Shown: in pieces, positions 1 through 64,000 of the stretch | Layout: each line of letters opens with the position of its first letter | Numbering within the stretch: position 1 is the stretch's first letter | Assembly (NCBI GenBank): GCA_016213135.1 | Contig: JACRBQ010000035.1 | Coordinates: forward strand, 1-64,000 | Source: Chloroflexota bacterium | Lineage (GTDB): Bacteria; Chloroflexota; Anaerolineae; Anaerolineales; VGOW01 | Length of the DNA stretch: 64,000 bases | Direction: 5' to 3' | Position numbers and translations under genes: made by a program | The notes under the pieces: generated by a model | Told to the model about the DNA's origin: nothing | The model's database searches: none | What the model saw: the letters and a program-made list of their open reading frames with translations, nothing else

Positions 1-165
1 GGATGAAGGATGAAGGATGAAGGATGAAGGATGAAGGATGAAGGATGAAGGATGAAGGATGAAGGATGAAGGATGAAGGATGAAGGATGCGTGATACGTG
101 AGGAATGTTGATGGCTGAAAGCTGACTACTGACTACTGACTACTGACTCCTGACTACTGAAACTA
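1..165. repeat. Heptamer tandem arrays GGATGAA and CTGACTA
   Basis: The window opens with about twelve uninterrupted copies of GGATGAA (1-88), then a degenerate linker, then about six copies of CTGACTA (about 117-163). The 7-bp period rules out a conserved reading frame. No gene is visible here. The arrays lie just downstream of the minus-strand metal transporter operon, so a permease gene expected after the ATPase is either beyond the window edge or elsewhere. Confidence 0.95.
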
Positions 166-169
166 TCCG

Positions 170-955
170 CTACGGACAACAATCATCCGTCGTCACGGTC
201 AGCGGTTGGCCGTCGCGCCACACGGTGAGGCGGCCGCCGTAGGCGGCGGCGAGGCGCTCCGGCGTCAGCACCGAAACGGCGGGGCCGTCGGCCAGCAGGC
301 GGCGGTTGAGCAGCAGCAAACGGTCGAACCGGGTGGTGGCCATTTGCAGATCGTGCGTCGAGAGCAGCACTGTCACCTCGCGCTCGCGCAGGTGATCCAG
401 TATTTCAAAGATGGCGGCCTGCGCTTCCATATCCACGCCGCTGAAGGGTTCGTCCAGCAGCAACACGTCGGCGCGCTGGGCTAGGGCGCGGGCGATGAAC
501 ACGCGCTGCTGCTGCCCGCCGGAGAGGTCGGCGATGGGGCGCACGGCTTGCGGCGTCATGCCCACTTGTTCCAGCGCGGCGCGGGCGGCCTCGCGGTCGG
601 CGCGGCCCGCCCGGCGCAGCCAGCCGATTTCCTTCACCCGGCCCATCATCACCACATCCATCACCGTCACCGGAAAGCTCCAGTCCACCGCTTCGCGCTG
701 CGGTACGTAGCCAATGGATGGGCAATCGCCGGCATGGTGCGAGTGCCCGTGCACCAGCACATCGCCGGCGGTGTGCGGCATCAAACCGACGATCACTTTG
801 AACAGCGTGGACTTGCCCGCGCCGTTCGGCCCCACGATGGCCGCGCGCTCGCCGGGGGCCACCGTAAAGCTCACCTCTTCGAGGGCCGGCTTGCCGTTGC
901 CGTACGAGGCGGCAATGGCGGTGAGGGCCAGGGCGGGGGCGTCGTGAATGTGCAT
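170..955 (-). CDS. Metal (Zn/Mn-type) ABC transporter ATP-binding protein
   Basis: A 261-residue ABC ATPase of the ZnuC/MntB class, which powers metal import through a membrane permease. Visible motifs are Walker A GPNGAGKST (about residues 42-50), the Q-loop region GYVPQREAVDW typical of metal-chelate importers, the signature LSGGQQQR and Walker B VLLLDEPF followed by the H-loop STHD. It is the third gene of a minus-strand set, after the Fur-family regulator and the substrate-binding lipoprotein, which argues for zinc, though manganese is possible. The gap to the upstream gene holds a paired hairpin repeat. No permease gene is in the window; the sequence after the stop is heptamer repeat. 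Confidence 0.9.
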   Translation of the reverse strand: MHIHDAPALALTAIAASYGNGKPALEEVSFTVAPGERAAIVGPNGAGKSTLFKVIVGLMPHTAGDVLVHGHSHHAGDCPSIGYVPQREAVDWSFPVTVMDVVMMGRVKEIGWLRRAGRADREAARAALEQVGMTPQAVRPIADLSGGQQQRVFIARALAQRADVLLLDEPFSGVDMEAQAAIFEILDHLREREVTVLLSTHDLQMATTRFDRLLLLNRRLLADGPAVSVLTPERLAAAYGGRLTVWRDGQPLTVTTDDCCP

Positions 956-966
956 GGTATCTTCTC

Positions 967-1054
967 AAAATGGTGGGGGCGAACCTGTGTGTTCGCCCAG
1001 GGCAGACACATGGCGCACAGGCCACCTATGACAGGTCTGCCCCCACCCCATTTA
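967..1054. repeat. Nested hairpin repeat between the SBP and ATPase genes
   Basis: Two hairpins sit in the 96-bp gap: GGGCGAAC (977-984) pairs with GTTCGCCC (991-998), and GGGCAGAC (1000-1007) pairs with GTCTGCCC (1035-1042). The flanks (TGGTGGGGGC and its complement) enclose both. A similar hairpin, GGGCGACC with GGTCGCCC, appears in the thrS leader near 32090, so this is a dispersed intergenic repeat and not a gene-specific attenuator. Confidence 0.75.
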
Positions 1055-1957
1055 TTTGAGCAGGGCGGCCACAATAGTCAGCACGTTGGAGCGCATCATC
1101 TTTTCGTATGTTTCGCCCCCGGAGCCGGCGGGGCCGAGGGCATCGGTGTATAGCGTGGTGACGGCTTTCACCCCGGCTTCGTCGGCCACTTGCTGCAACA
1201 GCGAATTGTTGGTGACATTCTCGCCAAAGATGGCCGGGACGCCCGCCGCCTTGACCGCCTCGACCAGCGCCGCCACTTGCTGCGCCGAGGGCGACGCGCC
1301 TTCGGTGGAGGTGGGCAGCACCGTGCCAATGATCTGGAAGCCATACCGCTTTGCCAAATAGCCGAACGAGTCGTGCGTGGTCACCAGCTTGCGGCGGTCT
1401 TCCGGCAGCTTGTTCACTTGCACGTACACCCACGTATCCAGTTCCTGCAGCCGCGCAATGAACACGCCGGCGTTGGATTTGTAGGCGGTGGCGTTCTTGG
1501 CGTCGGCGCTCACCAGTTCGTCGCGGATGGCGCGCACGGCCTGCACGGCATAGGTCACGTCGTGCCAGATGTGCGGGTCGGTCACCGTTTGGCTGTTGTC
1601 TTCCACGGTGAGAGGAGTGATGCCTTTGGACACGACCACTCGCGCCGCTTTGGAGCCGGACGAGGTGTACAGGGCATCGAGCCACGGCTCGAACTGCAAG
1701 CCGTTTTCAAAAACAATGTCGGCATCGGCCACGGCGGCGGTGTCGGCGGCGGTGGGCGAAAAGGTGTGGCTATCCACCCCCGGCCCGGCCAGGGTGGTGA
1801 GTTGAATCTCATCGCCACCCACGATGGCCGCCAGATCGCCAAGCACGCTGAACGTGGCGACGACTTTGAGCTTGTGGCTTCCCAACCCGGACGCGCCGCC
1901 ACAGGCGGAGAGCAAAAGGCTAATAAGCAACATCGAACGGAGTAAGTTTCGGAGCAT
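1052..1957 (-). CDS. Metal ABC transporter substrate-binding lipoprotein (ZnuA/TroA-like)
   Basis: A 301-residue cluster A-1 metal-binding protein. The ORF track runs further upstream through the regulator, but the ATG at 1957 starts a clean lipoprotein signal (MLRNLLRSMLLISLLLSACGG, lipobox LSAC), so that start is used. Metal-ligand positions expected for the family are visible: His in VDSHTFSP, His in DPHIWHD, His in TTHDSFGYLAKRY, and the carboxylate end in the C-terminal lobe near TLYTDALG. It captures zinc or manganese outside the membrane and hands it to the permease. It begins 8 nt after the regulator stop, so the two are co-transcribed. Confidence 0.92.
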   Translation of the reverse strand: MLRNLLRSMLLISLLLSACGGASGLGSHKLKVVATFSVLGDLAAIVGGDEIQLTTLAGPGVDSHTFSPTAADTAAVADADIVFENGLQFEPWLDALYTSSGSKAARVVVSKGITPLTVEDNSQTVTDPHIWHDVTYAVQAVRAIRDELVSADAKNATAYKSNAGVFIARLQELDTWVYVQVNKLPEDRRKLVTTHDSFGYLAKRYGFQIIGTVLPTSTEGASPSAQQVAALVEAVKAAGVPAIFGENVTNNSLLQQVADEAGVKAVTTLYTDALGPAGSGGETYEKMMRSNVLTIVAALLK

Positions 1958-1965
1958 GGGTTTCC

Positions 1966-2385
1966 TCAGCGGCAGTTGGGGCACAGGCCGAACAGTTCCA
2001 GCCAGTGCTCTTGAATTTTGTATCCGGTGCGGCGCTGGACGGTTTTCAACAACTCGGCCAGATCGCACTCCTCGAATTCGACGACGGCGTGGCACTGCCC
2101 GCAGATGACGTGGTGCGCGTGGCCTGCGCTGGCGGGCGCATACGAATGGCAGCCGTCCTCGCCGTGCACGCGGCGCACCGCGCCGCACTCGGCCAGCAAG
2201 TCCAGCGTGCGATACACGGTGACCAACCCGGTGTGCGGGTGAAACTTTTTGGCGCGGGCGTGTATTTGCGCCGGGCTGAGGCCGGCCCCGGCCTGCGCGA
2301 CCACTTTGAGCACCGCGCGGCGTGGGCGGGTGAGTTTGTATCCCCGGGCGGTGAAGGCCTGGGCCAGCGACGATTCGGACAGCAT
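1966..2385 (-). CDS. zur: Fur-family metal regulator, probably Zur
   Basis: A 139-residue winged-helix repressor of the Fur superfamily. The DNA-binding half ends with the VTVYRTLDLLAECG recognition region; the metal and dimerisation half has GHAHHVICGQCHAVVEFE, carrying the first CxxC zinc pair, and a terminal CPNC second pair. It leads the metal-uptake operon and lies directly behind a 7-1-7 palindrome that resembles known Zur boxes. Zinc responsiveness is inferred from this context and the box; manganese or iron sensing cannot be excluded by sequence alone. Confidence 0.85.
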   Translation of the reverse strand: MLSESSLAQAFTARGYKLTRPRRAVLKVVAQAGAGLSPAQIHARAKKFHPHTGLVTVYRTLDLLAECGAVRRVHGEDGCHSYAPASAGHAHHVICGQCHAVVEFEECDLAELLKTVQRRTGYKIQEHWLELFGLCPNCR

Positions 2386-2393
2386 GGGCTAAT

Positions 2394-2408
2394 TGAAAAC
2401 AGTTTTCA
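2394..2408. promoter_or_regulatory. Zur-box-like operator palindrome
   Basis: TGAAAACAGTTTTCA is a perfect 7-1-7 inverted repeat starting 8 nt upstream of the regulator's ATG. It closely matches the actinobacterial Zur-box form TGAAAATCATTTTCA (established knowledge). Its position would let the regulator repress its own operon. Confidence 0.7.
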
Positions 2409-2470
2409 GTGTGATGCGGGGCAGAATATCACGGCGGCGGAAGGTCTGTCAAGGGTCGGCCTTCCCGTGC

Positions 2471-2476
2471 TACACT
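2471..2476 (+). promoter_or_regulatory. -10 box, leaderless type
   Basis: TACACT lies 6 nt before the ATG of the broken Ppx/GppA gene, leaving no room for a ribosome binding site. Confidence 0.4.
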
Positions 2477-2482
2477 ACTCCC

Positions 2483-3336
2483 ATGCCTCCCGCAGCGCGT
2501 CGCCTCGGAATTATCGACCTCGGCTCCAACTCTGCCCGGCTGCTGGTGGCCGAATACACCCCCGGCCACTCGTTCCGCTTTGTGGCCGTGCTCAGCCGCC
2601 GCGTGCGCCTCAGCGAGGGCATGGGCGCGGGCAACGTGCTTACGGCTGCGGCCATGGCTCGCGCCGTGGACGCGCTGGCCCGCTTCCGCCGCTACTGCGA
2701 GGCCCACGGCGCGCGCATTGTGGCCGTGGCCACGGCGGCGGCGCGCGATGCGGTGAACTGCCGCGAGTTTTTGGCGCAGGCGCGAGCGGCGGCGACACGC
2801 CCGAGGCGGCGTGTACAGCGGAAGCGGCGCTGGGTTTGTTCGATGCGCTGCGGGCCACGGGGAAGTTTGGGTTGGGCGCGGCGGAGCGCGAGTGGCTATG
2901 GGCGGCGGCGCGGTTGTGCGCCATCGGCCGGGCGGTGGATCACATGGACGAGGGGCGGCACGCGGCGTATTTGATTCTCAACAGCGGCCTGCCGGGATAC
3001 TCTCACCGTGAGTTGGCGCTGGTGGCGTTGACCTGCCGCTTTGCCTCCGCCGGGACGCCGAAGCTTGGCGCTCATGATCATTTGTGCGCCGCGGGCGATG
3101 CCGGGCGGCTGCCGAGGCTGGCGGCGCTGCTGCGTGTGGCCGCCGGGTTGGCGAGCAGTGCAACGCCGGCGAGCGGTTCCGGGCTGAGGGTGCGCGTCAC
3201 TGCGGACTCGGTGCGGGTGGAGACACAGGCGGGCGCACACAGCCGGGCCGTGTGGCAAGCGTCACCGGCTTTTGTCAACAACGATTTGTTTGCCCGGGTG
3301 TTCGGGCGGGCCATCGAAGCGCGAACGGAGGAATGA
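2483..3336 (+). pseudogene. Decayed Ppx/GppA-family exopolyphosphatase
   Basis: The reading frame beginning at 2483 encodes the N-terminal ASKHA lobe of a Ppx/GppA phosphatase (GIIDLGSNSARLLVAEY, later VAVATAAARDAVN), but after about residue 110 it turns into arginine-rich nonsense. The family's C-terminal HD-like helical part (LGLFDALRATGKFGLG, RLCAIGRAVDHMDEG, YLILNSGLPGYSHREL) continues in the other frame up to the stop at 3336. A full protein has about 500 residues; here the two parts together give fewer than 290, and the middle with the expected SGEEEA and DIGGGS motifs is absent. So an internal deletion of roughly 200 residues, plus a frameshift near 2800-2830, has inactivated the gene. 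A sequencing error alone would not explain the missing middle. Confidence 0.8.
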
Positions 3337-3434
3337 CGAATGGCGACACTGTCGGGCGGGGCGACGTTGCCCGGCAGGATGAGCGCCGGCGGCGTGCCAC
3401 TGCAACCAGAAGGCTTCGACGGGGCCGAGCATGG

Positions 3435-3959
3435 TTACCCCGGGACGGGGCGGACGATGGCCGACCCGTAAGCCGTGGTGGTCTGCGGATTGGGGGCGCG
3501 GTTGACAAGCACGGCGGCAATGGCCTGGTCGAGGTAGATGACGCGGGGGATGCGTCGTTGGGCGGTGGCGTCGTCGAGCGCGCCGATATAGCGGATAAGT
3601 CCTTTGGCATCCACCACGAAAAAGTGCGGCGTCACTTCAGCCTGGTAGTGGTTGGCCACATTCTGATCTGAGTCGACGGCAATGGGGTAGCTCACGCGGC
3701 GGAAGTCTGCTTCGTAGCGAAGCTCGGCTTCGGGTTCGTTGAGGCTGGAGGCCACGCCGATGACGGCGATGCCCTGTGCGACCAATGCTTTGTTGCGGTA
3801 AGACAGCACGAGATCGGCGCGGCGGCTCCACGGGCATTCCGCCGACCAAAAGTTGACGATGACGACGTGGCCGAGATGCTCAGACAGTTTGAACCGCCCG
3901 CCGTTGAGGGTGGGAAGCGAGAAGTCGGGCGCGGCGCGGTCGAGCAGGCGGTGGGGCAT
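3435..3959 (-). CDS. Thioredoxin-fold redoxin (AhpC/TSA-Redoxin family)
   Basis: A 174-residue soluble thioredoxin-fold protein. It starts APDFSLPTLNGGRFKLSEHLGHVVIVNFW, typical of TlpA/bacterioredoxin proteins, with a reactive cysteine in SAECPWS, so the second active-site cysteine of a CxxC is replaced by serine. A cis-proline region appears at EVTPHFFVVDAKG. The single cysteine suggests a peroxiredoxin-like or monothiol role in place of disulfide oxidation. No signal peptide is seen. It follows the beta-propeller gene on the same strand, separated by a heptamer array. Confidence 0.8.
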   Translation of the reverse strand: MPHRLLDRAAPDFSLPTLNGGRFKLSEHLGHVVIVNFWSAECPWSRRADLVLSYRNKALVAQGIAVIGVASSLNEPEAELRYEADFRRVSYPIAVDSDQNVANHYQAEVTPHFFVVDAKGLIRYIGALDDATAQRRIPRVIYLDQAIAAVLVNRAPNPQTTTAYGSAIVRPVPG

Positions 3960-3962
3960 TGG

Positions 3963-4038
3963 GAGGTGGGAAGTGGGAAGTGGGAAGTGGGAAGTGGGAA
4001 GTTTGGAATTTGGAGTTTGCAGTTTGTAGTGTGTAGTT
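3963..4038. repeat. Heptamer array GGGAAGT passing into TTGNAGT variants
   Basis: Five or six copies of GGGAAGT are followed by TTGGAAT, TTGGAGT, TTGCAGT, TTGTAGT and GTGTAGT, a gradual drift of the same 7-bp unit. It fills the spacer between the redoxin and beta-propeller genes. Confidence 0.95.
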
Positions 4039-4040
4039 TA

Positions 4041-5465
4041 CTACGGTATCCATTCCGGCAGGTAGCCGCCGGGGGCCAGTTCCGTTTCGCCGGCACCGCT
4101 GATGTCGATAATCCATACGGTGGGCAGTTCGCTGAGGGCGGCGACGTTGAAGCGCATATACACCAGCCGCGCCGAGTCGGGGCTCCACACAAAGGCGCTG
4201 TGGTTGTCGAAGGGGTCGCTGGTGAGGGCGCGGGCGTCTTGCCCGTCCGCGCGCATGAGCCACAACTGGCGGCCCGGTGTCCACTGGTTCTGCACAAGCT
4301 GCTTGCGGGCAAAGGCCAGCCACTGGCCGTCCGGCGAATACACGGGTGAGGCGTCTTCGACGAGATTGCTGCCGGAGAGGTCGTCGGCCTTGTTGGTGGA
4401 TACGGTGACGCGCAGCAGGTTGCTGTAAAAGCGGTCACTGTTCTCCGGCTCGGCGGTGGGGGTCTGGGGGATGGCGCCCGTGGCGGTGGGCGCGGGAGTG
4501 GGTTCGGGCGGGAACACAATCTCCGGGTAAACGATGAAGTTGCCGTCGGGCGACCACGTGCCCATTTCGCCGGAGGTGTTGGGGATGTAGGTTGCGGTGC
4601 GAGAGGCAAAGTCAAACACGGCAATGGCCTGCAGGGTGGAATCGAGGTAGGCCAGGCGGCCATCGGCGGCGAAGCGCGGGCTGCGGGTGGCATGCGCGGG
4701 GTCTTGCGCCGGGATGGTGAGTTGGCCGCTGGCGGGGTCGAGCACTTGCACTTTGGGGTCGCCGGTCTGGCCGTCGGGCTGCACGGGCGAACGCTCGAAG
4801 GCGAGTTGCGCGCCGTCGGCAGAGAATTGCGGTGCGCTGCACAGGTCAGTGTGGCAGGCCAGCACGGTGGTCGCCGGGCCGCCGTCGCGGCTCGTGCGCC
4901 GCAAGTCCGCGCCGCCATCGGGGCGCAGGGCGGCATACACTATTTGCGTGCCGTCGGGGCTGACGACGAAGTCGTCCACGCCGGCGGCTTCGCTGGTGAG
5001 CTGGGCTGCCGCGCCGCCCTCGGCGGGCACAGCCCACACGTTGGCGATGTCGTCGGTTTTGAGGAGGAAGGCCACGCGAGCCGCGCCGACGGTGAAGCTC
5101 CAACTGCGCCCGAACAGCATGGGAAGGCCGCGACTGGTTTTTCCCCCCAATGCCAGCGACACGGTAACCGTTCCGGGGGGCCACGTGCCATCGGGAGTGA
5201 AGCGCAGTTCGTTCCCCGACCAGCTCACCGCCCCGGCGGATGGCGGCTGGATGCTGAGGCGGCTTTCGACCGAGGCCTGGTCCATCGGGTGATTGAAGCT
5301 GAGGGTGACGGGCGCGCGCGAGGAGGCGCTGTCGCCCTGCGGCGACACGGCCAGCACGCGCGGCAGGCCGAAGAATGCGGCCATGGCGAGGCCGATGAGG
5401 ATTCCGGCAAGGGCCAGCAGAACGAGTTGCGGCGCGGCGGAGGGGCGACGATGGCGGTACATCAT
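4041..5465 (-). CDS. Membrane-anchored beta-propeller (TolB/PD40) protein with Ig-like domain
   Basis: A 474-residue envelope protein. One N-terminal membrane helix (LVLLALAGILIGLAMAAFFG, about residues 13-32) is followed by a bacterial Ig-like domain (Big_5 style, SRAPVTLSFNHPMD) up to about residue 125 and then repeated WD40-like PD40 blades: VSPDGTQIVYA, FSADGAQLAFE, WSPDGNFIVYP, YSPDGQWLAFA, WSPDSARLVYM. A Pro/Thr linker (EPTPAPTATGAIPQTPTAEP) interrupts the blades. The likely location is outside the membrane, as a binding or scaffold module; no catalytic residues are evident. A -10 box 7 nt ahead of the start suggests a leaderless transcript. Confidence 0.85.
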   Translation of the reverse strand: MMYRHRRPSAAPQLVLLALAGILIGLAMAAFFGLPRVLAVSPQGDSASSRAPVTLSFNHPMDQASVESRLSIQPPSAGAVSWSGNELRFTPDGTWPPGTVTVSLALGGKTSRGLPMLFGRSWSFTVGAARVAFLLKTDDIANVWAVPAEGGAAAQLTSEAAGVDDFVVSPDGTQIVYAALRPDGGADLRRTSRDGGPATTVLACHTDLCSAPQFSADGAQLAFERSPVQPDGQTGDPKVQVLDPASGQLTIPAQDPAHATRSPRFAADGRLAYLDSTLQAIAVFDFASRTATYIPNTSGEMGTWSPDGNFIVYPEIVFPPEPTPAPTATGAIPQTPTAEPENSDRFYSNLLRVTVSTNKADDLSGSNLVEDASPVYSPDGQWLAFARKQLVQNQWTPGRQLWLMRADGQDARALTSDPFDNHSAFVWSPDSARLVYMRFNVAALSELPTVWIIDISGAGETELAPGGYLPEWIP

Positions 5466-5472
5466 GGGACGG

Positions 5473-5478
5473 ATTATA
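5473..5478 (-). promoter_or_regulatory. -10 box, leaderless type
   Basis: TATAAT on the minus strand ends 7 nt before the ATG of the beta-propeller gene, so the transcript would start at or next to the start codon. Confidence 0.6.
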
Positions 5479-5480
5479 GT

Positions 5481-6137
5481 TCACGTCGCTACTTCGATGA
5501 ACAGGTTGGCCGCCATGTCTGCGCCCAGCACTTGCTCGCCCACAGGGGTTTTAAGCCGCACCGGGCCATCGAAGGGGGCGCGGTTGAGCAGCGTGATGGG
5601 CGTGCCGGGTGTGAGGCGAATTTCGGCGAGGTACCGGAGCTTGTCCGGGGTGTGTCGGCGAATGCGGCGCAGTATGCCCCGCGTGCCCACCGGAAAGGTG
5701 AGCAGGCTGGCTTCGCTCAACGCGGGCATGCGCCCGTCTTTGGTGGGGATGGGGTCGCCGTGCGGGCAGCGGGCGGGGTAGCCGGCGAGTTCGTCCATGC
5801 GATCTTCAAACTGATCGTTGATGGCTGCCTCGAGGTCGTGCGCGTGCGTGTGCACCTCGTCCCAGCCGAACTTCATGACGGTGACGAGGAAGGCCTCGAG
5901 CAAACGATGGCGGCGGATGGAGCGCAGGGCCTCGCGCTCGCCCTTGGGCGTGAGGCGCACGCCCTTGTAGGGCTGACGGCGCAGGTAGCCCTCGTGCGCC
6001 AGCAGCCGCATCATCTTCACCGCTGCCGGGGGCGACACCTCCAGCCGCGCGGCCACCGCGGTGGTGGTCACCGGTACCTCGGTGGACGATTGCAGGCGAT
6101 AGATTTCCGCAAGATAATCACGCCGGGCATGGCTCAT
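5481..6137 (-). CDS. DtxR/MntR-family metal-dependent repressor
   Basis: A regulator of about 218 residues. The canonical family start MSHARRDYLAEIYRL coincides with the ATG at 6137; the ORF track extends 57 residues further into sequence with no family resemblance. The winged helix holds VTTTAVAARLEVSPPAAVKMMRLLAHEGYL, the metal and dimer domain has RRHRLLEAFLVTVMKFGWDEVHTHAHDLE and HGDPIPTKDG, and a C-terminal FeoA/SH3-like domain follows (RYLAEIRLTPGTPITLLNRAPFDGPV). It lies divergent to the FTR1 iron permease, so iron-dependent repression of that gene is the likely role; manganese is an alternative. Confidence 0.88.
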   Translation of the reverse strand: MSHARRDYLAEIYRLQSSTEVPVTTTAVAARLEVSPPAAVKMMRLLAHEGYLRRQPYKGVRLTPKGEREALRSIRRHRLLEAFLVTVMKFGWDEVHTHAHDLEAAINDQFEDRMDELAGYPARCPHGDPIPTKDGRMPALSEASLLTFPVGTRGILRRIRRHTPDKLRYLAEIRLTPGTPITLLNRAPFDGPVRLKTPVGEQVLGADMAANLFIEVAT

Positions 6138-6357
6138 GGCCTCGGTGGCTGAGTCGGCGCCCGTCAGTGAGTTGAGGGCGGCGGCCACAGGAGTCGGCTT
6201 CCCGTCCAATCCACACAGCCCTGGGGTTTTACTCTGGTTAATTTCCAAGTTGTCCTCGAGGAAGCCCAAGTTTAACGGGCAAGTCTTGATAATTCTGATA
6301 TTTGTCACTAATATTACCCTAACTATACAACCCTTTCAAGAACTGGAGAAAAGAGGC

Positions 6358-7200
6358 ATGTGGGTATCTTTGCTGTTGACGTTGCGTGAGGGGCTTGAGG
6401 CGGCACTGATTGTGGGCATTGTGTTCGGCTACTTGCGCAAGATTGACGGGTTGCAATACGCGCGCACGGCCTGGGCGGGTGTGTTGAGCGCGGTGCTGTT
6501 GAGCGCGGCGCTGGCCGTGGGTATCATGGCCGTGGGGGCGGAGCTTACGGGCCGCGCCGAGCAGTTGTTCGAGGGCGCGACGATGCTGTTGGCGGTGACC
6601 GTGCTGACGTGGATGATCTTTTGGATGCGGTCACAGGCGCAGCACTTGAAGGCCCGGCTGGAGGGCAAGGTACAAAAGGCAGTGGCTGCCGGAGTGGGCG
6701 GCGCGGCGTGGGGGCTTTTTGCGATGACGTTCATCGCCGTGTTTCGCGAGGGGGTGGAGACGGCGCTGTTGCTCGGGGCGGCGGCCTTCCAAACCAACGG
6801 GATGGACACGTTGATCGGCGCGGTGACCGGCCTGGCCATGGCGGCAGCCATCGGCTATGCGGTGTACGCCTCCACGGCGCGGCTCAACGCGCGGCTGTTT
6901 TTCGACGTGACCAGTTTGCTGCTGCTGGTGTTTGCCGCCGGGCTGTTCATGCACGGTGTGCATGAGTTTCAAGAGGCCGGGCTGCTGCCGGAGATCGTCG
7001 CCGACGTGTGGGACACGAGCGCGCTGATCAGCAAAGAGTCGGTGCCGGGGCAGTTCCTGCGAACGCTCGTCGGCTACACCCCCAAGCCCTCGCTGGTGGA
7101 AGTGCTGGCCTACGTGGGTTACTGGCTCGCCACACTGGGCGCGGTGCGCTGGTGGAACAGCCGGCTGGCGGCCCGCCACGAATTTATTCCTGCGGAGTGA
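6358..7200 (+). CDS. FTR1-family high-affinity iron permease
   Basis: A 280-residue, about seven-helix membrane protein. Two REGxE iron-binding motifs are visible, REGLEAAL at residues 10-17 in the first helix and REGVETALL in the fourth. The ATG at 6358 is chosen over the longer ORF because GGAGAAAAGAGG precedes it and translation starts at once with a membrane helix carrying the first motif. In yeast FTR1 works with a ferroxidase; here no partner oxidase or EfeO-like protein is adjacent. The divergent DtxR gene and the 220-bp AT-rich spacer suggest iron control. Confidence 0.9.
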   Translation: MWVSLLLTLREGLEAALIVGIVFGYLRKIDGLQYARTAWAGVLSAVLLSAALAVGIMAVGAELTGRAEQLFEGATMLLAVTVLTWMIFWMRSQAQHLKARLEGKVQKAVAAGVGGAAWGLFAMTFIAVFREGVETALLLGAAAFQTNGMDTLIGAVTGLAMAAAIGYAVYASTARLNARLFFDVTSLLLLVFAAGLFMHGVHEFQEAGLLPEIVADVWDTSALISKESVPGQFLRTLVGYTPKPSLVEVLAYVGYWLATLGAVRWWNSRLAARHEFIPAE

Positions 7201-7204
7201 TTTC

Positions 7205-7762
7205 ATGGAACTCTTCGACGCCATCCACACCCGCCTGTCTATCGGCAAAGTAAAACCCGACCCCGTGCCGCGCGAACTGATTGAGAAGATGCTGAGCGCG
7301 GCGGTGCAGGCGCCGAACCATCACAAAGTGCGCCCGTGGCGATTTGTGGTGCTCACGGGCCAGGCCCGCGAACGGCTCGGCGACGTGTTCGCCGCCTCCT
7401 TCCGCAAGCGCCACCCGGAGGCCATGGAGGAGGCCGTGACGGTGGCGCGGGGCAAGGCGCTGCGCTCACCGGTGCTGATTGTGGTGGGCGTGGACAAGCC
7501 CGCCACCGAAAAAGTGGTCGAACTTGAGAACGTGTGCGCGGCGGCGGCAGCGGCGCAAAACATGCTGCTGGCGGCGCACGGGCTGGGGCTGGCAGCCAAA
7601 TGGAACACGGGCGATAATGCGACTGACGATTTGATCAAGGCGTTTTTCGGCCTCGCGCCGGATCAGCACTTGCTGGGATTTATCCACATTGGCTATCCGA
7701 TGGTCAGGCCGCAAGCTGTGGAGAGGCCTTCGTTTGAAGACCGGACGGTGTGGATGGAGTGA
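7205..7762 (+). CDS. Nitroreductase-family flavoprotein
   Basis: A 185-residue member of the FMN-dependent nitroreductase fold. The start ELFDAIHTRLSIGKVKPDPVP is the family's phosphate-binding region with one substitution (the common RRSxR is RLSIG), followed by AVQAPNHHKVRPWRFVVLTG, and the C-terminal half has GLGLAAKWNTGD and LLGFIHIGYP. It would reduce nitro, quinone or related substrates with NAD(P)H. It starts 4 nt after the FTR1 stop, so the two are probably co-transcribed, which makes a ferric-reductase-like role worth considering. Confidence 0.88.
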   Translation: MELFDAIHTRLSIGKVKPDPVPRELIEKMLSAAVQAPNHHKVRPWRFVVLTGQARERLGDVFAASFRKRHPEAMEEAVTVARGKALRSPVLIVVGVDKPATEKVVELENVCAAAAAAQNMLLAAHGLGLAAKWNTGDNATDDLIKAFFGLAPDQHLLGFIHIGYPMVRPQAVERPSFEDRTVWME

Positions 7763-7773
7763 GACACAAGGAA

Positions 7774-7970
7774 GGAGGTGATGCAACTGCAAAGCGCGCG
7801 CGCAATTAAAAAGTGAGAGGGCCATAGGCTTGCGCCTAGACCCTCCCAGTGGTGCGAGAGGCATGGCGGGAACCAAGAACCTCTCGACGGAAACAATCAT
7901 AACATATTCACAAAATCGTTGCCCTGAAACCCCTGAAGGTCTGTGAGACCACCGGGGTCTGGCAACGCAA
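7774..7970 (+). ncRNA. Structured leader with mini-ORF upstream of iron ABC operon
   Basis: This 225-bp spacer holds no ordinary gene. It contains AAGGAGGTGATG, a near-perfect complement of the 16S 3' end running into an ATG, then an 11-codon ORF (MQLQSARAIKK) and a stop. Three possible hairpins follow: GAGGG...CCCTC with an inner TAGGC...GCCTA (about 7817-7846), GAGAGG...CCTCTC (about 7856-7886), and a GTTGCC...GGCAAC helix (about 7919-7970) enclosing GGTCTGTGAGACC. The layout resembles a translational or transcriptional attenuator for the iron-uptake operon, but no known riboswitch is recognised. Confidence 0.4.
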
Positions 7971-7988
7971 CTTAGGAGAAGAGCTAAC

Positions 7989-9080
7989 ATGTTTCGCAAA
8001 CTTCACCGGGCGGTGGTCGCATTTACGGTCGTCGCCTTGATCATTACTGCGTGCGGAACGGCGGCGACGCCGACCGCTCAACCGACGGCAGCGCTCGAAC
8101 CGGCGACGGTGGCGCCCACTCTCGCGCCGACCGAAGCGCCGGTGACCGGCGCGCTCGTCGTGTATTCCGGCCGCAAAGAGCCGCTCATTCAGCCGGTGCT
8201 GGATGCGTTCAAAGCGAAGTACCCGGACGTGGAGATTGTGCTGAAGAGCGGGAGCAACAGTGAGCTGGCTAATGCTCTGATCGAAGAAAAGGCCAACCCG
8301 CAAGGCGACGTGTTCATCACAACAGAAGTGTTCACCGTGCAGGCCCTTTACGCCGAAGGTGTGTTCGAGAATTACGTTTCGCCCAACGCGGCGGATATCC
8401 CGGCGCAGTATCGGCAAGTAGACGGCGGCTGGACAGGCGTGACGGCGCGGGCGCGGGTGATCATGTACAACACGACTCTGGTCAAACCGGAAGACGCGCC
8501 GCAGTCCATCTTCGATCTCACGGATCCAAAGTGGCAAGGGCAGGTGGCCGCCGCTGGGAGCGCGAATGGCTCGATGCAAGCGCAGGTCGCAGTACTGCGC
8601 GAACTGGTGGGCGAGGGGGCGACCGAAGACTGGCTGGCCGGTTTGGTCGCTAACGAGGTGACGTTCTTCGACAGCCACACGGACGTGCGGAAAGCCGTGG
8701 GCGCGGGCGAGTTCAAGATCGGGTTGGTCAATCACTATTACTACTATCTGCAACAGGCCGAAGGCAGTCCGGTAAGTGTCGTTTTCCCGGATCAGGGCGA
8801 CGGGCAGATCGGGGTGATTGTCAACGCGACGGCGGCGGGCATTGTCAAGGGCGGGCGCAATCCGGAGGCGGCAAAGGCGCTGGTGGACTTTCTGCTTTCC
8901 GGGGAGGGCCAAAAGCTGTTCGCCGAGTTGAATTACGAATATCCGCTGGTTCCGGGCGTTGCGCTGCACCCCGACGTGCAGTCGCTCGACGGCTTGCGCT
9001 TGGCGGATGTAAATCTTGCCGAGGCGACGGTTGATCTGGATGCGACGTTTGATTTGATGGAGAAGGTTGGACTGCCGTAG
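7989..9080 (+). CDS. Iron(III) ABC transporter substrate-binding lipoprotein (FbpA/FutA-like)
   Basis: A 363-residue extracytoplasmic binding protein. The lipoprotein signal ends in the lipobox ITACG (Cys about residue 22), followed by a Pro/Thr/Ala linker (about 26-52) typical of this phylum. The mature domain begins GALVVYSGRKEPLIQPV and contains GDVFITTEVFTVQAL, the ferric-ligand loop HYYYYLQ with adjacent tyrosines, and the closing lobe VKGGRNPEAAKALVDFLLS. It binds ferric iron and passes it to the next two gene products. The ATG is preceded by TTAGGAGAAGAG. Confidence 0.92.
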   Translation: MFRKLHRAVVAFTVVALIITACGTAATPTAQPTAALEPATVAPTLAPTEAPVTGALVVYSGRKEPLIQPVLDAFKAKYPDVEIVLKSGSNSELANALIEEKANPQGDVFITTEVFTVQALYAEGVFENYVSPNAADIPAQYRQVDGGWTGVTARARVIMYNTTLVKPEDAPQSIFDLTDPKWQGQVAAAGSANGSMQAQVAVLRELVGEGATEDWLAGLVANEVTFFDSHTDVRKAVGAGEFKIGLVNHYYYYLQQAEGSPVSVVFPDQGDGQIGVIVNATAAGIVKGGRNPEAAKALVDFLLSGEGQKLFAELNYEYPLVPGVALHPDVQSLDGLRLADVNLAEATVDLDATFDLMEKVGLP

Positions 9081-9081
9081 T

Positions 9082-9150
9082 TTGTGACAAGGTGACATGG
9101 TGACAAGGTGGCAGTGAGTCACCTTGTCACCCCTTCACCGTGTCACCTGT
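9082..9150. repeat. Octamer arrays GTGACAAG in inverted pair
   Basis: Three or four copies of GTGACAAG/GTGACATG are followed by the complementary TCACCTTG/TCACCGTG copies, so the spacer between the binding-protein and permease genes can fold into a long stem. Confidence 0.9.
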
Positions 9151-9158
9151 CGTTCCCC

Positions 9159-10820
9159 ATGGACTCTGCCGCGCAACTCTCCGCGCCTTCTCGCTGGCGC
9201 TTTTATTCCAACATCGGCAAACGACCGATGCCGTTGCCGCTATTGCTGGCCGCTTTAGCGGTTGCGGCTTTCATTGCCACACCGCTCGTTTATATTGCCT
9301 ATCGCGGCGCGGCGGGCGGCGCGGACGTGTGGCTGAGGTTGGCGCAGACTCGCTTGGCGGGGTTGATGTTCAACACGCTGTCGCTCGCCGTTGCAGTGAC
9401 GGGCGGCACGCTGGTCATTGGCGTGACTCTGGCCTGGCTGGTCGAGCGAACCGATCTGCCGGGGCGCACGCTGTGGCGGTGGCTGTTGGCAATGCCGCTT
9501 TCGATTCCGGCGTTCATCGGCGCGATGGTGCACGTGGCGCTGTGGCGGCCGCGCGGCGGCATGGTGCCGCAGCTGCTTTCGGGCTGGCTTGGCTATCCGG
9601 TGGATACGCCGAGTCCGTTTGGTTTTATCGGCGCGGCGGCGATGCTGACGCTGTTCATGTATCCGTATGTTTTTTTGCTCAGCGCGGCGGCATTTCGGAC
9701 ACTGCACGCTTCGCTGGAAGAGGCGGCGCGGTCGCTGGGGCGCGGGCCGTGGGGCGCGTTGTGGCACGTGATCTTGCCGGCGCTCAAGCCGGGCCTCGGC
9801 GCAGGCGCATTGCTCGTCGCGTTGGATATTCTGGCCGAATACGGCACGGTTGTGCTGCTGCGCTATCAAACGTTCAGCTCGGCGATCTTTTTGCAGTTGA
9901 GCGGGCGGTATGATCGCTCGGCGGCGGCGGTCCTGAGCGCGGTGCTGATCGTGCTGGGTGGCGCGCTGCTGTGGGGCGAGGTCAAATTTCAGGGGCAGGC
10001 GCGTTTTTATCAAATGACGGGCAGTTGGCGGCCCGCGCCGCCGACTCCGCTGGGGCGCTGGACTCCGCTGGCGCTGGCCCTGGTGTTGCTCGTCGTCGGC
10101 ATGAGCCTGGTGGTGCCTGTCGTCGTGCTTGTGGGGTGGACACTTCAGGGCTGGCTCGATACGTCGTACGCGGCGTCGGTGTGGCGGTTCTCGGCGCAGG
10201 GCGTATGGGGTTATGCCTTCAATAGCGTGTGGAGCGCGGGGCTGGCCGCCGTTCTTGCCGTAGCGCTTTCTCTGCCGGTTGCTTATCTTTCGGCGCGTTA
10301 TCCACGCCGCACATCGCAAGCCCTGGCGCGGCTGTGCCAGGTGGGGTATGCCCTGCCGGGTGTGGTGATTGCGCTGAGCTTGATCCTGCTCGTCAATCGG
10401 GCACTGCCATTCTTGTATACGACTCCGCTCATCGTCGTGCTGGCGTACGTGCTGCGCCACATGCCGCAGGCGGTGCGGAGCAGTGAGGCGGCGCTGGCGC
10501 AAGTCGCGCCAACGATGGAGGAGGCGGCGCGCAGTTTGGGCCGCCCGCCTCTGCGCGCGTTCGTCAATGTCACTTTGCCGCTCATCCTGCCGGGGCTGTT
10601 CGCGGGGGGCGCGTTGGTGTTTCTGACTTCGCTCAAGGAATTGCCCGCCACGCTGTTGTTGCGTCCGGCAGGCTTCGACACCCTTTCGGTGCGGGTATGG
10701 ATCACGGCCAGCGAAGGCGTGTATACTCAGGCCGCGCCGGCGGCATTATTGCTCATTTTGTGCGCGGCGGCGCCGCTGTATTTTCTGTTGAAGCGCGAAA
10801 TGAGAAAACGTGATGCGTGA
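9159..10820 (+). CDS. Iron(III) ABC transporter permease (FbpB/FutB-like)
   Basis: A 553-residue fused permease with two BPD_transp_1 halves and about 12 membrane helices. Each half carries the EAA loop that docks to the ATPase: EEAARSLGRGPWGALWHVILPALKPG near residue 187 and EEAARSLGRPPLRAFVNVTLPLILPG near residue 455. The GTG upstream at 9108 would translate repeat DNA, so the ATG at 9159 is preferred. It forms the channel for ferric iron with the preceding binding protein and the following ATPase. Confidence 0.92.
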   Translation: MDSAAQLSAPSRWRFYSNIGKRPMPLPLLLAALAVAAFIATPLVYIAYRGAAGGADVWLRLAQTRLAGLMFNTLSLAVAVTGGTLVIGVTLAWLVERTDLPGRTLWRWLLAMPLSIPAFIGAMVHVALWRPRGGMVPQLLSGWLGYPVDTPSPFGFIGAAAMLTLFMYPYVFLLSAAAFRTLHASLEEAARSLGRGPWGALWHVILPALKPGLGAGALLVALDILAEYGTVVLLRYQTFSSAIFLQLSGRYDRSAAAVLSAVLIVLGGALLWGEVKFQGQARFYQMTGSWRPAPPTPLGRWTPLALALVLLVVGMSLVVPVVVLVGWTLQGWLDTSYAASVWRFSAQGVWGYAFNSVWSAGLAAVLAVALSLPVAYLSARYPRRTSQALARLCQVGYALPGVVIALSLILLVNRALPFLYTTPLIVVLAYVLRHMPQAVRSSEAALAQVAPTMEEAARSLGRPPLRAFVNVTLPLILPGLFAGGALVFLTSLKELPATLLLRPAGFDTLSVRVWITASEGVYTQAAPAALLLILCAAAPLYFLLKREMRKRDA

Positions 10821-10857
10821 TGCGGGACAACCTTTCACGGATCACGCATCACGGATT
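10811..10857. repeat. Heptamer arrays GTGATGC / TCACGCA in inverted pair
   Basis: Two GTGATGC units are followed after a short spacer by TCACGGA, TCACGCA, TCACGGA, forming a possible hairpin between the permease and ATPase genes. It overlaps the last codons of the permease. Confidence 0.85.
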
Positions 10858-10870
10858 AGGCTGTTGGTTA

Positions 10871-11917
10871 ATGAATGCTTTAGAATTAGAAGGCGTCACC
10901 AAACAATACGCGCCAGGCACACCCCCCGCCGTCGCCGATGTGTCGCTGTCGGTGGCGAAAGGTGAAATTCTTGCGCTCATCGGCCCCAGCGGGTGCGGCA
11001 AAACGTCTACACTGCGGTTGATCGCCGGATTTGAGCGGCCGGATTCGGGAACGGTGGTGATCGGTGGACGGGTTGCGGCCAATGGCCGGGCCTGGATTCC
11101 GCCGGAGCGGCGCGGCGTCGGAATGGTCTTTCAAGATTACGCGCTGTTCCCGCATCTCACGGTTGCCGAAAACACCGGCTTTGGTCTTGATGAACTGAGC
11201 CGGGACAAGCGCCAGCCGGAAGTGGATCACTTGTTGCAGTTGGTGGGGCTGGAAAAATTCGGCCGGCGGTATCCGCACGAGTTGTCGGGCGGGGAGCGGC
11301 AGAGGGTGGCTCTGGCGCGCGCGCTCGCGCCCAAGCCGGTGGTGGTTCTGCTCGATGAGCCTTTCAGTAATTTGGACACCGACCGCCGCGCGGAGATGCG
11401 CGAGCAGGTGCGCGCAATTCTAACAATGTTAAGCGCGACGGCGATCTTCGTCACGCACGATCACGAAGAGGCGCTGTTCATGGGCGACCGTGTGGCCGTG
11501 CTGAATAACGGACGGCTGGAACAAATCGGCGCGCCGGAAAGTATTTTTCATTCGCCGGCTTCGCATTTCGTGGCCGAGTTCATGGGCCACACCGATTTTC
11601 TGCCGGGCCGCGTCGTCTCCAATGGAATCGAAATGGAGATCGGTTTGTTGCCTCAGCGCGTCGATCTGCCGGAAGGCACAGCGGTGGAGATCGCCTTCCG
11701 TGCCGACGACGTGTCGCTCACGCCCGATCGCACCGCGTCGGCGCGGGTGCTGGCCCGTCACTTCAAAGGCGCGGTTAATCTCTATCGTGTGCGTTTGCCG
11801 TCCGGCCAATTAATTCACAGCCTGCAACCGCACACGCTGCAGATGGCACCTGGAACAGCGGTGCGGGTGTGGGCCGCGCCGGGGCATGCGCTGGCGTGTT
11901 ATCCGGTTGATCAATGA
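10871..11917 (+). CDS. Iron(III) ABC transporter ATP-binding protein (FbpC/FutC-like)
   Basis: A 348-residue ATPase. The start at 10871 gives MNALELEGVTKQYAPGTPP; the longer ORF reads through repeat DNA. Walker A is GPSGCGKTST, the Q-loop GMVFQDYALFPHLTV, the signature LSGGERQRVALARAL, Walker B VVVLLDEPFSNLD and the H-loop FVTHDHEEAL. A C-terminal TOBE-type domain (about 245-348) is present. It energises the permease encoded just upstream. The ATGA overlap with the next gene shows that the transcription unit continues. Confidence 0.92.
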   Translation: MNALELEGVTKQYAPGTPPAVADVSLSVAKGEILALIGPSGCGKTSTLRLIAGFERPDSGTVVIGGRVAANGRAWIPPERRGVGMVFQDYALFPHLTVAENTGFGLDELSRDKRQPEVDHLLQLVGLEKFGRRYPHELSGGERQRVALARALAPKPVVVLLDEPFSNLDTDRRAEMREQVRAILTMLSATAIFVTHDHEEALFMGDRVAVLNNGRLEQIGAPESIFHSPASHFVAEFMGHTDFLPGRVVSNGIEMEIGLLPQRVDLPEGTAVEIAFRADDVSLTPDRTASARVLARHFKGAVNLYRVRLPSGQLIHSLQPHTLQMAPGTAVRVWAAPGHALACYPVDQ

Positions 11918-12933
11918 AACTCGACGTCGCCATCTCCCCTTTCTCTCTCTCCGAAGTCTCCGCGCTCGCGCGCCGCATCGAGGCGCTGGGCGCGGATGGA
12001 CTGTTCACCACCGAAACCCAACACGATCCATTTCTGCCGCTGGCCCTTGCCGCCGGGCACACGACGCGGCTTGAACTGGGCACGGCAGTGGCCATTGCCT
12101 TTGCCCGCAGCCCGATGACCGTGGCCCACACGGCGTGGGATTTGGCCGCGCACTCCGGCGGGCGGTTTCTGCTCGGCCTCGGCACGCAGGTCAAACCGCA
12201 CATCGAGCGGCGTTTTGGCATGGCGTGGCCCGAGTCGCCCGTGGGCCAACTGCGCGAGTTCATCGCCGCCGTGCGGGCGGTGTGGCAGTCGTGGCAAACG
12301 GGCGAGCGGCTCAACTTCCGGGGCGAGCGTTACAAGCTCACGCTCATGACGCCGTTTTTCAATCCCGGCCCCATCGAGCATCCGCGCATCCCCATTTACA
12401 TTGCCGGGGTCAACGCCCCGCTCATCAAACTGGCCGGTGAAACCGCCGACGGATTTCACGTTCACCCCTACCACACCCGGCGCTATCTGGCCGAAGTGGT
12501 TGCGCCGAACATCGAGGCCGGGGCAACCAAAGCCGGGCGCGCCCGCGCCGATGTGACCCTGGCTGGGACGGCCTTTGTGGCCGTGGGCGACGGCGAGGCG
12601 GCCCGCGCCCCCATGCGCGAGGTGATGCGCTCGCAAATTGCTTTTTACGCCTCCACGCCCACCTATCGCCCGGTAATGGCGCTGCACGGTTGGGAAGCGC
12701 AGGCCGGGCAGCTTTCGGCGCTGGCGGCCAAAGGACAGTGGGGCGAGATGCCCGCTGTGCTTACCGACGACATGCTGGCCGAATTTTTGGTCGAAGGCTC
12801 GTGGGCCGACCTCGGCGGCAAACTGCGCGCCCGATACGACGGTTTGCTGGATCGGGTGGCGCTGTATCTGCCGTTTTCGCCGGGTGAAGATGATGAGAGG
12901 TGGGGGAGGGTGGCGAGGGCGATTCGAGGGTGA
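11914..12933 (+). CDS. LLM-class (probably F420-dependent) oxidoreductase
   Basis: A 339-residue luciferase-like TIM-barrel protein of the TIGR03617-like group. Characteristic pieces are MKLDVAISPFSLSEV, GADGLFTTETQHDPFLPLALAA, LGTAVAIAFARSPMTVAHTAWDLA, SGGRFLLGLGTQVKPHIERRFGM, HPRIPIYIAGV and ETADGFHVHPYHT. Members use F420 or a flavin to oxidise or reduce small substrates, but the substrate cannot be told. It overlaps the iron ATPase by 4 nt, so it is translated as part of that operon although a functional link to iron uptake is not obvious. Confidence 0.85.
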   Translation: MKLDVAISPFSLSEVSALARRIEALGADGLFTTETQHDPFLPLALAAGHTTRLELGTAVAIAFARSPMTVAHTAWDLAAHSGGRFLLGLGTQVKPHIERRFGMAWPESPVGQLREFIAAVRAVWQSWQTGERLNFRGERYKLTLMTPFFNPGPIEHPRIPIYIAGVNAPLIKLAGETADGFHVHPYHTRRYLAEVVAPNIEAGATKAGRARADVTLAGTAFVAVGDGEAARAPMREVMRSQIAFYASTPTYRPVMALHGWEAQAGQLSALAAKGQWGEMPAVLTDDMLAEFLVEGSWADLGGKLRARYDGLLDRVALYLPFSPGEDDERWGRVARAIRG

Positions 12934-13135
12934 CTTGCTCAACGGATCGCCTTTCAGCGGATTGAAAACGAAAAAGCGGATGGGAGCGCAGTCGCCATCC
13001 CCTTTCGCGGAGCGGCTTAATCATCCGTTGGAAGTTTATTCTCGACTTTGCGTTCTTGTGCCTTCTTCCATATAATCCTGCACACGGGAGCGGCTTGCCG
13101 CCGCTGTCTGATGAGTGTGGTTAGCAGGAGGACGT
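12934..13135. other. Spacer with degenerate dispersed repeat and DGR promoter
   Basis: No gene is seen. The part from about 12939 to 13030 (CAACGGATCGCC ... ATCCGTTG) is a diverged member of the CGGAT-ended repeat family found at 17901 and 31628. It is followed by the promoter of the DGR target gene. Confidence 0.5.
13048..13076 (+). promoter_or_regulatory. Promoter of the DGR target gene
   Basis: TTGCGT at 13048-13053 and TATAAT at 13071-13076 are 17 bp apart, about 60 nt before the start codon. A ribosome binding site AGGAGG precedes the ATG at 13136. Confidence 0.6.
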
Positions 13136-16018
13136 ATGAGCAACGATCCACAACAGCCGGGAACGGAGATTTTGAAACGGATCGTCGAGAAGCTCAAGGT
13201 ACAAGAATTCCTATTTGCGCTCGGACTTGTCGTTGCCTTGGCAGTCTTCGGCGGATTTATCCTGCCCGATTACATCCCCTTGATCTATTTGGCGACAGGC
13301 GTGGCGTTGATCTTGTATACCGTCACGGTGGTGACGACGGCCTACCGCAAAGTGCGCGACGCGAAAGAGGGCGCGACGCAAGCCCGGCGCGAGCCGTCAA
13401 CCGTCATCGTCACCGTGTTGCCGCCTGCGCCGTCTGTTGAGCCGGTACGCCCGGCGCTGTCCGAATTCGAGCAGTTGACGATGTATCTGGATCGGGTCAG
13501 AAATACCAACAACATCTTGCGGCTGGTCGGGATCAGCGCCGAGGCCAGTGACCCGCAGAAATCGAGCGCGGAAGCGCGCACCCCGACCTCTTTATCGGAC
13601 GTATTCATCTCACTGCGAATTGATCGTTATCGCGGCGAACCCGAAGAGCAGGCGCAGGGCAAACCGGATCGTGAACACCAGCAAGAGATGGCGCGGTTAT
13701 TGGAGCGGGAACGCAAGCAATTGACGGCCATCGAAGCGTTGAGCGATCCCAAAGTCTTGCGCTGTGTGATGTTGGGGCAGCCGGGATCGGGCAAATCGTC
13801 GGTGCTGCGTTACGCGGCGTATCGCCTGGCCGAGTCGTTCCTTTCCCCCGAACGACTGAAAGAGACGATGCCCGAATGGCAGGCCGGAGAAATGCTGTCC
13901 GTGCTGGCGCCGTTGGCGCTTTTGGCCGAGTCGCTGCCGGCGCGCGCCCAGGGCGGGAAACTGGACGATCACGTGGTTGCGTTTGTCCAGGCGCAAGTGG
14001 AATGGTGCGCCGAAATGAACGGCTTTGCCCGGCGCGTGTGGCGCGAGGCGCGCGAGCGCGGCGTGCTGTTTTTGTTCGACGGCCTGGACGAAGTGGCGCC
14101 GGAAAAACGCGCCGTCGTCAAAGAGGCGATAGACGAGTTTCTTTCGGCGCGGGGCAAATGTCGCGCCGTCGTCACCTGCCGCACGTACAGTTACGGCGAC
14201 GACAAGTGGCGGCTGGAAGGCTGGCCGGCTTACAACATCGAGCCGCTTTCGCGCGGCGAACAAGAATCGTTCATACAGAAGTGGTACCAAACGCTGATCC
14301 AAAACGACGCCCCCTCGCGCCCGCTGTACGAGAAGAAAGCACAGTCGCTCGAGGGCGCGATTTTCTCCGGCGACGCCCGGCAACTGCATCAAATCTCGGG
14401 CACCCCCCTGCTGTTGACGCTTATCGCCATCGTGCACACGCATCAAGAAGAACTGCCCCGCTCGCGCATTTTGATTTACCGGGAGTGCGTCAACCTTCTG
14501 CTTCTGCGCTGGCAAAAGCGGCGGCAGGTCGGCGACGCGCTGAAGTCCATCGCCGAACGGATGAAAGATGCCGCGCCCACGGCGAGCGGGCTGGCCGACA
14601 AAGTGCTGGAGGGGCTGGCCGAGGTGGCGTATCAAGCCCGCGACCGGGACGCGATGAAGCATGGCGACTCCATGTTGATAGACCTGTATCTCCTGCGGCA
14701 AGTGATGATGCGCTATCTGCCCGAAGCCGCCCTGTCCGTCTTTGAAGATTATTGCTTGAATGCCAATGGCTTGCTCCTGGCCATTGGCTCGCGCCGCCTG
14801 CGGGATCGCCCGGCCCACGAAGAGCCGGTGATGTGCTTCGCCTTCCCGCATCTCTCTTTTGAAGAATACCTAGCCTCGCAATACATCGCCACGCTGGACA
14901 ACCCGGAAGAGGCGCTGGCACAGCGCAACGCGGCCAGCGACCGCTGGTTTTACGCCGGGCTTTTCCTGGGCGAGCAGTACGCGCTCGTCACGCCCAAACG
15001 CGCCAGGAATATGCTGGAGATGTTTCACCAACTACTCAAGGACGGCGCAGCTTGGCGCAACGTTTGGCTGGCGGGCGTGTTGTGGCCGCTGTTCTGCGCG
15101 GAATTTCCCGAGAGGCGCGGCGACCCTGCCGAGTTGGAGGGGCGCGTCCGTGAGCGCCTTACAACTTTGTGCGCGACGGGGCAACTGTTGCCGCACGAAC
15201 GCGCCGACGCCGGGCGCGTGCTGAGCGAGATGGGCGACCCCCGTGACCTCGAAGAACTCGTCGCCATTCCCAAAGGCCCGTTCATTATGGGCAGCAAGGA
15301 AGAAGGCCCCTGGCTCGACGAGCGCCCTCAACACGAAGTCGTCATTCCCGGCGATTACAGGATTGGAAAATACCCGGTGACGGTGAAATTGTGGAAGCGG
15401 TTTGTGGATGAGGCGAAATACGATCCGCGCGTTCCGGATTCGCTCAAAGGCTACGACAACCATCCCGCGCACGACGTTTCCTGGCACGACGCTTGCAACT
15501 TCTGCGAATGGCTGACGGACGTATGGCGAAAGGAAGGGAAGATCGGCGAGAATGAAGAGGCGCGCTTGCCCACGGAAGCGGAGTGGGAGCGCGCGGCGCG
15601 CGACACAGACGGGCGCGAATGGCCTTGGGGCAACACATTTGAGGAGAATCGCGCGAACACATCTGAAAGCGGAATCAGGCGCACCACCGCTGTTGGCATA
15701 TTTCCTGCCAAGGAAGTACCGACAAAATGTTTGGATATGATTGGCAATGTGTGGGAGTGGACTATCAGTTTGGGGGCCGAGTATCAGGATAAGAGTTACG
15801 CGAAGCGCGTGCGAGAGTTCAAATATCCGTATGATCCAGGAGATGAGCGAGAAGATATGCGGGCCGCTGATAACTTTTCCCGCGTGGTGCGCGGCGGCTC
15901 GGGCGGCAGTCCCGGGTTCGCGCGCTGTGCCTGCCGCGGCGGCTACCTCCCGTTCTATCGGGGCGGCAACGTCGGTTTTCGGGTGGTGGTCTCCCCTATC
16001 TCGCTTTTGAATCCCTGA
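13136..16018 (+). CDS. DGR target: membrane-anchored NACHT NTPase fused to FGE/C-type-lectin-like variable domain
   Basis: A 960-residue NLR-like protein. Two N-terminal membrane helices (about 24-68) are followed by a linker, a NACHT NTPase with Walker A GQPGSGKSS (about 213-221) and Walker B VLFLFDGLDE (about 311-320), then TCRTYSYGD as sensor, helical repeats to about residue 700, and an FGE-sulfatase-type C-type-lectin fold from about 711 (IPKGPFIMGS, LPTEAEWERAARD, MIGNVWEW, RVVRGGS). The last 45 residues hold the variable repeat. The two catalytic cysteines of true formylglycine-generating enzymes are not in place, so the domain is a binding module. NACHT-FGE proteins diversified by DGRs have been proposed as antigen or phage sensors; signalling by NTP-driven oligomerisation is inferred. 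Start chosen at the ATG after AGGAGG. Confidence 0.93.
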   Translation: MSNDPQQPGTEILKRIVEKLKVQEFLFALGLVVALAVFGGFILPDYIPLIYLATGVALILYTVTVVTTAYRKVRDAKEGATQARREPSTVIVTVLPPAPSVEPVRPALSEFEQLTMYLDRVRNTNNILRLVGISAEASDPQKSSAEARTPTSLSDVFISLRIDRYRGEPEEQAQGKPDREHQQEMARLLERERKQLTAIEALSDPKVLRCVMLGQPGSGKSSVLRYAAYRLAESFLSPERLKETMPEWQAGEMLSVLAPLALLAESLPARAQGGKLDDHVVAFVQAQVEWCAEMNGFARRVWREARERGVLFLFDGLDEVAPEKRAVVKEAIDEFLSARGKCRAVVTCRTYSYGDDKWRLEGWPAYNIEPLSRGEQESFIQKWYQTLIQNDAPSRPLYEKKAQSLEGAIFSGDARQLHQISGTPLLLTLIAIVHTHQEELPRSRILIYRECVNLLLLRWQKRRQVGDALKSIAERMKDAAPTASGLADKVLEGLAEVAYQARDRDAMKHGDSMLIDLYLLRQVMMRYLPEAALSVFEDYCLNANGLLLAIGSRRLRDRPAHEEPVMCFAFPHLSFEEYLASQYIATLDNPEEALAQRNAASDRWFYAGLFLGEQYALVTPKRARNMLEMFHQLLKDGAAWRNVWLAGVLWPLFCAEFPERRGDPAELEGRVRERLTTLCATGQLLPHERADAGRVLSEMGDPRDLEELVAIPKGPFIMGSKEEGPWLDERPQHEVVIPGDYRIGKYPVTVKLWKRFVDEAKYDPRVPDSLKGYDNHPAHDVSWHDACNFCEWLTDVWRKEGKIGENEEARLPTEAEWERAARDTDGREWPWGNTFEENRANTSESGIRRTTAVGIFPAKEVPTKCLDMIGNVWEWTISLGAEYQDKSYAKRVREFKYPYDPGDEREDMRAADNFSRVVRGGSGGSPGFARCACRGGYLPFYRGGNVGFRVVVSPISLLNP
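15880..16004 (+). repeat. DGR variable repeat (VR)
   Basis: These 125 nt at the 3' end of the target gene align to the TR at 17589-17716. By eye, 24 of the 30 TR adenines are replaced in the VR, by G, T or C, and no non-adenine position is changed. One TTC codon of the TR is missing in the VR. The invariant stretch GGTTTTCGGGTGGTGGTCTC near the end is a candidate initiation-of-mutagenic-homing region, bounded downstream by CTCGC. Confidence 0.95.
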
Positions 16019-16053
16019 TCCCTGAAAACTCTGATCCATGTGGGGGTGGGGGT

Positions 16054-16082
16054 CTGGGGGCGGGGGTTTCCCCCGCCCCCAG
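16054..16082. promoter_or_regulatory. Perfect 13-bp hairpin/cruciform downstream of VR
   Basis: CTGGGGGCGGGGG, loop TTT, then its exact complement. It lies 50 nt after the VR, between the target stop and the RT start. DGR target sites in the Bordetella phage system need a hairpin or cruciform just downstream of the VR (established knowledge); this is the natural candidate here. There is no T-tract, so it is a poor terminator. Confidence 0.6.
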
Positions 16083-16109
16083 CCGGGGCAAGAAGCGCGG
16101 CGGCGCACC

Positions 16110-17198
16110 ATGAAACCTTACACGAATCTCTACCCCAAAATATGCGCCTGGGAAAACTTGGAGCTGGCCTATTACAAGGCGCGGCGGGGCAAGCGCGGCC
16201 TGGCGCCGGCGGCAAGTTTCGAGCGCAAGTTGGAAGACAATTTGGTTGCTTTGCAAGACGCACTGCTCTCGCAAACCTACGCGCCGGGAAAATATCACAG
16301 TTTTTACATCCACGATCCCAAGAAGCGTTTGATCTCCGCCGCGCCGTTCCGGGATCGAGTGGTTCATCACGCACTGTGCAACATCATCGAGCCGATCTTC
16401 GAGCGCAGTTTCATTGACGACTCTTACGCTAACCGCGTGGGCCAAGGCACGCACCGCGCGCTGGATCGCTGTCAGCAATTCTCGCGCCGCTATCGCTACG
16501 CTTTGCAACTCGATGTCGTGCAGTATTTTCCGGGCATTGACCACGCAATTCTGCGCGAGACGTTGGCGCGAAGGATTGGCGATGAAGCGGCTCTCAGACT
16601 GTGTGAGGTAATTATCGAGAGCGGGCGCGGCGTGCTGGCGGAAGAATACAACATGGTCTATTTTGACGGCGACGACCCTTCGACGGGCTCAGGGCAGGGT
16701 CTGCTGGCCGTCAACCGCCCGCGCGGCTTGCCTATCGGCAACCTGACCTCGCAGTTTTGGGCAAACGTCTATCTCAACTCGTTTGATCACTTTGTCAAGC
16801 GCGAACTCAAATGCAAAGCGTATCTGCGTTACGTGGACGATTTCATCCTGTTTGCCGACGACAAGCAAACATTATGGGCATGGCGCAAGGAGACTGTGGA
16901 TTACCTTGCCCGCTTGCGTTTGACGCTTCACATTGAGCGCGTTCACCCGCGCCCCGTAACTGAAGGCGTGATGTTTCTCGGCTTCAACGTCTTTCCGACT
17001 CATCGCCTGCTCAAGGCGAAGAAGGCGATCTCGTTCCGAAGAAAGCTCAAGGCAATGCGCCGCCAATTGGCAGAAGGCGAGATCGGGTTAGGGATGCAGC
17101 ACGCCTCGGTCAGAGGCTGGGTCAACCACGTACGCTATGGGGATACGTGGGGCCTGCGCCGCGCAATTCTGGGCGCGAATCCGATTACGTGGAATTGA
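16110..17198 (+). CDS. DGR reverse transcriptase
   Basis: A 362-residue reverse transcriptase. The palm motifs are clear: LDVVQYFPGIDH (first aspartate), LPIGNLTSQFWANVYL, which is the IGxxxSQ form that separates DGR enzymes from other bacterial RTs, and LRYVDDFILFADD with the YVDD catalytic pair. The C-terminal thumb region (FLGFNVFPTHRLLK, RGWVNHVRYGDTW) is typical of the group. With Avd it copies the TR RNA into adenine-mutagenised cDNA that replaces the VR. An extra DPSTGSGQG segment before the fourth motif is encoded by a dispersed palindromic repeat. ATG at 16110 is preferred over the longer ORF, which would translate the G/C hairpin. Confidence 0.95.
   Translation: MKPYTNLYPKICAWENLELAYYKARRGKRGLAPAASFERKLEDNLVALQDALLSQTYAPGKYHSFYIHDPKKRLISAAPFRDRVVHHALCNIIEPIFERSFIDDSYANRVGQGTHRALDRCQQFSRRYRYALQLDVVQYFPGIDHAILRETLARRIGDEAALRLCEVIIESGRGVLAEEYNMVYFDGDDPSTGSGQGLLAVNRPRGLPIGNLTSQFWANVYLNSFDHFVKRELKCKAYLRYVDDFILFADDKQTLWAWRKETVDYLARLRLTLHIERVHPRPVTEGVMFLGFNVFPTHRLLKAKKAISFRRKLKAMRRQLAEGEIGLGMQHASVRGWVNHVRYGDTWGLRRAILGANPITWN
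16676..16699. repeat. Palindromic repeat inserted in frame in the RT gene
   Basis: CCCTTCGACGGGCTCAGGGC belongs to a short palindromic repeat type common in intergenic DNA of many bacteria. Here it adds eight codons (PSTGSGQG) between motifs of the RT without breaking the frame. Confidence 0.6.
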
Positions 17199-17201
17199 CC
17201 C

Positions 17202-17546
17202 TTGCCAAACGAATCTCCCCTTTTCTCCCGCACGTTTGATTTTCTCTCTTGGCTCTTGCAGCGCTCACAAAGTTTTCCGCGCCCGCACCGTTTTGGAGCA
17301 ACGCAGCGCCTGCAGAATGCGGCCATGGATTTCCAGGAGTTGATCGTCGAGGCTGAATCGCTGCGCGGCGCGGAAAGGCTGGAGCGATTGCGGCGCGCGG
17401 ACGCCGAACTGGGGAAAGTGCGATTGTATTTACGCCTGTGCCGCCAGTGGGATTGGTTGACGGCCGGGCAATATGAGCATGCCTCGCGCATGATCGCGGA
17501 AATGGGGCGATTGCTGGGAGGATGGCTCAAAGCAACCGGCACGTAA
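17202..17546 (+). CDS. avd: DGR accessory variability determinant (Avd)
   Basis: A 114-residue protein of the four-helix bundle Avd family (related to 23S rRNA intervening-sequence proteins). It starts at a TTG three nt after the RT stop; the reading PNESPLFSRTFDFLSWLL with RSQSFPRPHRFGATQRLQNA and the end GQYEHASRMIAEMGRLLGGWLK covers the family's whole length, so a later ATG (MDFQEL) would cut off the first helix. The Avd pentamer is basic and binds the RT and the TR RNA during mutagenic retrohoming. TTG initiation implies low expression or coupling to RT translation. Confidence 0.93.
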   Translation: MPNESPLFSRTFDFLSWLLQRSQSFPRPHRFGATQRLQNAAMDFQELIVEAESLRGAERLERLRRADAELGKVRLYLRLCRQWDWLTAGQYEHASRMIAEMGRLLGGWLKATGT

Positions 17547-17588
17547 GGCCGCAATTTGCCTTGTTGTGTAGGGCTGCGCCGATGGAGG

Positions 17589-17716
17589 CCGCGTGGTGCG
17601 CGGCGGCTCGTTCAACAACAATCACAGGAACGCGCGCTGTGCCTGCCGCAACGACAACCACCCGAACAATCGAAACGACAACATCGGTTTTCGGGTGGTG
17701 GTCTCCCATAACTCGC
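17589..17716 (+). repeat. DGR template repeat (TR)
   Basis: This 128-nt template starts 43 nt after avd. It contains 30 adenines, clustered in AAC, AAT, GAC and CAC triplets that are in register with the target frame. AAY triplets can mutate to many amino acids but never to a stop codon. The TR would encode [20 protein letters not shown] and continue [14 protein letters not shown] if it lay in the target frame. Confidence 0.96.
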
Positions 17717-17830
17717 AGAGGCCGCCGGAAATGCAGTTTGGCTTTTGGGCTGAACTGCCGAGGCGCAAATACGAGATAGCGCGGCGCACGCCCTGCCCGC
17801 GGCGGCCTCCGCCCGGGCGAATACAGAATT
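17717..17830 (+). ncRNA. DGR spacer RNA, folded by a 10-bp long-range helix
   Basis: Directly after the TR, GAGGCCGCCG (17718-17727) is exactly complementary to CGGCGGCCTC (17800-17809), enclosing 72 nt. In the Bordetella phage DGR the RNA just 3' of the TR (Sp) is structured, binds RT and Avd and primes cDNA synthesis (established knowledge). This segment is the equivalent by position. Confidence 0.6.
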
Positions 17831-17876
17831 GACTCGCGCTTTGTTCTTCGGTGAACTCAGCGCGAGTCTTTTCTTT
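17831..17876 (+). terminator. Terminator of the DGR RNA
   Basis: GACTCGCGCT pairs with AGCGCGAGTC over 10 bp, with an inner GTTC/GAAC helix, followed by TTTTCTTT. It would define the 3' end of the avd-TR-spacer transcript. Confidence 0.85.
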
Positions 17877-17900
17877 CGACTCGGGGTTGTTGTGAAGTCG

Positions 17901-17988
17901 CTGCCCACGGATTACGGGAACCGCTTCGCGTTGAGCGGATGAGGCGCGACGGAATCCGTTCAATCCGTTCCGAATAATCCGTTGACAG
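17901..17988 (+). repeat. Dispersed 88-bp CGGAT-ended repeat, copy 1
   Basis: It runs from CTGCCCACGGATTACGGG to AATAATCCGTTGACAG. The inverted form recurs at 31628-31712 with the same core ACCGCTTCGCGTTGAGCGGAT (one mismatch), and partial copies occur near 12939, 35099, 35605 and 40540. The ends are inverted repeats (ACGGAT/ATCCGT). Confidence 0.8.
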
Positions 17989-18000
17989 CTTTTCCTGTGG

Positions 18001-18006
18001 TAAAAT
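18001..18006 (+). promoter_or_regulatory. -10 box of tRNA-Ser(TGA)
   Basis: TAAAAT lies 11 nt before the mature tRNA. The TTGACA at 17982 is part of the repeat and is only 13 nt away, so its role as -35 is doubtful. Confidence 0.45.
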
Positions 18007-18017
18007 CTCAACAGCCG

Positions 18018-18105
18018 GGAGGGATGGCTGAGTGGTTTAAAGCGACGGTCTTGAAAACCGTTGTGGGGCCTGTCCTCACCGGGGGTTCGAATCCCTCTCC
18101 CTCCG
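18018..18105 (+). tRNA. tRNA-Ser (anticodon TGA)
   Basis: The acceptor GGAGGGA pairs with TCCCTCC, discriminator G. The anticodon arm ACGGT CTTGAAA ACCGT gives TGA, which reads UCN codons. The long variable arm of a serine tRNA and the T loop GGGGGTTCGAATCCCTC are present. CCA is not encoded. Confidence 0.97.
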
Positions 18106-18160
18106 CTGTAAAGACGCCGCAGGCAAGATATTGTCTGCAACGCCTCTACTGGAAGAACCT

Positions 18161-18255
18161 GGGGAGGTGCCGGAGTACGGCTGATCGGGAGCGCCTGCTA
18201 AGTGCTTGTACGGGCTTTTAAACCTGTACCGAGGGTTCAAATCCCTCCCTCCCCG
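18161..18255 (+). tRNA. tRNA-Ser (anticodon GCT)
   Basis: The acceptor GGGGAGG pairs with CCTCCCC, discriminator G. The anticodon arm AGCGC CTGCTAA GTGCT gives GCT, for AGC/AGU codons. A long variable arm follows, then GAGGG TTCAAAT CCCTC. It follows the first serine tRNA by 55 nt, probably on the same transcript. Confidence 0.97.
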
Positions 18256-18265
18256 CCACCACGCT

Positions 18266-18295
18266 CATAAGGGCGACGTTCGCGTCGCCTTTATG
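18266..18295. terminator. Bidirectional terminator after tRNA-Ser
   Basis: CATAAGGGCGACG, tetraloop TTCG, CGTCGCCTTTATG: a 13-bp stem with one G-T pair. It serves the tRNAs and also touches the last codons of the convergent glycosyltransferase gene. Confidence 0.7.
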
Positions 18296-19427
18296 CTTTA
18301 ACCGGCAGGTAGCGCGCGATCTCCTCGGCAATCTCCATGGCGGCCGTGGGGCGGGCCAACCGCCGCGCGTTGGCCGCCGCCTGGGCCAACGCCTCCGGGC
18401 CGCCGCCGATAAGCTGCCGCACGGCACTGGCTACCTTTTCCGGTCCCGGCGCCCACAGCCCCGCGCCGTTCTCCACCACAAACCGCACGTTGCCTTCCTC
18501 TTGCCCCGGCAGCGCGCCGCTGAGCACGATGGGCAGCCCGGCGTTGATGGCCTCGATGACCGACGACGGCCCGGCTTTGGTCACAAAGAGATCGGCCGCG
18601 CGCATGAGGTCGGGCATGTTGGCGGCGAAGCCGTAAATGTGCGCCGGGATTTCCCACTGCACGGCGCTGAGTCGCGCGCGCAGCGCTTCGTTGCGCCCAG
18701 CCACGACCGCCAGTTGCAGCGGGTGCCAGCCGTTGGCCGTGGCGGCAATGCCCCGGGCGATCTCGAAAAGCGGCCCCATGCCCTCGCCGCCGCCCACCAC
18801 CAGCACGGCCACGGCCTCGGGCTGCCAGCCCAGTTGGGCGCGCAAGGCCAACTTGTCGCCGGCGGGCGCGCTGAACTTTTGCGAAACGGGCAGGCCGATC
18901 ACCTTCAACTTGTCCAACGGCACTTTGAACCGCAGCGCCCGCTGGCAAGCGCCCTCCGTGGGCACAATGATGCGATCCACTTTGGGGTAAAACCAGAACG
19001 CGTGCGCCGACACCAGATCGGTGACCACGGTGATCACCGGCGGGCGGCTTCGGCCCAGCGCCCGCACGGCGGGCATGGTGAGCAGGGGGTGCACGCTGAC
19101 GTACAAATCCGCGGGGTGGTCGCGCAGCATTTTGCGGAAGGCCGAACGGGTGTAGGGGTACACAGCCCCCACCAGCGCCCGCATGCGCCGCGCCCCGTCG
19201 CTCACCCGGAAGCCCGGCCCCCACAGCCGCGAGCCACGGGCGATGATGGTGGGATACCACGCCGGGAAGCGATTGAACGGATAGGGAGTGTAGGCCTTGA
19301 AGACGTCGACCAGTTCCACTTGCAGCGCCTCGCCGTACTTCATGCTCAGCGCCTCTTGAATGGCCTCTGCTGACGCGCGATGCCCGCCGCCGGTATCGGA
19401 CATGAGGATGACGATGTGTTGAATCAT
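18291..19427 (-). CDS. Glycosyltransferase, MGDG synthase/MurG-like (GT28)
   Basis: A 378-residue GT-B glycosyltransferase. The N-terminal lobe starts HIVILMSDTGGGHRASAEAI, the classic monogalactosyl/glucosyl-diacylglycerol synthase signature, with VFKAYTPYPFN and ITVVTDLVSAHAFWF; the C-terminal lobe has VVGGGEGMGPLFE and the donor-binding KAGPSSVIEAINAGLPIVLSGALPGQE. It probably transfers a hexose from a UDP-sugar to diacylglycerol at the inner membrane face. It follows the DUF951 gene by 4 nt in a two-gene unit. Whether the sugar is galactose or glucose cannot be read. Confidence 0.88.
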   Translation of the reverse strand: MIQHIVILMSDTGGGHRASAEAIQEALSMKYGEALQVELVDVFKAYTPYPFNRFPAWYPTIIARGSRLWGPGFRVSDGARRMRALVGAVYPYTRSAFRKMLRDHPADLYVSVHPLLTMPAVRALGRSRPPVITVVTDLVSAHAFWFYPKVDRIIVPTEGACQRALRFKVPLDKLKVIGLPVSQKFSAPAGDKLALRAQLGWQPEAVAVLVVGGGEGMGPLFEIARGIAATANGWHPLQLAVVAGRNEALRARLSAVQWEIPAHIYGFAANMPDLMRAADLFVTKAGPSSVIEAINAGLPIVLSGALPGQEEGNVRFVVENGAGLWAPGPEKVASAVRQLIGGGPEALAQAAANARRLARPTAAMEIAEEIARYLPVKA

Positions 19428-19431
19428 AGAG

Positions 19432-19632
19432 CTAGGGGGACGCGGGAGCAGGGGGGAGCTTGGCTTTGAGTCGCTTTTCCAAATCGCGGCGCGAGAGCAG
19501 CACGTAGCGCCCGCAGGTGTCGCACTTGAGGCCGATGTCGGCCCCCAGCCGCACCACCGTCCATTCGTATCCGCCGCAAGCGTGCGGTTTGCGCAATCTC
19601 ACGCGGTCGTTCAGGGCCAGTTCCAACGGCAT
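19432..19632 (-). CDS. DUF951 protein
   Basis: A 66-residue small protein of the DUF951 (YyzM-like) family: [49 protein letters not shown]. The CGG and CDTCG motifs look like a small metal-binding or OB-like fold. The function is unknown. In this window it leads the glycosyltransferase unit. TATAAT is only 7 nt ahead of the ATG, pointing to a leaderless message. Confidence 0.85.
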
Positions 19633-19639
19633 AGGAGCG

Positions 19640-19645
19640 ATTATA
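19640..19645 (-). promoter_or_regulatory. -10 box, leaderless type
   Basis: TATAAT on the minus strand, 7 nt from the DUF951 start codon. Confidence 0.6.
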
Positions 19646-19661
19646 GCAGAGGGCGGGGTGA

Positions 19662-19667
19662 TATAAT
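19662..19667 (+). promoter_or_regulatory. -10 box of the restriction-modification operon
   Basis: TATAAT, about 45 nt before the methyltransferase ATG. No strong -35 is seen. Confidence 0.5.
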
Positions 19668-19711
19668 CTCTTCGCGAAATAGCCCGATTGACAAGGACAA
19701 GTGCCCCGACG

Positions 19712-20698
19712 ATGAATCTCCCCCTTTTCGAAGAGCCGAAGCAAATTCGCGGCCATTACGCTCCGGATACTAATCTGGTTTTGCATTGTGGCGACGCCCA
19801 GGATTTCCTGGCTACGATCCCTGATGATTCGGTGAGCCTCGTTGTTACCTCTCCGCCTTACAACATGGGCAAAGACTACGAAGACCGCGTGTCTATCGAA
19901 GCCTATCTCGAAACGCAGACGCAAATCATCGAGCAACTCTACAGAGTGCTTCGCCCGGACGGGAGCATTTGTTGGCAGGTTGGGAATTTTGTCGAGAAGG
20001 GCGAAGTGTATCCGCTCGATATCTATTACTACGGCATCTTCAAGAAGCTGGGGATGTTTCTCCGTAACCGAATAGTCTGGCATTTCGGGCACGGGCTGCA
20101 TGCCTCCAAACGCTTCTCGGGCCGATATGAGACCGTGCTCTGGTTCACAAAAAGCGACGAGTACGTCTTCAATTTGGATCCGGTTCGTGTGCCGTCCAAG
20201 TATCCGGGCAAACGCCACTATAAAGGCCCGAACAAGGGAAGGCCATCTGGAAATCCGAACGGCAAAAACCCTTCAGACATATGGGAAGTGGTAGCCAGGG
20301 ATTGGGAAGATGGGCTGTGGGATATCCCCAACGTGAAATCGAATCACCCGGAGAAGACCTCTCACCCCTGCCAGTTCCCGGTTGAATTGGTGGAGCGGTG
20401 TGTTCTTGCCCTGACGAATGAAGATGATTGGGTCTTGGATCCATACGCCGGCGTAGGCTCAACGTTGATCGCCGCTTCTATGCACAACCGCCGGGCGCTG
20501 GGCAGCGAAAAAGAGTCCGGGTATGTGAAAATTGCTCGTGGCCGGCTTCAGGCGCTGTTTAATGGTACGCTCAACATTCGACCCATAGGCAGACCCGTTT
20601 TTGTCCCCACGGGTCGAGAGAAGGTTTCTCAGATTCCCGATGAGTGGCGAGAGCCTCCACAGAAGAGACTGCTTGAAAAGAAAAGGAAATACGGATGA
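19712..20698 (+). CDS. Type II DNA methyltransferase (N4-cytosine/N6-adenine class)
   Basis: A 328-residue modification enzyme. Motif IV is TSPPYNM (about residue 47), which with the C-terminal DPYAGVGSTLIAA (motif I) gives the beta-class order: catalytic motif first, SAM-binding motif last. SPPY favours N4-cytosine methylation, as in M.BglII and M.BamHI. The target-recognition region lies between (about 130-215). It protects host DNA from the nuclease encoded next, and the two genes overlap by ATGA. The ATG at 19712 gives MNLPLFEEPKQI; a TTG at 19688 is possible. Confidence 0.92.
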   Translation: MNLPLFEEPKQIRGHYAPDTNLVLHCGDAQDFLATIPDDSVSLVVTSPPYNMGKDYEDRVSIEAYLETQTQIIEQLYRVLRPDGSICWQVGNFVEKGEVYPLDIYYYGIFKKLGMFLRNRIVWHFGHGLHASKRFSGRYETVLWFTKSDEYVFNLDPVRVPSKYPGKRHYKGPNKGRPSGNPNGKNPSDIWEVVARDWEDGLWDIPNVKSNHPEKTSHPCQFPVELVERCVLALTNEDDWVLDPYAGVGSTLIAASMHNRRALGSEKESGYVKIARGRLQALFNGTLNIRPIGRPVFVPTGREKVSQIPDEWREPPQKRLLEKKRKYG

Positions 20699-21264
20699 TT
20701 ATTGCCGGAGTGTATTCTTTCAACGGTGGGAAGGAAGAAATAGAATCGAAGTTCGGCGTAGAACTTCGAGAAGTAGAGCAGATTATCGCGACGGTAAGAA
20801 GCGGGACTCATAAAACGAAGACCAGTCTCGAAAAAACGAAGGCCGGGAGAATTCTTTATAGCCCAAGCTCATTGAACAAAGCATTCAAGCGAGGATTTGC
20901 GAAGCAGCACTGGCAAAACCACAGAGTGCATTGTGACTATCCAACCCAGTACTACCGCCCCGGTTATAAACCCGTGCGCTCGGCGAAAGGCGCGTACCGC
21001 GAGATGGATTTTGTGAAAAACAGAGTCGGGGTCGAAGTGCAGTTGGGCAAATATGCCTTTATGGTTTACAACGTTTGCGCCAAGATGACCATCTTTCACA
21101 ATATGGACGTGATTGACGTGGGGGTAGAAATTGTGCCGGTAAAAGACTTCGCCGCCGATATGTCATCGGGGGTTTCCTATTTTGAGCAATTTGTGTGGGA
21201 CCTCGAACAGCGAGGGGTCTCTGACATTGATATTCCCGTGCTCATATTGGGCGTGGCCGTTTAA
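20695..21264 (+). CDS. Type II restriction endonuclease, BglII-like
   Basis: A 189-residue nuclease next to its methyltransferase. The core REMDFVKNRVGVEVQLGKYAF places Asp, Glu nine residues later and Gln two after that, the exact D-x8-E-x-Q spacing of the BglII active site (Asp84, Glu93, Gln95 in BglII, established knowledge). The length also fits the BglII/BamHI family (about 210-225 residues). The recognition sequence is not predictable beyond a likely six-base palindrome with a GATC core, as in AGATCT or GGATCC. The AT content is higher than in neighbouring genes, consistent with transfer of the cassette. Confidence 0.85.
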   Translation: MIIAGVYSFNGGKEEIESKFGVELREVEQIIATVRSGTHKTKTSLEKTKAGRILYSPSSLNKAFKRGFAKQHWQNHRVHCDYPTQYYRPGYKPVRSAKGAYREMDFVKNRVGVEVQLGKYAFMVYNVCAKMTIFHNMDVIDVGVEIVPVKDFAADMSSGVSYFEQFVWDLEQRGVSDIDIPVLILGVAV

Positions 21265-21276
21265 GGATCACTGATC

Positions 21277-21960
21277 ATGGATTTCTACGTCTCCCTCGGC
21301 ATCACCCTCGTCATCGCCATCACCGTCCACGAGTTTTCGCACGCGTTTGTGGCCGACCAGTTGGGCGACGACCTGCCGCGCCGCCAGGGACGAGTGACGC
21401 TGAACCCGCTGGCCCACCTCGACCCCATGGGCTCGCTGCTGTTCATCGTGTCCGGTTTTGGCTGGGGCCGGCCCGTGCTCACCAACCCCTACAACTTCCG
21501 GCGACGGTCCGGCCCCTCGGGGGACAACCCCATCATCGCCGGCATTCTCAACTCCGGTGACCCGGTGCGCACCGGCATGGCCCTCGTGGCCGCCGCCGGG
21601 CCGTTTTCCAATTTTGTTATGGCACTGGTGGCGGCCATCCCAATCAAACTCGGCCTGGTCAACGTCATTTCCTTTAGCGGCAACAGCATCATTCCTTCGC
21701 TATCGTATTTCCTGCTGATATTCATCTCCGTCAACATCGGCCTCATGTTGTTCAACCTCATCCCCATTGCCCCGCTCGACGGGTTTAAGGTGGCGCTGGG
21801 GTTGCTGCCCGACCAATGGGCGGATGCGTTGGCCAGGCTTGAGCAGGTCGGGCCTATCCTGTTGCTGTTGCTCATCGTCGGCGGCCGCTTCGGGTTCGAC
21901 TTCCTTGGTGTGCTCATCGGCCCGGCGCGCGATACGCTCATGCGGTTGATCGTTGGCTGA
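21277..21960 (+). CDS. Site-2-protease-like zinc metallopeptidase (M50)
   Basis: A 227-residue polytopic membrane protease. Zinc-binding HEFSH is at residues 18-22 in the first helix, the third ligand lies in NLIPIAPLDG (Asp), and the intervening LNPLAHLDPMG is typical of the compact bacterial M50B subgroup. Members cut transmembrane segments, often of anti-sigma factors. An ECF sigma/anti-sigma pair lies 8 kb away, but no link can be shown. It overlaps the next gene by one base (TGATG), which implies coupled translation. Confidence 0.92.
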   Translation: MDFYVSLGITLVIAITVHEFSHAFVADQLGDDLPRRQGRVTLNPLAHLDPMGSLLFIVSGFGWGRPVLTNPYNFRRRSGPSGDNPIIAGILNSGDPVRTGMALVAAAGPFSNFVMALVAAIPIKLGLVNVISFSGNSIIPSLSYFLLIFISVNIGLMLFNLIPIAPLDGFKVALGLLPDQWADALARLEQVGPILLLLLIVGGRFGFDFLGVLIGPARDTLMRLIVG

Positions 21961-22469
21961 TGCCCGGCGCGCGCTATCGTGTTACGCAATTTGCTCGGCT
22001 GTTCACCGGCAGGCTCACACTGCAGGCTCGCGCCGAGGCGCAAACTTGGCTGGCCCCGCCGCTCTTTGAACTCTTTTGCCGGATGACTCCCGCCGAGCAG
22101 TATCATGCTTATGAAGTGAGACAAACGCTTGCGGCGCAACGGCAGGTTGATCCGGATTTGCTCACTGCCGCGCTGCTCCACGATGTGGGAAAGACCCGGA
22201 TGCCATTGGCCGCATGGGAGCGTGCGCTGATCGTGCTGGGCAACCATCTCGCCCCCCAAGCCGCCGATGCGTGGGGGCGCATGGGCGGCAGCCCCTTGTG
22301 GTGGCGGCGTCCCTTCGTGGTGTCGCGGCAGCACCCGGCCTGGGGTGCCGAAATGGTGCGCGTGGCGGGCGGCGCCCCCCGCACAGTGGAATTGATCTTG
22401 CATCATCAAAATAATCACCCGCTTGACCCCATGCTGCAAGCCCTTCAATCCGCCGACAACTCCAACTGA
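21960..22469 (+). CDS. HD-domain protein
   Basis: A 169-residue putative phosphohydrolase. The HD metal motif is LLTAALLHDVGKTR (about residues 62-75), with an upstream Tyr/His-rich helix YHAYEVRQTL and downstream HPAWGAEMVRVAGG and ILHHQNNHP as the remaining ligands. The substrate is likely a nucleotide or cyclic nucleotide but cannot be specified. It is coupled to the M50 protease gene. Confidence 0.8.
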   Translation: MPGARYRVTQFARLFTGRLTLQARAEAQTWLAPPLFELFCRMTPAEQYHAYEVRQTLAAQRQVDPDLLTAALLHDVGKTRMPLAAWERALIVLGNHLAPQAADAWGRMGGSPLWWRRPFVVSRQHPAWGAEMVRVAGGAPRTVELILHHQNNHPLDPMLQALQSADNSN

Positions 22470-22472
22470 TCC

Positions 22473-22509
22473 ATTCATCATTCATCATTCATCACTCATC
22501 ATTCATCAT
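22473..22509. repeat. Heptamer array ATTCATC
   Basis: Five copies of ATTCATC (one ACTCATC variant) fill the spacer before the prephenate dehydrogenase gene. Confidence 0.92.
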
Positions 22510-22517
22510 TTTTTATC

Positions 22518-23486
22518 ATGCCTCTTCAAATCACTATCATCGGACTCGGACGCATCGGCGCAAGCATTGGGCTGGCCCTTAGGCAACGCGCCCCCGGGCA
22601 GTTCACGGTGATCGGCCACGACCGCGCCCCGGAAGCGAGCAAGCGCGCGCAGGCCGCGGGCGCGGTGGACAAGGCCGAATGGAACCTGCCGAATGCCATT
22701 GAACATGCGGCCATCATCGTGCTCGGCGTGCCGCTGTCGGCGTTGCGGCAAACGATGATCGACATTGCCCCGATGGTCCCGGCGGGATGCGTGGTCACGG
22801 ATACTGCGCCGCTCAAAACGCCCGCCTCGGAGTGGGCGCGCGAGCTGCTGCCGGCGGCGGTTCATTACGTGGGCGGCAGCCCCATCCTCAACCCAGCCTA
22901 CTTGCACGAGGCCGGCGACACGCCCCGCGCCGACCTGTTCGCGGGCGGCCTGTGGGCGCTGATCAGCGATGCGGCCACGGGCGAGTCGGCGCTCACCGCC
23001 GTCGGGGGGATGGCTCGGCGCGTGGGCGCGGAACCGTTTTACATTGAACCCGGTGAGTTCGACGAATTGATGGCCGGGCTGTCCACCGTGCCGACGCTGC
23101 TGGCTGCGGCGTTGATGCGGGCCGTGGGCAATGCGGAAGGGTGGAAGGATGGCCGCAAACTGGCCGACCGGGCCTTTGCCACCGGCACTACACCCATCGG
23201 GGTCGTGCGGCCCGACGCGGCCATGGCTGCCGCGCTGTCGAATTCGGCCAATACGCTGCGCTCGCTGGATGCGGTGCTGGCGCAGTTGCAGTCAATCCGC
23301 AAGGCAGTGGCCGAGGGCGACGCGGCCTCGCTGGAGGCGGCGCTGGCGGAGGCTGTGCTGCTGCGCGACGAGTGGCTCACCCAGCGGCGCCTTGGCAACT
23401 GGGCTGCCGAAGAGTCGCCCAAAGTGGATATGCCGTCGGCGGGGCAACTCATGCGGCAGATGATCGGGTTTGGCGGCAAGAAGTAG
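22518..23486 (+). CDS. tyrA: Prephenate/arogenate dehydrogenase
   Basis: A 322-residue NAD(P)-dependent enzyme of tyrosine synthesis, converting prephenate to 4-hydroxyphenylpyruvate (or arogenate to tyrosine). The Rossmann motif is ITIIGLGRIGASIGLALR, followed by VLGVPLSALRQTM, VTDTAPLKTPA, HYVGGSPILNP at the substrate site and the all-helical C-terminal domain. The pocket motif PILNP differs from the common HPMAG, so a related NADP-dependent imine or dehydrogenase role is possible. No chorismate mutase or ACT domain is fused. No other aromatic synthesis gene is nearby. Confidence 0.75.
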   Translation: MPLQITIIGLGRIGASIGLALRQRAPGQFTVIGHDRAPEASKRAQAAGAVDKAEWNLPNAIEHAAIIVLGVPLSALRQTMIDIAPMVPAGCVVTDTAPLKTPASEWARELLPAAVHYVGGSPILNPAYLHEAGDTPRADLFAGGLWALISDAATGESALTAVGGMARRVGAEPFYIEPGEFDELMAGLSTVPTLLAAALMRAVGNAEGWKDGRKLADRAFATGTTPIGVVRPDAAMAAALSNSANTLRSLDAVLAQLQSIRKAVAEGDAASLEAALAEAVLLRDEWLTQRRLGNWAAEESPKVDMPSAGQLMRQMIGFGGKK

Positions 23487-23508
23487 GATTTGGCGTTTGG
23501 GGTGTCCA

Positions 23509-23757
23509 ATGCCCTTTTGCTACATTCTCGAATGCGCCGATGGCACGCTTTACACCGGCTGGACCACCGACCTCGACCGGCGGCTGAAGGCGCACAACGC
23601 GGGGCGCGGGGCCGCGTACACTCGGCTGCGCCGCCCGGTGCGGCTGGTGTATTCCGAAAGCCTGCCCGACCGCTCCGCCGCGCAGAAGAGGGAACTGGCG
23701 ATCAAGCGATGGCCGCGAGAGAAGAAGATTGCGTTGGTTCGGGACAACGAGCAATGA
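23509..23757 (+). CDS. GIY-YIG domain protein (UPF0213/YhbQ-like)
   Basis: An 82-residue single-domain GIY-YIG protein: FCYILECADGTLYTGWTTDLDRRLKAHNAG, with the variant motif CYIL...LYTGW, then Arg/His in DRRLKAHNAGRGAAYTR and the catalytic Glu near SESLPDRSAAQKREL. These free-standing proteins are putative nucleases for branched or damaged DNA. The ATG at 23509 is chosen; the longer ORF overlaps tyrA. It is likely co-transcribed with tyrA. Confidence 0.85.
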   Translation: MPFCYILECADGTLYTGWTTDLDRRLKAHNAGRGAAYTRLRRPVRLVYSESLPDRSAAQKRELAIKRWPREKKIALVRDNEQ

Positions 23758-23831
23758 ACAATGAACAATGAGATAATGAACAAGGCAAAACAAAACTCAA
23801 AATTCAAAACTAAAAATTCAAAATTCAAACG
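23752..23831. repeat. Heptamer arrays AATGAAC and AAAATTC
   Basis: Three to four copies of AATGAAC are followed by about six A-rich heptamers (ACTCAAA, ATTCAAA, ACTAAAA). They occupy the whole spacer before the PLP-enzyme gene. Confidence 0.92.
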
Positions 23832-23840
23832 GAGCATCGT

Positions 23841-25049
<1,209 letters not shown>

Positions 25050-25057
25050 ATACACCG

Positions 25058-25131
25058 CTGAGAACACAGAGAACACGGAGAGAAAGAGACAAAGATTCTC
25101 AGTGCTCTCCGTGTTCTCTGTGGTAAATCTG
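25058..25131. repeat. GAGAACAC inverted repeat
   Basis: AGAGAACACGGAGAG and its complement CTCTCCGTGTTCTCT are separated by about 25 nt and form a hairpin between the PLP-enzyme and DinB genes. Confidence 0.85.
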
Positions 25132-25140
25132 GAACAGACT

Positions 25141-25713
25141 ATGCTTGACTTTGCTTCCGTACGGAACAAACAAATGACGATAGCCCAACTGGCCTCCACG
25201 CTCACCCCTGCCGACCTGCCGGGGCTGACGGATGAGATGATCGATACCATGCTCGGCCTCATTGCCGGCTGCACCGACGCGGACGTGGCCTTTGTGCCCG
25301 ATGACCCCGAGGCGCACGACGCCTTTGCCGACGACCCCAGCGAAGGGAGCCTGGCCTGGACGTTGGGGCACGTCATCGTGCACACCACTGCCTCGGCGGA
25401 GGAGAGCGCGGCGTTGGCCGCCGAACTGGCCCGGGGCGTGGCCCACCATGGCCGCTCGCGCAGCGAAGTGCCGTGGCAAACGGTGACAAGTATTGAACAG
25501 TGCCGCGAACGGCTGGAGGAGAGTCGCCGCATGCGGCACGCCAGCCTGCAAATGTGGCCGGGCGCGCCGCGCCTCGACAATACCTATCAGCCCTCCGAAA
25601 ACATCGAGCCGATCAACGCCGTCAATCGCTTCATTCGCGGCCTGTCGCACGACGACGGCCACCTGGCCCAAATTGCGGAGATTGTGCGTCAGGCCAAAGC
25701 CGTGCGGGCGTGA
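25141..25713 (+). CDS. DinB-superfamily protein
   Basis: A 190-residue four-helix bundle of the DinB/YfiT type. Metal-ligand histidines expected at three positions are visible in [14 protein letters not shown], in VAHHGRSR and in [17 protein letters not shown]. Members are thiol-dependent S-transferases or are uncharacterised. The ATG at 25141 gives [17 protein letters not shown], the usual family start; the longer ORF reads from repeat DNA. Confidence 0.8.
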
Positions 25714-25748
25714 GGGGACGACCTTTGTGGTAATAACCTCCTAACTTG

Positions 25749-26588
25749 ATGGCTGAAACCGCCCCAGCCCGGCCCTTTCTCAAATGGGCGGGCGGCAAAA
25801 GCCGCCTGCTCAGCCAGCTTGAACCGCTGTTCCCCAAAACCTTCACCGGCTACCACGAGCCGTTTGTGGGCAGCGGCGCGGTGTACTTTCGCCTGCGCGC
25901 CCTGCGCCCCGGCCTCCGCCGCGTCCGGCTCACCGACTCCAATGAAGAACTGATCAACTGCTACAGCGCCCTGCGCGACTCGGCCGAGGCCGTCATCCGG
26001 CTGCTGGCGCGCCACAAGCAGCAGCACTCGCGCGACCACTACTATGCCGTGCGCGCCCAACCGCCGGACGGGTTGGACAGCGCCGCCCGCGCCGCCCGAT
26101 TTATCTACCTCAACAAAACCTGTTACAACGGCCTCTACCGTGTGAACCAGAGCGGCCAGTTCAACGTGCCCATGGGCCGGTACGTGAACCCGACCATTTT
26201 TGACGCCGGCGAACTGCGGCAAGCAAGCGCCGCGTTGCAAAACGTGGCGCTGAACGTAGCCGACTTTTGGGGCGTGACCCGCCTCGCCCGGCGCAGCGAC
26301 TTTGTGTACTTCGACCCGCCCTACCACCCCCTCTCGCCCACGGCCAACTTCACCAGTTACACCGCCGCCGCTTTTGGCGAGCCGCACCAGCGCCAACTGG
26401 CCGACGTGTATCGCGCGCTGGATCGCAAAGGCTGCCGGGTGATGCTCAGCAACTCGTGGACGCCGTTTGTGTTGCAGTTGTACAAAGGCTACGAGCGGAT
26501 CGAAGTGAAAGCGGCGCGGGCCATCAATTCCAAATCGGCCCGGCGCGGCAAGGTGAGCGAAGTGGTGGTGTTGAACTACAGGCCGTGA
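25749..26588 (+). CDS. D12-class N6-adenine DNA methyltransferase (Dam-like)
   Basis: A 279-residue enzyme of the alpha class. The SAM-binding motif comes first (FLKWAGGKSRLL, EPFVGSGAVYFRL) and the catalytic motif is YFDPPYHPLSPTANFTSY. The family archetypes methylate GATC. No cognate nuclease is adjacent, so it is an orphan methylase, possibly protecting the host against its own BglII-like enzyme or acting in regulation. Its 3' end overlaps the convergent GNAT gene by 13 bp. Confidence 0.92.
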   Translation: MAETAPARPFLKWAGGKSRLLSQLEPLFPKTFTGYHEPFVGSGAVYFRLRALRPGLRRVRLTDSNEELINCYSALRDSAEAVIRLLARHKQQHSRDHYYAVRAQPPDGLDSAARAARFIYLNKTCYNGLYRVNQSGQFNVPMGRYVNPTIFDAGELRQASAALQNVALNVADFWGVTRLARRSDFVYFDPPYHPLSPTANFTSYTAAAFGEPHQRQLADVYRALDRKGCRVMLSNSWTPFVLQLYKGYERIEVKAARAINSKSARRGKVSEVVVLNYRP

Positions 26589-27088
26589 GCGGGCCGCCCC
26601 CCGCTGTTGTCGAAATACTGGACGGGGCCTTGCCAGTTGTCCTCTTTGAAAAACGTCTCCGAAAAATTCCCGCCGGTGTAATCGCGGATGGCTGCCCGCC
26701 AGAACGCGTGCGCCGCCACATTCGTGTCCAACTCCTGCACCTCCCACTTGCCGGGCAGCGCATCGAACACCGCAAACGCCGCTGCCCGCCCAACACCCTG
26801 CCGCCGGTAGCGGCGCATCACAAAAAACTCGGCGATGGATCGCTCGTTGCCCGGCAGAAACGTGTGGGCATTCACCAGCACAAACCCCGCCGGCTTGCCA
26901 TCCACCCGCACGAGGAAAGGATGGTGGCCCGCCTCCGTCCAATACAAATCCAAATACGGATAGCCGAACAGTCCCTGCTCGTCGAGGTCCAGCTTCTCGA
27001 TCTCGGTGAAGTCGTAAATGTACAACTCGATCATTCGTTGGAGGATCGGCTTCTCATCGGATGCGGCGGGCAGCACGGATAGTTTCAT
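26576..27088 (-). CDS. GNAT-family N-acetyltransferase
   Basis: A 170-residue acetyltransferase. The acetyl-CoA motif A is FFVMRRYRRQGVGRAAAFAVF (Q/RxxGxG/A type), followed by the motif B region VQELDTNVAAHAFWRAAI. The start at 27088 (MKLSVLPAASDEKPILQRMIELY) has the standard first strand and helix; the ORF track continues through the response regulator on the other strand and is a shadow there. The substrate is unknown. Confidence 0.85.
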   Translation of the reverse strand: MKLSVLPAASDEKPILQRMIELYIYDFTEIEKLDLDEQGLFGYPYLDLYWTEAGHHPFLVRVDGKPAGFVLVNAHTFLPGNERSIAEFFVMRRYRRQGVGRAAAFAVFDALPGKWEVQELDTNVAAHAFWRAAIRDYTGGNFSETFFKEDNWQGPVQYFDNSGGRPAHGL

Positions 27089-27181
27089 CGGGCACGTGGT
27101 GGGGTGGTGGGGGCGTTGAGCCACGGACACATGCGCCCATCGTAGCCGGGGCGGCCATTTCCCGCAACCCGGCCTTCGTGG

Positions 27182-27187
27182 TACATT
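27182..27187 (+). promoter_or_regulatory. -10 box, leaderless type
   Basis: TACATT, 6 nt before the response-regulator ATG. Confidence 0.4.
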
Positions 27188-27193
27188 ACCCGC

Positions 27194-27877
27194 ATGTCCG
27201 GTGAACTCATCTTTCTGGTGGACGACGAAGCCAACATCATCGAATTGGCCCGGCTTTATTTGGAGCGCGAAGGTTTCCGCGTGGCCTCCGCCGGCGACGG
27301 CGGGCAGGCGCTGGAGGCCATCCGCAAAGAAAGCCCGGCGCTGGTGGTGCTCGATTTGATGCTGCCCGGAGTGGACGGCTACGAAGTGTGCCGCCGCCTG
27401 CGCGCCGAGTCCGAAGTGCCCATCATCATGCTCACCGCCCGCGACGACGACATCGACAAAGTGGTAGGCCTCGAACTGGGCGCGGACGACTACATGACCA
27501 AACCGTTCAACCCGCGCGAACTGGTGGCCCGGGTGAAGGCCATTCTGCGCCGCAGCGAACGGACGGCCAAAGCCGCCGGGACGCGCGGCCCCATCCACCT
27601 CGGCAGCTTTACCATTGACGAGGCCCGCCACGAAGTGACCGCCAACGGCCGGCCGCTGAACCTGCGGGCCAAGGAGTTCGATTTGCTGCTCACACTGGTG
27701 GAGCATCGCGGCATAGTGCTCAGCCGCGAGCAATTGCTCAGCCTGGTGTGGGGCTTTGATTTCTACGGGCAAACGCGCACCGTGGATGTGCACGTGGCCC
27801 ACCTGCGCAAGCGGCTCGTCGGGAGCAGCATCAGCATCGAAACCGTTACCGGCGTGGGTTACAAGTTGGTGGGATAG
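27194..27877 (+). CDS. OmpR/PhoB-family response regulator
   Basis: A 227-residue two-domain regulator. The receiver has the acidic pair VDDEAN, the phosphoacceptor Asp in VVLDLMLPGVDGYE (about residue 53), Thr in IMLTARDD and Lys in DDYMTKPFNPREL; the winged-helix effector ends AHLRKRLVGSSISIETVTGVGYKLVG. It is activated by the kinase encoded next. No adjacent transporter or phosphatase gene identifies the stimulus. Confidence 0.95.
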   Translation: MSGELIFLVDDEANIIELARLYLEREGFRVASAGDGGQALEAIRKESPALVVLDLMLPGVDGYEVCRRLRAESEVPIIMLTARDDDIDKVVGLELGADDYMTKPFNPRELVARVKAILRRSERTAKAAGTRGPIHLGSFTIDEARHEVTANGRPLNLRAKEFDLLLTLVEHRGIVLSREQLLSLVWGFDFYGQTRTVDVHVAHLRKRLVGSSISIETVTGVGYKLVG

Positions 27878-27883
27878 TGTTGG

Positions 27884-27921
27884 CCAGACCGACGCGGTCT
27901 TTGAGACCGCGCCGGTCTGGT
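27884..27921. repeat. CCAGACC hairpin repeat
   Basis: CCAGACCGACGCGGTCT, a short AT-containing loop, and AGACCGCGCCGGTCTGG form a near-perfect hairpin between the regulator and kinase genes. A related hairpin lies at about 7919-7970. Confidence 0.85.
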
Positions 27922-27929
27922 GATATGTG

Positions 27930-29369
27930 ATGCTCAACTCCATCCGCTCCCGGCTGTTTGCTTCCTATATCCTCGTCATCTTCGTCTGCCTGTTCTTCAT
28001 CGGCGTGTCGCTGCTGTTTTTTCTGCGCTCCAACTCCATCGTCGAGCGGCTCGACTACACCCGCCTCACCGAAGCCGTGCGCACCGCCGTGCGCTCCGGC
28101 CTGCCCGCCCGCACGGCCACGCTCGATGATCTCAAAACCTATGCCGCCCGGTTTGCCGCTAACGAAGGTATTCGCGTGCTGTTTGTGGACCCGACCGGCG
28201 CAGTGTTGGTGGATAGCGCCGTGCTGTCGGGCGCGGTGGCCGCCGGCGATGTTCCGAAGGTGAGCGGCCTCACCCTCGGCGGACTCGAGCTGCGCCGGGC
28301 CACGGTGCGCGATTCGTCGCGGCAGGCGTGGGTGCTGGCCTATCGCGCCGCCGGGCCAAGCGGTTGGTTTGTGGCCTTTGCCCGCCCGCGCACGGCCCCG
28401 CTGGATTTTCTGCGCGACAGCCTGCTGGCCCCCCTGGGGCAGGCGGCGGCGGTGGGCATCGGCCTTTCCGTCGTCTTGTCGCTGCTCATCACCCAGTGGG
28501 TCACCCGGCCGCTGCAAAACGTCGCCAAAGCCGCCAGCGCCATTGCTCGCGGCAACTTCGATCAGATCGCGCCCGTCAGCGGCCCCACCGAAGTGCGGTC
28601 GCTGGCCCAGTCGTTCAACGACATGGCCGGGCGCGTTAAAGGCAGCCAGCTGGCCCAGAGCGATTTTGTGGCCAACATTTCGCACGAACTGAAAACCCCG
28701 CTCACGTCCATTCAAGGCTTTTCGCAAGCCATCCTCGACGGCGCGGCTACCGAGCCGGAGGCAGTGCGCCGCGCGGCGCGCATCATCAACGACGAAACCG
28801 AGCGCATGCGGCGGCTGGTGGAGGGCTTGCTCGATCTGGCCCGGCTGGATGCCGGGCAGGCGGCGGTGAACCGCGCCCCCACCGATCTGGCCGCCATACT
28901 GCGATCCACTGCCGAGAAGCTCAGCCTGAGGGCCGCCGAGAGCCGCGTGACTCTGCGCACCGCCATCGGCCCGTTGCCAACCCTGGTGGCCGACGGCGAC
29001 CGGCTGGCGCAGGTGTTCACCAATTTGCTCGACAACGCGCTGCGGCACACCCCCGCCGGGGGCACGGTGACGTTGGCGGCGCATGTGAACAACGGGGCGG
29101 GGGGCGGGGTGGAGATCACGGTGACCGACACCGGCACAGGCATTCCCGCCGAAGACCTGCCGCGCATCTTCGAGCGCTTTTATCGCGTGGACAAATCGCG
29201 CGCCGCCACCAAAGGCTACGGGCTGGGGTTGACCATTTCCAAAGAGATCGTGCAAGCCCACAAGGGAGTCATTTCGGCCGAGAGCGTGGTCAATTTGGGA
29301 ACCAAGTTTACCGTGCGCCTGCCGGCGGCCCAGAGCACTGATACCACCGTGGTGCGCCGCAAGACGTAA
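27930..29369 (+). CDS. Sensor histidine kinase
   Basis: A 479-residue kinase. The first membrane helix is near residues 9-30, an extracytoplasmic region of about 120 residues follows, then a second helix (near 170-190), HAMP (VTRPLQNVAKAASAIARGNFDQI), HisKA with the phosphoacceptor His in NISHELKTPLTSIQGF, and HATPase_c with N-box QVFTNLLDNALRHTP, G1 DTGTGIP and G2 GYGLGLTI. It pairs with the regulator encoded 52 nt upstream. ATG at 27930 is taken over the GTG at 27927. Confidence 0.95.
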   Translation: MLNSIRSRLFASYILVIFVCLFFIGVSLLFFLRSNSIVERLDYTRLTEAVRTAVRSGLPARTATLDDLKTYAARFAANEGIRVLFVDPTGAVLVDSAVLSGAVAAGDVPKVSGLTLGGLELRRATVRDSSRQAWVLAYRAAGPSGWFVAFARPRTAPLDFLRDSLLAPLGQAAAVGIGLSVVLSLLITQWVTRPLQNVAKAASAIARGNFDQIAPVSGPTEVRSLAQSFNDMAGRVKGSQLAQSDFVANISHELKTPLTSIQGFSQAILDGAATEPEAVRRAARIINDETERMRRLVEGLLDLARLDAGQAAVNRAPTDLAAILRSTAEKLSLRAAESRVTLRTAIGPLPTLVADGDRLAQVFTNLLDNALRHTPAGGTVTLAAHVNNGAGGGVEITVTDTGTGIPAEDLPRIFERFYRVDKSRAATKGYGLGLTISKEIVQAHKGVISAESVVNLGTKFTVRLPAAQSTDTTVVRRKT

Positions 29370-29389
29370 CACATTGCCCGCGCCGTCGT

Positions 29390-29395
29390 TATCAT
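29390..29395 (+). promoter_or_regulatory. -10 box, leaderless type
   Basis: TATCAT, 9 nt before the GTG start of the sigma factor gene. Confidence 0.35.
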
Positions 29396-29404
29396 AGGCA
29401 GCAC

Positions 29405-29974
29405 GTGCCAGCGATGCCACTCACATCCAACGATCCGGCTGCCGAGGCCCGCCTCGTCCAACGGGCGGTCTCCGGCGACGCCGACGCCTTCGCCCGACTG
29501 TATGACAGCTACGCCGATCGGGTGTTCCGGTTTGTGGCGATTCGCGTGAGCGATGCCCGGCTTGCGGAGGACGTGACGGCGCAGGCTTTCCTCAAAGCCT
29601 GGGAGAATCTGGATCGCTACGAGTGGCGCGACGTGCCGTTTGGGGCGTGGTTGTTCCGCATCGCGCGCAATCTGGTGATTGACCATTACCGCACGCGCAA
29701 AGAGCAGGCCTCGCTGGATGAGGTTGTGGAGCAGCCCGCGCCCGCGCCCGATGTGGACGCGCAGATTGACATGGGGCGGATGATCGCCCAACTGCACGCG
29801 GCTATGCACACACTGACCGACGACCAGCGGCAGGTGCTGGTGATGAAGTTTATGGACGGACTGACCACCGAGGAGATTGCGCGGCATATGGGCAAGCAGC
29901 CCGGCGCGATTCGCGCGCTGCAAATGCGCGGCCTGCAAGCCCTGGCCGGTGTGATTGACAAACCCGATGATTGA
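29405..29974 (+). CDS. ECF-type RNA polymerase sigma factor
   Basis: A 189-residue sigma-70 family factor. Region 2 reads RAVSGDADAFARLYDSYADRVFRFV to AQAFLKAWENLDRYEWRDVPFGAWLFRIARNLVIDHYR; region 4 reads TLTDDQRQVLVMKFMDGLTTEEIARHMGKQPGAIRALQMRGLQAL. The GTG start is possible; an internal ATG lies three codons later (29414). The overlapping next gene encodes a membrane protein that is the probable regulator of its activity. Confidence 0.92.
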   Translation: MPAMPLTSNDPAAEARLVQRAVSGDADAFARLYDSYADRVFRFVAIRVSDARLAEDVTAQAFLKAWENLDRYEWRDVPFGAWLFRIARNLVIDHYRTRKEQASLDEVVEQPAPAPDVDAQIDMGRMIAQLHAAMHTLTDDQRQVLVMKFMDGLTTEEIARHMGKQPGAIRALQMRGLQALAGVIDKPDD

Positions 29975-30812
29975 TTTGGACACTGCCCTCGATGATTGCC
30001 TCACGCGGCTGGCGAACGGCACAGCCACCGTGGACGACTGCCTGCGCCTTTACCCCGAGCACGCCGCCGAACTGCGCCGCATGTTGGCCGCCGCCTCCAC
30101 GCTTGAGCGCGGGCGGGCCGTGCGGCCCTCCGACTCGTTCAAAGCCGACGCCCGCGCCCGGCTGGTGGCGCACATGAAGGCCAACCCGCGACGGCGCGCG
30201 CAACCCGCTGCTGCCTTCGGTTGGGCTTTGCGCTTTGGCCTCGCCGCGCTGGCCGTTGCCATTGCCTCCGTGAGCGCGGCGCAAGCGGCCCTGCCCGGCA
30301 ACCCGCTCTACAGCCTCAAGCTCGTCACCGAGTCCGTGTGGCGTATGGCCCAACCCAATCCGCTCGCCGCCGATCTTGCGCTCGCCGACCGGCGCGCCGC
30401 CGAGTTGGCGCAAACGCCCCCCGGCAGCCCCGCCGTGCAATTAGCGTTGCAGGGTTACGAACGCGCGCTGGCGCAACTTGCGCGCTACACCAGCCCCGCC
30501 GACCGCGCCACTATTATGAATGTATTAGCCGCGCAGAAGGAAATACTCTCGCGCGTGGATGTGGTGGTGCCTGCGCTGGAACAATGGATCGGTGTGACGC
30601 CGCCAGCCACATCTGTTGCCCCAACGCCAGTGGTCACATCCGTGCCCACCCTGCCCGCCGTGGTGCTACCCACAGTATCCGGTCAGCCCACGGTTACCGT
30701 GCCGGTCCTCACTGCGTTGCCTATCGTCGCCACCCGCACACTCGTGCCCCCCGTGATTGTCACAGCTCTCCCCACGGCGTTGCCGGGCAACCCGTTGCCC
30801 ACCCCGCCGTAA
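29967..30812 (+). CDS. Membrane protein, probable anti-sigma partner (DUF5667-like)
   Basis: A 281-residue protein overlapping the sigma gene by 8 nt. The N-terminal cytoplasmic part (LDDCLTRLANGTATVDDCLRLYPEHAAELRRML) is an anti-sigma-like helical start common in Chloroflexota, then one membrane helix (ALRFGLAALAVAIASVSAAQAAL, about 85-107), a DUF5667-like extracytoplasmic helical region (GNPLYSLKLVTESVWRM) and a Pro/Thr/Val-rich tail. By position it should hold the ECF factor at the membrane; no zinc anti-sigma motif is present, so this remains an inference. Confidence 0.7.
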   Translation: MIDLDTALDDCLTRLANGTATVDDCLRLYPEHAAELRRMLAAASTLERGRAVRPSDSFKADARARLVAHMKANPRRRAQPAAAFGWALRFGLAALAVAIASVSAAQAALPGNPLYSLKLVTESVWRMAQPNPLAADLALADRRAAELAQTPPGSPAVQLALQGYERALAQLARYTSPADRATIMNVLAAQKEILSRVDVVVPALEQWIGVTPPATSVAPTPVVTSVPTLPAVVLPTVSGQPTVTVPVLTALPIVATRTLVPPVIVTALPTALPGNPLPTPP

Positions 30813-30940
30813 CCCTCCCGAGTCGCGTAACACATTTGCCTGCGCGTCGTTGTTCATGGTAACGGCGCAGGTTCGACGGAACGGCGCCCAACGCGGCCCC
30901 GGCTTGCGCTGAAAAACTATTCCCTACTCAGGAGGTTACA

Positions 30941-31462
30941 ATGTTCACTATCAAATCGTTGTTCACTATCATGGTATCGGCGGCCCTGGGCGTGAGCCTG
31001 GCCACAGCGCGCCCGGATGTGCGCGCCCGCGCCGAACACGCCGCGGCGCACGCTCGAGCCGCCACTACCCAGGCCGCTGTGAGCCTTGAAAATCGCGTGT
31101 CCGCGCTTGCCGATCGATTGCGCGGCACACTCGGCGGCCTTTTCACTGCCGACACGGGCGTGACTGTGAGCGCAGACTCCGGGCTGGGGCTGAACGCGGC
31201 GCTGGGCGGCGCGCAGGCGGGGGCCGGCGTCAATGCTGCCGCCGATGTCTCTGTGACCGGTAACCTGCAGGCGAGCGACTTCGCCGCGCAACAGCAGTCT
31301 ACTTTCAACACCGTAGCGTCGGGGGCCGTCAGCCCGGTCGCGGCCAACGCCACGGCGCAGACCTCACCCAGTGGCGCCGTTCAAACGGTGGCTGGCGGCG
31401 CTGTGCAGGGAACTGTGAGCGGGTCCACCGACACCACTGTAAGTCTGCTCGGCGGCAAGTAG
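30941..31462 (+). CDS. Secreted hypothetical protein
   Basis: A 173-residue protein with a weak signal peptide (FTIKSLFTIMVSAALGVSLATA) and a low-complexity Ala/Gly/Thr/Val-rich mature part. No domain is recognised. A strong AGGAGG lies 7 nt before the ATG and a terminator follows the stop, so it is a real single-gene unit. It lies downstream of the sigma/anti-sigma pair and could be a target of that sigma factor. Confidence 0.65.
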   Translation: MFTIKSLFTIMVSAALGVSLATARPDVRARAEHAAAHARAATTQAAVSLENRVSALADRLRGTLGGLFTADTGVTVSADSGLGLNAALGGAQAGAGVNAAADVSVTGNLQASDFAAQQQSTFNTVASGAVSPVAANATAQTSPSGAVQTVAGGAVQGTVSGSTDTTVSLLGGK

Positions 31463-31508
31463 CACACGGCTCAAAGGCTCGCCACTGAAAGCCGGTGGCC
31501 GGCTGTTA

Positions 31509-31556
31509 CGGCGGGGAAGCCGGGTTCGGGGCCGGTTTCCCCGCCGATTTGTTTGT
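31509..31556 (+). terminator. Terminator after the secreted-protein gene
   Basis: CGGCGGGGAA pairs with TTCCCCGCCG, with inner GCCGG/CCGGT pairing, followed by ATTTGTTTG. Confidence 0.7.
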
Positions 31557-31627
31557 GGCTGCGTCCCATCCGATCCCTGAAACCCAGGGCTTCGCCAAAG
31601 TCCATTGACAGGCGCTTCGACAGGACA

Positions 31628-31712
31628 CTGTCAGCGGATTTCTGGAACTGATTGAACGGATATTGCGCCGCAATCCGCTCAACGCGAAGCGGCTCCCCGA
31701 ATCCGTTGACAG
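31628..31712 (-). repeat. Dispersed CGGAT-ended repeat, copy 2
   Basis: The reverse complement of this 85-bp block (CTGTCAACGGATTCGGGG ... GAAATCCGCTGACAG) aligns along its whole length with copy 1 at 17901-17988. The stretch 31557-31774 around it holds no gene. Confidence 0.8.
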
Positions 31713-31774
31713 TACTTCGCCGGCAAAGCCTTATCGTGACTTTGGAAAGGCCCTGCGTTGAAACCGCAGACTTC

Positions 31775-31803
31775 TTGTCAAAGCCCAGTCAACTCGGTAT
31801 AAT
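31775..31803 (+). promoter_or_regulatory. Promoter of tRNA-Val
   Basis: TTGTCA (31775-31780) and TATAAT (31798-31803), spacer 17 bp, 11 nt before the mature tRNA. Confidence 0.8.
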
Positions 31804-31814
31804 GCCCACACCGA

Positions 31815-31888
31815 GGGCGGTTAGCTCAGTTGGTTAGAGCACTCGCTTGACATGCGAGAGGTCGTAGGTTCGAGCCCTATACCGCCCA
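31815..31888 (+). tRNA. tRNA-Val (anticodon GAC)
   Basis: The acceptor GGGCGGT pairs with ACCGCCC, discriminator A. D arm TAGCTCAGTTGGTTAGAGC, anticodon arm CTCGC TTGACAT GCGAG (GAC), T arm GTAGGTTCGAGCCCTAT. CCA is not encoded. Confidence 0.97.
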
Positions 31889-31896
31889 CTGCAACC

Positions 31897-31948
31897 GTAA
31901 GGGCGTTCATCTGTGTGCTTGTTGGGGCGTTCAATTGAACGCCCTTAC
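31897..31948. terminator. Long inverted repeat after tRNA-Val
   Basis: GTAAGGGCGTTCA and TGAACGCCCTTAC form a perfect 13-bp stem, and GGGCGTTCAATTGAACGCCC inside is a palindrome. It may end the tRNA transcript, though there is no T-tract; it also resembles a dispersed repeat. Confidence 0.5.
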
Positions 31949-31959
31949 GATATGAACGC

Positions 31960-32242
31960 CCTGGACAAGCGCGATGACCGGGATGAGTAATCGGCCGCAC
32001 GGCTGACAGGGAGAGGGGATCGACGACTGCAAGTCCCCTCCAGCCGGGCCCGATGAACACCCCCCGCGAGCGTGAACCTGAACCGTAGGGGCGACCCTGG
32101 TGGTCGCCCGGCGCAGTAGGGTGAACGGGCCGGCCCGTTACAGCCGCAAAGAGGGTTTGCCCGTTGGCCGGCAAACCGAATTGGGTGGAACCGCGTGAGC
32201 AAAGCTCTCGCCCCATGCTTATTGGGCGAGGGCTATTTGTTT
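31960..32242 (+). promoter_or_regulatory. T-box riboswitch for threonyl-tRNA synthetase
   Basis: The leader contains the hallmark T-box sequence GGGTGGAACCGCG at 32183-32195, directly followed by the terminator hairpin. Stem I elements occur upstream (GATGAGTA near 31983, GGGAGAGGGGAT near 32008, GTGAACCTGAACC near 32071). The ACC in that last segment would be the threonine specifier codon. Uncharged tRNA-Thr pairs with the T-box and switches the terminator off. A dispersed hairpin (GGGCGACC/GGTCGCCC, about 32089-32109) sits between stem I and the antiterminator. Confidence 0.88.
32203..32242 (+). terminator. T-box terminator hairpin
   Basis: AGCTCTCGCCC pairs with GGGCGAGGGCT (11 bp, one G-T pair), followed by ATTTGTTT; mutually exclusive with the antiterminator formed by the T-box sequence. 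Confidence 0.85.
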
Positions 32243-32253
32243 AAGGAGAAACC

Positions 32254-34053
32254 ATGTCTGTAAAACAAAGCATTCCTTACGAGCAAACAGAGCTATACAA
32301 GATTCGCCATTCGACGGCGCACGTGATGGCGCAGGCCGTGATGGAGATGTTCCCCGGCCAGGCCAAAATTGCCATCGGGCCGCCCATCGCCGACGGCTTC
32401 TACTACGACTTCGATCTGCCGCGTTCGCTGACGCCCGAGGATTTGGCCGCCGTCGAGAAGCGCATGCGGCAAATCATCGCCGCGCGGCACAAGTTTCAGC
32501 GCCGAGAGGTCAGCGCCGACGAGGCCCGGGCCGAATTCAAAGATCAGCCCTACAAGGTGGAGTTAATCGACGGGCTGGACAAGGGCGGGGTGGACGAATA
32601 CGGCAACCCCACGAACGAGAAGCCCGTCATCTCGTTTTACACCCACGACACGTTCACCGATTTGTGTCGCGGGCCGCACGTGGAACACACGGGCCAGATC
32701 AACCCCTCGGCGATCAAGCTGATGCACATCGCCGGGGCCTACTGGCGCGGCGACGCCAACCGGCCGCAGCTGCAACGCATCTACGGCACGGCGTGGAAGA
32801 CGGCGGATGAACTAAAGGACCACCTCTGGAAACTGGAAGAGGCCAGGAAGCGCGACCACCGCAAGCTGGGCAGGGAACTGGGCTTGTTCTACTTCTCCGA
32901 CGACGTAGGCCCCGGCCTGCCGCTGTTCACGCCCAAGGGTGAAATGCTGCGGCATCTTATGGAAGGCTACGTGCGCGATACGCAGACGCGCTATGGCTAC
33001 CAGCACGTATGGACGGGCCACCTCGTCAAAGAGGACCTTTACCGCCGGTCGGGGCATTACGACAATTACAAAGACTCCATGTTCCCGCCGATGGAAGATG
33101 AGGGCGTCACGTTCCGCCTCAAGCCTATGAACTGCCCCAGCCACATGACGCTGTACAAGGAAATGGGCACGCATTCGTACCGCGACCTCCCGCTGCGCTT
33201 CGCCGAATTCGCCACACTCTATCGCTACGAGAAGACCGGCGAACTGAGCGGCCTCACTCGCGTGCGCGCCCTGACGCAGGACGATTGCCATATCTTCTGC
33301 CGCCCGGATCAAATTCAATCGGAATTCGCGTTGTGCCTCAATCTCATCCGCGAAGTGTTGAGCCGCTACAAGTTCACCGATTACCGCGTGCGGCTTTCGC
33401 TGCGCGGCAGCGAGGGCAAGTACGTGGCCGACGACGAAAAGTGGGCGCTGGCGACGGACGCGCTCAAAGCGGCGCTGGATGCCAACGGGGTGGAATACGA
33501 GGCCGTTGAGGGCGAGGCCGCTTTCTACGGTCCCAAAGCCGACTTCCTCGCCCGTGACGTGCTGGGCCGCGAGTGGCAACTATCCACCATCCAGGTTGAC
33601 TTCATTCAACCGGCGCGGCTGGGGTGCGAATATGTGGCCGAGGACGGCCAGCCGCACACGCCCGTGCTGCTGCACCGAGCGGTCACCGGATCCACCGAGC
33701 GTTTCCTCGGGGTCATCATCGAGCATTTTGCCGGGGCGTTCCCGGTGTGGCTGTCGCCGGTGCAAGCCGTGATCATCCCCATTGCCGACCGGCATGCGGA
33801 GTACGCCAACAAAGTGGCTGAGCAGCTCCAGGCTCATGGATTTCGCGTGGAAGTGGACGCGCGCGGCGAGCGCATGCAAGCCAAGATACGCGATGCGCAA
33901 CTGCAAAAGATTCCGTATATGCTCGTGGCCGGAGACAAGGAAGCCGAAGCCGGAGCGGTAGCCGTGCGTCTGCGCTCGGGCGAAGACCTCAAGGCCAAGC
34001 CGGTAGCCGAGGTCATCGAGATGATGAAGTCGGCAGTGGTCAACGGCGATTAG
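32254..34053 (+). CDS. thrS: Threonyl-tRNA synthetase
   Basis: A 599-residue class II synthetase that charges tRNA-Thr. The editing domain holds RHSTAHVMAQAV and DLCRGPHVEHTGQI; the catalytic core has zinc ligand Cys in LKPMNCPSHM, and motif 2 YRYEKTGELSGLTRVRALTQDD; the C-terminal anticodon-binding domain starts at AVIIPIADRHAEYANKVAEQL. The usual N-terminal TGS domain (about 60 residues in E. coli) is absent: the protein starts directly before the editing domain, and the upstream DNA is the T-box leader, so this is not a wrongly placed start. RBS AAGGAGAAACC precedes the ATG. Confidence 0.96.
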   Translation: MSVKQSIPYEQTELYKIRHSTAHVMAQAVMEMFPGQAKIAIGPPIADGFYYDFDLPRSLTPEDLAAVEKRMRQIIAARHKFQRREVSADEARAEFKDQPYKVELIDGLDKGGVDEYGNPTNEKPVISFYTHDTFTDLCRGPHVEHTGQINPSAIKLMHIAGAYWRGDANRPQLQRIYGTAWKTADELKDHLWKLEEARKRDHRKLGRELGLFYFSDDVGPGLPLFTPKGEMLRHLMEGYVRDTQTRYGYQHVWTGHLVKEDLYRRSGHYDNYKDSMFPPMEDEGVTFRLKPMNCPSHMTLYKEMGTHSYRDLPLRFAEFATLYRYEKTGELSGLTRVRALTQDDCHIFCRPDQIQSEFALCLNLIREVLSRYKFTDYRVRLSLRGSEGKYVADDEKWALATDALKAALDANGVEYEAVEGEAAFYGPKADFLARDVLGREWQLSTIQVDFIQPARLGCEYVAEDGQPHTPVLLHRAVTGSTERFLGVIIEHFAGAFPVWLSPVQAVIIPIADRHAEYANKVAEQLQAHGFRVEVDARGERMQAKIRDAQLQKIPYMLVAGDKEAEAGAVAVRLRSGEDLKAKPVAEVIEMMKSAVVNGD

Positions 34054-34083
34054 CCGAGGCCAAGCGGTGGCCGTTCACGTGCG

Positions 34084-34096
34084 CCCCCCCCCCCCC
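34084..34096. repeat. Homopolymer run of 13 C
   Basis: An uninterrupted C13 tract lies in the thrS-ssb spacer. It could be slippage-prone or an assembly artefact. Confidence 0.9.
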
Positions 34097-34138
34097 AAGA
34101 TGTGGCGAGGGGCGTACATTAAAAATAGAACATCTGTC

Positions 34139-34167
34139 TTGACATTCTTCGCGGCTTGGCGTAATAT
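34139..34167 (+). promoter_or_regulatory. Promoter of ssb
   Basis: TTGACA (34139-34144), 17-bp spacer, TAATAT (34162-34167): a near-consensus housekeeping promoter. AAAGGAGA precedes the ssb ATG. Confidence 0.85.
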
Positions 34168-34228
34168 ATTGGCAATCGAGATCCGCCTGCGGCGTAGCAG
34201 GCGGTGATTTAGACAAAGGAGACTCCCC

Positions 34229-34654
34229 ATGTACCAAAAAATCATTGTCGCTGGCAATCTCGGCAAAGACCCGGAGATGCGCTATGCCCCCAACGGCGAC
34301 GCCGTGACGAGCATGAGCGTGGCCACCAACCGCAAGTACACCGACAAGGCCGGGCAAGCGGTCAAGGAAACCACGTGGTTCCGCGTGTCGGTGTGGGGCA
34401 AGCAAGCCGAAACGTGCAACCAGTATCTCAAGAAGGGCAGCGCGGTGCTGGTCGAAGGGCGGCTGCAGGCCGACAAGGCCACCGGCGGCCCGCGCATCTT
34501 CCAGCGCAACGACGGCACCAATGGCGCCTCGTTTGAAATCACCGCCGAGAGTGTGCGCTTCCTGAGTAGCGGCCAGCGCGATGGCGAAGGCGGCGCCTCG
34601 GGCGGGCAAGCCGTGCACGATGCCCCGGCCGATGAAGAGAACATCCCGTTCTAA
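34229..34654 (+). CDS. ssb: Single-stranded DNA-binding protein
   Basis: A 141-residue OB-fold protein that coats ssDNA and recruits repair and replication partners. The OB core reads KIIVAGNLGKDPEMRYAPNGDAVTSMSVATNRKY through FRVSVWGKQAETCNQYLKKGSAVLVEGRL, and the acidic protein-interaction tail ends DEENIPF. It has its own promoter and a terminator, so it is a single-gene unit, apart from rpsF/rpsR. Confidence 0.96.
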   Translation: MYQKIIVAGNLGKDPEMRYAPNGDAVTSMSVATNRKYTDKAGQAVKETTWFRVSVWGKQAETCNQYLKKGSAVLVEGRLQADKATGGPRIFQRNDGTNGASFEITAESVRFLSSGQRDGEGGASGGQAVHDAPADEENIPF

Positions 34655-34696
34655 CGCCGGCCTGATCGTGCAGTAAACAGGGTGACGAATTGAAAA

Positions 34697-34732
34697 CAGC
34701 CGTCGGTCAAAGGGCCGGCGGCTGTTTGTTCT
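34697..34732. terminator. Terminator after ssb
   Basis: CAGCCGTCGG pairs with CCGGCGGCTG (one T-G pair) and is followed by TTTGTTCTTT; AAAA on the other side would allow bidirectional use. Confidence 0.8.
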
Positions 34733-34745
34733 TTGGAGGAACCAT

Positions 34746-35087
34746 ATGAGTGACGAACCGGCAAGCCCCGCCCCTCAACCTTCACCCCAGCCCGTGCAGC
34801 CCACGGCTGTGGCGCTTGAGTTGCCTGCCAGCCTGGACGCATCTTACTCCAACTTCGCCGTGATCACCCATTCACCGTCGGAGCTGGTCATCGACTTTGC
34901 GCGGGTGCTGCCCAACACGCCCAAAGCCCGCGTGGTCTCGCGCATCATTCTCACACCCATGAACGCCAAGTTGTTGCTGCGGGCGCTCACCGAGAACCTT
35001 GGCAAATTCGAAGCGCAGTATGGCCCCATCATCCTGCCCACCGGCCTGGCCGAACAGCTTTTCAAATCGCCCAAGCCGCCGGAATAG
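34746..35087 (+). CDS. DUF3467 protein
   Basis: A 113-residue protein. After a Pro-rich start it has the DUF3467 core YSNFAVITHSPSELVIDFARVLP, then VVSRIILTPMNAKLLLRALTENLGKFEAQYGPI. The function is unknown. GGAGGAACC precedes the ATG; the ssb terminator lies only 13 nt upstream of it, so expression depends on read-through or an internal promoter. Confidence 0.85.
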   Translation: MSDEPASPAPQPSPQPVQPTAVALELPASLDASYSNFAVITHSPSELVIDFARVLPNTPKARVVSRIILTPMNAKLLLRALTENLGKFEAQYGPIILPTGLAEQLFKSPKPPE

Positions 35088-35138
35088 TCGCGGCTATTCT
35101 TGACAACGGATGGAACCGCTGCGCGTGGGAACGGATGT

Positions 35139-35144
35139 TATGAT
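35139..35144 (+). promoter_or_regulatory. -10 box, leaderless type
   Basis: TATGAT, 8 nt before the ATG of the GxxExxY gene. A partial CGGAT repeat (GACAACGGATGGAACCGC) lies just upstream. Confidence 0.45.
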
Positions 35145-35152
35145 AGTGACCT

Positions 35153-35584
35153 ATGGCTAAGGTCGAAACGCCGCATGACGAGTTGACGTACAAGATCATC
35201 GGCCTGGCGATGAAAGTGCACAATGAGTTGGGGCCGGGGTTGCCGGAAGAGGCCTATCAAAAGGCGATGGCGATCTTATTGACCGAGGAAGGCGCGCATT
35301 GCGATTACGAATTTGCGGTTGAAGTCACTTTTCGCGAGCGTGTAGTAAGCAAATTCGAATTGGATTTGGTTGTCGATCGGAAAGTCATTCTTGAACGTAA
35401 GGCCGTCGCTGCGTTAGCTCCCGTTCACGAACAGCAAACGCTCACCTATCTGGCCGCCTCCGGCCTTGAAGTTGCCTTGCTCATCAACTTCGGCTCGGCG
35501 CGTCTCGAATACAAACGGCTTTTTCCCTCGAAAGCCGTACAATCAAGCCCTGCATACCAAGCACGCCAAGCCTCCAGAAAATAG
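35153..35584 (+). CDS. GxxExxY protein (PD-(D/E)XK nuclease-like)
   Basis: A 143-residue member of the GxxExxY family. The name motif is GPGLPEEAYQ (about residues 28-37), followed by a PD-(D/E)XK-like core: FELDLVVDRKVILERKA (Asp ... Glu-x-Lys), then QQTLTYLAASGLEVALLINFG. These proteins are common in Bacteroidota and Chloroflexota and have no proven role; a nuclease activity is inferred from the fold. The C-terminal tail after LEYKRLF is low complexity. Confidence 0.85.
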   Translation: MAKVETPHDELTYKIIGLAMKVHNELGPGLPEEAYQKAMAILLTEEGAHCDYEFAVEVTFRERVVSKFELDLVVDRKVILERKAVAALAPVHEQQTLTYLAASGLEVALLINFGSARLEYKRLFPSKAVQSSPAYQARQASRK

Positions 35585-35648
35585 AATCGAGAAAGCCATT
35601 ATCCGTTAAAATTCGTTCCATCCGTTGTCAAAAAACCGTTGACGAAAA

Positions 35649-36281
35649 ATGAATAACCTCCCCGAGATCGCCACCCGCATCCGCGAAAACTTCACCGCCA
35701 AAAACGCCGCTCGCGACACCGCCCTCGAACGGTCGCGCTCGCTCATCCGCTACTGCGCCCTCTCCATTCGCGCCACGCACCGCGACGAGCGCGACGAGGC
35801 CCGCGGCCTGCTGGCTGAAGCCCGCAAAATTGTGGACGCCATCCGCGCCGATCTGGCCGCCTACCCCGACCTTTATCACGCCGGATACACGCAGGATGCG
35901 CTGAAGGAATTTGCCGAGGCCAGCATTGTGCTGGCGCTGGTGGTCGACGACCCCCTGCCCGAGCCGGAGGCGCTAGGCGTGGAATACGCCGCTTACCTCA
36001 ATGGGCTGGGCGAAGCCGCAAGTGAAATGCGGCGGCGCTGCCTCGACATCATCCGCCACGACCACACCATCGAGGCCGAGCGTTTGCTGAATGCGATGGA
36101 TGAGATATACAGCCTGCTGGTCACAGTGGATTATCCCGACGCCATTACCGGCGGATTGCGGCGGACAACGGATTTGGTGCGCGGCGTCACCGAGCGCACC
36201 CGGGGCGATTTGACGATGAGTATGCGCCAACAGCGCCTGCAAGAAGCGTTGAAACAGCATGAAAGCGGCCCGGTCAGTTGA
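35649..36281 (+). CDS. Translin-family protein
   Basis: A 210-residue all-helical protein of the translin/TRAX superfamily. Signals are RERFTAKNAARD-like start (IRENFTAKNAARDTALERSRSLIRYCALSIRATHR), YAEFAEA-equivalent KEFAEASIVLALVVDDPLPEPEALGVEYAAYLNGLGEAASEMRR and the end VTVDYPDAITGGLRRTTDLVRGVTERTRGDLT. Translins bind single-stranded nucleic acid and with TRAX form a ribonuclease; bacterial members are little studied. It is preceded by a partial CGGAT repeat. Confidence 0.85.
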   Translation: MNNLPEIATRIRENFTAKNAARDTALERSRSLIRYCALSIRATHRDERDEARGLLAEARKIVDAIRADLAAYPDLYHAGYTQDALKEFAEASIVLALVVDDPLPEPEALGVEYAAYLNGLGEAASEMRRRCLDIIRHDHTIEAERLLNAMDEIYSLLVTVDYPDAITGGLRRTTDLVRGVTERTRGDLTMSMRQQRLQEALKQHESGPVS

Positions 36282-36289
36282 TGCTCAGC

Positions 36290-36350
36290 CGTTTTACAAT
36301 GATTTTACAACCCGAGGCTTGTTTGATTACGGTGGGCGGCTAATATGCCA
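36290..36350 (+). promoter_or_regulatory. Conserved promoter region, paralog 1
   Basis: CGAGGCTTG, GATTACGG and CGGCTAATATG followed by GCATA and GGAGAAACAAATC recur almost unchanged in front of the second paralog (37558-37627). TAATAT is the likely -10. Confidence 0.55.
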
Positions 36351-36371
36351 GCATACAAGGAGAAACAAATC

Positions 36372-36938
36372 ATGAAAGCCTCGACTCTTATTTCCAAGAT
36401 CATGACCAGCGTGCTGAGCGGCCTGACCGTGCTCGGCCTCACCACTGCGGCAATGGCGTTGGCGCCCGTGGCCGTCGCTTCTGCGGCGACCCCAAACCCG
36501 AACGCGGGAATTGCGCCGTTCGCAGGCTTAGAAGAGATCTACGCCAATACTCGGACGATCTATCAGGGCCAGGAGACCCGGATTTCCTCCGTGGCGCTGC
36601 AAATCGCCGCCGATGCCCAGAAGTTCATTGACATTCAAAAGGCCATCGGCCGAGACACCAGCAGCCTCGACGCTGCGCTGGCAAACTACAACGCGCAGAT
36701 CGCCAGCGCCCAAACGGCTCACAATCAGGCCGGGAGTATTTTGAGCGCCCACGCCGGCTTCACCGCCAACGGTCGCGTAGCCAATCCTGCGCTGGCCAGG
36801 CAAACACTGAACTCGGCTCGGGACTACATGCGCCAGGCGCACAACCTCATAGCAAGCAGCGGCAAGGACTTAAACGCGGCCCTGCGCGCCTTCCATCAGG
36901 CGAACAACGCCCCAGCCCTCGCCGTGTCTCAGCCGTAG
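36372..36938 (+). CDS. Secreted helical protein, paralog 1
   Basis: A 188-residue exported protein with a signal peptide (ISKIMTSVLSGLTVLGLTTAAMALAPVAVASAA) and a mature part made of long amphipathic helices: LEEIYANTRTIYQGQETRISS, FIDIQKAIGRDTSSLDAALANYNAQIASAQTAHNQAGSIL and RDYMRQAHNLIASSGKDLNAALRAFHQANN. It is about half identical to the protein at 37629. No known family is recognised. The ATG at 36372 follows GGAGAAACAAATC; the longer ORF starts inside the promoter. Confidence 0.8.
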   Translation: MKASTLISKIMTSVLSGLTVLGLTTAAMALAPVAVASAATPNPNAGIAPFAGLEEIYANTRTIYQGQETRISSVALQIAADAQKFIDIQKAIGRDTSSLDAALANYNAQIASAQTAHNQAGSILSAHAGFTANGRVANPALARQTLNSARDYMRQAHNLIASSGKDLNAALRAFHQANNAPALAVSQP

Positions 36939-36952
36939 CCAGAGCCTGAAAG

Positions 36953-37339
36953 ATGACCCGAATGAAAGCTCGCCCTTTATCTTCGACGAAGATTGCCCTT
37001 GCCGCGCTGGTCGCCGTGGGCCTCATGCTCACTGCATGCCAACGGCGAGTGCAAAAGCCGCTGGTCACTCCGCCGCCCGGCGCGGCCGTCACAGAGGCGC
37101 CGCTTCCGGCGGCCACAGCCGCCCCAACGGCTTCAACGGCTGCCGAGTTGCCCACAGTCACCCCGCCGCCGGCGCCGGCGGCTCAGCAGCCTGCCACCGA
37201 CGTGGCGGCAACGCAGCAAGCCTCTTCGCTGGCCGCTACCGCCGAGGCGCTAGGCGCTCAACTGGATCAAAGTCTGCAGCAGTTCATTGCAACCAACGAC
37301 GCCGAGGGGCAGGCGATAAACGCCTTGCCGACCCCGTGA
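36953..37339 (+). CDS. Hypothetical lipoprotein
   Basis: A 128-residue protein with a lipoprotein signal (MKARPLSSTKIALAALVAVGLMLTACQ, Cys about residue 26) and a Pro/Ala/Thr-rich spacer, ending in a short helical segment (LAATAEALGAQLDQSLQQFIATNDAEGQA). It starts 14 nt after paralog 1 and is not present after paralog 2. The ATG at 36962 is an alternative start. Its stop codon abuts the methyltransferase remnant on the opposite strand. Confidence 0.75.
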   Translation: MTRMKARPLSSTKIALAALVAVGLMLTACQRRVQKPLVTPPPGAAVTEAPLPAATAAPTASTAAELPTVTPPPAPAAQQPATDVAATQQASSLAATAEALGAQLDQSLQQFIATNDAEGQAINALPTP

Positions 37340-37536
37340 GTTAGCGGGCAATCGATGAGGACATAGGGCGACGGGCCATTCGAGTGGCCGCAGCAGCAAT
37401 AAACACCGACCAGAGAAGGGCCGGCCTGATGGGCCGGCATTTCTGATTCGTCGAACGGGTGCGCGTCACGCAGGCCGCGCCCGCCGCCTGTGCAAGTGAG
37501 CGGATAATCGTTGTTGCCGCGGTCTTGCGCCATCTG
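37339..37536 (-). pseudogene. Remnant of the 3' end of the Trm9-like methyltransferase gene
   Basis: Translated on the minus strand, this block reads QMAQDRGNNDYPLTCTGGGR and on to HSNGPSPYVLI, which matches the C terminus of the intact methyltransferase at 38215-38856 (KIAQDLGNNDYLLTWKTGGR ... HSNDLSLYAIF). About 65 residues align without the N-terminal SAM domain. It has the same orientation relative to the secreted paralog upstream as the intact gene has, showing that the two were duplicated together. Confidence 0.8.
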
Positions 37537-37557
37537 GCTGACACTCATTCGTTTTAC

Positions 37558-37627
37558 AGCTTTTTTGCATCGCGAGGCTTGCAAGGTTACAGCGCGCGGC
37601 TAATATGTCTGCATAGGAGAAACAAAT
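37558..37627 (+). promoter_or_regulatory. Conserved promoter region, paralog 2
   Basis: CGAGGCTTG, GGTTACAG, CGGCTAATATG, GCATA and GGAGAAACAAATC match the region upstream of paralog 1. Confidence 0.55.
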
Positions 37628-37628
37628 C

Positions 37629-38171
37629 ATGAAAACATCACCTCTCATTTCCAAGATCGTTACTACCGTGCTGAGTGGTCTTGCCGTACTCGGCCTCAGC
37701 GCCGCTGCGTTTGCCTGGGCCCCGGATGCCATTGCTGCGACGCCGGCGCCCGGCGAGGACTACAGCCATCTCGAAATGGCATACGGCAACGCGCAGGTAG
37801 CGTTGAAGGGTCAGCAAAACCGGATCGACCTTGCAAAGCAGATTGCAGCCAACGTGCAGACGTTCATTGATGCGCAAAAGGCCAACGGCAAAAACACCAG
37901 CAGCCTTGATGCCGCTCTGGCGAATTACCGCGCGCAGTTCGCCAGCGCCCAAACGGCTCACGATCAGGCCGCGAGCGTTTTGAGCACCCACGCCGGGTTT
38001 GACGCCAACGGCACTGTGACCGACAGCACGCAGGCCAAACAGACCCTGCGGTTGGCGCGGGACCACATGCGACAGGCGCGCACGCTCATCGCGAGCAGCG
38101 GCAGGGCGTTGCATGCGGCTCTGAGGGTCTTCCGCCAGGCCAACAGGCCCGTAGCCGCACCGCAGCCGTAG
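37629..38171 (+). CDS. Secreted helical protein, paralog 2
   Basis: A 180-residue exported protein paralogous to the one at 36372: same signal peptide design (ISKIVTTVLSGLAVLGLSAAAFAWA), then KGQQNRIDLAKQIAANVQTFIDAQKANGKNTSSLDAALANYRAQFASAQTAHDQAASVLSTHAGF and RDHMRQARTLIASSGRALHAALRVFRQANR. The function is unknown; a DUF-type envelope helical bundle is likely. It converges on the methyltransferase gene with a 43-nt gap. Confidence 0.8.
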   Translation: MKTSPLISKIVTTVLSGLAVLGLSAAAFAWAPDAIAATPAPGEDYSHLEMAYGNAQVALKGQQNRIDLAKQIAANVQTFIDAQKANGKNTSSLDAALANYRAQFASAQTAHDQAASVLSTHAGFDANGTVTDSTQAKQTLRLARDHMRQARTLIASSGRALHAALRVFRQANRPVAAPQP

Positions 38172-38214
38172 CGGGCGCTTCAAAGGTTGGCATCCACGGC
38201 GGTTCGCTCGACAG

Positions 38215-38856
38215 TCAGCGGGCAGTGAAGATGGCGTAGAGCGAGAGATCGTTCGAGTGGCTGTCGGAATAGAATATATCGACGAGTGAAAGGCTGGCCT
38301 GATGCGCCAGCCTTTCTAATTCTGCGTCGTCGAACTGGTGCACGTAGCGCAGGCTGCGTCCGCCGGTTTTCCACGTGAGCAGGTAGTCGTTGTTGCCGAG
38401 GTCTTGCGCGATCTTGCGGCGCATGCGCGCGCTGTGCGTGAAGCGCCACACCGACAGGGCCAGCTTGCCGCCAGGGCGCAGCACCGAAGCTAGCGAATGC
38501 ATCAGCGGCTGGCGCAGCGGCCCCGGCAGGTGGTGCATCACCGCGTAGCACACCACCGTGGGGAACGAGTGCGGGGCAATAGGGAGGGGGTGCGAGAGGT
38601 CGGCCAGCACAAAGGGGTGGGGGGCAGACAATGCGGCCCGCCCGATCAGTTTGGCGCTGAAGTCTAGCCCGAGATAGCGGCAGTCGGCAGGCAGCACACC
38701 GCTCACGCGCCCATCCCCGCAGCCCACATCCAGCACGGCTGAAAGGTCGAGCGCGGCCAACGTGCGGCGGATGCCGTCGTTGATCACGGCGCGCGAGCCG
38801 GAGAACTCGGCGGCGAAGGAGTTGTAGAAATCGCGGTTGAGCCGTACCCAATCCAT
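38215..38856 (-). CDS. Trm9/ABH8-like SAM methyltransferase
   Basis: A 213-residue class I methyltransferase. The start MDWVRLNRDFYNSFAAEFSGSR parallels the Trm9 beginning (VYxxIAxxFSxTR); then VLDVGCGDGRVSGV (motif I), YLGLDFSAKLI (motif II), FVLADLSHPLPIAPHSF, VVCYAVMHHLPG and VLRPGGKLALSVW. Trm9 completes wobble-uridine modification by methylating the carboxymethyl group made by Elongator/Elp3. The divergent Elp3 gene next door makes this assignment attractive, but the resemblance was judged by eye. A general small-molecule methyltransferase is the alternative. Confidence 0.72.
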   Translation of the reverse strand: MDWVRLNRDFYNSFAAEFSGSRAVINDGIRRTLAALDLSAVLDVGCGDGRVSGVLPADCRYLGLDFSAKLIGRAALSAPHPFVLADLSHPLPIAPHSFPTVVCYAVMHHLPGPLRQPLMHSLASVLRPGGKLALSVWRFTHSARMRRKIAQDLGNNDYLLTWKTGGRSLRYVHQFDDAELERLAHQASLSLVDIFYSDSHSNDLSLYAIFTAR

Positions 38857-38889
38857 TGTCCTGTATCCCGTAGCAGACCGGATTTGTAT

Positions 38890-38895
38890 TATACT
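38890..38895 (+). promoter_or_regulatory. -10 box, leaderless type
   Basis: TATACT, 7 nt before the Elp3 ATG. Confidence 0.55.
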
Positions 38896-38902
38896 GGCAC
38901 GC

Positions 38903-40588
38903 ATGACCGACATTGGCCGCTGGATTGAGGCCCACACTTTGGACGACAGCTACGACCCGCACATTCTGCCGATTGTGCAGGCCGTGCGCGCCCTGCCGGA
39001 GTGTTCGGCTACGGACTTGCACGACATTTTGCGCCGGTGCCCCAAGCCGGCTGGCGGGGCGTTCAGCAAAAACCACATTGTGCAGAGCTACCGGCGCATG
39101 TGCGCGGCGGGCGTTTTGCCGTTCGAGCGCGAGACGCTGCGCCGTTTGCAGATGAAGCCCACCCGCACCATCTCGGGCGTGACGCCGGTGACGGTGCTGA
39201 CCAAGCCATACCCGTGCCCAGGCAAGTGCATCTTTTGCCCCACCGATGTGCGCATGCCCAAGAGTTATTTGCACGACGAGCCGGGGGCCATGCGGGCCGA
39301 GCAGCATCAGTTCGATCCGTTTGCGCAGACGGCGGCGCGGATTGAAACGTTCGAGAGCCTGGGGCACAGCGCCGCCAAAGTGGAGTTGCTGATACTGGGG
39401 GGCACGTGGTCGTCGTACCGGCGCGATTATCAGGAGTGGTTCATCCAACGCTGCCTCGATGCGATGAACGGCTGCGACTCGTCGTCGCTGGAGGAAGCCC
39501 AGCGCTGGAATGAAACGGCGGCGCACCGCAACGTGGGCCTCGTCGTCGAGACCCGGCCCGACCACGTGACGTGGGACGAGATTCGGTGGCTGCGGCGATT
39601 GGGCGTGACCAAAGTGCAAATGGGGGCGCAGAGCCTTGACGATCAAGTTTTGGAAATCAACCAGCGCGGCCACTCGGTGGAAGAGACGCGGCAGGCGGTG
39701 ACGCTGTTGCGGGCCGCTGGGTTCAAGATCGCGCTGCACTGGATGCCCAACCTGCTCGGGGCAACACCGGAAGCGGATCGGGCGGATTTCCGTAAGCTGT
39801 GGGACGACGAAGCCTTGCGGCCCGACGAGCTAAAAATTTACCCGTGCTCACTGCTCGCCAACGCCGAGTTGTACCTCAACTGGCAGCGCGGCGAATACCA
39901 CCCGTATGCCGACGACGAGTTGACCGAGCTGATTGTCGAGTGCAAGCGGCACGTGCCGCGTTACTGCCGGATTAATCGCGTCATCCGCGACATCCCGGCA
40001 TCAAACGTGGTGGCGGGCAGCACGCGCTCCAACCTGCGGCAGGACGTGCACCGGGTGATGCGCGAGCGTGGCCTGCGGTGCCATTGCCTGCGTTGCCGCG
40101 AAGTGCGCGGCACGAGCGTGGACGCCGACGAGTTGCGGCTGGCTGTTGAAACCTATGCCACGCGCGTGGGGATGGAGCATTTTGTTTCGTTGGTGACAGA
40201 CGAAGATCGTGTGGCGGGGTTCGTGCGGCTCAGTCTCCCCTCTCGCAGAGGGAGAGGGGCAGGGGGTGAGGGTGAACTTCCAGAGATCGCCCACGCCGGG
40301 ATGATCCGCGAGTTGCACGTGTACGGCCCGTCACTCGAACTGGGCGACGGCAGCGTGGGCGAGGCCCAGCATATTGGGTTAGGCACGCGCCTGCTGGCCC
40401 AGGCCGAGAGGATGGCGCGCGCGGCCGGGTACGGCAAGCTGGCCGTCATCGCCGCCATTGGCACCCGCGAGTATTACCGCAAGCGCGGATTTGCGGTGGA
40501 GGGGCTGTACATGACAAAGGTGATCCCATCAACGCCCGTTGCACGCGAAGCGGTTCCATCCGTTGACGAAAAACTCCATGGCCTCTAA
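38903..40588 (+). CDS. elp3: Elp3-family tRNA uridine(34) acetyltransferase (radical SAM + GNAT)
   Basis: A 561-residue bacterial Elp3. The N-terminal tRNA-binding part (LRRCPKPAGGAFSKNHIVQSYR) leads into the radical SAM domain with TKPYPCPGKCIFCPTD, GGTWSSYRRDYQEWF, VETRPDHVTWDEIRWLRRLGVTKVQMGAQSLDD and RSNLRQDV; a zinc-binding CHCLRCREVRG links to a C-terminal GNAT (GLGTRLLAQAERMARAAGYGKLAVIAAIGTREYYRKRGF). It makes carboxymethyl-type U34 from acetyl-CoA and SAM. The segment PSRRGRGAGGEG in the GNAT domain and the last residues (AREAVPSVDEKLHGL) come from dispersed repeats. It overlaps the TetR gene by 11 nt. Confidence 0.95.
   Translation: MTDIGRWIEAHTLDDSYDPHILPIVQAVRALPECSATDLHDILRRCPKPAGGAFSKNHIVQSYRRMCAAGVLPFERETLRRLQMKPTRTISGVTPVTVLTKPYPCPGKCIFCPTDVRMPKSYLHDEPGAMRAEQHQFDPFAQTAARIETFESLGHSAAKVELLILGGTWSSYRRDYQEWFIQRCLDAMNGCDSSSLEEAQRWNETAAHRNVGLVVETRPDHVTWDEIRWLRRLGVTKVQMGAQSLDDQVLEINQRGHSVEETRQAVTLLRAAGFKIALHWMPNLLGATPEADRADFRKLWDDEALRPDELKIYPCSLLANAELYLNWQRGEYHPYADDELTELIVECKRHVPRYCRINRVIRDIPASNVVAGSTRSNLRQDVHRVMRERGLRCHCLRCREVRGTSVDADELRLAVETYATRVGMEHFVSLVTDEDRVAGFVRLSLPSRRGRGAGGEGELPEIAHAGMIRELHVYGPSLELGDGSVGEAQHIGLGTRLLAQAERMARAAGYGKLAVIAAIGTREYYRKRGFAVEGLYMTKVIPSTPVAREAVPSVDEKLHGL
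40236..40274. repeat. Palindromic repeat inserted in frame in elp3
   Basis: CCCTCTCGCAGAGGGAGAGG and the following GCAGGGGGTGAGGG belong to a repeat usually found between genes. It adds about 13 residues to the GNAT domain of Elp3 without a frame change. Confidence 0.65.
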
Positions 40589-41141
40589 GCCCGCTCGCCA
40601 AACCCAGATCACCGCTGCCGAAAAGCTCTTCCGGCAGAAAGGCTATCTGGCGACGACTGCCCGCGATTTGGCAAAGGCGAGCGGCGTGCGCGGGGCCGAC
40701 GTGGATAAAGAAAAACTGTTGTGGGCCATCGCCAGCCGCGCCGCCGACGAGTTTTTTGCCGCCCTGCGTCCCATAGTCGAGTCGGACGAGCCGGCCCAAC
40801 TGAAGCTGCGCCATGCCATCATCGCCCACGTGGGCGTCATCACGCGCAATCTAGACGCGGCGGCGGTTTATTTCAACGAGTGGCGGCATCTCGGCGTCCG
40901 GCGGCGTAACCGGTTTGCCAGGCGCCGCGATGAGTACGAAGCCTTGTTTCGCGCCATCCTGCGTGAAGGCATCAACGCCGGACTGTTCACGCCGGTGGAC
41001 GAGAAGTTTGGCTCGCTGCTGATCCTTTCCGCCCTCAACTGGACTCATCAATGGTACAAGCCCGATGGCCCGTTGACCGCCGAGGAAGTCGGGCGGACGC
41101 TGGCGGATTTTCTAATGAACGGGCTGTATCGAACGGCGTGA
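40578..41141 (+). CDS. TetR-family regulator, probably of the paa genes
   Basis: A 187-residue TetR/AcrR repressor. The helix-turn-helix is ITAAEKLFRQKGYLATTARDLAKASGVRGADV (about 11-45) followed by DKEKLLWAIASRAADEFFAAL; the ligand domain is helical and ends TLADFLMNGLYRTA. It sits directly in front of paaABCD on the same strand, the arrangement known for PaaR-type regulators that respond to phenylacetyl-CoA. The sensor role is inferred from position. Confidence 0.82.
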   Translation: MASKPARQTQITAAEKLFRQKGYLATTARDLAKASGVRGADVDKEKLLWAIASRAADEFFAALRPIVESDEPAQLKLRHAIIAHVGVITRNLDAAAVYFNEWRHLGVRRRNRFARRRDEYEALFRAILREGINAGLFTPVDEKFGSLLILSALNWTHQWYKPDGPLTAEEVGRTLADFLMNGLYRTA

Positions 41142-41146
41142 AATAG

Positions 41147-41190
41147 ATGACGAATGACGAATGGGAAATGACGGATGACGAATGTTGAAT
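41147..41190. repeat. Heptamer array AATGACG
   Basis: Five or six units (GATGACG, AATGACG, AATGGGA, AATGACG, GATGACG, AATGTTG) lie between the TetR and paaA genes. Confidence 0.92.
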
Positions 41191-41216
41191 TGGCTATCGC
41201 CTGAGGAGTGACGAGG

Positions 41217-42170
41217 ATGTACGGCTCGACAACTTTCACCGACGTAAAAACGTCCCCCATTGCCAATGAAGACCCGGACAAGCTGGCCGTGTTCGAGGCG
41301 CGCATTGCCCGCGGCGAAAAGATCGAGCCGCCGGATTGGATGCCCGCCGAATACCGCCGCCAACTGATCCGCATGATTGAACAGCACGGCCACAGCGAGA
41401 TCATGGGGGCGCTGCCGGAGGGCAAGTGGATTCCGCACGCGCCCGGCTTCCGGCGCAAGCTGGCGCTGGTGGCCAAGGTGCAGGACGAAGTGGGCCACGC
41501 CCAACTGCTTTACCGCGCCGCCGAAACGCTGGGCAAGAGCCGCGAGCAGATGATTGACGATCTGCTGTCCGGCAAATCAAAATATTCCAACGTGTTCAAC
41601 TACCCCACGCCCACTTGGGCCGACACGGCGGTGATCGCCTGGCTCATCGACGCGGGCGCGATCATCAACCAGAACGCCAACGCCGAAGGCTCCTACGGCC
41701 CCTATTGCCGGGCCCTCAAGCGCATTTGCTACGAGGAGTCGTTCCATCTCAAGTACGGTTACGACAGCGTGCTCACGCTGGCCAACGGCACGGCAAGGCA
41801 GCGCGCCATGCTGCAGGACGCGCTCACCCGCTGGTGGAAGCCCATCATGCACTTCCACGGGCCGCCGGACAAAATGTCGGCCCACACGGAAATCCTCATG
41901 CGCTGGAAGGTGAAGATCCGCAGCAACGACGACATGCGGCAGGAGTTTCTCGACCAGTACGTGCCCAAGATTTGGGAGCTGGGCCTGACCCTGCCCGATC
42001 CCAACCTGCACAAAAACCCGGCCACCGGCCTGTGGGAATTCTCCGATCCCGATTGGGATGAGTTCAAACGAGTTATCAACGGCGATGGGCCGTGCAACGC
42101 CGAACGCATGAACATCCGGCGCATGGCCCACGAAGACGGGGCCTGGGTGCGGGCGGCATTGAATTGTTGA
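41217..42170 (+). CDS. paaA: Phenylacetyl-CoA 1,2-epoxidase subunit A (catalytic)
   Basis: A 317-residue ferritin-like di-iron oxygenase subunit. The iron ligands lie in [20 protein letters not shown] and [16 protein letters not shown] (two ExxH motifs), and the terminal part [15 protein letters not shown] is typical. The multisubunit enzyme converts phenylacetyl-CoA to its ring 1,2-epoxide, the first oxidative step of aerobic phenylacetate breakdown. The ATG at 41217 follows GAGGAGTGACGAGG. Confidence 0.95.
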
Positions 42171-42171
42171 T

Positions 42172-42246
42172 TGCCGATTGCTGATTGTGGATTGTGGATT
42201 GTGGATTGAGAATTCTTAATCAGCAATCAACAATCAAGAATCAAAA
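42172..42246. repeat. Heptamer arrays TTGTGGA / AATCAAC in inverted pair
   Basis: TTGCCGA, TTGCTGA, then three TTGTGGA units are followed by AATCAGC, AATCAAC, AATCAAG, AATCAAA. The second array is roughly complementary to the first, so the paaA-paaB spacer can fold. Confidence 0.93.
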
Positions 42247-42549
42247 ATGGACACCCAGTGGCCCCTCTACGAAGTCTTTCACCAAAAAGCGCGCGGCGAG
42301 CACCACGTGCACGTGGGTGCGGTGCATGCCCCCGATGCCGAGATGGCGCTGGTGCTGGCCAAAGAGCAATACGGGCGGCGCATGGCCTGCGTGAATCTGT
42401 GGGTGGTGCGGGCCGATCAAATCCACGCCAGCGACTATTCCGACTCGGACATGTTTGCCCACGCCACTGACAAAAGCTACCGCGAAGCATTCGGGTACAA
42501 GGTGGGCGAGAAGGTGAAGAAGAAGCGGAAAGATGCGGCGAAGCAATAA
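42247..42549 (+). CDS. paaB: Phenylacetyl-CoA 1,2-epoxidase subunit B
   Basis: A 100-residue small subunit: WPLYEVFHQKARGEHHVHVGAVHAPDAEMALVLAKEQYGRR, VNLWVVRADQIHASD, KSYREAFGYKVGEKVKKKRK. PaaB bridges the PaaAC pairs in the complex. Its last base overlaps the paaC start codon (TAATG). Confidence 0.95.
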   Translation: MDTQWPLYEVFHQKARGEHHVHVGAVHAPDAEMALVLAKEQYGRRMACVNLWVVRADQIHASDYSDSDMFAHATDKSYREAFGYKVGEKVKKKRKDAAKQ

Positions 42550-43295
42550 TGAACGATACTGCCCTCAAGAATCTCCTCTTTCGCCTGGCCGACGATGAAT
42601 TGATCACCGGCCACCGCAACTCGGAATGGACCGGCGTGGCCCCCATCCTCGAGGAAGACATTGCCCTGTCGTCCATCGCGCAGGATGAGATCGGGCACGC
42701 CCAAGCCTATTACACACTGCTGGCCGACTTGGGCGCGGGCGAGCCGGACGCGTTCGCTTTTTTGCGCGACGCCTCCCGCTTTGTAAACGCCCAACTTTGC
42801 GAACTACCGACCGGCGACTGGGCGTTTGCCGTGGCCCGGCAGTATTTGTACGATGCCGCCGAGAGCGTCCGGCTGGCTGCGCTGTCACGCTCCAATTACG
42901 CGCCGCTGGCGCAACTGGCTCGCAAGCTGAGCGGCGAAGAGAAGTATCATCTGCTGCACGGGAAGACGTGGATCAACCATCTGGGCCGGGGAACCGACGA
43001 GAGCCGCGCCCGGTTGCAAGCGGCGCTTGAGTCTGCGTTTTCGTACGCGCTGGGCCTGTTCGAGACCCCTGCCGACGAGGCCGAACTCACGGCAGCGAAT
43101 ATTCAACTGCCCGAAGCGGAACTGCGCCGCCAATGGCTAACGGTGGTGGCGCCGGTGTTGGATGGCGCGGGGCTTACCGTGCCCGCTGGCCGCGCGGTGG
43201 AGGGCGGCAGATGCGGCGAACACACCGAGCATCTGGCGAAGCTGCTGGACGATATGCAACTCGTTTTTCGCAGCGACCCGGAGGCCGAGTGGTGA
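42549..43295 (+). CDS. paaC: Phenylacetyl-CoA 1,2-epoxidase subunit C (structural)
   Basis: A 248-residue ferritin-like subunit, partner of PaaA: LLFRLADDELITGHRNSEWTGVAPILEEDIALSSIAQDEIGHAQAYY, LPTGDWAFAVARQYLYDAAE, LARKLSGEEKYHLLHGKTWINHLGRG. PaaC is the non-catalytic homologue that stabilises PaaA and helps bind CoA. Confidence 0.95.
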   Translation: MNDTALKNLLFRLADDELITGHRNSEWTGVAPILEEDIALSSIAQDEIGHAQAYYTLLADLGAGEPDAFAFLRDASRFVNAQLCELPTGDWAFAVARQYLYDAAESVRLAALSRSNYAPLAQLARKLSGEEKYHLLHGKTWINHLGRGTDESRARLQAALESAFSYALGLFETPADEAELTAANIQLPEAELRRQWLTVVAPVLDGAGLTVPAGRAVEGGRCGEHTEHLAKLLDDMQLVFRSDPEAEW

Positions 43296-43369
43296 ACAGT
43301 GGATTGTGAGTAGTGGTCAGTGGGCAGCGACCATCCACTATCCACCGACCACTACCCACTCATTCCAGA
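43296..43369. repeat. Heptamer arrays GTGGTCA / CCACTAC in inverted pair
   Basis: GTGAACA, GTGGATT, GTGAGTA, GTGGTCA, GTGGGCA are followed by CCACTAT, CCACCGA, CCACTAC, CCACTCA, a foldable block filling the paaC-paaD spacer. Confidence 0.92.
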
Positions 43370-43849
43370 ATGATTACTGAAGCTCAGATTCTCACCGCCC
43401 TCCAGAACGTCCACGACCCCGAAATCCCTACGCTGTCGGTGGTGGAACTGGGGCTGATTGCCGAAGTGCAGGTGAGAGACAATGCGGCCCACGTGAAAAT
43501 GACGCCGACGTTTGCCGGCTGCCCGGCCGTGGAAGTGATGCGCCGGGCGATGGAGGATGAACTCCTGTCACTGGGGCTGGGCGAGGCGCGCGTTACGGTC
43601 ACTTATGATCCGCCCTGGAACTCCAACCGCATTACGGAGGAGGGCCGCCGCAAGCTCAAAGAGTTTGGCTTTGCCCCGCCGGCGCCGTACACGGGCGAGT
43701 TGAATCTCATCCAAATCATGGACGCTCGATGCCCGTTCTGCAACTCGCACGACACCGCGCTCGAATCCGCCTTCGGCCCCACGCTGTGCCGCTCTATTCA
43801 TTATTGCAACCAGTGCCGGCAGTCGTTCGAGCAGTTCAAGGCTTTGTAA
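43370..43849 (+). CDS. paaD: Phenylacetate pathway Fe-S assembly protein PaaD (DUF59/MIP18-like)
   Basis: A 159-residue protein with an N-terminal DUF59 domain (VHDPEIPTLSVVELGLIAEVQV, PTFAGCPAVEVM) and a C-terminal zinc-ribbon (CPFCNSHDTALESAFGPTLCRSIHYCNQC). It is thought to mature iron cofactors of the epoxidase system. The expected next gene, the reductase paaE, is not here: a PNPOx-like gene follows, so electron transfer must come from elsewhere. The ATG at 43370 is preferred over the longer frame through the heptamer array. Confidence 0.95.
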   Translation: MITEAQILTALQNVHDPEIPTLSVVELGLIAEVQVRDNAAHVKMTPTFAGCPAVEVMRRAMEDELLSLGLGEARVTVTYDPPWNSNRITEEGRRKLKEFGFAPPAPYTGELNLIQIMDARCPFCNSHDTALESAFGPTLCRSIHYCNQCRQSFEQFKAL

Positions 43850-43930
43850 TTCCCCGGTTATGGCTCGCCCGCTCGCCGTTTGGGCAGGTGGCCGCTGATG
43901 CTCCTCTAATGCTTTCAACGCACAATGGGC

Positions 43931-43936
43931 TATAAT
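43931..43936 (+). promoter_or_regulatory. -10 box, leaderless type
   Basis: TATAAT, 8 nt before the ATG at 43945. Confidence 0.6.
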
Positions 43937-43944
43937 TCTTACGG

Positions 43945-44301
43945 ATGAGCGCCGAACGGCTGTCGAGTCAACGCAATATCTGGGTGGCCACGGTGCGGCC
44001 CGATGGCCGCCCGCACCTTGCGCCGGTGTGGTTTGTTGCCGAAGGAAAAGCGCTTTACTTTGTCACCGATCCCAAAAGCGTCAAGGCTCGAAACTTGCAG
44101 CGCAACCCGAAGGTAGCCGTGTCGCTCGAAGACGGCGACGCGCCTTACATCGTGGAAGGCCTGGCCGTTGTTGTCGAGCCGTCTGCCGAAGTGATCGCCT
44201 TATTCAAGCATAAATACGATTGGGACATTACGACGGACAAACAATATACTCAGGTGTATGAAGTGAGTGTGAAGAAGCGAGTGATGGATCATGGCCGTTG
44301 A
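43945..44301 (+). CDS. PNPOx-like (F420/FMN-binding split barrel) protein
   Basis: A 118-residue split-barrel flavin or F420 binder of the pyridoxamine 5'-phosphate oxidase-like superfamily: NIWVATVRPDGRPHLAPVWFVAEGKALYFVTD, SVKARNLQRNPKVAVSLEDG. Small members of this type (TIGR03618/TIGR03668-like) are F420H2-dependent reductases or haem-related proteins. The LLM-class enzyme at 11914 would fit an F420-using host. It overlaps the Fic gene by 11 nt. Confidence 0.82.
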   Translation: MSAERLSSQRNIWVATVRPDGRPHLAPVWFVAEGKALYFVTDPKSVKARNLQRNPKVAVSLEDGDAPYIVEGLAVVVEPSAEVIALFKHKYDWDITTDKQYTQVYEVSVKKRVMDHGR

Positions 44302-45802
44302 ACCGGAAACGAAGTGGCAACCAATTGCCGATTTACCCGACAACTGGCGCGAGTGGGTTATCCCTGAATTGTCCTCCCTCGCCGGTGTGTGGATGGAGCA
44401 ATACGATAGGCTGAAAGAGTCTCAGGCGGTGAAGGAATTTAATGACCGCCTCCGCCGTGAATGGTCCATTGAAACTGGAATTCTCGAGCGTCTCTACACT
44501 ATTGATCGCGGCGTTACCCAACTTCTCATTGAGCAAGGAATAGATGCGGCGCTGATTCCGCATGGCGCGACAGATCGCCCGCCGGAAGAAGTGATTCGTA
44601 TCCTACAGGATCACGGCGAGGCTTTGGAGGGCGTTTTTAGTTTTGTCGCTCAACGGCTGTCACTCACGACAAGCTATATTCGCCAGTTGCACCAGGTTCT
44701 CACGCGTCATCAGTTGAATGTCGAGGCATTAGACCAATTCGGAAAACTAACAACCATCCCTTTGGCGAAGGGAGAATGGAAAAAATGGCCGAACAACCCG
44801 ACTCGGCCCGACGGCTCAATACACGAATACTGCCCTCCGCTGCAAGTTGCCGGGGAAATGGAACGCTTGCTGGACTTTTACCAAAGCCACCAGCGCAGCG
44901 TTCCGCCTGAAGTTCTTTCGGCTTGGCTGCATCATCGTTTCACTCAAATTCATCCCTTTCATGATGGCAATGGTCGTGTGGCGCGAGCGTTGGCGACCAT
45001 TGTGTTTTTACAGGCCGGATGGTTCCCGCTGGTTGTCAATCGCGATCAACGTGGCGACTATATAGTGGCGCTGGAGGCGGCTGACGGTGACGATTTGGGC
45101 CCGTTGGTTAAGCTGTTTGGGCAGAACGCCAAACGCGCTTTTGTTCGCGCTTTGAGCCTGTCGGAAGACGTGTTACGCGGCGATGCGGTTGTTTCTTTGG
45201 CTCGCCTCGTGGATGGGCTGGTAAGCGTATATAAAGCTCGCCGCCGCTCGCCGGAAGAAAAATATCAACGGCTTGAGGCGCTGGCTGAGCAATTGAGTGG
45301 AGAGGCTTCTTCCGTTTTGGAAGAGACGGCTAGAGAGATCAGGTCGAAATTCGCCAGTGTAGACCCCCCCGTCATTTCCCGAGTTTATGCCAGCCATGAC
45401 CGCAATGCTCATTACTATACTGCCCAGATTATCTCAGTAGCTAAGGACCTTAATTATTTCGCAAACCTGGCACGCCCAAGACGTTGGGTGAGATTACATT
45501 TGATAGACGGGCAAAAGACGCATATTGTTTTCTCTTTCCATTATTTAGGTAAAACCAATCAGGGGGTGGCGGTTTGTGTGGGCTTCGTCTATTTCCCGGA
45601 AACCAAGCTTGAAACTCGGCCAGAAAGCGGCCTCGAGGCAGACCCTGAACTGTATTTTGGCGAGACACGCCGGATTTGCAGCGAACCTTTCACCTTCTCA
45701 TATACGGATGAGACGCGACTAGACGGACTAAAATCCGATTTTCGCAAATGGCTCAACACGGCTGTTGCTGTTGGGCTAGCCGAATGGGGACAAAGATTGT
45801 GA
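44291..45802 (+). CDS. Fic-domain protein
   Basis: A 503-residue protein with a full Fic active site, [12 protein letters not shown] (about residues 217-228), catalytic His first. A segment [22 protein letters not shown] (about 57-78) precedes it at the place where class II Fic proteins hold their inhibitory (S/T)xxxE helix; the match is partial. The C-terminal 250 residues form an uncharacterised domain. Fic enzymes transfer AMP or related groups to Ser/Thr/Tyr of targets. The gene is less GC-rich and has more rare codons than its neighbours, which suggests transfer. Confidence 0.9.
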
Positions 45803-45830
45803 AAACCCGATTTGCAGAGGATTATCAACC

Positions 45831-48299
<2,469 letters not shown>

Positions 48300-48321
48300 C
48301 GCGCAACACACGCCAACACAA

Positions 48322-48351
48322 AAGGGCGGGCCGCGAGCCTGCCCTTATTGT
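48322..48351. terminator. Terminator between clpC and convergent methyltransferase
   Basis: AAGGGCGGG pairs with CCTGCCCTT (one G-T pair), followed by ATTGTTTAATT. Confidence 0.75.
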
Positions 48352-49082
48352 TTAATTGCCAGGCCTACAATGTGGATTTTGCGTTGCGCCGGGATGGCGC
48401 GCTCCAGCAGCGCGGAGACTCGAAAGAGGGCGTCGTTGAACGCCGTGTAAGTCGGGTCGCCAATGCAGCGGAGGGCAACGGCGAATCCTGCACGTCGCCC
48501 CAGCGCGAGAAGCTGGTGGGGCGTGTTGGCTTTGTACCGCACGGGGAACGTGTCCGCCTCGCTGCGGGCATACAGGCGCGGCACCAGCCGCCGTTGCAGC
48601 CTGGGCGCAAGCTGGCTCACCCGGTTGGCGACGATCAATGGGTGGCCGGCGTTGGGGGTGAGGAACACAAAGCGCCCCCCCGGTTTCCCTGCCCTGGGGT
48701 CGGGGCTTCGGAGCACCCGGTTCACTTCGGCGAACACGATTTCCGGCGCGGTCAAATGCTCCAACAGCCACGAGGCGGTCACCACGTCGAAACAACCCGC
48801 CGGAAAGGGCAGCGCATCGGCCAGCCCGCAAGTGCGGGGCAGGGCCGGCACGCGATGCTCGCGCAGCGAGGGCCAGTCGGGGTCGAGGGCCGCGGTCAGC
48901 GCCGCGTTGCCGTGCAGCAGTTCCACCAGCCCGCCGCGCCCGCCGCCGAGGTCGAGCCAGCGCGCGCCCGGCCACAGTGACTCGCGCACGAGCCGCTCGT
49001 ATACCTCGCCGCTGGGTTGCCAGCCGGGAGTGAGGGCCGCGTAACGGCGGCGATATTCGTTTTGGCGGGAAAGGGGGAGCAA
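48345..49082 (-). CDS. Class I SAM-dependent methyltransferase
   Basis: A 245-residue methyltransferase of the Methyltransf_11/25 type: WLDLGGGRGGLVELLHG (motif I), LTAALDPDW (motif II), CGLADALPFPAGCFDVVTASWLLEHLTAPE, EVNRVLRSPDPRAGKPGGRFVFLTPN. The C-terminal part resembles enzymes acting on polyketide-like or glycolipid substrates, but the substrate is unknown. Translation starts at a TTG at 49082 if the whole frame is used; no better start is visible. Confidence 0.75.
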   Translation of the reverse strand: MLPLSRQNEYRRRYAALTPGWQPSGEVYERLVRESLWPGARWLDLGGGRGGLVELLHGNAALTAALDPDWPSLREHRVPALPRTCGLADALPFPAGCFDVVTASWLLEHLTAPEIVFAEVNRVLRSPDPRAGKPGGRFVFLTPNAGHPLIVANRVSQLAPRLQRRLVPRLYARSEADTFPVRYKANTPHQLLALGRRAGFAVALRCIGDPTYTAFNDALFRVSALLERAIPAQRKIHIVGLAIKQ

Positions 49083-49162
49083 GGCTTGGATGAAGAATAT
49101 CTGAGCCGAGGCGATTTCAGGCCGGCAAATCGCGCGCCAAGCGCCCGCCCTGTCGGCGCTTT

Positions 49163-49381
49163 CTACGCAGCGACATTGGGCGTGACTTGATACGTAACGG
49201 GCAATAGCTTGTCGAGATTGAGGTGCCGCGAGGCGTCAAGGATTTCGATCCCGACAAGTTTCTCTCCCTCGCCAACGTCCAACACAATATCATCAGAGAG
49301 TCGCCTATTGATGACCGCTTGTTTTTGATCGTCCAGACGGATGTAGAGAAGGTCTTTGTTGACGTCATAGAGAATCTGCAT
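49163..49381 (-). CDS. DUF2283 protein
   Basis: A 72-residue protein matching DUF2283: MQILYDVNKDLLYIRL, then DIVLDVGEGEKLVGIEILDASRHL. Small DUF2283 proteins are nearly always encoded next to a DUF4258 gene, as here, with a 17-bp overlap. The pair has the layout of a toxin-antitoxin module, and DUF2283 would be the antitoxin-like partner. GGGAGGG precedes the ATG. Confidence 0.85.
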   Translation of the reverse strand: MQILYDVNKDLLYIRLDDQKQAVINRRLSDDIVLDVGEGEKLVGIEILDASRHLNLDKLLPVTYQVTPNVAA

Positions 49382-49646
49382 TTTCGCCCTCCCATTTCCC
49401 GAAGAACACGTAGACCGTCACCGTGACGATAGTATCCTTCTCCAGAGTATAAATCACTTCCACCCTTTTTTGGTCGTAGTATTTGTCGTGCCGCTTCTGT
49501 TTGAAGTCGTAGACCTTCGCTTTTCCAAGTCGGCCAGGCCTTGCGGTAATCACAGCTCCCGAATTGATCACGTCTTTGATTTCTTCTTCACTCGCTCCAC
49601 GCTCTTCGGCGCGTTCAAGCGTGTGCGGATCGATCTGGATTTTCAT
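49365..49646 (-). CDS. DUF4258 protein, possible toxin
   Basis: A 93-residue protein of the DUF4258 family: HTLERAEERGASEEEIKDVINSG, KRHDKYYDQKRVEVIYTLEKDTIVTVTVYVFFGKWE. This fold is related to RelE/BrnT-like toxins (inferred). It is the first gene of a two-gene unit with DUF2283 and starts 34 nt downstream of the RecN stop on the same strand. Confidence 0.85.
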   Translation of the reverse strand: MKIQIDPHTLERAEERGASEEEIKDVINSGAVITARPGRLGKAKVYDFKQKRHDKYYDQKRVEVIYTLEKDTIVTVTVYVFFGKWEGENADSL

Positions 49647-49679
49647 CTCACTATCTCACTTGGATGACGAATTCCGCCG

Positions 49680-51437
49680 TCACCTCGCCCTTGCTGCCTT
49701 GCCCCCCTTTTCTGCTGCCACCATTTGCAGAAGTTCCTCCGCGCTCTGCCGCGCCGCCTGGCCTTCGGTGCCGAGCATTTGCGTAATCTCGTCCACGCGC
49801 TTCTCGGCGTCCAGCGGGCGCACGTCGGTGGTGGTGCGGTCGCCGCTGATGCGCTTGGCTACTTTGAAATGCGCGTCGCCATACCCGGCCAGTTGGGGCA
49901 GGTGGGTGATGCACAGCACTTGATGGTTGCCCGACAGCCCCCACAGCTTGCGGCCCACCACCGCGCCCACGCGTCCGCCGATGCCCTGATCGATCTCGTC
50001 GAAGATGAGCGTGGGCGTGCGGTCGGCGCGGGCCAGTACGCCTTTGAGGGCCAGCATGAGCCGCGCCGTTTCCCCGCCGGAGGCGATCTTCACCATCGGC
50101 TTCAGCCCTTCGCCGGGGTTGGGGGCGATGAGGAACTCGATGCGGTCAATGCCGGTGCTGTCGAAGGCCACCCGCTTGCCGTTGCCTTCGGCAAACGCGC
50201 CGTCGTCGGCTTCTTCCCACTGCACATCCACGGCAAACTGCGCGCCGTCCATCCGCAAATCCTTCAACTCGGTTTCAATGCTGTGGGCCAGCCGTTCGCC
50301 CGCCGAGCGCCGCGCTTTGGAGAGCGCCGCGCCCAGCTTGCCGATCTGCCGCAGCATCGTTTGCTCCTGCTTACGCAGGGCCTCGATGCGCTCACCGGCG
50401 TGGGTGACGTTGTTGAGGTCGGCCTGCGCCTGCTGCCCAAAGGCCGTCACTGCCTCGATAGTGCCGCCGTATTTGCGCTGGAGGGATTTGATCATCTCCA
50501 GCCGTTCTTCCACTTGATCCAGCCGTTTGGGATTGAACTCGATGGACTCGTGATACGTTTGCAGGTCGCGGGCCAGCTCGGCCAATTGCTCGGCCAGCGA
50601 TTGCGCCGTGTCGCGATGGGTGGCCAGCGCCGGGTCGATTTTGGCCAGGCTGTTGAGGGCGCGCACAGTTTGCCCCAGCAGATCGGTGGCAGAGGGCTGC
50701 CCCTCGCCTTCCGCGCCCTCGGCGGCGCGAATTGCTTCCTCGGCCAACGAGGCCAGCTTTTCGGCGTTGGCCAGGCGGGTGCGCTCCTCGAGCAGAGTCT
50801 TGTCCTCGCCGGGTTTGAGCTTGGCGGCAGTGATTTCGTTGATCTGAAAATTGAGCAGGTCTATCCGCCGGGCGGCGTCTTTTTCGCTGCGCACCAGTTC
50901 GGCCAGTTCGCGGCGCACGGCGTTCAACTCGCGCGCCACGGCGGCCAGTTCGGCGCGCTGAGTCTCCAGCCCGGCGTAGCGGTCGAGCAAATTCAAATGC
51001 TCGCGCACGCGCAACAGTGAAAGATGCTCCGACTGGCCGTGAATGTCCACCAGTTGCTGGCCGATTTCTTTGAGGATGGCGAGGCTCACCGTACGCCCGT
51101 TCACCCGGCACACGTTGCGGCCCTCGCGCCGCACTTCGCGGGCCAGCGCCAGGGCGCCGCCGTCGTCGTCGGCTTGCAGTTCTTCGCGCTCGAGGATGGG
51201 GTCCACGGCGGCGCGCAGTTCGCCATCCAACGTGAAGAGGCCCTCCAGCTGCGCCACGTCGGCCCCGGCGCGCACCATGCTGGCGTCGCTGCGCCCGCCG
51301 AGCAGCAGGCTCACTGCGTCGATGATGATCGACTTGCCGGCCCCGGTTTCGCCGGTAAGCACGTTGAACCCCGGCGCAAAGGTAAGCGAAAGGGCGTCAA
51401 TAATGGCGAAATTGGAGATGGTGAGTTCGGAGAGCAT
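49680..51437 (-). CDS. recN: DNA repair protein RecN
   Basis: A 585-residue SMC-like ATPase for double-strand break repair. Walker A is FNVLTGETGAGKSIIIDAV (about residues 25-43), the two central coiled coils run about 155-360, the signature is ASGGETARLMLALKGVL and Walker B is TLIFDEIDQGIGGR, followed by QVLCITHLPQLAGYGD. The length is normal. Its neighbours on the same strand are the zinc-ribbon protein and NAD kinase, and the NAD kinase-recN association is common in many bacteria. Confidence 0.95.
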   Translation of the reverse strand: MLSELTISNFAIIDALSLTFAPGFNVLTGETGAGKSIIIDAVSLLLGGRSDASMVRAGADVAQLEGLFTLDGELRAAVDPILEREELQADDDGGALALAREVRREGRNVCRVNGRTVSLAILKEIGQQLVDIHGQSEHLSLLRVREHLNLLDRYAGLETQRAELAAVARELNAVRRELAELVRSEKDAARRIDLLNFQINEITAAKLKPGEDKTLLEERTRLANAEKLASLAEEAIRAAEGAEGEGQPSATDLLGQTVRALNSLAKIDPALATHRDTAQSLAEQLAELARDLQTYHESIEFNPKRLDQVEERLEMIKSLQRKYGGTIEAVTAFGQQAQADLNNVTHAGERIEALRKQEQTMLRQIGKLGAALSKARRSAGERLAHSIETELKDLRMDGAQFAVDVQWEEADDGAFAEGNGKRVAFDSTGIDRIEFLIAPNPGEGLKPMVKIASGGETARLMLALKGVLARADRTPTLIFDEIDQGIGGRVGAVVGRKLWGLSGNHQVLCITHLPQLAGYGDAHFKVAKRISGDRTTTDVRPLDAEKRVDEITQMLGTEGQAARQSAEELLQMVAAEKGGKAARAR

Positions 51438-51439
51438 GT

Positions 51440-51525
51440 TGTTGAAGGCTCAATGCACAAGGCTCAATTCACAATGATGGCGTGAGGATGGCTGGCATTG
51501 TGCCTTGTGAATTGTGCATTGTCAA
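51440..51525. repeat. Heptamer arrays CTCAATG / AATTGTG in inverted pair
   Basis: CTCAATG, CACAAGG, CTCAATT, CACAATG are followed about 15 nt later by CATTGTG, CCTTGTG, AATTGTG, CATTGTC, AATTGAT, allowing a long hairpin upstream of recN. Confidence 0.9.
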
Positions 51526-52091
51526 TTGATTCCGATTCCCCGCATACGGTAATACACGGTGCTGGCGCACAGGGCTACGTACACTACCGGCCAGATGAGG
51601 CGGAGCAGAGAACCGAAGTTCATGAAGCTGCCATCGCCGACAAACAGGCCGGCGACGAGAGCCAGCATAGGCAGGGCGCAAAGCGCCAGCCCGCCCAGCG
51701 CGGCCCCACCGGCGGCTATCCACGGCAGGTACCGGCTCCGCCGCTTGCGCATGGCGCGGAAGATGACTTCGGCAATCACGCTCCCGGCCATGGGCGCGAG
51801 GATTATCACGAACCAGCCCAGCGCCGTGACCAACGCGCCCCCCACGGCTGAGAGCGCCGTGGACAGCACGAAGGCGATGACGAGGTCGTACCACTGCGCC
51901 GTCTCAAATAGCTGCTGATGCTGGTTCACGCACTCTTTGCAGCGGTAGCCGATGGGCGTGCGCCGCGCGCATTTGACGCAAATGGGCTTGCCGCATTTAT
52001 TGCACCGCAGAGTCGTTTCGCGGTCGGGGTGGTTGGCGCAGAAAACGCGCTCGGCGATGGGAGAGGGGGTGGGGGTGAGGTCAGGAGTCAT
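51522..52091 (-). CDS. Zinc-ribbon/B-box membrane protein
   Basis: A protein of about 189 residues. The N-terminal B-box-type zinc finger reads FCANHPDRETTLRCNKCGKPICVKCARRTPIGYRCKEC, followed by three or four membrane helices (LVIAFVLSTALSAVGGALV, ALGWFVIILAPMAGSVIAEV, YLPWIAAGGAALGGLALCALPMLALVAGLFVG, LIWPVVYVALCASTVYY). This family is widespread and uncharacterised. The first residues (PDLTPTPSPIAER) look like translation of a dispersed G-rich repeat, so the start region has been altered by repeat insertion. Confidence 0.8.
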   Translation of the reverse strand: MTPDLTPTPSPIAERVFCANHPDRETTLRCNKCGKPICVKCARRTPIGYRCKECVNQHQQLFETAQWYDLVIAFVLSTALSAVGGALVTALGWFVIILAPMAGSVIAEVIFRAMRKRRSRYLPWIAAGGAALGGLALCALPMLALVAGLFVGDGSFMNFGSLLRLIWPVVYVALCASTVYYRMRGIGIN

Positions 52092-52110
52092 GAGGGAGGC
52101 ATTTTGGAAT

Positions 52111-52182
52111 GACAAATGACAAATGACGAATGGCGGGTGGTGAAATGCTCATTTCCCATTTTCCATTGGGCATTCGTCATTT
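52111..52182. repeat. Heptamer arrays GACAAAT / CATTCGT in inverted pair
   Basis: GACAAAT, GACAAAT, GACGAAT, GGCGGGT are followed by CATTTCC, CATTTTC, CATTGGG, CATTCGT, CATTTAG. The two halves are roughly complementary. Confidence 0.9.
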
Positions 52183-53037
52183 AGCCTTATTCGCCGTCGG
52201 GTTTTTCATCATCCGCTCGGCGAGCATTTGGTAAAAGTGGGTGGGGGGAGTCATCCGCACGAAGCGGGCCACATAACGGCTCGCGCGCACGCGCACGGCC
52301 TCGTGGTCTTGCAGGGGTGTGCTGGTCTGGCCGTCGGAGCTGAAGATGGCCTGATGCTCGGTGCGCACCGTGACTTCCACCACCATGTCTGCCGGCAAAA
52401 TGATGGGCCGCTCCAGCGAGAGGTGCGGGGCGATGGGCACGAGCAGAATGTTCCTGGCCTCCGGCGGCAGCACCGGCCCCCCGGCAGCCAGCGCATACGC
52501 CGTGGAGCCGGTGGGCGTGGCGATAATGAGTCCATCGGCCACGTAGGTGGTGAGGGGCGTCCCGTCCACCGAGGTGTGCAATCGAATGGGCCGCACCACC
52601 GTGCCGCGCGAGATCACTGCTTCGTTGAGCACCTCGTGCGAGCGCAGCGTGGCGCCGTTTTGCACGTGCGAGGCGTGCAGCATCATCCGCTCTTCCAAAT
52701 GAAAATCGCCGCGCAGCACGCGCAACAGCATCTCGCGCCATTCGTCGGGCTGCACGTCCACCAAATAGCCCAGCCGCCCCAGGTTGATGCCCAGCACCGG
52801 CTGATTGTTGAACGCGCCCGTGCGCCCGGCGCGCAGCATGGTGCCATCGCCGCCGAGGGCAATGAGCATGTCGGCCTCGCCGGCCTGCGCCCGCCGCGCC
52901 TCGTCGTCGATGGAACTGTATTGCGCCGAGCCGCCGCTCTTCTGGATGAACGCGGTCATCTCCTCGGCCAACGCCAGCGAGTTCTCCACCTTGGGGTGAT
53001 GAAAGATCACAAAGGTCCTGGGCGGCACGGGGTTCAC
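52177..53037 (-). CDS. nadK: NAD kinase
   Basis: A 286-residue enzyme that phosphorylates NAD to NADP. The active-site motif is LIALGGDGTMLRAGR (about 58-72), then GINLGRLGYLVDV, the NE motif in HEVLNEAVISRG, and ADGLIIATPTGSTAYALAAGGP. Translation starts at a GTG (53037) placed 8 nt after TATAAT, so the message is probably leaderless. Confidence 0.95.
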   Translation of the reverse strand: MNPVPPRTFVIFHHPKVENSLALAEEMTAFIQKSGGSAQYSSIDDEARRAQAGEADMLIALGGDGTMLRAGRTGAFNNQPVLGINLGRLGYLVDVQPDEWREMLLRVLRGDFHLEERMMLHASHVQNGATLRSHEVLNEAVISRGTVVRPIRLHTSVDGTPLTTYVADGLIIATPTGSTAYALAAGGPVLPPEARNILLVPIAPHLSLERPIILPADMVVEVTVRTEHQAIFSSDGQTSTPLQDHEAVRVRASRYVARFVRMTPPTHFYQMLAERMMKNPTANKAK

Positions 53038-53045
53038 GATGGAGT

Positions 53046-53051
53046 ATTATA
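53046..53051 (-). promoter_or_regulatory. -10 box, leaderless type
   Basis: TATAAT on the minus strand, 8 nt ahead of the nadK GTG. Confidence 0.6.
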
Positions 53052-53081
53052 ACGGAGAATGAATGGAGGCCGATTGATTTT

Positions 53082-53552
53082 ATGGATGACACACCCGTGA
53101 CTCGCATCCTGGGGGCGCTGGGCATTCCGTTTCGCACGTTTCGCCACCCCGGGCCGATTGCCTCGCTGGAGCAGGCCGCTGCCGAGCGTGGTCAGCGGCC
53201 CGGGCAGGTGGTGCGCAGTATCGTGTTCCGCGTGGGCAAGGGCGAGTTTGCCATGGTGCTCATGGCCGGGGCGCGGCAAGTGAGCTGGCCCGCGCTGCGG
53301 CGGCACATGGGGCAGTCGCGGCTCACGATGGCGAGCGAGGCCGAGTTGCGCGAGGCCACTGGCTACGAGGTCGGCGCGGTATCGCCCTTTGGCTTGCCCG
53401 CGCCCATGCCGGTGCTGGTTGATGAGGCGGTGTGGGCCGAGGAGGAAGTGTCCATCGGCTCGGGGGTGCGAGGCACCACGGTAATTTTGCGAACCGAGGA
53501 GCTGCGGCGGGCGTTGGGCCAGTTCACCACGGGCCAGTTTGCCGGGGGCTGA
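53082..53552 (+). CDS. YbaK/EbsC-type aminoacyl-tRNA deacylase
   Basis: A 156-residue editing-domain protein: VVRSIVFRVGKGEFAMVLMAGARQVSWPALRRHMG, the catalytic-lysine region being modified, then YEVGAVSPFGLPAPMPVLVDEAVW and IGSGVRGTTVILRTEELRRAL. Free-standing YbaK/ProX-like proteins hydrolyse mischarged aa-tRNA, most often Cys- or Ala-tRNA-Pro. Which tRNA it edits is not readable. Confidence 0.88.
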   Translation: MDDTPVTRILGALGIPFRTFRHPGPIASLEQAAAERGQRPGQVVRSIVFRVGKGEFAMVLMAGARQVSWPALRRHMGQSRLTMASEAELREATGYEVGAVSPFGLPAPMPVLVDEAVWAEEEVSIGSGVRGTTVILRTEELRRALGQFTTGQFAGG

Positions 53553-53555
53553 GAG

Positions 53556-54980
53556 TCACGGCTGGCGAGAGTCAAAAATCACTTCGGGATAGGCGGGCGA
53601 GGGGCCGTCGAGCAGCGGCTCGGCCAATCCCTTGAGGTGCTTGTCAAAAAAGGCCAGCATGTAATCGGTGACGATTTGGATGGCGCGGTTGCCTTCGAGT
53701 GGGCCTTTGAGTTTGAGGTACGGGGCCAGCGGTGTGAGCAGCGGCAACAGGGTGAAGTCGTAGTGGCCCGTGCCTTTGATGGTGAGGCGATAGGCGCTGC
53801 CCGTCAGAACGTTGTATAGCACGTCGAGCCGGGCTTTGTTTTTGTCGGTGGCCCACACTTCGCTGCGCATGAACATGAACGACTGGGCAATCGGGCCGGG
53901 AACCACGCTGGCCGGGATGGGCACCACCCAGGCATCCATGCCCAGCCCGGCGGTGCAGCGCGGGTCGAGGCTGCACGCCAGCACAACGGCGCCGCCGCCG
54001 GTGGAGTGGCCGAACAGCCCCGCGCGAGTCATGTCCAATCGCCCGGCAAAGCGGCCATCGCCGCTGCCCGCGTTCCACTGCTCCAGTTGATCCAGGACGA
54101 AACGAATATCGGCGGCGTAAGTGGCCTCCACCGTCTCGCTGTCTTTTTGATATTCGTCGGGGGGCGCGTTGTCGGGCAGGGCATCGGGGTTGTTGAGGGC
54201 CACGCGCCCATCGGGGAACACGGTGAACATGGCGCCATAGGTGTGGTCGATGCTCACGGCGATGTAGCCGTGGCTGGCGAGGGCTTCCATCTGATTGGTG
54301 TTCACGGCGCGGAAGCCGTTCCAGCCGTGCGAATAGACGACGACAGGGTAACGGGCCTGGCCCTCGGACACGGGCGCGTCGGGATATGAGTTGGTGCGGA
54401 CGAGGCCGGCGTGGTCGAGGGCAAACGAGGGCAGGTTGATATAGCGGGCGATGATGGGGCCGGTGAGATCGAGGCGGTCAAGCCACGGGCCGGTGCGCGC
54501 GCCCGGAGCGGGTGACGCCGGATACCATACCTGCACCATGATCTCGCGTTTGTCGTCGGGGGCGGGCGTATATGTTTCGGCGCGCGAGGGGTCGAGCAAG
54601 TCGTAGGAGACCGTGCCGACTTTGTAGGGGCCGGTGGGCGTAGGGAAGCGCAGCACGGGGAACAGCACGGGTGCGGCAGCCGCGACGACCACGGCCGGCA
54701 CGCCCACTGCGCCGACAAGCAGAGCGCGCACGCGGCCCGGCGCAGCGGGCGGGGCAGGGCGGCGCAGGCGCGGCAGGGTGAGCAAAAAGACGACGCCGGT
54801 GAGCGCATACGCGGGAACCATTTGCCAGCGGTAGCGCTCGACGACGAGATGCAGGATGACGAGGCCGACGTTGACCGCGGGAACGTAGGCCCACCCTCGC
54901 GCATTGGGGCGGAAGGCGATGAGCGGCCCGGCGATGGCGACGAGGTTGAGGGCGAGGATGGCGATTTCGAGTGGGCGCAT
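53556..54980 (-). CDS. PAF-acetylhydrolase-like alpha/beta hydrolase with membrane N terminus
   Basis: A 474-residue protein. Four hydrophobic helices (about 5-125) anchor it, then a plasma-type platelet-activating-factor acetylhydrolase fold: REIMVQVWYPASPAPGA, YPVVVYSHGWNGFR (oxyanion hole), nucleophile elbow GLFGHSTGGGAVVL, Asp in LGMDAWVVP and His in GTGHYDFT. The outer-face hydrolase domain probably acts on short acyl esters. The 866-residue ORF of the track fuses it with the antisense frame of the upstream membrane protein and is rejected. Confidence 0.87.
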   Translation of the reverse strand: MRPLEIAILALNLVAIAGPLIAFRPNARGWAYVPAVNVGLVILHLVVERYRWQMVPAYALTGVVFLLTLPRLRRPAPPAAPGRVRALLVGAVGVPAVVVAAAAPVLFPVLRFPTPTGPYKVGTVSYDLLDPSRAETYTPAPDDKREIMVQVWYPASPAPGARTGPWLDRLDLTGPIIARYINLPSFALDHAGLVRTNSYPDAPVSEGQARYPVVVYSHGWNGFRAVNTNQMEALASHGYIAVSIDHTYGAMFTVFPDGRVALNNPDALPDNAPPDEYQKDSETVEATYAADIRFVLDQLEQWNAGSGDGRFAGRLDMTRAGLFGHSTGGGAVVLACSLDPRCTAGLGMDAWVVPIPASVVPGPIAQSFMFMRSEVWATDKNKARLDVLYNVLTGSAYRLTIKGTGHYDFTLLPLLTPLAPYLKLKGPLEGNRAIQIVTDYMLAFFDKHLKGLAEPLLDGPSPAYPEVIFDSRQP

Positions 54981-55006
54981 GGGTTTATCCGATGATGGAA
55001 AATCCG

Positions 55007-56311
55007 TCAGAACAGCCATGCCGTCGCCAGTGTCACAAACGCCGCCCATCCAAAGTAGGCCACGCTCGCCACGCTGAACGTGGAGTGCAGCGACTCGATC
55101 CACCTGGCCTTGCCGCCCTTGCCCTGCCGGTAGAGCAACAGCCCCAACAGCCCGATATTGATCGCGTTCCAGCCGATGATGGTCAGCCGGTTGATCGTCA
55201 GCCGATCCTGCACGGTGCGATACACAATGGCCGCCAGCGCGTACACGCTCACCAGCACCACCAGCGCCGCCACGGCCACAATGCCCCGCCGCAGCCACGT
55301 CTGGTAGCTCTCGGAGAGATCGTCCGCGCTCACCGGCGTGGCCCCGACCAGCAGGCCAAATACCGCAAACAGCATCATGTTGTAGGTGATCAACACGTTG
55401 CGGTCGCGGAACGGCTGCATGAAGTTGGCCGGGATGAAAGCGATGTACACCACCAGCACCACCAGCGTCAACACCAGCATCAGCCGGGGCAGCGTGGTCA
55501 CCATTTTGCTCAGCCCGCGCCGGAAGTCCTGCGCCTCCGGCGGCGACGCGGGGTCGTACACGCTGGCTACGGCAATCATCGGCATCAGCCCCGCCCCGCC
55601 GAGGAAGAGCAGGCGGTTCACCGACTCCGACACGGTGATGCCTAGCGTCTGGAACATCTGCATCGTGATCCCGGCAAAGGCCACCGCGGCCATCGCGTAC
55701 ACGCCCGTAACCACCGTCACCTCGACCGATTTGGCAAGGAAGGCAAAGCGGTTCTTGGCGCCGGCCCGCACGCCCATGAGGCACACGCCCGCCGCGGCCC
55801 ACGAAAGCAGCGGCAAGTGCGCTGACGCAATCTGCCGGTAGTTGATATCCTTCACCGACAGCCACATGGCGTATGCCGTCACCACGGCCAGCCCCACGCC
55901 CAGCGCCGTCGGCAGGCTGTAGCCCTGCTTGCGCGTCACGGCGAAGAAGGCCAGCGCTATCAGCGCAATGACTGGAGTGATCAGCACGAAAAGATAGGGC
56001 GCGTTGGAGTGTGGTGTGTCTTGAAATACAAACTGATTGCCCGACAACCACCACAGCACCAGCCCGGTGAGCAAGCTCAGCGGAATCGCCAGCGCCCAAT
56101 TGATGGGCCGCCGCTCGCCCGCGTCGGCAGCGGCGTGCGCGAAGCGGTAATGCCACGCCGCCAGCAGCACGCTCTCCGGCGCGGCGGCATACGCGGCCTC
56201 CATGTCGTCCCGGAACTCGGCGGCGTCATTCCCCTTCAGCGACGCCCCGTAGAGCGCTTCCAGCGTTTGCGGCGCGCCCTGCCCGGCCCGGATTTGCGAT
56301 AGATATTTCAT
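55007..56311 (-). CDS. Polytopic membrane protein, function unknown
   Basis: A 434-residue protein. A soluble start of about 70 residues (YLSQIRAGQGAPQTLEALYGASLKGNDAAEFRDDMEAAYAAAPESVLLAAWHYRF) is followed by 10 or 11 membrane helices, with a cytoplasmic loop SVYDPASPPEAQDFRRGLSKMVTTLPRL. No family is recognised; a DUF4153/DUF4173-like membrane protein is one possibility. It ends 26 nt ahead of the hydrolase gene, so the two form a unit. Confidence 0.75.
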   Translation of the reverse strand: MKYLSQIRAGQGAPQTLEALYGASLKGNDAAEFRDDMEAAYAAAPESVLLAAWHYRFAHAAADAGERRPINWALAIPLSLLTGLVLWWLSGNQFVFQDTPHSNAPYLFVLITPVIALIALAFFAVTRKQGYSLPTALGVGLAVVTAYAMWLSVKDINYRQIASAHLPLLSWAAAGVCLMGVRAGAKNRFAFLAKSVEVTVVTGVYAMAAVAFAGITMQMFQTLGITVSESVNRLLFLGGAGLMPMIAVASVYDPASPPEAQDFRRGLSKMVTTLPRLMLVLTLVVLVVYIAFIPANFMQPFRDRNVLITYNMMLFAVFGLLVGATPVSADDLSESYQTWLRRGIVAVAALVVLVSVYALAAIVYRTVQDRLTINRLTIIGWNAINIGLLGLLLYRQGKGGKARWIESLHSTFSVASVAYFGWAAFVTLATAWLF

Positions 56312-56344
56312 CGGTTCACTCCTTTCGTTGGCAAACGAATTGTG

Positions 56345-56680
56345 TTAGCCTTTGCCCTCACCGAACACGTATTCGCCGAAGGCGACGGCAATGAACATTA
56401 CCACCAGTGTGATGATTCCGGCAAGCTGGGCAAATTGCAGCATTTGGCTCTCGCGGACTTCGGTTTCGCGCAGCGAGCGCGCGGCCAGCACGAAGCCCTG
56501 CGACGACCCGCTGTAGCTGACGACCACGGCAGCCACGCGCACGTCGGGCGGTTCGGGCGACCACGTGACGCGGTCTTCGCCGTGTTGCCGGGTGTAGTCG
56601 AGCACGCCGGAGGGCAGTGCCGGCGGCTGCCCGCGCAGTTGCGCGGAGGAAGCCACCAGATTTTTGCTGCCGTCGTACAC
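56345..56680 (-). pseudogene. 5'-truncated membrane sensor-like protein fragment
   Basis: The frame reads YDGSKNLVASSAQLRGQPPALPSGVLDYTRQHGEDRVTWSPEPPDVRVAAVVVSYSGSSQGFVLAARSLRETEVRES followed by one membrane helix. Intact proteins of this type in related genomes, as far as known, carry an extra N-terminal membrane helix and about 60-70 more residues before this point. The GTG at 56680 falls inside the domain and no upstream coding sequence follows it, so the gene has lost its 5' end. Expression is doubtful. Confidence 0.55.
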
Positions 56681-56990
56681 TACTTGAGTTTAGAGCGCAA
56701 AGTCAGCTCAGTGTAATCTGATCTGATTGAACCTTATCAATTCCATAGAGTTTTTGTCTCAAGTAAGTGCGACAACCACTCGATTTTGCCGCTTGGAGAT
56801 CACCGGACACTTCGCACGCGGTTGAGGTTTGCAACCCACTGCGCGTCCGGGAGTTTTTCCACTTTGGCCTGATGCCCCGCCGTGAGCCGGATGACCTTGC
56901 CGAAGAACGCTACCCGATTGCAGGCAGGTTATTCTCTTTTCCGACAGTTTGCCGCTTGACGGGCAAAGCACAAGCGGGCTTGCCGATGCG
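56681..56990. other. Gene-free stretch between truncated genes
   Basis: Neither strand shows a convincing gene. The ORF 56767-57066 (+) and its antisense partner are arginine/proline-rich without motifs. This is probably a rearrangement scar: the gene on its left lacks its 5' end and the one on its right seems to lack its 3' end. Confidence 0.5.
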
Positions 56991-57290
56991 CTATTCATTG
57001 GCGCGGGCGTACCTGTGGGCGCGTGACGGGGCAAGGCGAGGCCGGGAGCCATTCTGTGGGCCGTGAGGATACTTCACGCCCTTTGTGTTCACTGCGGGGC
57101 CGCTGTCGCCCGCACGCACGGAGGCGCGGGTGGCGAGCCGGTCGCGCTCCGGGGCGGGGAGGGGCAGGGGGAACGAGTCGGTGTTGAGGTTTACTTTGCG
57201 CGAGACCGGCGGCAGTTTGGGCGGCAGGCCGTTGGCAGGCGGTTCGGGTTCGTAGGGTTGAGTGGGTTCGTCGCGCGGATCGGTAGCCAT
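56991..57290 (-). CDS. Hypothetical protein, possibly 3'-truncated
   Basis: A 99-residue Pro-rich protein (ATDPRDEPTQPYEPEPPANGLPPKLPPVSRKVNL). A TATAAT 7 nt upstream of the ATG supports the start, but the last 40 residues have no predicted structure and run into the gene-free stretch, so the original C-terminal domain may be lost. No function can be given. Confidence 0.4.
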   Translation of the reverse strand: MATDPRDEPTQPYEPEPPANGLPPKLPPVSRKVNLNTDSFPLPLPAPERDRLATRASVRAGDSGPAVNTKGVKYPHGPQNGSRPRLAPSRAHRYARANE

Positions 57291-57297
57291 GAGGGCG

Positions 57298-57303
57298 ATT
57301 ATA
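57298..57303 (-). promoter_or_regulatory. -10 box, leaderless type
   Basis: TATAAT on the minus strand, 7 nt ahead of the ATG at 57290. Confidence 0.5.
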
Positions 57304-57339
57304 GCCGAGAGTGAACCGATCCGCAGACTACGGCACTGG

Positions 57340-57452
57340 CCTAGTAGGTCGCCAAGCCTAAATTGATGGGTGTCTGATCCGCCGCAGTTGTACTGCGGCG
57401 CGGGCGGCAGTGCAACTGCCGCCCATCACAATAGGCTTGGCGGACTACTAGG
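57340..57452. mobile_element. MITE-like element with 31-bp terminal inverted repeats
   Basis: The 113-bp element starts CCTAGTAGGTCGCCAAGCCT and ends with the complement (AGGCTTGGCGGACTACTAGG); about 26 of 31 terminal bases match. Two smaller hairpins lie inside (CCGCAGTTGTACTGCGG and GCGGCAGTGCAACTGCCGC). No coding capacity. Confidence 0.75.
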
Positions 57453-57653
57453 TTGAAGATGCGGGGCGATCTTTTTCGCGAGCCGGACTTTCGCAAATCC
57501 GGCGAACGACGAATTGCTGACCCCGACGCGGAAAGGCCTGGTGCGAATAAGCCAGATGAGGCGGGCCCAGACTCAGCTCAAGGCGGCGGGCCACCTGATC
57601 CTCCGGCCGGGGCAGCTGGGCTTGAAACACCGTTTCGGACGAGCCGATGTCCG

Positions 57654-57659
57654 GTATAA
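57654..57659 (+). promoter_or_regulatory. -10 box of the ATPase-wHTH gene
   Basis: TATAAT, about 74 nt before the ATG at 57733. The rest of the 57453-57732 spacer shows no gene; it ends with a heptamer array. Confidence 0.5.
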
Positions 57660-57699
57660 TCCTTCGTGATGTTCACCCTGCCGCTGGCGTAGTTCGGCC

Positions 57700-57731
57700 T
57701 TTGGGTTTTGGCCTTTTGGCTTTGGGACCTG
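57700..57731. repeat. Degenerate heptamer array CTTTGGG/TTTTGGC
   Basis: CTTTGGG, TTTTGGC, CTTTTGG, CTTTGGG directly precede the ATG at 57733. Confidence 0.7.
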
Positions 57732-57732
57732 C

Positions 57733-59046
57733 ATGAACCCCTTCTTCCACCGTGGCCCGGTACGCGATCCGGCCTACTTCTTCGGGCGGACGAGAGAGAT
57801 CGAGTATGCGGCCGATCTTCTGCGGGAGGGCCAGAGCCTGGCCGTGAGCGGTCCGCGCCGGATCGGCAAGACCTCGCTTCTCTTTCACCTCGGGCACCCC
57901 GCCGTCGCCGCCGCGTTGGGCCTCGGCCCAGACACGACTCGCTGGGCCTACCTCGACGGCGGCGCGCTCGACGGGCTGGACGAAGAGTGGTTCTACGGAT
58001 CGGTTGACCGCACCCTCGGCGGGGACGCTGATGCCGTGCCCTTTGCCCGATTCGTCGAACGACTGCGCGACTTGCAGGCACACGGGCTGCGCCTCGTCCT
58101 CGCCATTGACGAATTCGAACTCGTCGCCGCCAACCCGCGCTTCGGCCCGGCGCTGTTCAACCGCCTGCGCGGACTGGCAGCGCAATTCCCGCTCCAGTTC
58201 GTTACTGCCTCCAAAGACCCGCTCCTTCAACTCACCTTCGCCCACCGTGATACGCTGAGTTCGCCCTTCTTCAACATCTTCGCCCCGCTCAGACTCGGCC
58301 TGCTGACGGACGGCGAAGCCGCCGATCTACTGGCCGTGCTCTCGACGCGCGCCGGGCGGCCCTTCGGCCAGCCGGCTGTCGCGCATTTGATGGAATTCGC
58401 CGGCCCGCACCCGCTCTTCCTGCAAGTCGCCGGTTATCGATCGTTGGAAGCCCGGCTCGCTGACGAGACGGCATCCCCACAGACGGTCGACGATCGCATC
58501 CTCGACGACCTCTGCCCGCATCTTCAATACTACTGGGCCAACCTCGACCCCGAAGCGCAATACTCACTCGCCACGCTCCCGCTGGCCGAGGCAGATTCGT
58601 CGGCGCTCACCCGGCTTCGAGAGGCCGGGCTGGTGCGCGAGACAGCATACCTCGGCGCGGTCTTGGAGGGATTCGTCCGGCGGCAGAAGGTCGAGGGCCT
58701 CTTGCAGGGTGGGCCGTTCCTCATGGATCAGCGGCGCGGGCTGGCGGCGGTGGGGGGGCGCGCCGTCCATCTCACGCCGACCGAGTTCACCGCGTTGCAA
58801 CTATTCCTCGAACACCCTGGGCAGATGCTCACCGCCGAGCAAATCGAGGCCGCGCTGTGGCCGGACGAGCAGTCGCCCGACCCCGAGCGCGCCCGCGGCG
58901 TCGTCAAGAAGCTCCGCGCTGCCCTTGGGCCGGCCGGCGAGGCGATTGTGAATCGGAGAGGACAAGGCTACTTACTTGCCCCGTCCCCCTTCACCCCCTT
59001 TCCCGAAGCGGGCGGTTTGGCTTCGGGAGAGGGCGCCCGGGGGTGA
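57733..59046 (+). CDS. STAND-type ATPase fused to OmpR-like winged-helix domain
   Basis: A 437-residue protein. A P-loop ATPase comes first: FFGRTREIEYAADLL, Walker A GPRRIGKTSLLFHL (about 40-53), Walker B LRLVLAIDEFE (about 117-127), then a helical lid. From about residue 335 a PhoB-type winged helix follows (HLTPTEFTALQLFLEHPGQMLTAEQIEAALW, ending NRRGQGYLL). No receiver domain is present, so the ATPase replaces phosphorylation as the switch. The last 20 residues (SPFTPFPEAGGLASGEGARG) are translated from a palindromic repeat. Probably a transcription factor linked to the next gene. Confidence 0.85.
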   Translation: MNPFFHRGPVRDPAYFFGRTREIEYAADLLREGQSLAVSGPRRIGKTSLLFHLGHPAVAAALGLGPDTTRWAYLDGGALDGLDEEWFYGSVDRTLGGDADAVPFARFVERLRDLQAHGLRLVLAIDEFELVAANPRFGPALFNRLRGLAAQFPLQFVTASKDPLLQLTFAHRDTLSSPFFNIFAPLRLGLLTDGEAADLLAVLSTRAGRPFGQPAVAHLMEFAGPHPLFLQVAGYRSLEARLADETASPQTVDDRILDDLCPHLQYYWANLDPEAQYSLATLPLAEADSSALTRLREAGLVRETAYLGAVLEGFVRRQKVEGLLQGGPFLMDQRRGLAAVGGRAVHLTPTEFTALQLFLEHPGQMLTAEQIEAALWPDEQSPDPERARGVVKKLRAALGPAGEAIVNRRGQGYLLAPSPFTPFPEAGGLASGEGARG

Positions 59047-59126
59047 AAGTCGACCCGCAATCGCCCCCCAATCGCCCTGCTCCCGCCCTTTTTACCCGCC
59101 GCGATCTGTCGTAAGCTGGAGGCCAA

Positions 59127-62100
59127 ATGCAGGCGGCACCCACTCTGTCATCCATCCACCCTTCGCTGACCTCCTCGACCGCCCTGCGCGGCCGTTGGCT
59201 TTGGCTCGCCCGCGCTATTTGGGTCGCCGGAGCCGTACTGGCCCTCGTCGTCCTCGTCGCCGCCGTCCCGGTCCGTCACGAGCAACTGCTGGCGGTCTGC
59301 GCCGGCAGTGGGTGTGTTCCCGACCAACTCGATCCCGGCACGTATGCCGCGCTGAATTCCCTCGGCCTCTCCACTCGGCCGTACGCCGTCTACTTCCTGA
59401 TCCTCGACCTTTCGTTCGCGGTCGTCTCGATTGCCACGGCCCTCATCATCTTCATCGTCAAGTCGGACGACTGGGTGACGTTGCTCGTTTCTTTCGCGCT
59501 CATCACGCTAGCGACAGTGGTGCCGTCGCTCGAGGAAGCCTTGGCGCGTGCCCAGCCGGTGTGGAATACACCGGTGGCCGCCCTGGGAGGCCTGGCCGTT
59601 GCCTCATTTTTCATCCTCCTCTATACCTTCCCCGATGGGCGCGTCGTCGCGCGCCGGACGCGCTGGATGATCCTGATCACCGGTGTGTGGGCTTTGGCCT
59701 ACTTGCTCTTCCCGGTCTGGCCGATCAACCCCGACGAGTGGCCGGTCTGGCTCCAGTTCGTCGCCACCATTGTATTTCGTTCCGGCCTCAACCAGCTGCC
59801 TGAGGGCCTGCGCGCCCTTCGCACCGCCGGCCTGACGCTCATGTTCCTGATCTGGTTCGGCATCGGGTTATACAGTCAGATCTATCGCTACTACCACGTC
59901 GCCAGTCCTGCCCAGCGCCAGCAGACCAAGTGGGTCGTATTCGGTCTCGCCGCGACTTTCGCCGGACAAGTCTTAAGCCAATTGCTCGTCCTAGCCATAC
60001 CGTCCATACGAGAGCCGGGGCTGCACCGTTTGCTCTACAGTTTGATCGGTATCCCGCTCTTCTTCACCATCCCCCTGCTCATTCTGCCTCTGTCCCTCGC
60101 CAACTCGATCCTGTCCTACCGGCTGTGGGATATTGACACGATCATCTACCGCGTGGTGATCTACGGCACACTGACGGGCGCGCTGGGGACGATCTACTTC
60201 GGCAGTGTCGTGCTTTTGCAGAGCGTCGTCCGGCGGCTGACCGGCCAGACGTCCGATTTTGTCGTGGCGGCTTCGACGCTGATCATCGCCTCCCTTTTCC
60301 AGCCTCTGCGCCGGCGGCTACAACACTCGATTGACCGCCGTTTCTACCGCGAAAAGGTAGACTTCCGCCGGGCGATCACCGAATTCTCGCGCGAAGTCCG
60401 CACCATTCTCGAGCTGCCGGAATTGCTGCGCGCGCTCGTTGGGCGCGTGACCGATCTGCTCCACATCTCGCACGGCGCCGTCTATCTGCGGCGGGCCGAC
60501 GGCTCGTTCGACCGCGCCGAGGCACACCACCTGCCAGCCGTCGCGGCCGAGCGCTTGGCCTTCGACGGTCGCACCATCGAGCGATTGCAGTCCGGCTCAT
60601 CGGTCTTTCAACCGCACGACAAAACCTTCCCGCTGCTCGTTCCGCTGATTGCGCCACAAGCCCGAACGGGCGGGCTTCCGCCGACCTCGGTTCTGGTGGG
60701 CATTTTGGCGCTCGGTCCGCGCCTCTCCGGGCAGCCCTACACACGCGGCGAGCAGCCGCTTCTGATCGGCCTGGCCGATCAGGCCGGGACGGCCATCTAC
60801 GTCGCCCAGCTGATCCAGGAACGGCAGGCCGAGGCTTCGCGGCGCGAAGAGGCCGAGCGACGGCTGGCCACTCACCGCAACTCGCCCATTGGTCGCGCTG
60901 AGGCGCTGGCGCAGACTCTCGTGGCGAAACCAGAAACCGCGCTGATGGCTCTGCACGATCTCACGCAACAGGCCGGACACGACCGCGACTCGGCCAGCCT
61001 GCTGGAGCATCTGCCCATGGCTTTGCGAATGCTCGATGGCGCCGACACACCGCTGATCGCCGGGCTGGCTGAAGGCTACCATTTCATCCTGTCCAGCCAA
61101 TCCGCGCCCGAACTCCTGAGCGTGGGCCTGCGCGCGCTGACCGACAGCCTCGAACAGCCGCGCGCCGCGGCCATGCAGTGCGCTCCCGATCAGCTGGCTC
61201 TGTACCGCCTGTGTCTGCTGGCCTTCGAAGCCGACTCCATCGCCCAGATCACCGAACTGCTTTCGACTCTCCGCGACGAGATCGACCGCCGCGTCGCCGA
61301 GCCGGACTGTCAACCCGGCGGGCCGTTTAGCGGCCTGATTCACGTCCTCGCCGAGATCGCCTCCGCCTCCGCCGCCTTGCACGCCTACGAGCGCGTGGAC
61401 ACCTCGCGGGACAAACTCGCCTACCTCGCCCGCGCCGTCGAACTTCTCAGCCGCGCCGACCGGCTGGCTCGCACCGACTTGGGCGCCGCCGACCGGCCTA
61501 TCGTCCGGCGCATTGCCGAGCGCTGGCTCGGCGTCGTCACCGGCGCCATGAGCGAACTCCAGACGCGCGCCCAGATCGTCTGTCGGCTGCTCACACGCCA
61601 CACGTGGCACGAGGAAATCGTGTCGGTGGCCCTCAATCTCCGCAACGACGGGCGCGGCGCCGCCGTCAATCTCCAGATCGGCCTGGCCCCAACTGACGAA
61701 TACACCGTGTTAGACGAGATTGCCCGCATCCAGCGGCTGGCTCCCGGCGAGGAGGCGCAGGTCGAGATCCGGGTGCGGCCTCGCCCGGCCGCCGGCTCCG
61801 ATCAGTTCCGCGCCCGTTTCGTGGTTCAATACGCCGACCCGCGCGGCCCCGATCAAATCGAGCACTTCGCCGACGTCGTTTACCTGCTGACCGGCGCGGG
61901 TGAATTCCAGTTCATCCCGAATCCCTACGTCATCGGCACGCCGCTGCAGACCGGCTCGCCGCTTTTCTTCGGGCGCGAGGACATCGTGCAGTTCGTGCAG
62001 GCGAGCCTCAGCGCGGCCCATCGCAATAACCTTGTCCTGATCGGCCAGCGGCGCACGGGCAAGACCTCGTTGCTCAAGCAATTGCCCGCCCGGCTGGGCG

Positions 62101-63074
62101 AGGATTACCTGGCGGTGTACCTCGACGGGCAAACGCTCGGCCTCGACCCCGGCCTGCCCAACTTCTTCCTCACGCTGGCCACCGAGATCGCCTTCGCGTT
62201 GGAAGACCGGGGCTTGGGCGTCGAGCCGCCCGAATTGATCCAATTCGCCGACAGCCCGGCCTCGGCTTTTGAGCGGCAGTTCCTCCCCCGCGTGCGGGAG
62301 GCCATCGGCTCGCGCCACCTGCTGATCATGTTCGACGAATTTGAGGAACTCGAAGGCTCGGTGCGCCGCGGGAATCTCGATCCGTCGGTCTTCGGCTTCC
62401 TGCGCCACCTGATCCAGCACTCACGCGATCTCAGCGTCATCTTCTGCGGCACGCACCGGCTCGAGGAACTGGCCGCCGATTACTGGAATGTGCTGTTCAA
62501 CATCAGTTTGTACCGGCACGTGGGTTTCCTGGAACAGGCCGAGGCGCTGCGGCTGATTCAGGAGCCGGTGGCCCGCTATCACATGCAATACGACGACCTC
62601 GCGCTGGAGAAAATGTGGCGCGTGACGGCGGGACATCCGTACTTTCTGCAACTGCTCTGCCACAGCCTCGTCAACCGGCACAACCAGACTGAGCGCAACT
62701 ACCTCACCGTGGCCGACGTGAACGCCGCGCTGGACGACATCCTGGCTTCCGGTGAGGCGCACTTCGTGTATCTCTGGACAGAGGCCGCCGTCGACGACCG
62801 GCTGGTGCTCACCGCCTTGAGCCGCGTCCTGCCGCTCACGGGGCAAACCACCCCGGTGCAGTTGGTGGACTACCTGGCCGAACGCGGCGTGACCGTCGAG
62901 CGGCGGGCCGTGACCGAGAGTCTGCGCCGCCTCGTCTTGCGCGACGTGCTGGCAACCGCCGCCGATGGCGGCAACGACCTCGGTGAAACCTACCGCTGGA
63001 AACTCGGCCTGCTGGGGCTGTGGGTGGGGAAATACAGATCGCTGAGTCGGGTGGTGGATGAGGCGAAGCAATAG
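59127..63074 (+). CDS. 7TM-GAF-STAND ATPase signalling protein
   Basis: A 1315-residue membrane protein. About eight to nine N-terminal helices (22-360) form a 7TM-HK-like sensor, followed by the linker RRRLQHSIDRRFYREKVDFRRAI usual before kinase modules, a GAF domain (about 420-565), a long helical region (580-830), a beta-sandwich (VSVALNLRNDGRGAAVNLQIGL, about 830-905) and a C-terminal P-loop ATPase: FFGREDIVQFV, Walker A GQRRTGKTSLLKQL (about 971), Walker B HLLIMFDEFEELEG (about 1062), then a winged-helix-like end. There is no histidine kinase domain. The ATPase resembles that of the preceding gene, so the two probably form one pathway. Confidence 0.85.
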   Translation: MQAAPTLSSIHPSLTSSTALRGRWLWLARAIWVAGAVLALVVLVAAVPVRHEQLLAVCAGSGCVPDQLDPGTYAALNSLGLSTRPYAVYFLILDLSFAVVSIATALIIFIVKSDDWVTLLVSFALITLATVVPSLEEALARAQPVWNTPVAALGGLAVASFFILLYTFPDGRVVARRTRWMILITGVWALAYLLFPVWPINPDEWPVWLQFVATIVFRSGLNQLPEGLRALRTAGLTLMFLIWFGIGLYSQIYRYYHVASPAQRQQTKWVVFGLAATFAGQVLSQLLVLAIPSIREPGLHRLLYSLIGIPLFFTIPLLILPLSLANSILSYRLWDIDTIIYRVVIYGTLTGALGTIYFGSVVLLQSVVRRLTGQTSDFVVAASTLIIASLFQPLRRRLQHSIDRRFYREKVDFRRAITEFSREVRTILELPELLRALVGRVTDLLHISHGAVYLRRADGSFDRAEAHHLPAVAAERLAFDGRTIERLQSGSSVFQPHDKTFPLLVPLIAPQARTGGLPPTSVLVGILALGPRLSGQPYTRGEQPLLIGLADQAGTAIYVAQLIQERQAEASRREEAERRLATHRNSPIGRAEALAQTLVAKPETALMALHDLTQQAGHDRDSASLLEHLPMALRMLDGADTPLIAGLAEGYHFILSSQSAPELLSVGLRALTDSLEQPRAAAMQCAPDQLALYRLCLLAFEADSIAQITELLSTLRDEIDRRVAEPDCQPGGPFSGLIHVLAEIASASAALHAYERVDTSRDKLAYLARAVELLSRADRLARTDLGAADRPIVRRIAERWLGVVTGAMSELQTRAQIVCRLLTRHTWHEEIVSVALNLRNDGRGAAVNLQIGLAPTDEYTVLDEIARIQRLAPGEEAQVEIRVRPRPAAGSDQFRARFVVQYADPRGPDQIEHFADVVYLLTGAGEFQFIPNPYVIGTPLQTGSPLFFGREDIVQFVQASLSAAHRNNLVLIGQRRTGKTSLLKQLPARLGEDYLAVYLDGQTLGLDPGLPNFFLTLATEIAFALEDRGLGVEPPELIQFADSPASAFERQFLPRVREAIGSRHLLIMFDEFEELEGSVRRGNLDPSVFGFLRHLIQHSRDLSVIFCGTHRLEELAADYWNVLFNISLYRHVGFLEQAEALRLIQEPVARYHMQYDDLALEKMWRVTAGHPYFLQLLCHSLVNRHNQTERNYLTVADVNAALDDILASGEAHFVYLWTEAAVDDRLVLTALSRVLPLTGQTTPVQLVDYLAERGVTVERRAVTESLRRLVLRDVLATAADGGNDLGETYRWKLGLLGLWVGKYRSLSRVVDEAKQ

Positions 63075-63092
63075 CCGCGCCCGAACTCCAAT

Positions 63093-63150
63093 TCTCAAAA
63101 CTCAAAACTCAAAACTCAAATCTCAAAACTCAAAACTCAAAACTCAAATC
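63093..63150. repeat. Heptamer array CTCAAAA
   Basis: About eight copies of CTCAAAA, two of them CTCAAAT, lie between the signalling ATPase and the bactofilin-like gene. Confidence 0.93.
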
Positions 63151-63182
63151 ACCATTTTCCAATCTCTGAAGGAGTGTTCACA

Positions 63183-64000
63183 ATGAAGCCTGTTACCCCA
63201 ACCCACCTGTTCCGCCTGCTGCTTCCGCTCGTGCTGCTGGCCGTCCTGTTCGGCGCGGCGGCCCCAGCGCGGGCCGTGGAAATCGACAACGACGGCACAG
63301 TCGCCGCGGGCGAGGTGGTCGACGACGATCTGATCCTCTCCGGCGAGAAGGTGACGATGGACGGGACGGTGAACGGCATACTCATCGCCTCCGGCGGCGA
63401 AGTGACGATCAACGGCACGGTCAATGGCGACCTGATCGTCAATGCCGGGATCGCCACGATCAATGGCACGGTCAGCGGCAACGTCTTTGCCGCCGGCAAT
63501 CAGGTGGAAATCAACGGTCCGGTCGAGGGAACCGTGTTCGCGGCGGGATATTCGGTTGCCCTCGGCCCCGAGGCGGCGGTCGAACGCAACTTGTTCGCTG
63601 CCGGGTTCGGCGTGCGGACAGAAGCCGGCTCAACCGTCGGGCGCGATGCTTTCGTAGCGGGCTATCAGGCTGTGCTGGGGGGCGAAATCGCGCGCGACCT
63701 CAAGGCCGGCGCCAGTGCGTTGGAGATCGATGGCCGCATTGGTCGTAACGTGGCAGCCGAGGTGGGCGAGCCTGGCCCCGCGGCGCAGGCGCCATCTTTC
63801 ACCGACTTCCCCGGCGCGGCTTCCGTCCAAATAGTCGCTCCCGGCCTGCGCGTGTCGGAGGGCGCGCAGATCGGCGGTAAACTGCACTACGTCAGCCCGG
63901 CGGAACAAGCCGGGGCTATCCGGTCTCTACCCGAGGGCGGCGTGGAGTTCGTGCTCAAGCAGGTTGACAAAGTTGGCAAACCGCCGGAAAGCATCGTCAC
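63183..64000 (+). CDS. Bactofilin-like/polymer-forming secreted protein (partial)
   Basis: The gene starts at ATG 63183 after GAAGGAGTGTTCACA and is still open at the window edge, so at least 272 residues are visible. A signal peptide (LFRLLLPLVLLAVLFGAAAPARA) is followed by a right-handed beta-helix of repeated short strands: GTVNGILIASGGEVTINGT, GDLIVNAGIATINGTV, GNVFAAGNQVEINGPV, GTVFAAGYSVALG. This is the polymer-forming cytoskeletal/bactofilin repeat pattern, here exported. The rest of the protein lies outside the window. It is not in the ORF track because no stop is reached. Confidence 0.85.
   Translation, partial: MKPVTPTHLFRLLLPLVLLAVLFGAAAPARAVEIDNDGTVAAGEVVDDDLILSGEKVTMDGTVNGILIASGGEVTINGTVNGDLIVNAGIATINGTVSGNVFAAGNQVEINGPVEGTVFAAGYSVALGPEAAVERNLFAAGFGVRTEAGSTVGRDAFVAGYQAVLGGEIARDLKAGASALEIDGRIGRNVAAEVGEPGPAAQAPSFTDFPGAASVQIVAPGLRVSEGAQIGGKLHYVSPAEQAGAIRSLPEGGVEFVLKQVDKVGKPPESIV

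Follow-up and report, generated by a model that had tools for sequence, protein, structure and literature searches.

A missing codon in the variable repeat of a Chloroflexota NACHT protein gene and its possible origin in a reverse transcriptase template skip

Introduction

Diversity-generating retroelements (DGRs) are usually described as length-preserving adenine changers. How, then, does a variable repeat (VR) come to be one codon shorter than its template repeat (TR)? The question is raised by a locus in a 64,000-nucleotide stretch of DNA from a Chloroflexota bacterium, referred to here as the window, whose source genome (3.8 Mb, 147 contigs, 92.8% completeness) is probably a metagenomic assembly. 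A first-pass annotation had reported that the VR lacks a TTC codon found in the TR, and had left two alternatives: either the TR gained the codon after the last homing event or the VR lost it.

Results

The window carries a complete DGR on the forward strand, with a NACHT-FGE target gene, a reverse transcriptase (RT), the accessory protein Avd and a TR/VR pair. The target gene (13139-16018) encodes N-terminal hydrophobic segments, a NACHT NTPase domain (Pfam E 5e-7, above the gathering score) and a C-terminal, C-type-lectin-like FGE-sulfatase domain (PF03781, Pfam E 7e-45, residues 705-950 of 959) that ends in the VR; its open reading frame spans 13115-16018, and the start ATG at 13139 is preferred from comparison with the paralogue on contig C17 of the same genome. 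The VR (15880-16004, 125 nt by alignment to the TR) lies in the gene's final codons, at the C-terminus of a lectin-like protein. The RT (16110-17198; RVT_1, E 5e-16) is of DGR type, with an intact YVDD active site and an LPIGNLTSQ motif, the TSQ stretch of which is invariant among relatives that also have TR/VR pairs. It is followed by Avd (17202-17546; NF033474 DivGenRetAVD, E 4e-26, over the curated cut-off; bAvd PF22296) and by the TR (17589-17716, 128 nt by alignment to the VR), over which Rfam found no known RNA. Directly 3' of the DGR lie two tRNA genes (18018-18105 and 18161-18255). The closest DGR relatives of the genome come from Anaerolineae and Chloroflexota. Fusion of a NACHT NTPase to a DGR-diversified CLec domain is a feature of STAND/NACHT conflict systems and is present in the target, which we regard as a putative immune sensor with a putative anti-phage role; a PADLOC run on the target returned no match.

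The optimal alignment of the two repeats shows 24 substitutions, each of which replaces one of the 30 TR adenines (14 A>G, eight A>T and two A>C); none of the 95 aligned non-adenine positions differs. The chance that 24 random substitutions on 125 sites, 30 of them adenines, would all fall on adenines is about 1e-15. The earlier claim that every base difference lies at a TR adenine is thus borne out, and the alignment found no substitution at a non-adenine TR position within the repeat. The accompanying claim of adenine mutagenesis and past activity is likewise upheld by the intact RT and Avd, and by the three TR/VR pairs of the genome, independent of one another, in each of which only TR adenines differ. 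The TR of the C17 paralogue was considered as the source of the window VR and rejected, since it gives non-adenine mismatches and a shorter alignment; the source is the window's own TR.

A survey that located homologues of the RT in some 700 related genomes and in the contigs of the genome itself scanned 182 loci and found TR/VR pairs de novo, giving 129 non-redundant related pairs, among which related loci are treated as independent. In these pairs A>C makes up 80 of the 116 substitutions lying 3' of the GFR codons, compared with 368 of 2172 among all adenine changes, and at loci with two VRs (L117, L119, L122, L124, L131, L140, L152 and L182) the tail differences are common to both VRs despite their differing variable parts. 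Most Anaerolineae pairs have a TR-A/VR-C difference at 9-14 nt beyond the GFR codons, and sister VRs share it. The IMH-like 3' tail of the window VR (15993-16004) holds two differences of this kind, C15996 against A17708 and T15999 against A17711, which are probably fixed 3' markers rather than products of mutagenesis. Given the fixed-tail pattern in relatives, only 22 of 28 window adenines are credited to mutagenesis: the annotated figure of 24 of 30 adenines replaced is right as a count, and 22 of 28 is the better measure of mutagenesis. A fixed difference of this kind would also mean that counts of mutated adenines are slightly inflated in this group.

Fifty nucleotides past the VR, at 16054-16082, lies a GC-rich hairpin (CTGGGGGCGGGGG-TTT-CCCCCGCCCCCAG) with a perfect 13-bp stem and no T-run after it. 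Perfect stems of at least 8 bp occur downstream of 63 of 128 related VRs, upstream of 0 of 124 and in none of the shuffles. The hairpin is a candidate target-recognition hairpin, and together with the tail differences it would resemble the IMH-like segment and target hairpin of known DGRs.

The sole gap between the repeats measures three bases. The TTC codon stands at 17611-17613 of the TR, directly 5' of AACAACAAT (17614-17622), and is absent from the VR between 15901 and 15902, where the protein reads RGGS-GGS as against the TR-encoded RGGSFNNN. An exhaustive placement search found one placement with zero non-adenine mismatches, which confirms the reported codon difference as a single, uniquely placed gap. 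Loss of an AAC unit by slippage was also tried and rejected for the window, as it needs T-to-G changes and only deletion of TTC leaves no non-adenine mismatch.

Alignment with relatives, proposed in the first-pass annotation as a way to find the ancestral form, points to the form with TTC. All 83 readable related TRs and 87 of 90 VRs encode an aromatic residue (W, F or Y) after RGG[S/A], by TTC, TGG or a tyrosine codon; the three exceptions are the window VR, L098 (an adenine change) and L140 (a reading artefact). The C17 paralogue has TTC in both TR and VR, and the solved FGE-fold protein 7spq has the sequence RGGSF at the place at which no aromatic follows RGGS in the window protein. Neither of two same-genus genomes holds a full pair: G001 has only a shortened TR-like stretch, containing TTCAACAACAAT, and G003 only a VR, with RGGSW. 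A gain of TTC by the TR after the last homing, with the VR ancestral, would account for the length difference by one event; it is contradicted by the aromatic codon in these TRs and VRs and in both paralogue repeats, and we consider it extremely improbable. The same counts and the paralogue show that the other alternative holds and that the VR is the partner that lost the codon. Because homing copies the TR length, it follows, as the annotation had suggested for one of its cases, that the VR has not been rewritten since the loss. The lost phenylalanine belongs to the constant scaffold, so that the window allele is probably weakened.

A search of the genome with the TR and the RT yielded two further TR/VR pairs, on contigs C17 and C99. 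The C17 DGR (L013, C17:3500-14500; repeats 4933-5052 and 6741-6865), whose RT and Avd are 75% and 78% identical to the window proteins, has substitutions at 22 adenines only, and its VR lacks 5 bases (ACCGC) directly 5' of AACAACAAC, an AAC-AAC-AAC run. Its TR is in frame, and its 977-aa NACHT-FGE target ORF is frameshifted by the VR deletion. The C99 pair (L014, C99:6000-12581; 5884-6013 and 6196-6325, only about 180 nt apart) has 18 adenine changes and no indel, and an AAG to TAG change truncates the target; no RT was found there before the contig end. With a frameshift on C17, a stop on C99 and a codon lost in the window, a full-length standard domain is encoded by none of the three VRs. 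A 24-base exact TR match in dnaN (contig C104, L015, 1099-1122) was considered as off-target homing and rejected as native, since relatives encode NVRGGAFNND there.

Among the 129 related pairs, 21 (16%) show a length difference or compensating gaps. The annotation's premise that retrohoming normally preserves length therefore holds for most pairs and fails for these. In eight pairs (6%; L064, L065, L066, L072, L078, L141, L148 and L013, the gap of L141 lying in a G run where it may be a sequencing error) the VR is frameshifted and the TR in frame, which marks the VR as the changed partner. Most in-frame single-gap cases are gains or losses of one or two AAC units (L076, L077, L083, L112, L123, L149, L137 and L140). 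Of the 19 single-gap cases, 14 allow a placement in contact with an AAY-AAY run, and simulated random indels give an expectation of 9.0 (P = 0.013), the simulation allowing for the extra gap placements within repeats, where placement is ambiguous. Across the 129 pairs there are 55 non-adenine substitutions, and these are no more frequent in pairs with an indel (0.33 per pair) than in those without (0.44), so the indel pairs are not simply older. In a second, mixed and mainly phage set (80 IMG/VR loci and 20 further Chloroflexota loci, yielding 80 pairs) the rate is lower, with an indel in five of 80.

At one locus (L064, VR 5995-6131) a 19-base tandem duplication carries the same adenine change in both copies, which suggests that the duplication came after mutagenesis. 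At another (L172) the TR (5217-5337) has no readable RGGxW frame and has apparently lost bases, and the VR is normal; this TR is possibly a dead template.

The survey also bears on whether the short VR might be an assembly artefact, a mosaic of variants from a mixed population. VRs are polymorphic by nature, and an assembly in 147 contigs at 92.8% completeness leaves room for such a mosaic. The remaining alignment is, however, perfect at non-adenine sites, and the same classes of indel recur in many unrelated assemblies, which makes an artefact very unlikely.

Discussion

Since homing imposes the TR length, a shorter VR implies an error in the cDNA or a later event; in a reconstituted BPP-1 DGR reporter, homing restored 18 missing bases (PMC12875486). 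We propose, with a probability of roughly 0.6, that the DGR diversifies the lectin-like domain of the NACHT protein and that the codon was lost in the cDNA of the last homing, when the RT skipped part of its template. RT and Avd would make an adenine-mutagenised cDNA from the TR RNA, and this cDNA would take the place of the VR. As the template is read 3' to 5', the AACAACAAT run, in which five of six adenines are changed in the VR, would be copied first, and the RT would then skip the next three template bases, TTC. The frame would be kept and the scaffold aromatic that follows RGGS would be missing, leaving what is probably a weakened sensor until a further homing event overwrote it. Skipping of template bases once a stretch had been miscopied is the simplest account of the sequence, and both the TTC deletion of the window and the ACCGC deletion of C17 adjoin an AAC run, just past it in the direction of copying.

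In favour of such a skip, slippage on AAC repeats in multiples of three has been proposed for DGR RTs, as the discussion of PMC12875486 reports, citing Wu et al. 2018. Taken as summarised there, that proposal is like the window in tying a three-base change of VR length to an AAC run; it differs in that TTC adjoins the run and is not a repeat unit, and in that C17 lost five bases, which is not a multiple of three. TTC not being an AAC unit, the slippage proposal does not cover it, and this counts against a skip. Slippage itself having already been put forward, a skip beside the run would extend that idea on the basis of two deletions, both from a single genome. The enrichment, too, is modest at P = 0.013, and comes from related loci that are not fully independent.

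A different timing is offered by an ordinary replication or repair deletion, independent of the RT, that removed TTC from the VR DNA after homing. Coding sequence tolerates in-frame deletions of three bases best, and sequence alone gives no date for the loss: a single change in one VR is undatable, and a later ordinary deletion would leave the identical sequence. Against this, the absence of non-adenine changes at 95 positions leaves little elapsed time, and the gap abuts an AAC run as it does in the C17 paralogue. Nor are pairs with more non-adenine changes enriched in indels, and 21 indel pairs beside 55 substitutions is an indel share that we judge high for ordinary mutation. We therefore hold a post-homing deletion to be unlikely. 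The deletion itself appears to be young, because no non-adenine change has arisen since.

The position of the gap suggests yet another route, in which cDNA synthesis stopped prematurely once the AAC run had been copied and the product was then fused inaccurately with the VR already in place. The deletion coincides exactly with the end of the 22-nt block of 5' homology, and in BPP-1 integration at the 5' side depends on homology and can occur at cryptic sites (PMC3240598). A cDNA ending in GGCGGC should, however, anneal to the GGCGGC further upstream and so take out TCG too, and TCG is kept; the homology block itself is also intact. An error at the 5' joint is in our view decidedly improbable, and we return to the template skip as the preferred reading.

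The window locus shares with the DGR of Bordetella phage BPP-1 its adenine-specific TR/VR differences, RT, Avd and the location of the VR in the 3' end of its target; the probably fixed mismatches of its 3' tail and the candidate hairpin after the VR may correspond to the IMH/IMH* segment and the hairpin of BPP-1 (PMC3240598). The two differ in the target, a chromosomal NACHT-FGE protein here and a phage tail tip in BPP-1, in the distance of the hairpin past the VR (about 50 nt as against 4), and in the VR that is one codon shorter than its TR. Similar in architecture are the NACHT/STAND-CLec DGRs of multicellular bacteria (clade 5D, Dore et al. 2024, PMC10907252), which also combine NACHT with a C-terminal diversified FGE/CLec domain, occur at several loci per genome and have filamentous Chloroflexi among their hosts; these NACHT-CLec proteins have been proposed as antigen sensors (PMC10907252). 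The window genome departs from those systems in that, of the three VRs found, one is frameshifted, another has a stop and the last is a codon short.

More tentatively, and with rather less than even confidence, we speculate that the DGR RT of Anaerolineae, as a regular part of mutagenic homing, omits or duplicates template bases at AAC runs and directly next to them, and that VR length, and with it the length of a loop and at times the loss of frame, is itself a product of diversification in addition to the adenine changes. If this is true, such a change would be present in roughly every sixth VR, and many alleles of the sensor would be faulty for a time. Length changes arising from the RT would then count as a further, measurable product of the element, and as a price that cells pay for varied sensors.
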